Below, piece after piece: positions 1 to 29,723 of a stretch of DNA of 29,723 nt (the first letter of the stretch is position 1; each line of letters opens with the position of its first letter). Source of the stretch: a virus; the IMG/VR virus record IMGVR_UViG_3300020473_000817, positions 1-29,723 of that record, one strand, 5' to 3'. Both the position numbers and the translations under genes were made by a program. The notes below the pieces were generated by a model, which was given only the letters and a program-made list of their open reading frames with translations, was not told where the DNA came from and ran no database searches.

Positions 1-791
1 GTGGGCGCTCCGTCGTATTGGAATTTGAATGGCTTGCCATCTCCATACATTTCTCTAATCTTTGGATCTTCCTTTGATAAGTCTAAGGCATCTACTAGAG
101 AGCTTGATGTTAAAACACCAAACGCTTCTTCTGTAAACGTGTCAACATTAACAGCCTGATCTATTGTTTTATTTAAATTTGCAAAACCACTTAGTAAATC
201 CTTGCGGTTTTTAAATCTTTCTACTTCCATATTAAGCTTGAGGTCTTTCATCATTTCCCCATTGGGCTTAAATGGCTTGTGAGTGTCCCCTAAGTAACCT
301 GCACCGCCAGCCTCTGACCAAGGCATGTGCTGGGTAGCCTCAGCTAACCCTACCGCAACTGGTACGGCAGGGTCAACAGGGCCTAGTATCTTAGAGGCAC
401 ACGCTCCGATGGCAGGATAGCTAGTGCCTGAAACCATATCCTTACGGCTCCAGCCAGTGACACATTGGTAGCCATCATGTGAGCCATCAGATCCTACTAC
501 GGAACGTATAGCTGTAAATTTATCAAACATAGATGCTATCTGTGGAAAGCACTCACCGATGTGCACTCCCGCCACGTTGGTCGAGATCGGCTTGAACGGC
601 CCACGAATTTCCGAAGGCGCTTCTGTTTTTATGTCCCACATATCCTGATGTGGAGGGCCACCACCCAAAAATATATTAATAACAGCTTTATGAGATGTAC
701 CACTCTGCTCTTGGGCACAGATAACCTGCGGCATAGAAAGAAGGCCAAGACCTCCTACAGACAAAAAACTCCTACGTGATAAATTAAGCAT
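1..791 (-). CDS. DUF1501 Tat-exported protein, C-terminus cut by window edge
   Basis: The minus-strand frame is open from ATG at 791 to the window edge, giving 263 residues and no stop. It starts with a twin-arginine signal (SRRSFL at residues 5-10) and a hydrophobic stretch ending near ICAQE, so export through Tat is likely. The mature part has the GGGPPHQDMWD segment (about 44-54) that matches IFIYLPGG...QETFD in the two complete paralogues downstream in sequence order. DUF1501 proteins belong to the alkaline phosphatase/sulfatase-like superfamily; substrates are mostly unknown. The C-terminal metal-site motifs (GGWDMH, EFGRT..GRDHW) would lie outside the window. An AGAGG site sits just before the ATG. 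It is the most diverged of three tandem copies. Family call is confident; function is not. Confidence 0.87.
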   Translation of the reverse strand, partial: MLNLSRRSFLSVGGLGLLSMPQVICAQEQSGTSHKAVINIFLGGGPPHQDMWDIKTEAPSEIRGPFKPISTNVAGVHIGECFPQIASMFDKFTAIRSVVGSDGSHDGYQCVTGWSRKDMVSGTSYPAIGACASKILGPVDPAVPVAVGLAEATQHMPWSEAGGAGYLGDTHKPFKPNGEMMKDLKLNMEVERFKNRKDLLSGFANLNKTIDQAVNVDTFTEEAFGVLTSSSLVDALDLSKEDPKIREMYGDGKPFKFQYDGAP

Positions 792-804
792 ACTGCACCT
801 CTAA

Positions 805-972
805 TTAACTAATACAGTTGGAACATTTACATACTTCGATATCGCATATACAGTCAGCATCCACGCAAGGACATTCGTTTTCACAAATGCCGCAAGCCAC
901 AGGCTGTCCGTCCATGCAACCAAGTGTCATTAGGACACCAAAAACAAAAATAAAACTAAGTAGCGTTTTCAT
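805..972 (-). CDS. small cysteine-rich lipoprotein candidate
   Basis: A 55-residue frame with a strong AAGGAGAT site before the ATG at 972. Residues 1-18 form a signal peptide (MKTLLSFIFVFGVLMTLG) ending in a cysteine at 19, which resembles a lipobox although the -3 position is Thr rather than Leu. The mature part carries nine more cysteines in CxxC and CxC pairs (C27, C30, C34, C36, C41, C43, C48, C50, C53), with many acidic residues. This suggests metal binding or dense disulfide bonding on the cell surface or in the periplasm. It lies 14 bases before the partial DUF1501 gene and is probably co-transcribed with it. I do not recognise the family; lipidation is inferred. Confidence 0.75.
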   Translation of the reverse strand: MKTLLSFIFVFGVLMTLGCMDGQPVACGICENECPCVDADCICDIEVCKCSNCIS

Positions 973-1008
973 ATAATTATCTCCTTAATATGTTTGATAA
1001 AGATTTTT

Positions 1009-1203
1009 CTACGTTGTGGTTTTGCCTTTGTACCTCAGAGTAACACCGTCTTTTTTATACAGGCCTTTGCGGACATAGGTAAATACTTCTCCTGTTCTTG
1101 GGTTTTCGTATTTATATCTAGATTTTGATTTCTCCTCTGGCTTATCAGGGTCGCCTTTAGAGTGGTATATTCTATCTATTTCACTGATATAGTCTTTTGG
1201 CAT
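1009..1203 (-). CDS. hypothetical protein, 64 aa
   Basis: Small basic, hydrophilic protein with an AGGAG site upstream of ATG 1203. The central part (YENPRTGEVFTYVRKGLY) looks like a short beta-hairpin fold; there are no cysteines, signal peptide or membrane segments. It lies between two DUF1501 genes in the same direction, 10 bases after the larger one. No family recognised and no function is proposed. Confidence 0.7.
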   Translation of the reverse strand: MPKDYISEIDRIYHSKGDPDKPEEKSKSRYKYENPRTGEVFTYVRKGLYKKDGVTLRYKGKTTT

Positions 1204-1213
1204 TGTGATTCTC

Positions 1214-2521
1214 CTAAACTATTAAATCTTGTATAACTTTGCCACCATCTACTATTTCTATAGGTCTATCTCCGGGAGCCATTAATTCCTTATCAGCAAC
1301 GATGCCAATTCTATTATATATTGTTGCTGCCCAGTCTTCAACAGTAAGGGCATTTTCTTCTGGTTCACTTGCGGTTGCGTTTGATGATCCGTAGACCATT
1401 CCTTTTTGTATCCCACCTCCGGCCATAACTACACTGAATACTTTAGGCCAATGGTCACGGCCAGCATTTGCGTTGATTTTTGGCGTGCGACCAAATTCAG
1501 ATGCTAAGCATACCAATGTAGAATCTAACATTCCACGATCATCTAGGTCAGCAATTAGAGCTGCAAGACCTTGATCTAGCGCGGGAACTTGTCTGCGAAT
1601 ACCATTCTCAATGTTGTCATGCATATCCCAGCCGCCATAAGTCAATGTTACAAATCTTGTACCAGCCTCAACTAATCGACGAGCTAAGAGCATCCTAGCG
1701 CCTGCGGTGTTTCTACCGTATCTATCTCTAGTAGCGGCATCTTCTTTGTTAATATCAAAGGCATCTCTGGCCTTTTCGCTAGAGATTAAGCTGTAAGCGC
1801 GGTCGTAGAAAGAGTTTACTGCGTCTAATGAATCTGATTTTTCTTTGCTGGCAAAATAGTCATTTACCGCACCAAGCATTTTACGCCTTGTTCCAAATCT
1901 GTTGTCATTCACGTTGTTGGGAAGTCTAAGGTCACGAACCTGAAAACCATCACTAGCTGGGTCAGAACCTAAGCTAAATCCAGAAAACGAACTGCTTAAA
2001 TATCCAGTACCTGCAAACTCGTTAGGCTGGTTGGGGATGCAGACGTAAGGTGGTAAGTTATGACGTGGGCCAAACTCATGCGCAACCACTGAGCCAATGG
2101 ACGGATATTGGAGTGCTGGGCTAGGTCGATAGCCAGTAAACATATTATGTGTGCCTCGTTCATGAGCTGCTTCTCCATGTGTCATGCTACGAATGATGGT
2201 CATCTTATCTGTAATCTTAGCGGTCTTAGCTAACATTTCATTCAGTCTAATTCCCGGAACTATAGTTTCAATGCTAGACATCGGGCCTCTATACTCTAGC
2301 GGGGCAAACGGCTTAGGGTCAAAAGTTTCTTGATGAGCCATGCCTCCGGGAAGATATATAAAGATTACACTCTTAGCTGGGCCTTCTACGCTTTCGTAAA
2401 ACTTTTGGTCAGCCTGAGCTTCTTGCATACGAAAGTAATCAGATAGAGAAATCCCTAGTCCTCCTAAGAATCCAACCTGCAAAAATGACCTTCGTCCTAA
2501 ATTATTTCCTCTACATTTCAT
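1214..2521 (-). CDS. DUF1501 Tat-exported protein
   Basis: Complete 435-residue DUF1501 protein. The N-terminus has a Tat signal (GRRSFLQVG at 9-17, then a Gly-rich hydrophobic stretch). Alkaline-phosphatase-superfamily-like motifs are visible in order: LPGG..QETFD (57-68), GTHNMFTGY (123-131), GGWDMH (296-301), SEFGRTP (341-347) and GRDHWP (354-359); their Asp/His/Glu residues are the likely metal ligands. The family is common among exported proteins of Planctomycetes and related bacteria, often beside cytochrome-c-type DUF1549/DUF1553 proteins, which are absent here. The start ATG shares one base with the stop of the next paralogue (TAATG), implying coupled translation. Probably a folded exoenzyme acting outside the cytoplasm; the substrate is unknown. 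Confidence 0.9.
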   Translation of the reverse strand: MKCRGNNLGRRSFLQVGFLGGLGISLSDYFRMQEAQADQKFYESVEGPAKSVIFIYLPGGMAHQETFDPKPFAPLEYRGPMSSIETIVPGIRLNEMLAKTAKITDKMTIIRSMTHGEAAHERGTHNMFTGYRPSPALQYPSIGSVVAHEFGPRHNLPPYVCIPNQPNEFAGTGYLSSSFSGFSLGSDPASDGFQVRDLRLPNNVNDNRFGTRRKMLGAVNDYFASKEKSDSLDAVNSFYDRAYSLISSEKARDAFDINKEDAATRDRYGRNTAGARMLLARRLVEAGTRFVTLTYGGWDMHDNIENGIRRQVPALDQGLAALIADLDDRGMLDSTLVCLASEFGRTPKINANAGRDHWPKVFSVVMAGGGIQKGMVYGSSNATASEPEENALTVEDWAATIYNRIGIVADKELMAPGDRPIEIVDGGKVIQDLIV

Positions 2522-3780
2522 TATAGTATTACCTTTGCTTCACCTTCCAATAAGTATCTTGGTCTTCCGCCGTTGTCAACACGTTGGGTGCTATGATCTA
2601 TTCCAAAGTGGTCAAACAGAGTTGCCTGCAAATCAAGCGGGCCTACAGGGTTCTCGATTGGGCTATAAGATCTGTCAGATGCGCCGATAGTTCTGCCGGT
2701 TTGATAATTTCCACCGGCCATCATCATTGGCGTAATTGCAGGCCAGTGGTCTCTGCCAGCGTTGGCATTGATCTTTGTTCTTCCAAACTCTCCAGTTACC
2801 ACAAGCAATACTTTATTACTTAGCCCTCGTTGATCTAAGTCTTCTAAGAGCCCTGAAATGGCCTTGTCGATGGGCGATACTCTTTTCTTGAGAGCGTCTG
2901 AAATATTGCTATGCATGTCCCATCCGCCATAATGAAGAGTGACAAATCTTGTGCCATACTCCACAAGACGACGAGCTAATAACATTTGTTCGCCAATGTC
3001 ATTTGCTTTTTCTGATCCATACAGAGCTTTAGTTTGTTCTGTTTCTTTATCCGTCGCAAACGCATCTTTGGCCGAACCAAGGATAACATCGTAAGCCTGA
3101 CCTTTATAAAATCCAACTGATTCAGCGCCTGCTCCAGATATGTCTTTAGCCGCTGAGCCTATAGCTCCCAAGAGTTGTTTTCTGTTGCTGAATCTGTCGA
3201 TTTCGATTCTTGGTGTGAGATTGTCTTTATTGGACGGATCAAATGGTTTAAATGCTCCACCCAACCAAGCACCTTCATCACCTTCAATTTTACCTTGTTT
3301 AACATAAGTTGGTACTCCATTCTGGGGGTGATTCGCACCATAGACAGCGGAAACAATAGAACCAAAAGAAGGGTACTTGGCTATAGATGTAGTTGTTCTT
3401 TCTGGGTTATAATGCCCAGTCATCATGAAGTGAGTACCTTGCCTATGAGATGAATCTTTATGGCTAAAAGAGTTGACGACATTGAGCTTACTTGTGTGTT
3501 TAGCTAGCTCTGTCCAGTCAGCGCCAAGAGTAATATTTGTTTTTGGGTCATGAATAGCTCCATTTATTGGTTGCCATTCAGTTGGAACCGTATCGTTAGG
3601 AGCGTGAAATGTTTCAAACTGAGTTGGCCCTCCTCCAAGCCACACCCAAATAACGGCTTTATCTTCATACGACAGAGCGTCTTGAGCTAAGGCATAATCA
3701 GACAAACCAACAGCACTTAATCCAGCACCAATACTCCCCACTCGCAAGAAGTTTCTTCTGTCGTATATAAAGTCTAACAT
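2521..3780 (-). CDS. DUF1501 Tat-exported protein
   Basis: 419 residues from the ATG at 3780, chosen over an upstream in-frame ATG at 3828 because AGGAGATC lies directly before it and the twin-arginine motif (DRRNFLRVG, residues 7-15) then sits at the proper distance. The motifs parallel the neighbouring paralogue: WLGGGPTQFETF, QGTHFMMTGH, GGWDMH, GEFGRT and NANAGRDHWP. Relative to that paralogue one residue is missing between EFGRT and KINANAG, so the metal-site loop is shorter. The gene overlaps the preceding nuclease-like gene by 7 bases and its stop overlaps the start of the next DUF1501. The sequence has diverged from its neighbours, so this is not a recent duplication. Confidence 0.9.
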   Translation of the reverse strand: MLDFIYDRRNFLRVGSIGAGLSAVGLSDYALAQDALSYEDKAVIWVWLGGGPTQFETFHAPNDTVPTEWQPINGAIHDPKTNITLGADWTELAKHTSKLNVVNSFSHKDSSHRQGTHFMMTGHYNPERTTTSIAKYPSFGSIVSAVYGANHPQNGVPTYVKQGKIEGDEGAWLGGAFKPFDPSNKDNLTPRIEIDRFSNRKQLLGAIGSAAKDISGAGAESVGFYKGQAYDVILGSAKDAFATDKETEQTKALYGSEKANDIGEQMLLARRLVEYGTRFVTLHYGGWDMHSNISDALKKRVSPIDKAISGLLEDLDQRGLSNKVLLVVTGEFGRTKINANAGRDHWPAITPMMMAGGNYQTGRTIGASDRSYSPIENPVGPLDLQATLFDHFGIDHSTQRVDNGGRPRYLLEGEAKVIL

Positions 3781-4271
3781 TTTGATCTCCTGAATTCGTT
3801 GAGTTCTGAAATTGCAACATTGTGACAATCTGCTCGTACAACAAAATTATTTGAGGGGTCTATCTGCCCCTTCTTTAAATGTCGGGACTTCTCAAAATAT
3901 TCATCGTGCCCAAGCCAACCAAGAACCCAAGCCCTTCCCCATCGTCTATTTTTGTTTTCTACTCTTACAAAGACATATTTATCACATTGTTGCTTTGTAT
4001 TAAAATTAGCAACTGAGCAGTCATAGTATGGTTTTGGTTTTGAGGTACATCTCTTTGTTTTAACGTCGTACTTAATTCCGTCGTTATCTACAATGTCGTA
4101 ATCATAAGTATTACTTATGGAACCTTCTATGACTACGTTTGCAACCTCTTCACCAATAAAGCCAGCTATATTGCCATCACCTTTCATAATGGAGTTCTTA
4201 ATAACTCCCATCTCTCTGGATTTGGCCCATGCTCTTTTCTTCATGTCCTCTGTGATTTCTACTTGAATCAT
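3774..4271 (-). CDS. PD-(D/E)XK-like nuclease candidate
   Basis: 165 residues from ATG 4271 (AAGGA upstream); an upstream in-frame ATG at 4298 lies inside the previous gene and lacks a better site. Residues 40-42 (GEE), then YDYDIVD (56-62) and KYDVKTKR (67-74), fit the restriction-endonuclease fold pattern of a helix Glu followed by Asp and Lys on adjacent strands (E41/E42, D69, K71). The protein is short and single-domain. Possible roles are DNA degradation, junction cleavage or recombination. It sits between a RecB/Cas4-like nuclease and the DUF1501 genes in one tight operon. The fold call rests on motif order only. Confidence 0.6.
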   Translation of the reverse strand: MIQVEITEDMKKRAWAKSREMGVIKNSIMKGDGNIAGFIGEEVANVVIEGSISNTYDYDIVDNDGIKYDVKTKRCTSKPKPYYDCSVANFNTKQQCDKYVFVRVENKNRRWGRAWVLGWLGHDEYFEKSRHLKKGQIDPSNNFVVRADCHNVAISELNEFRRSKC

Positions 4272-4281
4272 AGTATTTTCC

Positions 4282-5295
4282 TTATCCCGGAGCCTCATAG
4301 TGGCCCACGCTAAATCCTTCTGCGGTGCATCTTTTTACGGTTTCGTCCATTCCGTGTTTTTTAAGGTGCTCCTCTGTATATATACACATATTTTGGTCTG
4401 TTCCCGGCCAGTTGTTCTTATAAAAGTGACACAGCTTATTGCACTTCCAGTGATTCCTTGTGTAAGACATTGGTTTAGGGTTTTGGTTTCTACTAATTTG
4501 CTGGAATCTTAACTTTAACATTTCTAGAAACTTCTCTCTGTCGCTAGCGTCAAAGCACAGTGAGAACGGCCCACCGTCTCTAATAAAGAATATCGTCATT
4601 ATAGCCTGCTCATAATCAGGAAAAAGTTTTGATATAGCGTAATTATATAGTAATAATTGGGGGTCTGTAAGTAGCTTCTCGTATGTCTTTTCTTCTCCGG
4701 TCGTCCAGTCTTTTCTTTGTCCGGTCTTCCAGTCAACTACCTCAATTATACCATCCTCTACCTCAGTTACAAGATCTATCGTCCCTTTTATTGCCAGATT
4801 TCCTGTAATTTTTTCTCCGTCTGGCATTTCGTAATCAAACCTAGCCCAGTCTTCATCTATTTCTATATCAAAATGAGGCTCTGCTGCGACGATTTTTCTG
4901 TTTCTTGGGTCAAACATGCCTTTGTTATAATTTATTGCTTGCCAAGTAAGATCCTTGCAAAATTTGTAATCTGCATTGGTGTACTTATGTACACAGCTGC
5001 TAGTATACCAATCGTAGCTCTGCTTTAATATGTCTTCAACGAAGTCATCGCTTTTTAGTTTCTTGCGGTTGAATTTAACGTCTCCTAAAGCGTCATCACT
5101 CAATAGCATTTTTTTGCCATCTTGTTGTAGGTGCTGACATCCGGCCAAAACTTCCATCACTTTGTGCACAATCGTACCTAACTGAGCTTTTTTGCCAGAA
5201 GTGGACTGATGGCCAAGTACATAGGTCAAGAAATACTGCATTTGGCAATAGGAATAGTTATTGAAACTTGAACTTCTTATATAAGTGACTAACAT
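4282..5295 (-). CDS. RecB/Cas4-family PD-(D/E)XK exonuclease with Fe-S cysteines
   Basis: 337 residues. The nuclease core shows GTIVHKVME (His of motif I, about 41-49), GTIDLV (Asp, about 171), EVVDWKTG (catalytic D-x-K, about 185-192) and QLLLYNYA (QxxxY, about 213-220), the order of RecB, AddB and Cas4 nucleases. One cysteine near the N-terminus (C17) plus three near the C-terminus (C285, C289, C304) match the split 4Fe-4S arrangement of AddB/Cas4. No helicase domain and no Cas1/Cas2 neighbours are present, so a replication or recombination exonuclease is more likely than CRISPR adaptation. GGAG precedes the ATG. It overlaps the dNMP kinase stop by 7 bases. Confidence 0.85.
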   Translation of the reverse strand: MLVTYIRSSSFNNYSYCQMQYFLTYVLGHQSTSGKKAQLGTIVHKVMEVLAGCQHLQQDGKKMLLSDDALGDVKFNRKKLKSDDFVEDILKQSYDWYTSSCVHKYTNADYKFCKDLTWQAINYNKGMFDPRNRKIVAAEPHFDIEIDEDWARFDYEMPDGEKITGNLAIKGTIDLVTEVEDGIIEVVDWKTGQRKDWTTGEEKTYEKLLTDPQLLLYNYAISKLFPDYEQAIMTIFFIRDGGPFSLCFDASDREKFLEMLKLRFQQISRNQNPKPMSYTRNHWKCNKLCHFYKNNWPGTDQNMCIYTEEHLKKHGMDETVKRCTAEGFSVGHYEAPG

Positions 5296-6041
5296 GTCAA
5301 CTCCAGTTTATTAAGAACGCCGCCTATCTGCCGGCAAAAATCCTCAGTGCTATTTGAGGCGTTATCTATAATCAGGTCAAAGTTTGACCAGTCGTAGTTA
5401 TCTTTATCTAGTGCTGTCTCGCTTGAGTGTCCATCTTCTTTAAACTCTCTAGTGAGCCTAATAACCTTACCTCCCGCAGACTTAATTGACTCTACTTCAT
5501 TTGGAAACCTAACGTCGGCTATAATCGCTAGCGAACTCTGCTCTGAGGCTATTGTTCTGATAGTATGATTAACCCACACGTCGGTATTCATCCTTCTCAT
5601 TACATCCGTGCCAAAATATTGTAATAGCTCTCTGGCCGTCATCTTTTTGCTTTTAATCTTGTAAGAAGGCGTGGGCAAGTCGCGCCAATAAACATCAGTT
5701 TCAGTATTTTTTTGATCATCAGTTCCATAGACTTGCTCAAAAGACAAGTCAAAAAATTCCATGCACAAATGCTTTAGCCCGTCTGCAAAACTATACAATT
5801 TCACATGGGGCCACATGTTGTGATGGGCATACTCCATAAATGCAGAATCCTTTCTAGTTATATCCAAAAGCCCGTACTCCGTAGACTCATCTACAGTAGT
5901 TTTTATTACAAGCTCTCCCTTCTCATTTATAGAAAAATCAGATATGTTACCCATACGCTTTAGTACATGCCCGTGCATGTAATTAGCCATTGTGTTTTTT
6001 CCTGATTGTTTCTTACCTGCAATACCAATTATATTCAACAT
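5289..6041 (-). CDS. deoxynucleoside monophosphate kinase (T4 gp1-like)
   Basis: 250 residues. The N-terminal P-loop GKKQSGKNT (9-17) has Asn where most kinases have Ser/Thr, the same GK-x-T arrangement seen in T4 gene 1 dNMP kinase (SGKDT). The later segment LQYFGTDVMRRMNTDVWVNH and ADVRFPNEVESIKSAGG are typical of this family and carry nucleotide-binding and lid residues. The enzyme phosphorylates dNMPs to dNDPs in the cytoplasm; in T4 it also handles modified dNMPs. It feeds the same pool as nrdAB and dut further upstream in the operon. Start ATG overlaps the primase stop by one base. Confidence 0.88.
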   Translation of the reverse strand: MLNIIGIAGKKQSGKNTMANYMHGHVLKRMGNISDFSINEKGELVIKTTVDESTEYGLLDITRKDSAFMEYAHHNMWPHVKLYSFADGLKHLCMEFFDLSFEQVYGTDDQKNTETDVYWRDLPTPSYKIKSKKMTARELLQYFGTDVMRRMNTDVWVNHTIRTIASEQSSLAIIADVRFPNEVESIKSAGGKVIRLTREFKEDGHSSETALDKDNYDWSNFDLIIDNASNSTEDFCRQIGGVLNKLELTC

Positions 6042-7060
6042 TAAAACATACCTCTCAGTTGGGGTAAAATATCATCTTTTATTTGTTTAACATTCATATC
6101 TCCGACATCTTTTCTTGACAGTCTTGGAAATATGACCTTGAACATCCTACTCATTTGTCTTTGTATCTTTACTTTAGACTCTCTACCTGCTTGATCATTG
6201 TCAGTTAGTACTACTAGCCTAGTGACGCCACTATTTTCAAGTATAACCTGCTGCTGTGCACTGATGCTTTTCCCAAATATACTAACAGCATTGTTTACTC
6301 CGGCCTCATAAAGCTTCCATACATCTCCCTGCCCTTCTGTGATGAATAACGTTGAGTTTTGTTGGCCGCACTCTTTAGCTCTGTGATAATTGTAAAGGTA
6401 CTTGTTTTTGTTGAAGCCTTTAGTGAATAGGAATTTGGGGTTAATATAGTCCTTAGTTGATCTTCCGATATAGGCTACCACTTTATCACCTTCTAGATTA
6501 TGCACTGGTATGATCGCCCTCGACACCATGCTAGATTTCTTCTGAGAACAATCTCCGACATTAAAATGATCTAACGTGCTTGCCAAAAAACCTCTGGCCT
6601 GAAAGTAATTAGACGGTACAGTAACATTACAGTCAATACTAGCGACCACATCAGACTCATCAACCACAGGCCTATTCGATAGTGCCTTAACCAATCCAAC
6701 AAAACCATCTTCCTCCACCTCCTTTTTTTCTACATTGACCTCCTTGTTATTTATATTCAACACCTTGCATGCCCATCTTAATGCTTTGGAAAAGCCAACG
6801 TCCTCGCCTTCCTCTTTGGATAGGACGCCCCTTATCAAACCCAGAATATCGTTGCCGTACTCGTGCTGGCAACTCCTAGTCCAACAACCCCAAATACCTC
6901 GATCTACGGAGTATGAAAAGGCATTTGGATTATCACTATGTTCGTGAACTGGGCATGGGCAGGTTATGTTATCGCCATTCTTTTCATATTCAATCTCAAG
7001 TTCAGCGAACACCATCTCTATGTTATTCCCAAGGAGCTTTTTGATCTTCTTCAAGTCCAT
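6041..7060 (-). CDS. DNA primase, CHC2 zinc finger plus toprim
   Basis: 339 residues from ATG 7060. This start is preferred to the in-frame ATG at 7078 because GAGGAG lies 9-10 bases before it. The zinc-binding N-terminus has C36xxH39 and C59/C64 (PCPVHE ... WGCWTRSCQHE), and the toprim domain has FITEGQGD (Glu) and VVLTDNDQAGRE (DxD), both needed for metal-dependent RNA primer synthesis. It is shorter than bacterial DnaG (about 580-600 aa) and lacks a recognisable DnaB-binding C-terminal domain, as in phage primases. It follows the helicase with a 38-base overlap, so the two are probably made together as the primosome. Confidence 0.9.
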   Translation of the reverse strand: MDLKKIKKLLGNNIEMVFAELEIEYEKNGDNITCPCPVHEHSDNPNAFSYSVDRGIWGCWTRSCQHEYGNDILGLIRGVLSKEEGEDVGFSKALRWACKVLNINNKEVNVEKKEVEEDGFVGLVKALSNRPVVDESDVVASIDCNVTVPSNYFQARGFLASTLDHFNVGDCSQKKSSMVSRAIIPVHNLEGDKVVAYIGRSTKDYINPKFLFTKGFNKNKYLYNYHRAKECGQQNSTLFITEGQGDVWKLYEAGVNNAVSIFGKSISAQQQVILENSGVTRLVVLTDNDQAGRESKVKIQRQMSRMFKVIFPRLSRKDVGDMNVKQIKDDILPQLRGMF

Positions 7061-8513
7061 CTTCTTCAATCTCCTCATTAATATTATCTAGGTTTTCTTC
7101 TTCAATAAGCCCAGTGTCGTCAACCGGCATTGTCTGGAACTCGTTTCTAGTTCTCAGCTCTTCTAATTTTGCGTACTCTCCATGCATCCTCAAGTTAATA
7201 TAATTTCCATCGTCTAGTCCTGCTCCGTGTCTAGACACGATAGGAACCAACTTTCTGTTTCCAGCTCTTGGGCCGTCCTCAGCCAGCTCCTCTGGAGACT
7301 TTGACTTAAATATGGAGAATGATGTACATAACCAAATAAGCCTGTCAGAACCAGACACAGCGTCTGTTGACTCTTTAGTGATTCCATCTCTGTTTAACTG
7401 AACAAATGAAAGGCAAGGAAAATCATACTTGACGGCCAAGTTGTGCAGGTTCGTAATCTGAAATCCAAGAGCTTGGTATTCTTGAATGTTGTTTGATATA
7501 GAACTGGATGACATAAGTTTTAAGTAGTCATACACAACAACACAATCGTTAGTTCTGCCGTTCTCGTCCATTTTAACATCTTGTATGATCCATCTTTTAA
7601 TTATGTTCAGTATTTGCTCAAATGGTTTTCCTGCAACGCTGACATAGTTGTAAGGTATAGACTCTATCTGTTTGACGGCTTCATAAACCTTTTGGTTTTT
7701 CTCATCGTCGTCAACAAACTTACCAGTAGACACCTCGTTGATTGGCACTCCACTTAAGTTGGCTATAATTCTATTCAGATGATCTTCCTTTGACATTTCC
7801 GTATCTAGCACCAGCACAGGTGTTCCCTGAGAGGCAGCATTGATCGCAACATTGTCAGCAAACACACTCTTACCAACTTTAGGACGTGCAGCTACTAAGT
7901 CAACACATTTTCTTCTTAGGCCACCTCCGATAGCGTGGTCATATCTAGGGAATCCAGTTGGTATCCCCACAATGTCGCACTTGTTTTCAGAAAGAAATTC
8001 AAGGTATTCTAATGCGCCGTCTCCGATCTTCTCGGGCTTCTCGCCTCCGTCATCTTCTCTTAAGAAGTCCATTACAGGCTCTTCAAGCATGGAGATTATC
8101 TCGTCGATTGATTCTCCCCCATTGACATTATCCATGTCCTTGTGGATTTTAGTTGTCAGCTTTTTGATTCTTCTTGCAAACTCATACTTCTTAATCTGGA
8201 CTGCAAAGCTAAATACATTACCTTGATTTACAGGGAAATCAAACAGAGACCTAATATATGAAATTTCTTCTTTGCTTTCAACTCGCTCAGCGTGCCCCAA
8301 CTGAGAGGCGGCAGAAAGTATAGATGGAATATCTACGGACGAATTTGATTCAATTACTTTTTCAACACACTTAAAGAGCACTTGATTATTTTGATTGACA
8401 AAAGAATCCGAGCCAATAATGTCTGCTATTTCAACATAGGCATCAATCCCGTATTGAAAAAGCGCAGACAATACTGCTCTCTCTGCTCCAACATCTGATA
8501 AATTATGATCCAT
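7023..8513 (-). CDS. replicative DnaB-family helicase
   Basis: 496 residues. An N-terminal DnaB-N helical domain (about 5-110) is followed by a RecA-like motor with Walker A AARPKVGKS (208-216), LDTEMS (236-241), Walker B VVVYDYLKL, and FVQLNRDG. The enzyme unwinds DNA at the fork as a hexamer and recruits the primase encoded next. The C-terminus is a long acidic tail rich in Glu (last about 40 residues), overlapping the primase gene. No helicase loader of the T4 gp59 type is recognisable in the window. Confidence 0.93.
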   Translation of the reverse strand: MDHNLSDVGAERAVLSALFQYGIDAYVEIADIIGSDSFVNQNNQVLFKCVEKVIESNSSVDIPSILSAASQLGHAERVESKEEISYIRSLFDFPVNQGNVFSFAVQIKKYEFARRIKKLTTKIHKDMDNVNGGESIDEIISMLEEPVMDFLREDDGGEKPEKIGDGALEYLEFLSENKCDIVGIPTGFPRYDHAIGGGLRRKCVDLVAARPKVGKSVFADNVAINAASQGTPVLVLDTEMSKEDHLNRIIANLSGVPINEVSTGKFVDDDEKNQKVYEAVKQIESIPYNYVSVAGKPFEQILNIIKRWIIQDVKMDENGRTNDCVVVYDYLKLMSSSSISNNIQEYQALGFQITNLHNLAVKYDFPCLSFVQLNRDGITKESTDAVSGSDRLIWLCTSFSIFKSKSPEELAEDGPRAGNRKLVPIVSRHGAGLDDGNYINLRMHGEYAKLEELRTRNEFQTMPVDDTGLIEEENLDNINEEIEEDGLEEDQKAPWE

Positions 8514-8514
8514 A

Positions 8515-8859
8515 CTATTTCACGCAATAATTACAACGAAGGAATTCACCACTAACTAAACTGGCGGAAATCTCAAAGGTTTTCCCGCAAACATGACATC
8601 TCTTTTTTACTTTCTTGGCCTTTGGCCTTCTTCGGGCTGTCGGGGTAAAGTCAGGAGTGGAAACATCTTCATGTTCTCCAGTATCTTCCCAAGTATTTTC
8701 TTTAGCGCGCACAGCCTCTTTTCTAGAACCAGAGCTCGGTCTGGAAACCGAGAAATCGTCGGATACAGACCTTTTTGGCTCCTCTTTCTTATTTTCAGCC
8801 TCTAGCTTTTTCTGTAAAATCTTTTGCAGTTCTTCAATGCTTAAATCTTCTGGGTTCAT
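8515..8859 (-). CDS. C-terminal zinc-ribbon protein, 114 aa
   Basis: The N-terminal half is a charged helix (ELQKILQKKLEAENKKEE) and a disordered Ser/Glu-rich linker; the last 30 residues form a zinc ribbon with C88xxC91 and C109xxC112. It lies between the UvsY-like gene and the helicase and overlaps the former by 4 bases. A nucleic-acid-binding or adaptor role in replication is inferred from position and the zinc ribbon. T4 has small transcription or replication accessory proteins in similar places, but I see no specific homology. Confidence 0.75.
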   Translation of the reverse strand: MNPEDLSIEELQKILQKKLEAENKKEEPKRSVSDDFSVSRPSSGSRKEAVRAKENTWEDTGEHEDVSTPDFTPTARRRPKAKKVKKRCHVCGKTFEISASLVSGEFLRCNYCVK

Positions 8860-9332
8860 ACTCTTTTTGCCCTTTCTAATAAGATATCACCTTGACGTTT
8901 GAGTTCGTATGTTTTGCCCTCAAGAGACTGGAGTCTAGCCTCGGCAACAGCCCTCATACTGTCAACACTGGCGGCGAAACTATTTTCTTTGATAATTATT
9001 TGTCTCTTAACGTCATGTTTAGTATATTGGTCAAAGTTGTGCAGATTTGCTGCGACGAGTTTCTCTATTTGGTCTTCGCACCAACTGAGAGCAACTTTGT
9101 TCTTGTTTATCTCGTCTTGTATATAGGTAGAATACCCATACAATATATAAGCAGTATCAAACATTTCCTGAGTAGTCATTTTTGATAGGTCATCTTTTGT
9201 AAGGTTTGCAGCTACAACATACTCTACATTAAAAGAAGAGTACGAAACATTAGACATAGCTATGTACTCATCTATTGATTTTATGTGATCTGCTAATCTA
9301 TCAGATGCCTTTAATTGCTCTTCTCCACTCAT
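8856..9332 (-). CDS. UvsY-like recombination mediator candidate
   Basis: 158 residues from the third ATG of an ATGATGATG run; only this one stands about 6 bases from the AGGAG site. The protein is almost wholly helical. Its pattern (a YxTYIQDEINKNKVALSW helix, then a QYTKHDVKRQIIIKE segment, then a C-terminal basic helix EGKTYELKRQGDILLERAK) parallels T4 UvsY, where a helix is followed by YEKSEMKTVLSADKD and a final helix. UvsY loads UvsX on SSB-coated single strands. Its position two genes after uvsX supports this. Similarity is weak and judged by eye, so another recombination accessory is possible. Confidence 0.5.
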   Translation of the reverse strand: MSGEEQLKASDRLADHIKSIDEYIAMSNVSYSSFNVEYVVAANLTKDDLSKMTTQEMFDTAYILYGYSTYIQDEINKNKVALSWCEDQIEKLVAANLHNFDQYTKHDVKRQIIIKENSFAASVDSMRAVAEARLQSLEGKTYELKRQGDILLERAKRV

Positions 9333-9723
9333 CATCATCTCCTGAATATTTCAAAGTTATAATTTCAATACCGTTCAGTTCACACCATTCTATTTTATCT
9401 TCATCTCTGCCTTTTGCAAGTAAAAAATCTGCTTTTGTTCGATGAAAGAACGGTATGTGTTCATAGTGCTGCCTCCCGTGAACCTCAAAAGCCTTCTTGA
9501 TATTAGGGATAAAGAAGTCCAAATACAACACTGACTTTTTATGGGAAGACGTACTTCCCGGAAGTTTTACCTCTTCCAAAACTCTATAACTATGGTAGAC
9601 CTCATTTATTATCTTTCTAGCTCTGATATGATGCTTTGACCTTTTCCTTTTATCGTTAGCTTTCACATCGTACTTAGATAGATTAAGATTATATTCTCTA
9701 CCATTAAGCCCTAGAACTTTCAA
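9301..9723 (-). CDS. Vsr/DUF559-like small endonuclease
   Basis: 140 residues. The core LYLDFFIPNIKKAFEVHG followed by RQHYEHIPFF, then KGRDEDKIEWCELNGIEIITL, matches very-short-patch-repair-like nucleases: an Asp on the first strand, a Glu/Val-His-Gly-x-x-His strand, and a downstream Arg-Asp-x-x-Lys helix. The same EDxHD pattern occurs in phage homing endonucleases such as I-Bth0305I, whose target is a recA gene. Here uvsX directly upstream is uninterrupted and the two genes overlap by 4 bases, so the nuclease may be a domesticated repair or recombination enzyme or a free-standing homing enzyme. The N-terminus is rich in Lys/Arg (KRKRSKHHIRARK). Confidence 0.7.
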   Translation of the reverse strand: MKVLGLNGREYNLNLSKYDVKANDKRKRSKHHIRARKIINEVYHSYRVLEEVKLPGSTSSHKKSVLYLDFFIPNIKKAFEVHGRQHYEHIPFFHRTKADFLLAKGRDEDKIEWCELNGIEIITLKYSGDDDEWRRAIKGI

Positions 9724-10823
9724 AATAACTCCTTAATCTTTTCGTATATAAAATCGCAAACCTGACTATTTTCATTTAGGAATTCTGTTAGGTTGTTTAC
9801 CCCTTGGAACTTAAAGAATCTTTCAATGTCTTCATCCTTGTCACCTACCTCGTTTTCTTTCAGTAGTTTTGCGATGATGGGTTCATCTTTCTCGTCTACT
9901 GCACATTGAACTGTGTACCAAGCTCCAGCGGTCTTGATGAGCCTAAACTCACAAGCGATCTGAACAACTTCCTGTACCTCATCTAATCCTATTCCATATC
10001 TAATCCAGCTTTCAGCAGTAGAGTTTGGTATACCTCCAGCGTTGGATGTTTTGATATTCCAATTTGCAATTTGCCCAACGTGAGGCCCAGTTTGCGCAGG
10101 AACCTGCCATTTTCCACGATGCGTAATAACCATATTTGTTCCGGCCTGATACTGTAACATATTACCACAGTCAGCCATTTTCATAGGGGCGTATCTGCTA
10201 CCGCTGGTGTTTGCAATATTGTGGGTAATACAAATAATTATGGTCTTGTTCTTAGTGACTGATCCGCCTATTCTCTTAAAAAACATTGACAATAGCCTTG
10301 GCAGCGAGTTGCGCACGCCAGTCCTCACCTCACCCTCAAGCTCAACTTTGGGAACCATGTTTGATACTGAATCAACTATGATGAGACACTCTGGGTCGTT
10401 GTTAATGTAGTACTCAATAATATTAAGGAAGTCCTCGGCAGAAAGAACTCTATCGTCTGTAGACTCGACAATTAAAATTTTCTCTGGGTCTAGTCCCTTT
10501 ATTCCATCAAAGTTTTGCTTTGCCAGCCTACCCTCTGTATTAGCGTAGATGACTTTCTTACCAAGCGATTGACATTTAGCAGCAAAGTGCAGGGCGGTCG
10601 TTGTCTTTCCGCTTTTGGGGTCTCCAGTCATGACAACACAACTGCCTTCTCTTAGCCCTCCTCCTAACGCTATATCTAATGCTGGAGATACGCCAATAAC
10701 TTGTAGGCTGTTCAGATTGTCTAGCACCTCAGAGCCTGTTCTTACAACATCTCCATACGTTTGTACAACACTGTTGCTTACTACATCTTCGGTGAACTTA
10801 TTGGTCTTCTTTTTCTTTGCCAT
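9720..10823 (-). CDS. uvsX: UvsX/RecA-like recombinase
   Basis: 367 residues. Walker A is GDPKSGKT (67-74), followed by the catalytic Glu in NTEGR (about 95-99), Walker B CLIIVDSVSNM (146-156) and IICITHN. The start of the ATP domain (GVSPALDIALGGGLREG) is typical of RecA/UvsX. The enzyme pairs homologous strands in repair and recombination-dependent replication. The C-terminal 60 residues are acidic and variable. GAGG precedes the ATG. The next genes, a small nuclease and a UvsY-like protein, form a recombination cluster with it. Confidence 0.92.
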   Translation of the reverse strand: MAKKKKTNKFTEDVVSNSVVQTYGDVVRTGSEVLDNLNSLQVIGVSPALDIALGGGLREGSCVVMTGDPKSGKTTTALHFAAKCQSLGKKVIYANTEGRLAKQNFDGIKGLDPEKILIVESTDDRVLSAEDFLNIIEYYINNDPECLIIVDSVSNMVPKVELEGEVRTGVRNSLPRLLSMFFKRIGGSVTKNKTIIICITHNIANTSGSRYAPMKMADCGNMLQYQAGTNMVITHRGKWQVPAQTGPHVGQIANWNIKTSNAGGIPNSTAESWIRYGIGLDEVQEVVQIACEFRLIKTAGAWYTVQCAVDEKDEPIIAKLLKENEVGDKDEDIERFFKFQGVNNLTEFLNENSQVCDFIYEKIKELF

Positions 10824-11250
10824 CTAATCCTCTCAATCTTTGTAGACTTGATTTTTTTCCAAATGAGGTTGATCTTGATTTTGGTTTTTCCTGTATTACT
10901 ATAGTACTCTCGGTAGGCTTTTGAGACTCAACAATATTCTGATATTTTGAAATAATCCTATCAATGTTTGGATAGCCGAGCGAGTACACATGAGACAGCT
11001 CCTTTGAGTTTATGGCTTTAACTATGGCAGAACAGTCGTATTTCTTGGCTAACCGATTAGCCAATATCACTTGGTAAGAGTAAGTCTTTTTCCACTTCTT
11101 AGTGTTCCAAAACTTATAGGCCTGAGTGCCTTCATTTTCTTTTTGAGCCATGCGCGTACACATTATCTCTGCTATATATTGCGCGCACGTACAGTATTCC
11201 CCCGTAGATGGGGATTTATAATTACTTTTGTCAGTTCTGTCTTTTGTCAT
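10798..11250 (-). CDS. hypothetical protein, 150 aa, before uvsX
   Basis: Basic protein with an N-terminal compact part (residues 10-100, including TGEYCTCAQYIAEIMCTRM and KFWNTKKWKKTYSYQ) and a disordered Lys/Ser-rich C-terminal tail that overlaps the uvsX start by 26 bases. Three cysteines near the N-terminus (CTCAQ..MC) could bind metal but do not form a standard zinc finger. Its place at the head of the recombination and replication genes suggests a DNA-metabolism role. No family is recognised. Confidence 0.75.
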   Translation of the reverse strand: MTKDRTDKSNYKSPSTGEYCTCAQYIAEIMCTRMAQKENEGTQAYKFWNTKKWKKTYSYQVILANRLAKKYDCSAIVKAINSKELSHVYSLGYPNIDRIISKYQNIVESQKPTESTIVIQEKPKSRSTSFGKKSSLQRLRGLDGKEKEDQ

Positions 11251-11674
11251 TCTTGTAAACTAAAGCCTCTTCAAAACAGTTTTCAACATCATCTTCGTAG
11301 GACTTATCCTCGATTATCTCTGGTGTAGTCCATATTTTTTTTCTTACGGTGTCTCCATCTATCACACCGACCGTAATACATTCTCTGCTTACGCCTCCCA
11401 TCTCCCCAACCACAGTGGGGACTAGGTAAACGCCGCAGCCAGATCCGGAGTACACATTTTCGCAATGCGAACGGAACTGTAAATCAACGCTTGTTATTTC
11501 AATTTCTTCTTGGTAGCATTTGGCTTTGATATTTTTCCAATGTCTAGCCTGATTGAAGTAAAGCTCAGAACCATTAGAAAATTTAACATTTACCCAAGTA
11601 CTGAAATAATCCTCACTTCTCATATCAGCAAGAAAGTCATTTTTATTACTATGAACTTTTAGTTCCTGTGACAC
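11231..11674 (-). CDS. hypothetical protein, 147 aa
   Basis: Mixed alpha/beta protein with no signal or membrane segment. The N-terminal half reads as beta strands (WVNVKFSNGSELYFNQA), and the middle is Gly/Cys-rich (HCENVYSGSGCGVYLVP). The acidic C-terminus overlaps the next gene by 20 bases, and the start lies 26 bases inside the previous gene. It belongs to the small-gene string between phoH and uvsX. Function unknown. Confidence 0.75.
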   Translation of the reverse strand: MSQELKVHSNKNDFLADMRSEDYFSTWVNVKFSNGSELYFNQARHWKNIKAKCYQEEIEITSVDLQFRSHCENVYSGSGCGVYLVPTVVGEMGGVSRECITVGVIDGDTVRKKIWTTPEIIEDKSYEDDVENCFEEALVYKNDKRQN

Positions 11675-11951
11675 AACCTTTTCTCCTCGAATAATTATTA
11701 GTCCTAGCTTTAGATGTCTCTGCTAGTTCGGACGCTGTTTCCGTCATTGTTACAACACCCTCCTGCCTAGCCATGCTTGTTCCAGCATTAATAACATCTT
11801 GCGGCTCTTCCTTCTTTACCAGCTCAATATGTTTTTTAACTGCGCCAATGGGTCTGTCAAGCTCTTTGGCAATCTGCTTTGCCTCCAAAGTTTTATAGTG
11901 TCCTTCAACATAATATTTTTCCGCTTTTCCTAATGGGCCTTTTTTAGTCAT
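11649..11951 (-). CDS. small helix-turn-helix protein
   Basis: 100 residues. Residues about 15-45 (HYKTLEAKQIAKELDRPIGAVKKHIE) form a helix-turn-helix resembling sigma-region-4 or MarR-like recognition helices. The remainder is a flexible Thr/Ser/Glu-rich linker and a basic tail (RTNNYSRRKG). A DNA-binding regulator or a terminase-small-subunit-like role is possible; the small size and position among metabolic genes favour a regulator. Overlaps its neighbours on both sides. Confidence 0.65.
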   Translation of the reverse strand: MTKKGPLGKAEKYYVEGHYKTLEAKQIAKELDRPIGAVKKHIELVKKEEPQDVINAGTSMARQEGVVTMTETASELAETSKARTNNYSRRKGCVTGTKSS

Positions 11952-12270
11952 TGATAAAACTCCTCTGTGTCCTTGTCATGTATAAAGAATTTTTGGTTTT
12001 AAGGTATAGCATGTAATAGTCAAATGTTTCTCTGCTTACCTTTTTGTATTTAAGATCAATAGCCTTCTCTCTGTGGGCGTACATTCCTTTTGGGTCATAC
12101 GGCACGTTGTTGTGGACTTTCAAATATGTAGATTCATTTCCTTTTGCTTTCACTAGTTTCGCCACGTCAAGTTCTTTTTCGTTCAAGACTGGCTCTCCAT
12201 TCCTGTCGTACTTTTGTATGATCTTCTCGTTTGAAAGTTCTGCATTAACATTAGGGTCTAGGTACTTCAT
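11944..12270 (-). CDS. hypothetical protein, 108 aa
   Basis: Highly charged, mostly helical protein with many Lys and Tyr (RETFDYYMLYLKTKNSLYMTRTQR near the C-terminus), no cysteines and no signal peptide. The start overlaps the stop of the FmdB-like gene by 4 bases, so it is translationally coupled. No motif recognised. Confidence 0.72.
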   Translation of the reverse strand: MKYLDPNVNAELSNEKIIQKYDRNGEPVLNEKELDVAKLVKAKGNESTYLKVHNNVPYDPKGMYAHREKAIDLKYKKVSRETFDYYMLYLKTKNSLYMTRTQRSFIND

Positions 12271-12626
12271 TTTTTCCCCTTTAAAATATAGTTTTGTTTT
12301 TGTTGCTCAGACATCTTATTTATCTCCCCCTTTGTGGCTTTAGCATGCTTGCTATATATGGTCTCACTAGCATTGGGCTTTGATTCTTTAGCCTTAGCTT
12401 CAAGCTCTGACTTCTGATAAGAACCCATGTGTCTTGTGTTCTTGTCTGCCAGCTGGCCAATAGTAGATATATTTTCTACGAAAGCAGCCCTACCTCCGAA
12501 TATAACCCTAGATAGTGAATGTTCACCACATTTCTCACATAGGGTTAGCGGGTCGTCTTTAATAGATTGCAATACATCTTTAAGCTCATGACCACAGTTC
12601 TTGCAAATATAGTCATAATTAATCAT
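12267..12626 (-). CDS. FmdB-type zinc-ribbon protein
   Basis: 119 residues. The N-terminal 45 residues are a classic FmdB zinc ribbon: NYDYICKNCGHE (C8, C11), LCEKCG (C30, C33) and the closing hydrophobic RVIFGG. The family is named after a regulator of formamidase/amidase genes, but phage members are uncharacterised. The C-terminal half is a charged Lys/Glu/Ala-rich helix ending KQKQNYILKGKK. Lies directly after phoH with an 8-base overlap. Nucleic-acid binding is plausible. Confidence 0.82.
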   Translation of the reverse strand: MINYDYICKNCGHELKDVLQSIKDDPLTLCEKCGEHSLSRVIFGGRAAFVENISTIGQLADKNTRHMGSYQKSELEAKAKESKPNASETIYSKHAKATKGEINKMSEQQKQNYILKGKK

Positions 12627-13293
12627 AGTAGTCTTCCTCTAGAGCCTCAAGGACTCTTCCAATTATCCCATTTCTTTGTATGTCTTCGTAGTAGAGTCGG
12701 CTTATGCCTACGCCTTCTACTCCTTCTAATCTATCAATACAATTAAGCAATCCGCTGAACTTGCTTATGTCTGTTTGGCGTATATCACCATTAATCAATA
12801 CCTTAGAATTTTCCCCCATTCTAGTTATGAACATTTTTATTTGCTCTAGGGTACAATTCTGTGCCTCGTCAAGTATCATATAAGCATCGTGAAAGGTTGC
12901 TCCTCTCATAATTTCCAGCGGTTCGTACCTAATTCTACCATCGTTAAATAGTTTACCGTAATAGTCCCTACCAAGAAAGTGTTTTAAGTTTTCCTCCATT
13001 GGAAGTAAGTACGGTTTTATCTTCTCGTCTAGTTCGCCCGGCAAGGAGCCTATGTCTTTACCCGCGCACACAAGAGGACGTGTTACTATGATTTGCTCTA
13101 GCTCGTCCCTGTATATATGATTGGCCGCTATTCCTGCGGCTATGTAAGATTTTCCGCTACCAGACGGCCCAGTGCAAAAAATCACATCGTTATCTACTAT
13201 ATCTCTAATATAATCTTTTTGGTTAGGCGTTTTAGCTGTTATTGGAACAATCCTACGCCTATCATTTTTCTGCTGTTTTCGAGATTTTCTCAT
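12619..13293 (-). CDS. phoH: PhoH-like ATPase
   Basis: 224 residues. It shows TPNQKDYIRDI, Walker A GPSGSGKS (about 43-50), VTRPLVCAGKDIGSLPG, Walker B AYMILDEAQN and the sensor segment LINGDIRQTD, the full motif set of PhoH-family P-loop ATPases. This short form lacks a PIN or KH domain, as in the marine phage versions. PhoH has been linked to phosphate stress and RNA turnover; its job in phages is unsettled. It follows dut in the nucleotide-metabolism operon. A short basic N-terminus (RKSRKQQKNDRRR) may bind nucleic acid. Confidence 0.93.
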   Translation of the reverse strand: MRKSRKQQKNDRRRIVPITAKTPNQKDYIRDIVDNDVIFCTGPSGSGKSYIAAGIAANHIYRDELEQIIVTRPLVCAGKDIGSLPGELDEKIKPYLLPMEENLKHFLGRDYYGKLFNDGRIRYEPLEIMRGATFHDAYMILDEAQNCTLEQIKMFITRMGENSKVLINGDIRQTDISKFSGLLNCIDRLEGVEGVGISRLYYEDIQRNGIIGRVLEALEEDYYD

Positions 13294-13305
13294 CTATATC
13301 CCTTT

Positions 13306-13770
13306 TTATTTGCCGCTACTTCCAAACCCTCCCGCACCTCTGTCGGAGTTCTGTACCGTATCGACTTCTAGTAATCGAAATTCTGGAACTTCCTGAAATA
13401 AAATTTGTGCAATTCTATCACCTTCCTCTACTTCCAACCATTCGTGCCCAGTGTTTAGTAGGCAGACTTTGACTTCTCCCCTGTAGCCAGAGTCAACAAC
13501 TCCAGCCAACACGTCTATACCCTTTTTTACAGAGAGTCCTGATCTTGGCCATATAAGGCCTACAAACCCTTGTGGTACTTCAAGGCATATACCAGTAGAG
13601 AACGTTGCCCTTTGGTTTGGCCCTAGAAATCTTTGTTTTATGGCGTATAAATCCCACCCTGCATCTGTATCATTTGCCCTAGTTGGTATAATAGCTTTAG
13701 GGTCAAGGCTTTTAACATTAATTGTTTGACCGGCAAATCTTCCGTAACTGTAGCTGTGTATCCCATTCAT
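13306..13770 (-). CDS. dut: trimeric dUTPase
   Basis: 154 residues. All five trimeric dUTPase motifs are visible in order: DAGWDLYA, PRSGLSVKKGI, GVVDSGYRGEVKV with the catalytic Asp, RIAQILF, and the C-terminal arm DRGAGGFGSSGK. The enzyme hydrolyses dUTP to dUMP and pyrophosphate, keeping uracil out of DNA and supplying dUMP. The N-terminus is about 15-20 residues longer than minimal enzymes (MNGIHSYSYGRFAGQTI). The start overlaps the nrdB stop by 4 bases. Confidence 0.95.
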   Translation of the reverse strand: MNGIHSYSYGRFAGQTINVKSLDPKAIIPTRANDTDAGWDLYAIKQRFLGPNQRATFSTGICLEVPQGFVGLIWPRSGLSVKKGIDVLAGVVDSGYRGEVKVCLLNTGHEWLEVEEGDRIAQILFQEVPEFRLLEVDTVQNSDRGAGGFGSSGK

Positions 13771-14846
13771 AGTTTAATATCTCCAAAGTCCATATCCTCA
13801 AGGTCGTTAGTACTAGCGCCAATTTTGTATGAGGTAATCTCATGCTCTTGTGGTGCTACCTGAACAGCCTCGCTGTTAATCCACGGCTCTGTCCATCCAG
13901 CTATTGGATTTCTTAGTCCAGAGTCATAAGGTAATTTAATAGTTTTTCTACGGCTCATGCAAAGCCAGTCTATGTACTGATGCATAACTGGCTCACTAAG
14001 ACCAATAATGGAGCCATCTTTGAATAAGTAAGAAGCCCATTTCTTCTCCTCAGAGGCAGCGCTTTCAAACATTTTTATTGCATCTTCTTCACATTCCTTT
14101 GCTGTCTGCACAAAGCCTTCGGACTTCTCGTCTCTCAGGATTTTCAAAATCTGTTGAGTATTATGCAGGTGTATAGCCTCGTCTCTTTTAATTAACTTTA
14201 CAATATCCGCATTGCCAACCATCTTTTTGTTTTCAGCAAACGCAAATGCGCAAATGAATGAAACATAAAACCTAACAGCTTCTAGAATATTAATGCTAAT
14301 TAGTGTTAGATATATCTGTTTCTTAATATCGTCAACTTTTTTGCTAGTGCTTAGCTTTCTTAGTTTATCGTATTCTTTTACTGCAACATCTGCTCTGGCT
14401 ACGATTTCTTTATCCGTAAGGCAAGAGTCAAGAATTTCGCTAGGGTTAGGATACACGTTCTTAATAATGTATGTATAACTGTAGCTATGGATCTGTTCAA
14501 AGAACTGCCAAACATTAAGGCATGCTTCTAGCTCTGGGTTTGAAACGTACTCTTGGATTGTAGGAACACCTCGGCAGATTACTGAGTCCATCATAGTCTG
14601 GTATTTTAGGTTTGATGTAAATATAAACCTTTCATTTTCAGACATGACAGAGTCATCTTTGAAATCATTTCTATCCTTCTTAAGCTCAATTTCTTCAGGT
14701 CTCCAGAAAAACTCTAGCTGCTTCTTATATAGGTCGAAGAATACAGGATACTTGAATTTATCATATCTCTGAAGCGATAAGTCTTCGCCCAAGAATAATG
14801 GCTGCTTGAGCGTATCAACATTCATTTTATTCAAAACACTTTTCAT
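13767..14846 (-). CDS. nrdB: class I ribonucleotide reductase, beta subunit
   Basis: 359 residues. Di-iron ligands aligned with E. coli NrdB are D87 (TMMDS), E117 and H120 (FEQIH), E189 (ILEAVRFY), E223 and H226 (RDEAIH); the radical tyrosine is present at Y124 (HSYSY). This fits a normal tyrosyl-radical class I enzyme that supplies the radical to NrdA. The C-terminal peptide (DLEDMDFGDIKL) is the likely NrdA-docking tail. ATG overlaps the nrdA stop (TAATG), ensuring matched synthesis. No intron, intein or frameshift is seen. Confidence 0.95.
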   Translation of the reverse strand: MKSVLNKMNVDTLKQPLFLGEDLSLQRYDKFKYPVFFDLYKKQLEFFWRPEEIELKKDRNDFKDDSVMSENERFIFTSNLKYQTMMDSVICRGVPTIQEYVSNPELEACLNVWQFFEQIHSYSYTYIIKNVYPNPSEILDSCLTDKEIVARADVAVKEYDKLRKLSTSKKVDDIKKQIYLTLISINILEAVRFYVSFICAFAFAENKKMVGNADIVKLIKRDEAIHLHNTQQILKILRDEKSEGFVQTAKECEEDAIKMFESAASEEKKWASYLFKDGSIIGLSEPVMHQYIDWLCMSRRKTIKLPYDSGLRNPIAGWTEPWINSEAVQVAPQEHEITSYKIGASTNDLEDMDFGDIKL

Positions 14847-17077
14847 TATATAGCGCAGGCTCCACCTTCACATACTGGTTCTTGTTCTAGTTTACCATCT
14901 CCATCAGGAGTATTGCAATAGTACAGATTTTTTACTCCGTACTTATAGCTAGTGATATTGTCTTTAATGATTTGGCTTAATGGTATTGAGCCGTCTGCAT
15001 AGTGGTCATAATTGTAATAAAGATTTGCACTAATGCTCATATCAACAAACTTTTGCAACACTGCCACAATTTTAATTATAGCATTATTATCTTGCATGTC
15101 AAATGCTAAACTGTAATATTTCCTACCCTTATGATAGTTCGGTACTAACTGTTTCAACACACCGTTCTTGGCCTTTTTATAGGAAAGGAGTTGTCTGACT
15201 GGTTCTATCCCATTCGTGCTATTCTGTATCACCGAACTAGACTCGCAAGGCATAATGGCCGACAAAGTAGAATGCCTTAAACCGAACTCCTTGATTCTAC
15301 CTCTAAGCTCTTCCCAGTCCATAGTGTATTCTGGCTTGACTATTTCATCAACGGTTTTTTTGTACCAGTCTATGGGTAACATACCCTTAGAATATTTGGT
15401 GTCTTGAAACTTTGCACACGAGCCAAACTGTTCCGCAAGCCGGCAAGAAGAATCTAACAGATACCATTGAATCTTCTCCATAGTTTCGTGAACTTTCTTG
15501 GGAGTTTCTGGGTCGTCATATTTCAATTTATTCTTAGCTAGAAAACCAGCTAGATTTGTAACTCCTATTCCTAGAGACCTTCTGTTCTTGGTGAAATTCT
15601 CACCAGCTAACACGGGGTAGTCCTGATAATCAATTACAGACTCTAGTGACTCTACTGCATTCTTGCAGGCAACCTGAATGTCTTTTTCCGAGTTAAGCTC
15701 GCCTAGATTCAACGCGGATAAAATACAAATTCCGATCTCTCCTTCGGGATCGTCGATAGAGTGTATCGGAACAGTAGGGTGTATGATTTCTTGGCATAAA
15801 TTGCTCATATGTACAGGTATATCCCAAGAACCATTCTCATTACATGTGTCAATGTTCATGCTATATATACGTCCAGTTTCAAGCCTTTCTCTAGCAAATA
15901 CCTCAGCTAACTTTCTGGCGCTTACCTTTTTCTTCATCTTAATAGTTCTTGAATTTTCATACTTCACATACAACTCTTCAAACTTCTTGTTGTCGCCAAA
16001 CGCTTCGTACAAACCTTTGGCTTCATGTGGGCTGAACAGTGTTATGTCTTCATTCTTTATTAGTCTATCATAAAACAATTTGCAGAACTGTATTGAGTAG
16101 TCCAGCTTCCTGACTCTATTATCGTCAGTACCTGCATTATTCTTTAATACTAATACGTCTTCAATTTCATAATGCCAAAAAGGGACATGAACAGTGGCAG
16201 ATCCTCCACGAAGCCCGTTCTGAGATGTTGCCTTAACGGACGACTCAAATATCTTTAGATAGGGAATTAGTCCAGTATGGATCACCTCTCCACCTCTAAT
16301 GGGAGAATTTATTGGCCTGACCCTACCAGCATTCAAGCCGATTCCAGCTCTTCTGGCTGTGTATTTTCCTACAGCGTGTACGCTAGAGAAGATTCCGTCT
16401 AGGTCGTCATCCACGTCCACAAGAACGCACGAAGCGAACTGCTTAATAGTTGATCTAACGCCAGCCATGATTGGAGTAGGTAGATTGACTTTAAAAGTGG
16501 AATAAGCATCGTATGCCTCCTTTACTCTCTTCTTGTTTCCCGAAAATAGGCACATGGCTATGCACATGTATGCTATCTGTGGTGTTTCGTATATAATACC
16601 AGTTGTTCTGTTCTTGATGAGGTATTTATCAATTAACTGTTGTAACCCAGAGTAGGTAAACATATTATCTCTGTCATGTTTGATATAAGCAGCTAGCTCA
16701 TCAACATCTGCTTTATCCCAATCGTCTAACATTTGTTCATCATAGATACCATTGTCTATCATTAGACATATGTGGTGGTGTAAATCTGGAGGGGTAGTAG
16801 CGTGCTTCCATACTTTCTTGCGTAAGCTCATGTTCAAAAGCCTAGCCGCAACGTATTGATAGTTTGGCGATGATTCAGAAATTAAGTCGCTAGAACTCTT
16901 GATGAGTATTTGATGTATCTCGTCGGTAGTTATTTTATCTCTTAGAGAGAGATTCATGTTCATCTCTATGTCTGACAGGGAAACGCCGTTTATCCCCTCT
17001 GTGGCCCACTCAACAACTTTGTGAATCTTTTCAACGTCATAACTTTCTAGTTCGCCACTGTGTTTAGTTACTTGCAT
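14846..17077 (-). CDS. nrdA: class I ribonucleotide reductase, alpha subunit
   Basis: 743 residues. An N-terminal ATP-cone (1-90), which gives overall allosteric control by ATP/dATP, is followed by the ten-stranded barrel. Catalytic residues are C217 (FASCV), N426, C428 and E430 (NLCQE), and the radical-path tyrosines in the YYNYDHY segment. The C-terminal redox pair C736/C741 (CEGGACAI) lets thioredoxin or glutaredoxin re-reduce the enzyme. It converts NDPs to dNDPs. AAGGAAG precedes the ATG at 17077. It is the first gene after a promoter and a leader hairpin, so expression may be tuned there. Confidence 0.96.
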   Translation of the reverse strand: MQVTKHSGELESYDVEKIHKVVEWATEGINGVSLSDIEMNMNLSLRDKITTDEIHQILIKSSSDLISESSPNYQYVAARLLNMSLRKKVWKHATTPPDLHHHICLMIDNGIYDEQMLDDWDKADVDELAAYIKHDRDNMFTYSGLQQLIDKYLIKNRTTGIIYETPQIAYMCIAMCLFSGNKKRVKEAYDAYSTFKVNLPTPIMAGVRSTIKQFASCVLVDVDDDLDGIFSSVHAVGKYTARRAGIGLNAGRVRPINSPIRGGEVIHTGLIPYLKIFESSVKATSQNGLRGGSATVHVPFWHYEIEDVLVLKNNAGTDDNRVRKLDYSIQFCKLFYDRLIKNEDITLFSPHEAKGLYEAFGDNKKFEELYVKYENSRTIKMKKKVSARKLAEVFARERLETGRIYSMNIDTCNENGSWDIPVHMSNLCQEIIHPTVPIHSIDDPEGEIGICILSALNLGELNSEKDIQVACKNAVESLESVIDYQDYPVLAGENFTKNRRSLGIGVTNLAGFLAKNKLKYDDPETPKKVHETMEKIQWYLLDSSCRLAEQFGSCAKFQDTKYSKGMLPIDWYKKTVDEIVKPEYTMDWEELRGRIKEFGLRHSTLSAIMPCESSSVIQNSTNGIEPVRQLLSYKKAKNGVLKQLVPNYHKGRKYYSLAFDMQDNNAIIKIVAVLQKFVDMSISANLYYNYDHYADGSIPLSQIIKDNITSYKYGVKNLYYCNTPDGDGKLEQEPVCEGGACAI

Positions 17078-17097
17078 AGCATCTTCCTTGGTGTAAT

Positions 17098-17135
17098 AAA
17101 AAACTCGCCCATAGAACGAAAGCCTACAGGCGAGT
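17098..17135 (-). terminator. hairpin with T-run in the nrdA leader (terminator or attenuator)
   Basis: On the minus strand ACTCGCC (17135-17129) pairs with GGCGAGT (17109-17103) across a 19-base loop, and six T follow at 17103-17098. The loop contains a small GCCT..AGGC stem. It stands between the promoter at 17203-17176 and the nrdA ribosome site, so it could end upstream transcripts or attenuate the nrd operon. Confidence 0.65.
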
Positions 17136-17145
17136 AAGGTTTGTA

Positions 17146-17176
17146 ACTTATTTCAAAAAATCGTTCATGTCAATTA
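17146..17176. repeat. copy A of a 31-33 base AT-rich repeat
   Basis: Plus-strand ACTTATTT..AAAAAAT..TTCATGTCAATTA; nearly the same sequence occurs at 22801-22833 in the same orientation. The minus strand begins with TTGACATGAA, so the element contains a perfect -35-like hexamer. Confidence 0.6.
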
Positions 17177-17203
17177 TTATAATATATGTTTTAGGGATTG
17201 CAA
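17176..17203 (-). promoter_or_regulatory. sigma70-like promoter ahead of nrdA
   Basis: Minus-strand TTGCAA (17203-17198), a 16-base spacer and a perfect TATAAT (17181-17176). The predicted start is near 17169, leaving about 30 bases before the leader hairpin. It lies between the holin-like stop and nrdA. Confidence 0.55.
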
Positions 17204-17210
17204 GTAAAAC

Positions 17211-17423
17211 TTATTCTTTTTCAGAATTATCTTTTGCCCACTGCGTTGCAGTGCCTAACAGCAAAGCGGCGATTGGTACAACCAACGCTGTTGCGGAACC
17301 CCAATCAATATTACCAACTTGCGTGCCAAGATAAGTCAATCCTGCTGCAAGTGACACAAACAATGTGTTTAGGCCTAGCTTTTTGCCGTCAGCCCAATTT
17401 AGTGACCATTTTTTAGAACCCAT
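17211..17423 (-). CDS. small two-helix membrane protein, holin-like
   Basis: 70 residues with two hydrophobic segments (about 16-34, TLFVSLAAGLTYLG, and 43-60, ATALVVPIAALLLG), a Lys-rich N-terminus and a charged C-terminus (AKDNSEKE). Size and topology fit phage holins, which form lethal pores in the inner membrane and time lysis. No endolysin is visible nearby, so the call rests on architecture. The adjacent upstream gene encodes another membrane-anchored protein with a PAS domain. GAGAG lies before the ATG. Confidence 0.55.
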   Translation of the reverse strand: MGSKKWSLNWADGKKLGLNTLFVSLAAGLTYLGTQVGNIDWGSATALVVPIAALLLGTATQWAKDNSEKE

Positions 17424-17438
17424 ATTAATACTCTCTTT

Positions 17439-18011
17439 CTAAGCCTCTGTAAGGCTAATAAGGAAACCTCCGTGTTCATTGTCATTTAATCTATAAGGAT
17501 ATCCAGTCATCCTCATTTCCTGTCCATCGGAAGTTACAATTTCTTTTGAAAACTTCCTATTCATCTTTAAACAAGACTCAAATTCTTGTAGGAATTCTTC
17601 TCTCTCGTCTTCATGAATGTACGTTATCCAGTCAAACCCTTTTATGTCTGTCAGTGTTTGTCCTGTCATCTTATAGAAAGGCTCATTAGTCCATACTAAC
17701 CTTCCCATATTATCCGTTTCAAATAGTGGTGTGTTGCTGTAGTGCAGAGATGCTTTGGTTCTTTGCTCTATAATTTTTTGTCTGTTCTCCATTCTGCCGC
17801 ATGTGTCATTCAAATTTAACACAGCGTCTTTTAGACTTCCACCACCATTACAAGTGATTTCTTTTTCTATTGTTGCTATAGATTTAACAACTTCATCGTG
17901 CTTATCTACAAACTTCATAGCGGGTCGTAAGACCTTGACCCAAACCCCTCCTAAAAATCCTATCAGCGTGGTTAACATTGTAAGTATAAGTGTAATGTTT
18001 TCTATGCTCAC
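17439..18011 (-). CDS. membrane-anchored PAS-domain protein
   Basis: 190 residues starting at GTG 18011; AGGGG is well spaced before it and no in-frame ATG fits. Residues 4-27 form one membrane helix, followed by a helical linker (about 30-85). A complete PAS domain occupies about 90-190 (PLFETDNMGRLVWTNEPFY, GFDWITYIHEDEREEF, EIVTSDGQEMRMTGYPYR). There is no kinase, GGDEF or HTH output domain. PAS domains sense ligands, redox or light or mediate dimerisation, so this may be a stand-alone sensor acting on a partner. The next gene is holin-like, 15 bases away. PAS call is firm; role is unknown. Confidence 0.8.
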   Translation of the reverse strand: MSIENITLILTMLTTLIGFLGGVWVKVLRPAMKFVDKHDEVVKSIATIEKEITCNGGGSLKDAVLNLNDTCGRMENRQKIIEQRTKASLHYSNTPLFETDNMGRLVWTNEPFYKMTGQTLTDIKGFDWITYIHEDEREEFLQEFESCLKMNRKFSKEIVTSDGQEMRMTGYPYRLNDNEHGGFLISLTEA

Positions 18012-18046
18012 GAGATAACCCCTTTCATAATTAGGAAAAGAAGAGG

Positions 18047-18064
18047 AAGCCCCCGAAGGGGCTT
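18047..18064 (-). terminator. Rho-independent terminator with UUCG loop
   Basis: On the minus strand AAGCCCC (18064-18058), loop TTCG (18057-18054), GGGGCTT (18053-18047), followed by a T-rich CCTCTTCTTTTCC tract. UUCG loops are typical of stable terminators. It sits 13 bases after the stop of the 225-aa gene. Confidence 0.85.
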
Positions 18065-18076
18065 TCCTCAGTGGGA

Positions 18077-18754
18077 TTATGTACCTTCTCGCAAATCACG
18101 ACGTTTGTAGTCATCCTGCTTAGGAGTAGGACTCCCTTGCATGTAGACAATATCGCCGGGCTTAGTACGAGTTGCAAACACATCGTCAAAAGTACCGACA
18201 GGAACAAGGCCGTCACCGCTAGGATTAACCCAACTAGCTGTATTGCCTGCGCCAGTACCCTTTGTTCTATAACCGAACAAGCCACTTCCTGCTGGTTCTA
18301 ACACATCAATAGATGTGTCCGAGTAAGCTCCAGCTCTCTTGGTTGACTTAGATGGATTAGTTACATTGATACCTGCGTATTCTCTTCCAACTACCTGAAG
18401 TGCTGTATTGCCGCTTCCAGAAATTGTCGTAGAAACTCCTCTGATAATAAACTGTGGGTCAGTAGCTGTTCTGTTCGTTGGCTTTGGTGTAAAAGCCATT
18501 GAAGTTCCAACTCCAGCCGTAGCTGATGTAATACCAACGCTATCAGTAAACATTGGGTGGCTATCTACTCTACCACCAGTGTCAGTGTCTATAGCCACGA
18601 CTTTTGAACCATATTCGCTGCCAGTTGCTAATTCGTTTAGACCTTTGGCGCTTAAAGCGCTTCCAGTCACCGCATCAGCCGCTTGCATACCAACAATAGT
18701 ACCATTATTTTTGTTCTCTGCCCCACCGGCAGATTTCGCTGCTTGAGTAGCCAT
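18077..18754 (-). CDS. probable virion structural protein, 225 aa
   Basis: Ala/Gly/Ser/Thr-rich, cysteine-free protein with few long helices and many predicted beta segments (VSTTISGSGNTALQVVGREY, GDIVYMQG). It has the strongest ribosome site in the window (AGGAGGTAG), a TATAAT box in its leader and its own UUCG terminator, so it is likely a highly expressed single-gene unit. These traits suit a capsid decoration, head-fibre or whisker-like protein. The C-terminus is basic and disordered (KQDDYKRRDLREG). No family is recognised; a non-virion role is not excluded. Confidence 0.6.
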   Translation of the reverse strand: MATQAAKSAGGAENKNNGTIVGMQAADAVTGSALSAKGLNELATGSEYGSKVVAIDTDTGGRVDSHPMFTDSVGITSATAGVGTSMAFTPKPTNRTATDPQFIIRGVSTTISGSGNTALQVVGREYAGINVTNPSKSTKRAGAYSDTSIDVLEPAGSGLFGYRTKGTGAGNTASWVNPSGDGLVPVGTFDDVFATRTKPGDIVYMQGSPTPKQDDYKRRDLREGT

Positions 18755-18830
18755 AATAACTACCTCCTAATAAAAAGTTTAGAAATGTTAAAGTTTCCAG
18801 TTCCGCAGCAAATCCTAATTTTCCTACCAT

Positions 18831-18836
18831 ATTATA
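18831..18836 (-). promoter_or_regulatory. TATAAT box upstream of the structural-type gene
   Basis: Minus-strand GTGTATAATATGG lies 77 bases before the ATG of the 225-aa gene. No good -35 hexamer precedes it. The TATAATAT string also resembles T4-type late promoters (TATAAATA), which need a phage sigma factor, and a sigma-like gene is directly upstream. Confidence 0.4.
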
Positions 18837-18839
18837 CAC

Positions 18840-19307
18840 TTATTTGAGTCGGCTCGACAGTAATTCTGAAGATTTTTTCAGTCTTCTTCTGGTGGATTCT
18901 CTATTCATATCGTGCCTATTTGCGATCTCATTTATAGTATAGCTAGATGTACGGTCTTTTACCAGCCCAGAATTTGGAAGATTATCTATTTCGTCCATCA
19001 TATCAATCTCAGAAACGTGATCTTCGTGAGATGCGAGGAATTTATCTAAGTCTCTTCCACCAGAAGATCTGTCTTTCTTCTTAAACTTAACTTCCCTTAT
19101 GCACTCGTATTTAACCCCATTAAAAAGGTATGTGAGAAATTTGGAGTTACCATTTTCATCCCAGTGCATAAGAGATTTCCACAAAGCATTTAGCTTGCAA
19201 GTATAAATTTCATCTGGTGACAGTTGTTTAGTAAATGTACTAACCGCCTTATTCATGATTCCCTGTACGTTTTTATTTTTCAAAGCATTTTCAATCTTAT
19301 CGTCCAT
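18840..19307 (-). CDS. sigma70-like sigma factor (possible late sigma)
   Basis: 155 residues. Residues about 38-85 (NALWKSLMHWDENGNSKF, TYLFNGVKYECIREVKFKKK) resemble sigma region 2, which binds core polymerase and the -10 element. Residues about 122-150 (TINEIANRHDMNRESTRRRL) form a region-4-like helix-turn-helix. The two are joined by an acidic linker. Length is near that of T4 gp55, the late sigma, although direct similarity to gp55 is not evident. The gene closes the operon that starts at the promoter near 22.65 kb and is followed by a TATAATAT box for a structural-type gene. Confidence 0.65.
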   Translation of the reverse strand: MDDKIENALKNKNVQGIMNKAVSTFTKQLSPDEIYTCKLNALWKSLMHWDENGNSKFLTYLFNGVKYECIREVKFKKKDRSSGGRDLDKFLASHEDHVSEIDMMDEIDNLPNSGLVKDRTSSYTINEIANRHDMNRESTRRRLKKSSELLSSRLK

Positions 19308-19314
19308 AATTACC

Positions 19315-19740
19315 TCATAATAATCTTTTTTCTAAATTTTTCCTCACGGCCTTGAAATCAAACATTTTTCCAATGCCTATGAAGAATCTGTATCTGCTGC
19401 AAATTCTTAAAAGTTCAATTCCTTCAATCCTTTCTAATTCTGATACTATCTTCTTAGATAAATTGAAGTTTGTGTGACCAACCCAGCAGTCAAAGTTGGT
19501 TAACATAGATACTTCATTAATAAATTGTTCTGAAAGGTTCATCTGCGTAGAAGAGTCAACAAATTGCACTTCTTGACCGCTTTCCTGTAGATCTCTCATT
19601 ATACTTTGATATTCTTGCTCTTCTTCTTGTGTTATTTCAGGCTGTAGGCTTGCTAACATGTCTTGAAGAAATGGAGATGTTAACTGGTCTTCTATGACGC
19701 TTTCATATTTTTGCCAGCCAATCTTCTTCTTTCTCTTCAT
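19315..19740 (-). CDS. hypothetical protein, 141 aa
   Basis: The N-terminal half is acidic and helical (ITQEEEQEYQSIMRDLQESGQE); the C-terminal half looks folded (FDCWVGHTNFNLSKKIVSEL, ELLRICSRYRFFIGIGKMFD). No signal, membrane segment or metal motif. It lies between another small acidic protein and the sigma-like gene, 7 bases before the latter. Phage-like hypothetical; the position near the structural-type gene suggests, weakly, an assembly or regulatory role. Confidence 0.75.
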   Translation of the reverse strand: MKRKKKIGWQKYESVIEDQLTSPFLQDMLASLQPEITQEEEQEYQSIMRDLQESGQEVQFVDSSTQMNLSEQFINEVSMLTNFDCWVGHTNFNLSKKIVSELERIEGIELLRICSRYRFFIGIGKMFDFKAVRKNLEKRLL

Positions 19741-19750
19741 GGTTGTCTCC

Positions 19751-20122
19751 CTAATCTAATACTTCTGATGGACTTATTAAAGGTTCGTCTTCATCTCCTT
19801 CATCTTTTGTGGAGTCAGCAAATACTGACGCTAACTTAGTTATAAGTAGCAGATAAAGATCTGTCCTATCCTCCTCTAAGAGGCCATTCCTGAGCATTTC
19901 CAATGTGTCGTGGCTATAAAGCCCTGTATTTATCCCGCTTAGTAGCGCCGCCATCATGATTGTGGCTGCATCGTCAAATTCTTTCATTTCAACATCAACA
20001 AAGGCTTGCCCTTCTGATGTCATATAATATGTGACCGCAGCTACTACATCAGGCGTGTCGTCCTTGATCTCTTCCTTTTTAGGTTGAACATCAGGCTTTT
20101 GCTTCTTAAAAAAATCAAACAT
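19751..20122 (-). CDS. hypothetical acidic protein, 123 aa
   Basis: Starts with MFDFFKKQKP and a charged linker, then a helical core with hydrophobic helices (AATIMMAALLSGINTGLYSH, LYLLLITKLASVFA) that look like a soluble helical bundle rather than membrane spans. Ends in a strongly acidic tail (DEGDEDEPLISPSEVLD). Overlaps the preceding glycosyltransferase by 8 bases. No family recognised. Confidence 0.75.
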   Translation of the reverse strand: MFDFFKKQKPDVQPKKEEIKDDTPDVVAAVTYYMTSEGQAFVDVEMKEFDDAATIMMAALLSGINTGLYSHDTLEMLRNGLLEEDRTDLYLLLITKLASVFADSTKDEGDEDEPLISPSEVLD

Positions 20123-21185
20123 TTATATCCAACGCTTTCATTATTGACTCAGCGGTGTTTCTCCAGCTAAATTTCTTGGCTGTTGCGACACCCTCTTGGT
20201 TGGTTCTTACCTTGTTCTTGTGTACATATCTCATGTGTTCTATAGTGGCTTCTACTTGATCTTCACCAAAATTAGCCCAATTACCCTGACCATGAAACCA
20301 CTTCCCGTCAACAGCTTCCTCTGTGCTATTAATCGGGATAAGGAACGAGTTTTCTTTAGTACAAAATTCAGTGTGAGCTGAAAAATCTGTAATAATTATT
20401 GGCTTACCACAAGACATCATTTCTAAAGCCTCTAGGTTCCAGCCCTCTGCCCTTGAAGGGAATACTCCACAATCAACAGTGGACATTATATTATACACCT
20501 CTGCTTGTGTTTCTACACGATCCAAGATTCTTATTTTATCCCCCATTGGGGTGCTTTTGTACTTGTCAATCCACTTCATCTTTTCTTCACCTTGAACAAA
20601 GGGGTTCTCACACATCATCCAAAGCTCAACATTGTCTGACGGGGTAAATGCTTTGTTGAATATGTCGGGTAAGACATCGTGTCCCTTCCTAACCTCCCAC
20701 TTGCCGCAGTTAAAAAATATTGTACCATCTCTATCCTCGTTGTCAAGAGAAACTTCTGGAAAAAGATTGGTATCAACACCAAGAGGTGCTATATGTACGT
20801 CGTTGCTAGAAATATTTACTTGGTCTATAATGATGTCTTTAGCCCATTGCGAGCATACAAAAACTTTATCAGGATGGCTTAGGTGATGCTTTTCCATGTC
20901 ATTAAACTTGTCCAACTCAAATATTGGGAAACCAGCCTTTATACTATTACCAACAAATTGAGACATGTCATGTTGATGCCATATTCTTAAACAAGGCGCG
21001 TCATAGTTGGGCATCTTAGAATTTCTGATTGTCTCTGTGAGTATGTCGTAGTCGTCCTGACTGGTCACTGTGGGTTGCCCAATGGGAAACAATGAGACAG
21101 GCGCTATCTTGTCAAGCTCCTTAACAATGTTGAGTCCAGCTATTCCATACCCTAACTGATTAATTGGAGATATAATATTTAACAT
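20115..21185 (-). CDS. GT-B glycosyltransferase (GT4-like)
   Basis: 356 residues. The N-terminal half has a Gly-rich start (NQLGYGIAGLNIVKEL). The C-terminal Rossmann half has PLGVDTNLFPE, FFNCGKWEVRKGHDVL and the donor-binding SRAEGWNLEALEMMSCGKPII with the E-x7-E signature. These are marks of retaining nucleotide-sugar glycosyltransferases of the GT4 type. The donor could be GDP-mannose given the mannose enzymes at 26.4-29.7 kb, but this is inference. Works in the cytoplasm on a polymer, lipid, protein or DNA acceptor. Starts at the stop of a second glycosyltransferase (1-base overlap), so the pair probably act in sequence. Confidence 0.88.
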   Translation of the reverse strand: MLNIISPINQLGYGIAGLNIVKELDKIAPVSLFPIGQPTVTSQDDYDILTETIRNSKMPNYDAPCLRIWHQHDMSQFVGNSIKAGFPIFELDKFNDMEKHHLSHPDKVFVCSQWAKDIIIDQVNISSNDVHIAPLGVDTNLFPEVSLDNEDRDGTIFFNCGKWEVRKGHDVLPDIFNKAFTPSDNVELWMMCENPFVQGEEKMKWIDKYKSTPMGDKIRILDRVETQAEVYNIMSTVDCGVFPSRAEGWNLEALEMMSCGKPIIITDFSAHTEFCTKENSFLIPINSTEEAVDGKWFHGQGNWANFGEDQVEATIEHMRYVHKNKVRTNQEGVATAKKFSWRNTAESIMKALDINV

Positions 21186-22093
21186 TAGTATTTTCCTGAA
21201 TATATGGTTGGTGTGTACAAGGCAATCATACTTGGATTCATAAATATACTGCTACCTCTCTTCTTCATCTCATTGTGGAAGTAAGCCCATTCATTAACAA
21301 CAGAGCCGTCTTCATTTTGTACAGCATCAAATTTACAATCTATTGCTTCTTGGTATTTGTATATTCCTAGCCCATTGAAATTCGAGTTAACTTCAACTAT
21401 TTCTTCGCCCCTCTCAAAACACAACTCATTTATTTCAGCCGAGTCAGGAACATCTGTCATTTTGGCATCAATGTCTCTCCAAGCCCAAGTGTCATAGAAG
21501 AGTGGCTTGTACTCGGAGAAGGTTGTTCCGTCGGAGCCAACATAAGTTGCGTCAACATATTCTAGGCCATTGGCTGTTATTGCAGACCAATTATCATATG
21601 AGAAGCTGTGACGTATACCATCATAAGACCAGCCCCCTTCTAAGTCCAAATCTATAACAATTATATAGTCTGCTGGAAAAAACTTATTAAGAAGTCTCAC
21701 TCCTTCAAAAGATATATTTCTTAGACCAGCTAAGTATCTGGGCCTGTCAAGTTCTCTTGTTTTACTGAACATAGGCGTGCCGGTTATCTCTTGCGCTAGT
21801 GTTGTCTTGTTGTCGTTCTGAAAGTATTTTCTAAGAGCTTGACTTGTGCCATCATTTGAATCGTTTTCATAAATTAATATTCTATAGTCGTTGAACAGCT
21901 CACCCGTCTTTTTAAGTCTAGCGACTGTATGTTTTAGTACAGGCATTATGTTTCTACATAGACCAGTTATTATAACATTTTTAGAAGAAGCAACAGATGC
22001 GCCTTGAGCTACTCTTCTAAGATAGTCATTGCTGTCTTGAGCTGCAAATAATTCTTCTGGAAAACGTTCGTGTAGAAAATCTTTAGTGTTCAT
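21185..22093 (-). CDS. glycosyltransferase, CAP59-like
   Basis: 302 residues. The pattern VIITGLCRNIMPVLKHTVARL, YENDSNDGTSQALRKYF, and IIVIDLDLEGGWSYDG (a DxD-type metal site) resembles GT-A-like glycosyltransferases of the CAP59/alpha-mannosyltransferase group. The C-terminus (FNGLGIYKYQEAI, EWAYFHNEMKKRG) fits an acceptor-binding part. If the CAP59 resemblance holds, mannose transfer is likely, in line with the phosphomannomutase and isomerase genes. AGGAG is 11 bases before the ATG. Confidence 0.72.
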   Translation of the reverse strand: MNTKDFLHERFPEELFAAQDSNDYLRRVAQGASVASSKNVIITGLCRNIMPVLKHTVARLKKTGELFNDYRILIYENDSNDGTSQALRKYFQNDNKTTLAQEITGTPMFSKTRELDRPRYLAGLRNISFEGVRLLNKFFPADYIIVIDLDLEGGWSYDGIRHSFSYDNWSAITANGLEYVDATYVGSDGTTFSEYKPLFYDTWAWRDIDAKMTDVPDSAEINELCFERGEEIVEVNSNFNGLGIYKYQEAIDCKFDAVQNEDGSVVNEWAYFHNEMKKRGSSIFMNPSMIALYTPTIYSGKY

Positions 22094-22107
22094 GTTGCGC
22101 TAGACTC

Positions 22108-22620
22108 CTAATTAGTCTTTTTCATAGCGATCACTAGAAAATCCTGCACTGTTGTAATGTCATCAGTCAGACTGTTCCTAACAATATTCTTTGACTCTGT
22201 TTTATTATAGCCTAAAGCCACTAAAGCGTCCACACAATCTTGCTGTAAAGGGTGTACTTTAGGGTTTGATTTTTTGGTCACTTGAGGTGTTGAACTCAAT
22301 TCTTTGACCATCTTTTTGAGTTCTTTAACTTGCTTCTCTAGACTTTTAACTCTAGGATTTACTGTTGCTCTCTTTGTCGCAGGCTTTGGAGCAGGCTGCA
22401 CAGGCTCTGGGTCATTAAAGAAGTAGAAGGCTGCTGGATCGCCAGTCTCCTCGTAAGCACAGCCAGCGAAGAAGTCGCTGTCAGCAGTAGTTTCATAATC
22501 CCAGCCGTCTTGTAGAGATATATGTTTCGCTTCGCTCATGCCTTTCATGAAGGCAGACATAAGGATGCCTACAAATATAATTGCTGGTAATACTACTATT
22601 AGAGATAACATAAAAAGCAC
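22108..22620 (-). CDS. membrane-anchored coiled-coil protein with RuvA-C/UBA-like tail
   Basis: 170 residues. The N-terminal membrane helix (1-26) is followed by an acidic linker, a Pro/Ala-rich stretch, a coiled coil (about 90-110, VKSLEKQVKELKKMVKEL) and a C-terminal three-helix bundle (about 122-168, CVDALVALGYNKTESKNIV). The last part strongly recalls RuvA domain III and UBA folds, which bind protein partners. It is the first gene after a consensus promoter, so it is well expressed early. Function unknown; it may tether a cytoplasmic protein to the membrane. Confidence 0.75.
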   Translation of the reverse strand: MLFMLSLIVVLPAIIFVGILMSAFMKGMSEAKHISLQDGWDYETTADSDFFAGCAYEETGDPAAFYFFNDPEPVQPAPKPATKRATVNPRVKSLEKQVKELKKMVKELSSTPQVTKKSNPKVHPLQQDCVDALVALGYNKTESKNIVRNSLTDDITTVQDFLVIAMKKTN

Positions 22621-22646
22621 CTTACGGGTTCAGAAAGTTTCTGTTT

Positions 22647-22674
22647 ATTATAACATCAATCCTACCGCTGTCAA
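22647..22674 (-). promoter_or_regulatory. near-perfect sigma70 promoter with extended -10
   Basis: Minus-strand TTGACA (22674-22669), 16-base spacer and TGTTATAAT (perfect TATAAT at 22652-22647 with an upstream TG). Both hexamers match consensus, so host polymerase should use it. The predicted start near 22640 gives a 20-base leader before the 170-aa gene and its AAGGTG site. Confidence 0.85.
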
Positions 22675-22800
22675 GCGATAACTTACCTTTTCTTCCCCCG
22701 TTTCGGCTTTTATTTTCTATTTCTGTCGGCTTGGGTCAGTAAATCCGATGTCAAGACCACCTTTAATGTCTTATATCGGCCATTTTGATCCTTACGCATC

Positions 22801-22833
22801 ACTTATTTTTTATAAAATTTTTCATGTCAATAA
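22801..22833. repeat. copy B of the 31-33 base AT-rich repeat
   Basis: Plus-strand ACTTATTTTTTATAAAATTT with TTCATGTCAATAA; matches 17146-17176 except for two inserted bases and a few changes. It covers the stop codon of the methyltransferase fusion gene. The rest of the 22621-22821 gap holds only the promoter and no convincing gene. Confidence 0.6.
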
Positions 22834-24255
22834 CCTCATGTCGTCAACGCATAGGACTGGTCTACCGGTCACTTGGTTTATTTCAATAGCCTGAAGCATA
22901 TCACTTTCAATAAATAATTTTGCGGACTTGTCTTCCATGTATTTTATAGCCTTCCATCTGCCGAAGCCAATCTGCTGCCTTTCTTGATGGGTTTCAGCTG
23001 GCATCATACATAGTTCTCCATACTCCACTCCGTACCTTGAGAGCCACTCCTCGGTTTCCTCTCTATATTTTTCCATCCTTGCCGTAACTATTTTTTTAAC
23101 TTTATATTTGGGTAGGTATAACGGCTTGACTTCACGGATGAACTCTAGATATTTGGATTCTACAGAGTCGTCTTGGCAGTTTTCGCAGAGAACTCCATCC
23201 ATGTCAAATAGACAATGTTTTGATATAATATCTCTTGCAAAATTCCACTCAAACGTATGAAAAAAAGATGGAAAAACCTGATAGTTGGTGTCCAATAAAT
23301 TGCTTTGTGTTTGGCTGCAATATAGTGCGCCATATTTTATATTCAAGTGACTGTGGTTTTTGAGAAGTTCCCTAGTCTCCCTGATTGTGTGTCCACTCCA
23401 AGACGTGTCATCTACAACTAATATGCTGGGTTTTTCAGGGCTAGTGTTTATTGGCCTAGATGTTTTAAGTCTGAAGTAGTCAGCGTTCCCTTTGATGACA
23501 TTTTCTATGGGGACTATTGGTATATTTAAATGGTGACCGATAACCCCAGCTATAAAGCACCCAGACCTCGGTAGTCCGCAAACGTGGGTAACAGGGAAGG
23601 TTATTTCCTTGCACCAGTTTTTAATGTCAACAACTGCATCTGCATAAGACTTAAAGATAACATCGCTGTCAGTCATTATCTCCGACGATTCTTTTTGCGA
23701 AAGTAAAATTTCGTATGTTCCTTCGCCTACCTTTTTTTCTAGGTCTGAATCGCTACTCTCGATAGTGTGTTTAAAAGGGGAAGATTTCAACACCTTAAAA
23801 ACATTAGTTCTATTCATGTCGTCCATATAGGGTCTTCCTATGACATATAAGTTATCGGTAATCCTAGCTAGATTTTCGAGTGTGTCTTTCAATTTTTTGG
23901 CATCACAGAAGTGCTGAAAACAAAAAAGAGCAAATACTATATCAACCTTCTTATTAAACCCTGCTATGTCTGGGACTACCTCAACGCCTTTTAGGTATTC
24001 CTCCCCTTGAAACTCCACACATTTTTCCAATACGGCAGGTAGATCATATGCGTAAAGCTTTTTTGATATAGCTTTGAAGTATGGGAAGTTTCGACCAATC
24101 CCACACCCAAAATCTAGGACGGAATCAAACTTCCTGTCTATAAGCATAGGTTTTGATATTGGTAATGTTTCTACAGCCCTGTGTCCTTCGCAGAATAGAT
24201 TGACAAGGGCGCCTTTATCCTCTACTTTTTTTACTAGATCGTTCCAGTTAACCAT
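22822..24255 (-). CDS. methyltransferase-phosphoribosyltransferase-HAD fusion
   Basis: 477 residues from ATG 24255; an in-frame GTG at 24276 would add seven residues. Using numbering from the GTG: a SAM-methyltransferase fold with DFGCGIG (55-61) and a later FCFQHF segment; a phosphoribosyltransferase with CGLPRSGC (233-240) and the PRPP-binding VVDDTSWSGHT (287-297); and a HAD domain with DMDG (358-361), VTAR (397-400) and ESD (457-459). It may build or recycle a nucleotide-like compound, with methylation, ribose-phosphate transfer and dephosphorylation linked in one chain. It precedes the operon at 22.6 kb and follows SSB and other small genes. Domain calls are firm; the substrate is unknown. 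Confidence 0.82.
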   Translation of the reverse strand: MVNWNDLVKKVEDKGALVNLFCEGHRAVETLPISKPMLIDRKFDSVLDFGCGIGRNFPYFKAISKKLYAYDLPAVLEKCVEFQGEEYLKGVEVVPDIAGFNKKVDIVFALFCFQHFCDAKKLKDTLENLARITDNLYVIGRPYMDDMNRTNVFKVLKSSPFKHTIESSDSDLEKKVGEGTYEILLSQKESSEIMTDSDVIFKSYADAVVDIKNWCKEITFPVTHVCGLPRSGCFIAGVIGHHLNIPIVPIENVIKGNADYFRLKTSRPINTSPEKPSILVVDDTSWSGHTIRETRELLKNHSHLNIKYGALYCSQTQSNLLDTNYQVFPSFFHTFEWNFARDIISKHCLFDMDGVLCENCQDDSVESKYLEFIREVKPLYLPKYKVKKIVTARMEKYREETEEWLSRYGVEYGELCMMPAETHQERQQIGFGRWKAIKYMEDKSAKLFIESDMLQAIEINQVTGRPVLCVDDMRLLT

Positions 24256-24481
24256 TAGTTTTCCCGACTGAGACACCTCTCTTAGCTGAATATCTATTTG
24301 GGTCTGCTAAGCCACTGTCTAGTTTTCTTTTTTCTGTTATATAAAAACCTCTTTCGTCTTCGCACTTCACTTTTCCACCCTCTAGTTCCTCAACTACCAT
24401 GTCTGCGTGTGAGCCAAACCAGCTCTTGGTGGTAATTGAAGTTCCCGTCACATGCTTGCGACCTACTCTTGCTCTAGCCAT
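24248..24481 (-). CDS. hypothetical protein, 77 aa
   Basis: Small basic protein with an N-terminal Arg/Lys-rich start (MARARVGRKHVTG) and a central acidic SH3-like stretch (MVVEELEGGKVKCEDERGFYI). The stop overlaps the ATG of the fusion gene (AATGGTTAA), implying coupling. No family recognised. Confidence 0.72.
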   Translation of the reverse strand: MARARVGRKHVTGTSITTKSWFGSHADMVVEELEGGKVKCEDERGFYITEKRKLDSGLADPNRYSAKRGVSVGKTNG

Positions 24482-24483
24482 TT

Positions 24484-24789
24484 TTAATCCTTCAAATATT
24501 TAGGAACCAATTCTTCCAGTTTTTCAATTACTATTGACTTCATTGCTATACCAATCAGCGGTAGCTTTAGCCTCGCTTCAACATCCTTCTCTGCAAGTAG
24601 GATCTCACCAGAGAGCTTAAAACCCCCTATACTAAAGTTGAAGTACACGATATTTTTACCTTCTTTAAACTGTAGGTCAGAACCAAGAAATTCATCTTCT
24701 ACTAGCTCCTCAAGTGCTATACGGACTCTACTTGCTAGCTTGGCTCTATCGTTTATATCGTGGCTAAATTTTACTACCGCTGTAGGCAT
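24484..24789 (-). CDS. protein resembling the polyhydroxyalkanoic acid system family
   Basis: 101 residues with AGGAG before the ATG. The layout (N-terminal MPTAVVKFSH, a helix, then FNFSIGGFKLSGEILLAEKD, and ARLKLPLIGIAMKSIVIEKL) follows small bacterial proteins annotated as polyhydroxyalkanoic acid system proteins, whose fold has a beta sheet and a long closing helix. There is no PHA synthase or phasin nearby, so the fold may be reused for something else. Lies 9 bases after ssb. The relation is judged by eye. Confidence 0.45.
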   Translation of the reverse strand: MPTAVVKFSHDINDRAKLASRVRIALEELVEDEFLGSDLQFKEGKNIVYFNFSIGGFKLSGEILLAEKDVEARLKLPLIGIAMKSIVIEKLEELVPKYLKD

Positions 24790-24798
24790 AACTCACTC

Positions 24799-25158
24799 CT
24801 AGAATGGAGCTGCTTCTTCTTCTGTTTGCTGAATGCTTACAGAAGATTGGCCGGGATTTGGGCCGAGAGAAATCTCATCAGCCATAACACAAACTGAATT
24901 GCGAGGATTGCCATTTTTATCCTCATACTCATCGACCTTGATCTTGCCCTGAACGGAAACCAATCTTCCCTTCGTCAAGTGGTCATTAAGACCTTCAGCC
25001 ATTTTACCGAAACACAAAACGTTTAAGAAAAGTGTTTCATCGTTTCTTCGGTCATTTACTGCTAACCGAAATTTACTCATGGAGGTGCCTTTTTTAGTGA
25101 CGCTTTGTTCTGCGTCTTTTGTCAAACGGCCACAACCTAACCAAAAATTAACATTCAT
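24799..25158 (-). CDS. ssb: bacterial-type single-stranded DNA-binding protein
   Basis: 119 residues. OB-fold features GRLTKDAEQSV, SKFRLAVNDR, LFLNVLCFGKMAE and GRLVSVQGKIKVDEYEDKNG are those of bacterial SSB. The tail ends EEEAAPF, like the acidic DDDIPF peptide by which bacterial SSB recruits repair and replication proteins. It is shorter than E. coli SSB (178 aa) because the linker is cut down. In T4 this job is done by unrelated gp32, so this phage differs there. Coats single strands for UvsX, helicase and primase. Confidence 0.92.
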   Translation of the reverse strand: MNVNFWLGCGRLTKDAEQSVTKKGTSMSKFRLAVNDRRNDETLFLNVLCFGKMAEGLNDHLTKGRLVSVQGKIKVDEYEDKNGNPRNSVCVMADEISLGPNPGQSSVSIQQTEEEAAPF

Positions 25159-25159
25159 A

Positions 25160-25483
25160 TTAAAGCTCCAATGCTGAACGTACCTTACCTCTTACTACTT
25201 GGCTATGACCTCGATTAGAGTGGTTTGTCGTAGCCTGATACAAATTTTCTGAAAAAGTTTTTGACAAGCCCAATGCTCGCCCTGCTCTCAATGTGTCACG
25301 CTTTGTAGTTCCATAGGAACCATGACCTTCTGCGAAGGCTACAGCGGTGACTGGGTTAAAATTAATACCTTTTGCTTTACCTCGTCTACCTTCTCCGGTG
25401 ATTACGTTCTTAGCGTTAATCGAGAATTGGTAGGTAGATGAAGACAAAGAAGAAAGGCTTTCGTAAAATTCATTGATACCCAT
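25160..25483 (-). CDS. hypothetical basic protein, 107 aa
   Basis: Ser-rich N-terminus (YESLSSLSSSTYQFSINAKN) and a Gly/Arg/His-rich remainder (GEGRRGKAKG, NHSNRGHSQVVRGKVR). The protein is strongly basic with few acidic residues, and could bind DNA or RNA. It ends one base before the ssb start region, with AGGAG before its own ATG, so both are co-expressed. No family recognised. Confidence 0.72.
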   Translation of the reverse strand: MGINEFYESLSSLSSSTYQFSINAKNVITGEGRRGKAKGINFNPVTAVAFAEGHGSYGTTKRDTLRAGRALGLSKTFSENLYQATTNHSNRGHSQVVRGKVRSALEL

Positions 25484-25491
25484 ATCAACTC

Positions 25492-25704
25492 CTACTTAAA
25501 AGTGCTTCCAAAGTTTACCGGCTCTGAGGTCGGATTTGCTTTTTCTGCGGGTTTAGTTTGATTAAGCTCTTCAATGCACTCTTGAAGATAGGCACTTAAT
25601 CTAGTAATCTCTTGTTCGATCTGAGCTTGTTGCGCTCTGAACTCATCAATTTTTGCCTGCACATTCTTAAGATGTGCTTCGGCCATGTCGTTTAGTGAAA
25701 CCAT
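25492..25704 (-). CDS. coiled-coil protein, 70 aa
   Basis: Start chosen at ATG 25704 because AGGAG lies 7-8 bases before it; the longer frame up to 25788 would run over another small gene and a promoter-like region. Residues 5-50 form one continuous coiled coil (KNVQAKIDEFRAQQAQIEQE) and the C-terminus is a Pro/Thr-rich tail. Looks like a small oligomerising accessory protein. Function unknown. Confidence 0.75.
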   Translation of the reverse strand: MVSLNDMAEAHLKNVQAKIDEFRAQQAQIEQEITRLSAYLQECIEELNQTKPAEKANPTSEPVNFGSTFK

Positions 25705-25731
25705 TTTAAACTCCTGTTTTGTGTCTGTTAT

Positions 25732-25757
25732 ATTATAGTCAATACCGAGGCTCGGTA
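25732..25757 (-). promoter_or_regulatory. palindromic operator candidate beside a TATAAT box
   Basis: TACCGAG (25743-25749), one G, CTCGGTA (25751-25757) is a perfect 7+7 inverted repeat. Immediately downstream on the minus strand is TATAAT (25737-25732), and the palindrome would cover the -35 and spacer region. There is no U-run after it, so it looks like an operator rather than a terminator. Confidence 0.45.
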
Positions 25758-25768
25758 CACTCAAAATC

Positions 25769-25921
25769 TTATTTTTTTCTAAATTCATACCAAAGTAAAC
25801 CTAGATTAGCTAGGCCGTAAGAAAACCACATCAGGGCATGTGGGTAATCCTTGTCTTTTAGGCACGATGCACATGTCACCCAGTACAGCAATGTTGTTGT
25901 TCCTATAGCGTAAACTGCCAT
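25769..25921 (-). CDS. small two-helix membrane protein, 50 aa
   Basis: The frame starts at ATG 25921, sharing a base with the stop of the deoxyribosyltransferase-like gene (TGATG), and ends in TAA at 25769. It has two hydrophobic helices (about 3-20 and 29-44, with a CASC motif between them) and a basic C-terminus (YEFRKK). Translational coupling and a clean membrane profile support a real gene. Function unknown. Confidence 0.65.
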   Translation of the reverse strand: MAVYAIGTTTLLYWVTCASCLKDKDYPHALMWFSYGLANLGLLWYEFRKK

Positions 25922-26472
25922 CAGCTCATCCCCATCTTATCCTTGTTGAAAAAGAACCATCTCTTGTAGTGGTCAACCTCTCCCTTGTGTTTATGTACAT
26001 AAGCTAAGTAGCCCATTAAATTCTCCATCGAATCAAATATGTGTTGATGAGGGAGCATAAAGAATAGCCAGTTCGGAGCTGCGGCCTTGCCCTGCTGGCA
26101 CCAGATAAGAACAGGTTTCTTCTGACTATTAGCTACAGCGATCTCTTCATAAGTACCACAGGCGTGTACATCTGTATCTACGCTTACGATCAAGAAGTCT
26201 GATATGTCAACACATCTCAAGTCTAAGGTTCGTATAACAGAGTAGTCATCTCTTATCTGTTGGAAGTTGCCCTCTACCTTTAATCTTTCGATACGCTCTC
26301 TCGTTCCCTTGTCCTCTTTGCCGATCTCTGACGGTTTATCGCAAGGGTTTAATACTATTACTCCCATTCTTTCAAGTAGCGGTGTGATTTTGTCTCTCCA
26401 TCCAGCGCCTCCATCGGGAACTCTGTCCATAGCGCCAGCCAAGTAAGTTCTCATGCCTTTAAGTCTGTTCAT
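25921..26472 (-). CDS. nucleoside 2-deoxyribosyltransferase-like protein
   Basis: 183 residues. TYLAGAMDRV near the N-terminus, VDISDFLIVSVDTD (about 88-101) and HACGTYEEIAVANSQKKPVLI (about 103-123) follow the pattern of nucleoside 2-deoxyribosyltransferases, with E109/E110 the likely catalytic Glu. These enzymes swap bases between deoxynucleosides or hydrolyse them. In phages the fold serves nucleotide salvage, and sometimes NAD- or nucleotide-degrading roles. Fits with dNMP kinase, dut and nrdAB. The start overlaps the phosphomannomutase gene by 14 bases; GAGGCAGG precedes it. Confidence 0.75.
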   Translation of the reverse strand: MNRLKGMRTYLAGAMDRVPDGGAGWRDKITPLLERMGVIVLNPCDKPSEIGKEDKGTRERIERLKVEGNFQQIRDDYSVIRTLDLRCVDISDFLIVSVDTDVHACGTYEEIAVANSQKKPVLIWCQQGKAAAPNWLFFMLPHQHIFDSMENLMGYLAYVHKHKGEVDHYKRWFFFNKDKMGMS

Positions 26473-27169
26473 AACCTGCCTCTAAAAATTGCCTAGTCTC
26501 TTCAAAATTCTTAACCCAAAATGCGTGAAACACATCTAGTTTACTGTATATTGGATAATCATTTCCATTCTCCTGACATGCGTCACCGAAGAAAAACACT
26601 TCTCCGTCCATGTCCTCTAGCACTTGTGATTTGTCTTTACCTTTGGGGTATATGTCTATACTTATTTGTCCACCAATGGCAAAATCTATATCTGGATAAT
26701 CAGCGGACAGTTTCTCAACTATATACTCTCTTTCTTTCCACTGTTGATCCCATTCGTGATAATATTCTCTTTGTTCTTGTGTGCAGTCACGGCCTATGGT
26801 TGTCATATTTGCCATACCAATCCGCTTTTCTATATTTCTTTCGGCTGTTCCATTCCATACGCTCTTTCGGATTTGGTGCTTAACAGACTGCTCTAGCCCT
26901 CCAGAAAGCTCCCATTCGCTCTGTTTAATAAGCTGACCGTCAATATATAACTGATTTCCACAGTTTTGATAAGAACCGTCAACGGAGTGCCAAATGGCAA
27001 GTCCGACCTGCTCTATAGTTTTTTGTTTGTCTGATCCAGTTACTAGAAAGACCTTTTCGTCCTCACTTTTGTTACGCAACATTCTCATGAAAAAATGTTT
27101 GAATTCATTTACCATTGGCTGACGATGAGGCGTTAGTGTTCCATCTACATCAAATAAAAAGTTTTTCAT
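26459..27169 (-). CDS. phosphomannomutase of the eukaryotic PMM2 type (HAD fold)
   Basis: 236 residues. Clear PMM2 pattern: nucleophile LFDVDGTLTPHRQ (D7, D9), VTGSDKQK, KRIGMANMTTIGRDCTQEQR, FAIGGQISIDIYPKGKDKSQ and FFGDACQENGNDYPIY. Human PMM2 shows the same blocks in the same order. The enzyme converts mannose-6-phosphate to mannose-1-phosphate, the step before GDP-mannose. Most bacteria use an unrelated alpha-D-phosphohexomutase. It is likely cytoplasmic and serves the two glycosyltransferases nearby together with the cupin isomerase. Start overlaps the stop of a tiny zinc protein (ATGA). Confidence 0.9.
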   Translation of the reverse strand: MKNFLFDVDGTLTPHRQPMVNEFKHFFMRMLRNKSEDEKVFLVTGSDKQKTIEQVGLAIWHSVDGSYQNCGNQLYIDGQLIKQSEWELSGGLEQSVKHQIRKSVWNGTAERNIEKRIGMANMTTIGRDCTQEQREYYHEWDQQWKEREYIVEKLSADYPDIDFAIGGQISIDIYPKGKDKSQVLEDMDGEVFFFGDACQENGNDYPIYSKLDVFHAFWVKNFEETRQFLEAGYEQT

Positions 27170-27333
27170 AGCTTATCAGTCCTAAATCCGTCACAGTTTA
27201 TTTCTATAAGTCCACAGCCCTCGCAGAGAACCATTACAGCTTCGTCTTCTTTGCATAGCCCAACAAAATCATTTTTGTCGGCATACTCTTCTCCAAATAG
27301 TTCATAGGTACAACTGAAACAAAAGTCTGCCAT
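27166..27333 (-). CDS. tiny cysteine zinc-binding protein, 55 aa
   Basis: The frame MADFCFSCTYELFG... has C5xxC8, C27, C37xxC40 and C47. The ending VLCEGCGLIEINCDG is characteristic of a small phage and bacterial hypothetical family. The stop overlaps the phosphomannomutase start by three bases, and the start lies one base after the stop of the preceding small gene. Zinc-ribbon fold is likely; role unknown. Confidence 0.8.
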   Translation of the reverse strand: MADFCFSCTYELFGEEYADKNDFVGLCKEDEAVMVLCEGCGLIEINCDGFRTDKL

Positions 27334-27334
27334 G

Positions 27335-27481
27335 TTAATAGTCCTTGCAATCTTCTTTTAGCTGATCTAAATTTCTGGATAAACATTTTATAGCCTTATT
27401 AATATTGTAGCCCAAGTATAAAGCCCAAGCCGCTGAAGTTCCTGTTATAGTCCATAAAATAATTGCTATAGTATCCATCAT
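27335..27481 (-). CDS. single-span membrane protein, 48 aa
   Basis: Start placed at the ATG pair 27481/27478 because AAAGGA directly precedes it; the longer frame back to 27553 has no site and would run up to the tRNA gene. One hydrophobic helix (about 2-23, TIAIILWTITGTSAAWALYL) and a charged cytoplasmic tail. Function unknown. Confidence 0.6.
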   Translation of the reverse strand: MMDTIAIILWTITGTSAAWALYLGYNINKAIKCLSRNLDQLKEDCKDY

Positions 27482-27554
27482 ATTTTCCTTTATTATAAAC
27501 CTCAAATGGCTACGACTTTTTTGCGACATATCCGCATACATCAGATAATACAAG

Positions 27555-27628
27555 TAGACTTGGTAGGACTCGAACCTACGACAAAGGGATTATGAGTCCC
27601 CTGCTCTAACCAACTGAGCTACAAGTCC
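27555..27628 (-). tRNA. tRNA with CAU anticodon (Met or lysidine-type Ile)
   Basis: 74 bases folding as a full cloverleaf: acceptor GGACTTG with CAAGTCT, D-arm AGCTCAGTTGGTTAGAGC, anticodon loop CTCATAA in a GGGGA/TCCCT stem, T-arm GTAGG TTCGAGT CCTAC. No CCA is encoded. The AGG..GACTCATAATC anticodon arm looks as much like tRNA-Ile2 (CAU, read after lysidine change) as elongator tRNA-Met. Confidence 0.92.
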
Positions 27629-27633
27629 ATAAA

Positions 27634-27645
27634 GCCCGCGCAGGG
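27634..27645. repeat. GC-rich inverted repeat, left copy
   Basis: GCCCGCGCAGGG, whose reverse complement occurs at 28102-28113. The two copies flank hsp20 and each lies next to a tRNA gene. The sequence can also fold on itself (GCCC/GGGC). Confidence 0.6.
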
Positions 27646-27651
27646 CGTTAA

Positions 27652-28047
27652 TTAGTTAATTGTAATTACTTTCGGCTGCTTTTCTTCTGGCACAACTTGT
27701 TCCAGAGCTACCGTTAGTAAACCGTCTTTGAAGTCTGCTGAGATAACCTCAACATACTCTGCAAGGCTAAAGCTCGTCTTAAACTTGCGTTTAGCGATGC
27801 CTCTGTGAAGATGTTGCCTATCCTCGTTATCAGGCTCACCTGAGCCTTCAATGGATAGAGTCGCATCCTCAACGACCACTTTTATGTCATCCTTGCCGTA
27901 GCCAGCTAAAGCTACCTCGACAAGTGTTTTCTCTCCATCCCTAATGACATTATAGGGTGGAAAGTTTTGTTTACCGCTATTAAGACGACGATGTAAATCC
28001 TCAAACCCAATAGCCCTATCAAAAAAGTGTTGCATTAAACTATTCAT
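27652..28047 (-). CDS. hsp20: Hsp20/IbpA-type small heat-shock protein
   Basis: 131 residues. The short N-terminus (HFFDRAIGFEDLHRRL) is followed by the alpha-crystallin domain (about 30-118: YNVIRDGEKTLVEVALAGYG, LSIEGSG, FSLAEYVEVISADFKDGLL) and a short tail PKVITIN with an I-x-I motif used for oligomer assembly. It is an ATP-independent holdase protecting unfolded proteins. Hsp20 is common in T4-like marine cyanophages. AAAGGAG precedes the ATG. It is embedded between two tRNA genes. Confidence 0.92.
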   Translation of the reverse strand: MNSLMQHFFDRAIGFEDLHRRLNSGKQNFPPYNVIRDGEKTLVEVALAGYGKDDIKVVVEDATLSIEGSGEPDNEDRQHLHRGIAKRKFKTSFSLAEYVEVISADFKDGLLTVALEQVVPEEKQPKVITIN

Positions 28048-28101
28048 AATAATTCTCCTTTCTAAGCGAGAAATATGCCACCCGATAAGGCGTGGCGTTT
28101 A

Positions 28102-28113
28102 CCCTGCGCGGGC
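28102..28113. repeat. GC-rich inverted repeat, right copy
   Basis: CCCTGCGCGGGC, the inverse of 27634-27645. It lies just 3 bases after the tRNA-Glu 3' end in transcription order. Confidence 0.6.
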
Positions 28114-28116
28114 AAG

Positions 28117-28188
28117 TGACCTCTAGGGGAATCGAACCCCTATTGCCAGCGTGAAAAGCTGGAGTCCTGACCGTTAGACGAAGAGGCC
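28117..28188 (-). tRNA. tRNA-Glu (UUC)
   Basis: 72-base cloverleaf: acceptor GGCCTCT with AGAGGTC, anticodon stem CCAGC/GCTGG holding TTTTCAC (anticodon TTC), T-arm AGGGG TTCGATT CCCCT. No encoded CCA; the trailing bases CTTG are the same as those after the CAU tRNA. Confidence 0.95.
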
Positions 28189-28193
28189 AAGTC

Positions 28194-28406
28194 CTACTTA
28201 TAGTAGCCTTTCTTATCCATACTATCTACTCTTGGTTTTACAGTATGTTTATAATAATATTTGAATTGCTTATACAAATCTTTGATCTGCTTGAACGCTT
28301 CCTCTTCCGTTATCTTTCCACCTTGCTCTAAATCACATATGATGGACATATGTATATTAAAAGCTCTGAATGGATCACGATACTGCTCAAATATTATTTC
28401 ATCCAT
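28194..28406 (-). CDS. hypothetical protein, 70 aa
   Basis: Helical, soluble, rich in Tyr and Lys, with a possible helix-loop-helix (GGKITEEEAFKQIKDLYKQF). TAGGA precedes the ATG. The stop is only 5 bases before tRNA-Glu, so gene and tRNA share a transcript. No family recognised. Confidence 0.72.
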   Translation of the reverse strand: MDEIIFEQYRDPFRAFNIHMSIICDLEQGGKITEEEAFKQIKDLYKQFKYYYKHTVKPRVDSMDKKGYYK

Positions 28407-28629
28407 TATGGAATCCTATTTTGTTTTTGCTTGCGTTTGAATCAATAACTTCCAAAATATCATCTTCTGAAAACCAGTCTCTAACCCTAGCCTCACCAGA
28501 CCACCAAGCACATTCATACTGAATTACGTTTGATGCGTGGATTGCCACAGTAACAATCTTAGCAATTAGATCGTTATCATTCAATTTTACCTTTGTTCCT
28601 ACTTCATAAATATTCAATGTGTTAGTCAT
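28399..28629 (-). CDS. small SH3/KOW-like protein, 76 aa
   Basis: A beta-rich core IYEVGTKVKLNDNDLIAKIV and VIQYECAWWSGEARVRDWF looks like a small barrel of the KOW/SH3 type found in many phage hypotheticals. No cysteine pairs beyond C40. Overlaps the upstream coiled-coil gene by 8 bases and the downstream gene by 8. Role unknown. Confidence 0.7.
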   Translation of the reverse strand: MTNTLNIYEVGTKVKLNDNDLIAKIVTVAIHASNVIQYECAWWSGEARVRDWFSEDDILEVIDSNASKNKIGFHNG

Positions 28630-28780
28630 TCTTCAACTCCTTAATTTTTTTTCTCAACTTGGCAACAGTTGCCTCAAGCTCTTTTTGTCTCTTCCATTGT
28701 TGTTGATACCTAAACTCCCATTTTCTTTCTGCTTTTGTGAGCTTGGCTTCAAATTCATTTTTGTATAAATCGTCTGACAT
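28622..28780 (-). CDS. small coiled-coil protein, 52 aa
   Basis: The frame starts at ATG 28780 with AGGAGGAG before it and a base shared with the stop of the Lar-like gene (TGATG). It is almost wholly one charged helix with heptads (FRYQQQWKRQKELEATVAKL). Probably an oligomeric accessory; function unknown. Confidence 0.75.
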   Translation of the reverse strand: MSDDLYKNEFEAKLTKAERKWEFRYQQQWKRQKELEATVAKLRKKIKELKND

Positions 28781-29046
28781 CAACTCCTCCTGTTCCATTT
28801 ATTTCTAGCTTCTACCCAATCTTCGGCAGACCCACTGGCTCCACCACAGTCATCACACTCGTACCAATAAAGCCCTATACTACCCAATGCTTCTGCTTGT
28901 GGATGCCCGCCGCAGAATGGGCAAGACAGTAGTGTATCTTCTGTGAATTCTACTACGTCTATATCGTGTTCGCCACATCTGATACACCAGATCGGCTTGT
29001 TATCTACGTCTACAACACGGTTGCAACATTTTATTAAATATTTCAT
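28780..29046 (-). CDS. Lar-like zinc-ribbon protein
   Basis: 88 residues. The C-terminal half (LLSCPFCGGHPQAEAL, WYECDDCGGASGS, EARNKWNRRS) matches the Lar restriction-alleviation family, which helps phage or prophage DNA escape type I restriction, though many members are only zinc ribbons of unknown use. The N-terminal 27 residues add a separate zinc module, C7C8 and C21xxC24. No clear ribosome site precedes it; translation probably couples to the overlapping membrane protein gene. Confidence 0.7.
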   Translation of the reverse strand: MKYLIKCCNRVVDVDNKPIWCIRCGEHDIDVVEFTEDTLLSCPFCGGHPQAEALGSIGLYWYECDDCGGASGSAEDWVEARNKWNRRS

Positions 29047-29170
29047 CTGTTAGCCACGCATATATTAAAAACATTATAATGGAAGTTAAAGGTGGAAATT
29101 GAATAGTAAGTAGTAGAGCGAGTACAAATATGTCACGGGTTCTGAGACTGGGTATTTTACGCCCTTCCAT
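29000..29170 (-). CDS. small membrane protein overlapping its neighbours, 56 aa
   Basis: Start taken as ATG 29170 with GAGG 6 bases before it; it sits inside the end of the cupin gene. Residues about 13-42 hold two short hydrophobic segments (IFVLALLLTIQFPPLTSI, IMFLIYAWL), and the C-terminus is basic (CCRRR). It overlaps the Lar-like gene by 47 bases in another frame. The overlap makes it less certain, but the ribosome site and membrane profile support it. Confidence 0.5.
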   Translation of the reverse strand: MEGRKIPSLRTRDIFVLALLLTIQFPPLTSIIMFLIYAWLTDEIFNKMLQPCCRRR

Positions 29171-29654
29171 AGTCATCCTCAATGCGAATAATATCATCCT
29201 CAATACACTCACCACTTTGAACTTCTACAAAGATAAGCGGTTCATCCGTTTCGTTTGTTATCCTGTGAACCTCTAGCCTTCCTATATTGATGGTATCTCC
29301 TTCTTCAACAGGCCACTCTGACGCACCAACCTGCATTAACCCTTGCCCCTTGATGATCTTCCACCACTCGCTTCTATGGCGATGCAACTGCAAGCTGAGC
29401 CTGCTGTTCGGGTTGACAGTTATCTTTTTTATCTTTACGTTAGGCTCGTCTAAAAGAATCTTAAAATTACCCCACTTTCTAGTCTCTTCAGTATCATCTC
29501 CAGAATGGCCTGTTTCGGGTACCAAGAATACTAAATCTTCCTTATCTACTTCTTCAAGGATAGGGGATAACCTACCACATTGCCGACAGTGGGTGTCATT
29601 GAATTTTTCAGATACTATGTATCCACAGCACTGATATTTATATTGCTTCATCAT
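29157..29654 (-). CDS. cupin of the mannose-6-phosphate isomerase type with N-terminal zinc module
   Basis: 165 residues. The N-terminal zinc module (C9C10, C23xxC26) precedes a cupin: RKWGNFKILLDEPNVKIKKI, LSLQLHRHRSEWWKIIKGQG, GRLEVHRITN, PLIFVEVQSGE and EDDIIRIEDDYGR. These blocks are those of the C-terminal isomerase domain of bifunctional mannose-1-phosphate guanylyltransferase/mannose-6-phosphate isomerase, which turns fructose-6-phosphate into mannose-6-phosphate using a metal. The guanylyltransferase half is absent. It pairs with the phosphomannomutase at 26.5-27.2 kb. GAGGT precedes the ATG. Confidence 0.87.
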   Translation of the reverse strand: MMKQYKYQCCGYIVSEKFNDTHCRQCGRLSPILEEVDKEDLVFLVPETGHSGDDTEETRKWGNFKILLDEPNVKIKKITVNPNSRLSLQLHRHRSEWWKIIKGQGLMQVGASEWPVEEGDTINIGRLEVHRITNETDEPLIFVEVQSGECIEDDIIRIEDDYGRA

Positions 29655-29723
29655 AATTTTACCTCAAATGTTACTAATTGTTCGCGCGTTATCCGTCTAG
29701 TTTGCTTAGGACAAGTGGTCATA
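29651..29723 (-). CDS. C-terminal end of a gene entering from the window edge (or tiny ORF)
   Basis: An open frame from the right edge, residues MTTCPKQTRRITREQLVTFE then VKL, ends in TGA at 29651 and overlaps the cupin start by three bases. An ATG at 29722 exists, but 23 residues is too short, so it is most likely the tail of a larger gene outside the window. Confidence 0.45.
   Translation of the reverse strand, partial: MTTCPKQTRRITREQLVTFEVKL

Follow-up and report, generated by a model that had tools for sequence, protein, structure and literature searches.

A virus-encoded isomerase and PMM2-type phosphomannomutase predicted to supply mannose-1-phosphate for phage glycans

Mannose-1-phosphate in phages: described systems and the present locus

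Phosphomannomutases of bacteria usually belong to PF02878, a different family from that of the eukaryotic PMM2-type enzymes, and members of the PMM2 family are also able to use glucose phosphates. Among phages, an isomerase (MPI) together with a GDP-fucose gene set has been published for cyanophage S-SCSM1, and in type II isomerases a Ser-x-Gln-x-His motif and the next Arg are reported to be catalytically required (PMC9602691). Residue roles in PMM2 were taken from PMC4263888. Our literature search, with subscription papers mostly outside its reach, found no paper on a phage phosphomannomutase. A phage isomerase accompanied by GDP-fucose genes is thus already known; at the centre of the locus described below is an unannotated phage phosphomannomutase family.

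We analyzed a stretch of viral DNA of 29,723 nucleotides (hereafter the window), for which a sequence-only reading had proposed a mannose activation and transfer route encoded by an isomerase, a phosphomannomutase and two adjacent glycosyltransferases. All four ORFs are real at the coordinates given below, lie on the minus strand, and have families borne out by Pfam matches.

The mannose-6-phosphate isomerase (PMI; 29157..29654, minus strand) has the type II cupin domain only, without a pyrophosphorylase domain, and matches PF01050 with an E-value of 1.3e-24 (87 bits, cut-off 23.6) over positions 11-116 of 116. Its Ser87-x-Gln89-x-His91-x-x-Arg94-x-Glu96 motif, His130 and C-terminal EDDIIR...YGR align with E. 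coli ManC, where SVQMHHHR corresponds to S87-L-Q89-L-H91-R-H-R94. The N-terminal segment, absent from the earlier description, is zinc-ribbon-like (CC...CRQC).

The phosphomannomutase (PMM; 26459..27169, minus strand) is of the eukaryotic PMM2/HAD type and matches PF03332 with an E-value of 1.4e-28 (100.7 bits, cut-off 22.4). The solved chains closest to it are all phosphomannomutases, with E-values down to 7e-31, compared with 1e-7 for alpha-PGM. It retains DxDGTLT..R, E-x-R-x-G-M, IGR, QxxR, GGQISxD and FFGD..GND, and its segments FDVDGTLTPHR, IGR, QEQR and GGQISIDIYPKGKDK were aligned with the Leishmania and other PMMs. The HAD nucleophile motif, the Arg equivalents of PMM2 R21/R134/R141 and the canonical GGxISxD sugar loop are all present. 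The protein belongs to phrog_29277, a family entered in PHROGs as of unknown function and having at least 545 relatives in IMG/VR.

The four mannose-route genes do not form a single operon: 2.0 kb separates the PMI from the PMM, and the PMM is about 4.4 kb from the glycosyltransferase pair, with SSB and other genes intervening. A nucleoside 2-deoxyribosyltransferase-like gene (25921..26472, minus strand; PF05014 E 1.6e-6, slightly below the cut-off) overlaps the PMM end by 14 bases and is 72-96% identical in five close relatives. A methyltransferase, phosphoribosyltransferase and HAD fusion (22822..24276) lies on the minus strand like the glycosyltransferase pair; in its place the relative G001 has genes for radical-SAM, GT29 and CMP-sugar synthetase proteins. 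Elsewhere among the relatives, a HIGH-motif (RfaE2/TagD-like) nucleotidyltransferase gene overlaps the PMI in G012 and G013 and the PMM in G018, and a MobA-like nucleotidyltransferase occurs in intact form in G008 and in degenerate form in G001 and G005.

Pairing of isomerase and mutase, and later steps

The isomerase and the mutase form a recurrent pair in the wider virus set: both were placed in 18 contigs, and in 17 of these the two genes share a strand and are separated by 0.15-5.5 kb. A PMI was detected in 15 of the 24 contigs with a GGxISxD mutase loop and in none of the 22 with the variant GGxTGxD loop, the two groups having equal median contig size. The Fisher p of 3e-6 for PMI against loop type overstates independence, because the distribution of PMI tracks PMM ancestry (5 changes observed, 14.2 expected from shuffling). 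Distinct PMM lineages show the pairing, and the PMI involved comes in two architectures, one having the ribbon and one lacking it.

Three relatives (G008, G018 and G019) encode a GDP-mannose 4,6-dehydratase (gmd; 44-47% identity to E. coli Gmd) and a GDP-fucose synthase (fcl; 33-35%), and GDP-mannose is therefore the likely product of the pathway. One of them, G008, falls in the same PMM clade as the window and also has a borderline GT11 fucosyltransferase-like gene. Together with family membership, active-site residues and the recurrent pairing, these relatives reaching GDP-fucose uphold the predicted conversion of fructose-6-phosphate to mannose-1-phosphate.

The sequence-only reading had named the GDP-mannose pyrophosphorylase as the one missing enzyme, to be sought elsewhere in the genome or in the host. 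No PF00483 domain (NTP_transferase, sugar-1-phosphate nucleotidyltransferase) was detected in the 29.7-kb record or in G001, G005, G010 and G013, all of which are fragments. Matches to PF00483 in G015, G018 and G019 were rejected as the missing enzyme, being an RmlA fragment and bPGM-like HAD and nucleotidyltransferase fusions. The guanylyltransferase domain (TIGR01479 positions ~1-353) is present in all 13 planctomycete genomes searched, and the mannose-1-phosphate guanylyltransferase of the predicted host is monofunctional. The missing activity is probably supplied by the host, and we consider it improbable that NDP-mannose would instead be made without a classical pyrophosphorylase by a phage RfaE2/TagD-like or MobA-like nucleotidyltransferase.

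As a host marker we used a DUF1501 protein (1214..2521, minus strand; PF07394 E 3e-116), which shares 85-87% identity with genes from four marine Pirellulaceae/Planctomycetaceae MAGs. The similarity of this cargo points to marine Pirellulaceae, and this marine virus probably infects planctomycete bacteria, as judged from the one cargo gene. Host phosphohexomutases (PF02878) occur in all 13 genomes, and a PMM2-type mutase in none of the 13. Seven of the genomes have a type I PMI, whereas the six closest by DUF1501 do not, and in those six no intact isomerase of type II or of the PGI/PMI type was recognized either. The weak PF01050 matches read in two host genomes (G055 and G056) were rejected as PMI, being small general cupins, and a further one in G060 is a C-terminal PMI remnant with stops upstream. 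Most of the host genomes are MAGs whose completeness is not known, so missing host genes are weak evidence.

Glycosyltransferases and alternative readings

The GT4 glycosyltransferase (20115..21185, minus strand; PF13692 E 4.4e-15, also PF00534) is a core gene of the virus group, with orthologues of 48-63% identity in 11 other contigs. Its AlphaFold2 model (pLDDT 90) has a two-domain GT-B fold that matches MshA, BshA and B736L with Z of about 30, and its top folds and sequence comparison give mixed donors. The GT69/CAP59-like GT-A glycosyltransferase (21185..22093, minus strand; PF11735 E 1.4e-9, 38.4 bits, cut-off 28.8; E 7.7e-11 for the G047 homologue) is a lineage-specific accessory, confined among the contigs examined to G000, G001, G046 and G047. 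A search of the phage collection with the GT69 protein returned no match, IMG/VR scans with one and two GT69 sequences returned only the G001 relative, and the G046 and G047 copies surfaced through the isomerase scan. Both aspartates of its DxD motif (D148-L-D150) are invariant in four homologues. The GT69 AlphaFold2 model, built from 4 sequences, has a pLDDT of 52, is poor outside the GT-A core and matches only the GT-A core of mixed-donor enzymes. UDP-Glc, UDP-GlcNAc and GDP-Man enzymes are all among the top folds of the two models. The GT69 gene of a sister phage has as neighbors a GT29 of the sialyltransferase family and a CMP-sugar synthetase, which suggests a general glycan locus and not one dedicated to mannosylation. 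Of the route first proposed, the steps to mannose-1-phosphate are supported.

From these results we favor, at a probability of roughly 0.6, a route in which phage PMI and PMM, a host guanylyltransferase and phage transferases would build a virion or envelope glycan. It is possible, if doubtful, that the isomerase and mutase act as predicted but GT69 and GT4 of the window rely on different donors, with the mannose route serving transferases elsewhere in the genome. Most phages with both PMM and PMI lack GT69, G001 and G005 have a GT29 and a cytidylyltransferase, and G001 has a large glycan island, all of which fits such a division; yet the larger window-group contigs that were read do contain GT4, and for the protein tied as its best fold match, chlorovirus B736L (3oy2), calorimetry showed the best binding with GDP-mannose (PMC4691112). 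The mutase might also mainly make glucose-1-phosphate for the dTDP- and UDP-sugars of a phage glycan island, with the isomerase incidental. An RmlA fragment lies near the PMM in G015, G001 carries an RmlB-type dehydratase among other nucleotide-sugar genes, glucose phosphates are ligands of PMM2 (PMC4263888), and the L. lactis alpha-PGM also matches the PMM. However, that match is far weaker than those to the phosphomannomutases, the PMI-paired mutases retain the canonical GGxISxD loop, and three relatives have gmd and fcl, so that we regard this function as unlikely.

Quite unlikely, in our view, is a catabolic auxiliary metabolic set in which the isomerase runs in reverse and turns mannose-6-phosphate into fructose-6-phosphate that would go toward nucleotides and reducing power. 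The same role was proposed for the cyanophage isomerase (PMC9602691), and the phage does have ribonucleotide reductase and other nucleotide genes; but catabolism does not need the mutase that is so regularly the isomerase's close neighbor (17 of 18 contigs), and the same contigs carry glycosyltransferases and gmd/fcl. DNA had also been named as a possible target of the transferases. T4-like phages glycosylate hydroxymethylcytosine, and SSB and replication genes are close to the GT4 gene. The 12 relatives searched, all fragments and including contigs of 105 and 122 kb, nevertheless have no thymidylate-synthase-family hydroxymethylase (PF00303), and by its model the GT4 protein is similar to GT4 enzymes for polysaccharides and small molecules, which makes glycosylation of modified phage bases very improbable.

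Proposed route and comparison with known systems

In the favored route, the phage cupin isomerase would convert fructose-6-phosphate to mannose-6-phosphate and the PMM2-type mutase would convert this to mannose-1-phosphate, both steps as predicted from family and residues. The monofunctional guanylyltransferase of the predicted planctomycete host, present in the candidate hosts, may then form GDP-mannose. This, or a derivative such as the GDP-fucose of the relatives, would feed the core GT4 and the lineage-specific GT69, and the glycan would be built on a virion protein or the cell envelope. Phage enzymes would thereby make mannose-1-phosphate and a host enzyme would activate it; should the isomerase really be missing from the closest hosts, the phage would give the cell a route that it does not otherwise have. 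For phrog_29277, a family common in marine phages and so far without an assigned function, the analysis proposes a likely role; it also finds a eukaryote-type phosphomannomutase paired with an isomerase in phages, and points to viruses of marine Pirellulaceae.

The cryptococcal CAP59/CMT1 mannosyltransferases (PF11735, GT69) share the DxD with the window GT69, which matches the profile over residues 41-259, but they are distant from it, and its fold model is too poor for a donor to be assigned. B736L, which Foldseek ranks as the top fold match of GT4 and VIA-align as joint first, is likewise a virus-encoded retaining GT-B enzyme, but it is only 16-18% identical and its virus infects algae. The C-terminal isomerase domain of E. 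coli ManC/CpsB is 34% identical to the window PMI over the cupin and has the same signature residues, whereas the window PMI lacks the guanylyltransferase domain and has the added ribbon. Eukaryotic PMM2/Sec53 (PF03332) shares the HAD fold family and the catalytic and substrate-arginine motifs with the window PMM, which is phage-encoded. S-SCSM1 is, like the virus of the window, a marine phage with a single-domain type II isomerase and glycosyltransferases; its host is a cyanobacterium, and the ribbon is a feature of the window PMI. S-SCSM1 has the GDP-mannose 4,6-dehydratase and GDP-fucose synthase that the window itself lacks, whereas no PMM2-type mutase was detected in S-SCSM1 and the window has one.

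Predicted mannose genes encoded in the window

The window, a linear IMG/VR virus fragment of 29.7 kb, encodes on its minus strand all four genes proposed by the sequence-only reading to activate and transfer mannose. The mannose-6-phosphate isomerase (PMI) cupin (29157-29654), the PMM2-type phosphomannomutase (PMM; 26459-27169) and the GT4 transferase (20115-21185) pass their Pfam cut-offs by wide margins, and the CAP59/GT69-like transferase (21185-22093) clears its own by a smaller one (38.4 bits, cut-off 28.8). The PMI lacks a guanylyltransferase domain and has, at its N-terminus, an additional ribbon-like segment (CC...CRQC); no PF00483-family sugar-1-phosphate nucleotidyltransferase was found within the 29.7 kb, in agreement with the earlier view that the GDP-mannose pyrophosphorylase is missing there. 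Also on the minus strand are genes for a PAS-domain protein that appears to have a membrane segment at its N-terminus (17439-18011), an Hsp20 chaperone (27652-28047) and a Lar-like restriction-alleviation protein (28780-29046).

Aligned with E. coli ManC, the PMI retains the Ser-x-Gln-x-His...Arg motif reported to be catalytic in type I/II isomerases (PMC9602691), the Glu that follows it, the His of the second motif and, at the C-terminus, EDDIIR...YGR. Solved phosphomannomutases align with the PMM end to end (E 7e-31); its nucleophile motif and GGQISxD loop are retained, and arginines matching human PMM2 R21, R134 and R141, whose roles are described in PMC4263888, are all present. We infer from sequence that both enzymes are active.

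Pairing of PMI and PMM among relatives

The PMM gene is common among marine phages, with at least 545 phage relatives in a wider scan; its PHROGs entry (phrog_29277) is of unknown function. In G001, a related 77.6-kb contig, identity to the window is 91% for PMM, 86% for PMI, 85% for GT69 and 63% for GT4. Among 46 contigs recruited through PMM alone, a PF01050 PMI above cut-off was present in 15 of 24 with the canonical GGxISxD PMM loop versus 0 of 22 with GGxTGxD; median contig sizes were equal, and the Fisher p of 3e-6 overstates independence because contigs with PMI group together on the PMM tree (5 changes versus 14.2 in shuffles). PMI nevertheless occurs in more than one PMM lineage and has two architectures, and in 17 of the 18 contigs where both were placed the two genes share a strand, 0.15 to 5.5 kb apart. 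PMI was not found on the 58.9-kb fragment G008, which belongs to the window's own clade.

The GGxTGxD loop marks a second phage PMM subfamily (loci L006, L007 and L013-L015 and 22 of the 46 contigs), which occurs in cyanophages and T4-like contigs, was never accompanied by PMI in the contigs checked, and possibly acts on a different substrate.

Predicted host and likely fate of the product

The window DUF1501 gene at 1214-2521 (minus strand) shares 85-87% identity with genes from marine Pirellulaceae/Planctomycetaceae MAGs, and in two MAGs whose loci were read these genes have a chromosomal context; together these findings suggest a planctomycete host. The window gene is the middle of three tandem minus-strand DUF1501 genes (3-791, cut by the contig end; 1214-2521; 2521-3828), two of which are 96-99% identical in G001, versus 64-89% for nearby replication genes. 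The pyrophosphorylase, which it had been proposed to seek in the host, has a candidate counterpart in planctomycetes: the first (guanylyltransferase) domain of TIGR01479 was matched in all 13 planctomycete genomes searched, in a frame of ~355-390 residues in most and split over two contigs in one. PF02878 phosphohexomutases were likewise found in 13/13, and a PMM2-type mutase in 0/13. A type I isomerase was found in none of the six genomes nearest by DUF1501 and in 7/7 of the others, and searches of those six for a type II or PGI/PMI-type isomerase found none that was intact; one of them, a Pirellulales MAG (L226, ~1500-1600, minus strand), retains the final ~30 codons of a PF01050 isomerase, preceded by stops, as a remnant. 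Isomerase absence from the six is a lead, not a result, because the genomes are mostly MAGs of unestablished completeness.

Three relatives (G008, G018 and G019) encode a GDP-mannose 4,6-dehydratase (gmd; 44-47% identity to E. coli Gmd) and a GDP-L-fucose synthase (fcl; 33-35%), joined in G008 by a borderline match to GT11 fucosyltransferases, which makes GDP-mannose the likely sink in this virus group. HIGH-motif RfaE2/TagD-like nucleotidyltransferase genes (L121:10397-10852, L123:7613-8053, L113:6160-6558, L105:2224-2724 and L124:15857-16309) overlap PMI in G012 and G013, overlap PMM in G018, and share a contig with the pathway genes in G005 and G010. A MobA-like nucleotidyltransferase within the glycan island has a glycine-rich GSGSR loop in G008 (L139:17128-17844), degenerate in G005 (L107:15231-16004) and G001 (L010:1991-2767).

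Putative glycosylation genes of variable content

GT4 is present in every larger contig of the window's group that was read, and GT69 in four contigs only. As modelled (pLDDT 90), the GT4 protein has a GT-B architecture and lies equally near several GT4 structures; these include UDP-sugar enzymes and chlorovirus B736L, for which GDP-mannose is the best ligand (PMC4691112), so the model does not single out a donor. It is quite possible that the window transferases use donors other than GDP-mannose. In G001, the stretch that separates GT69 from its neighbour (L011:16552-19294) holds genes for radical-SAM, GT29 sialyltransferase-family and CMP-sugar synthetase proteins in place of the window's methyltransferase-phosphoribosyltransferase-HAD (polynucleotide-kinase-phosphatase-like) fusion (22822-24276, minus strand). 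Further nucleotide-sugar enzymes and transferases form a glycan island in G001. The fusion is common to the related contigs G006, G046 and G047; in G005 the GT29 and CMP-sugar synthetase genes are sited elsewhere (L107:939-2352). The locus is accordingly a plastic glycan programme rather than a dedicated mannosylation cassette.

A glucose-1-phosphate role for PMM, or a catabolic role such as that proposed for the cyanophage isomerase, fits the pairing of PMI with PMM and the presence of gmd/fcl less well than supply of GDP-mannose does. Phage DNA, considered as the glycosylated target, is disfavoured, since no PF00303-family hydroxymethylase was found in the 12 relatives searched, all fragments. 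In the window's own gene cluster, a fast-evolving Gly/Ser/Thr-rich protein of 225 aa (18077-18754, minus strand; ~45% identity in G001), with no family match, may be part of the virion and accept the glycan.

The idea of a phage isomerase accompanying GDP-fucose genes was already known from cyanophage S-SCSM1, where a type II enzyme of one domain occurs together with gmd, fcl and fucosyltransferases (PMC9602691); no published phage phosphomannomutase was found among the open-access papers searched. The new elements are the pairing of PMI with a PMM2-type mutase, the ribbon-fused isomerase, the recurrence of the pair and the link to predicted planctomycete hosts.
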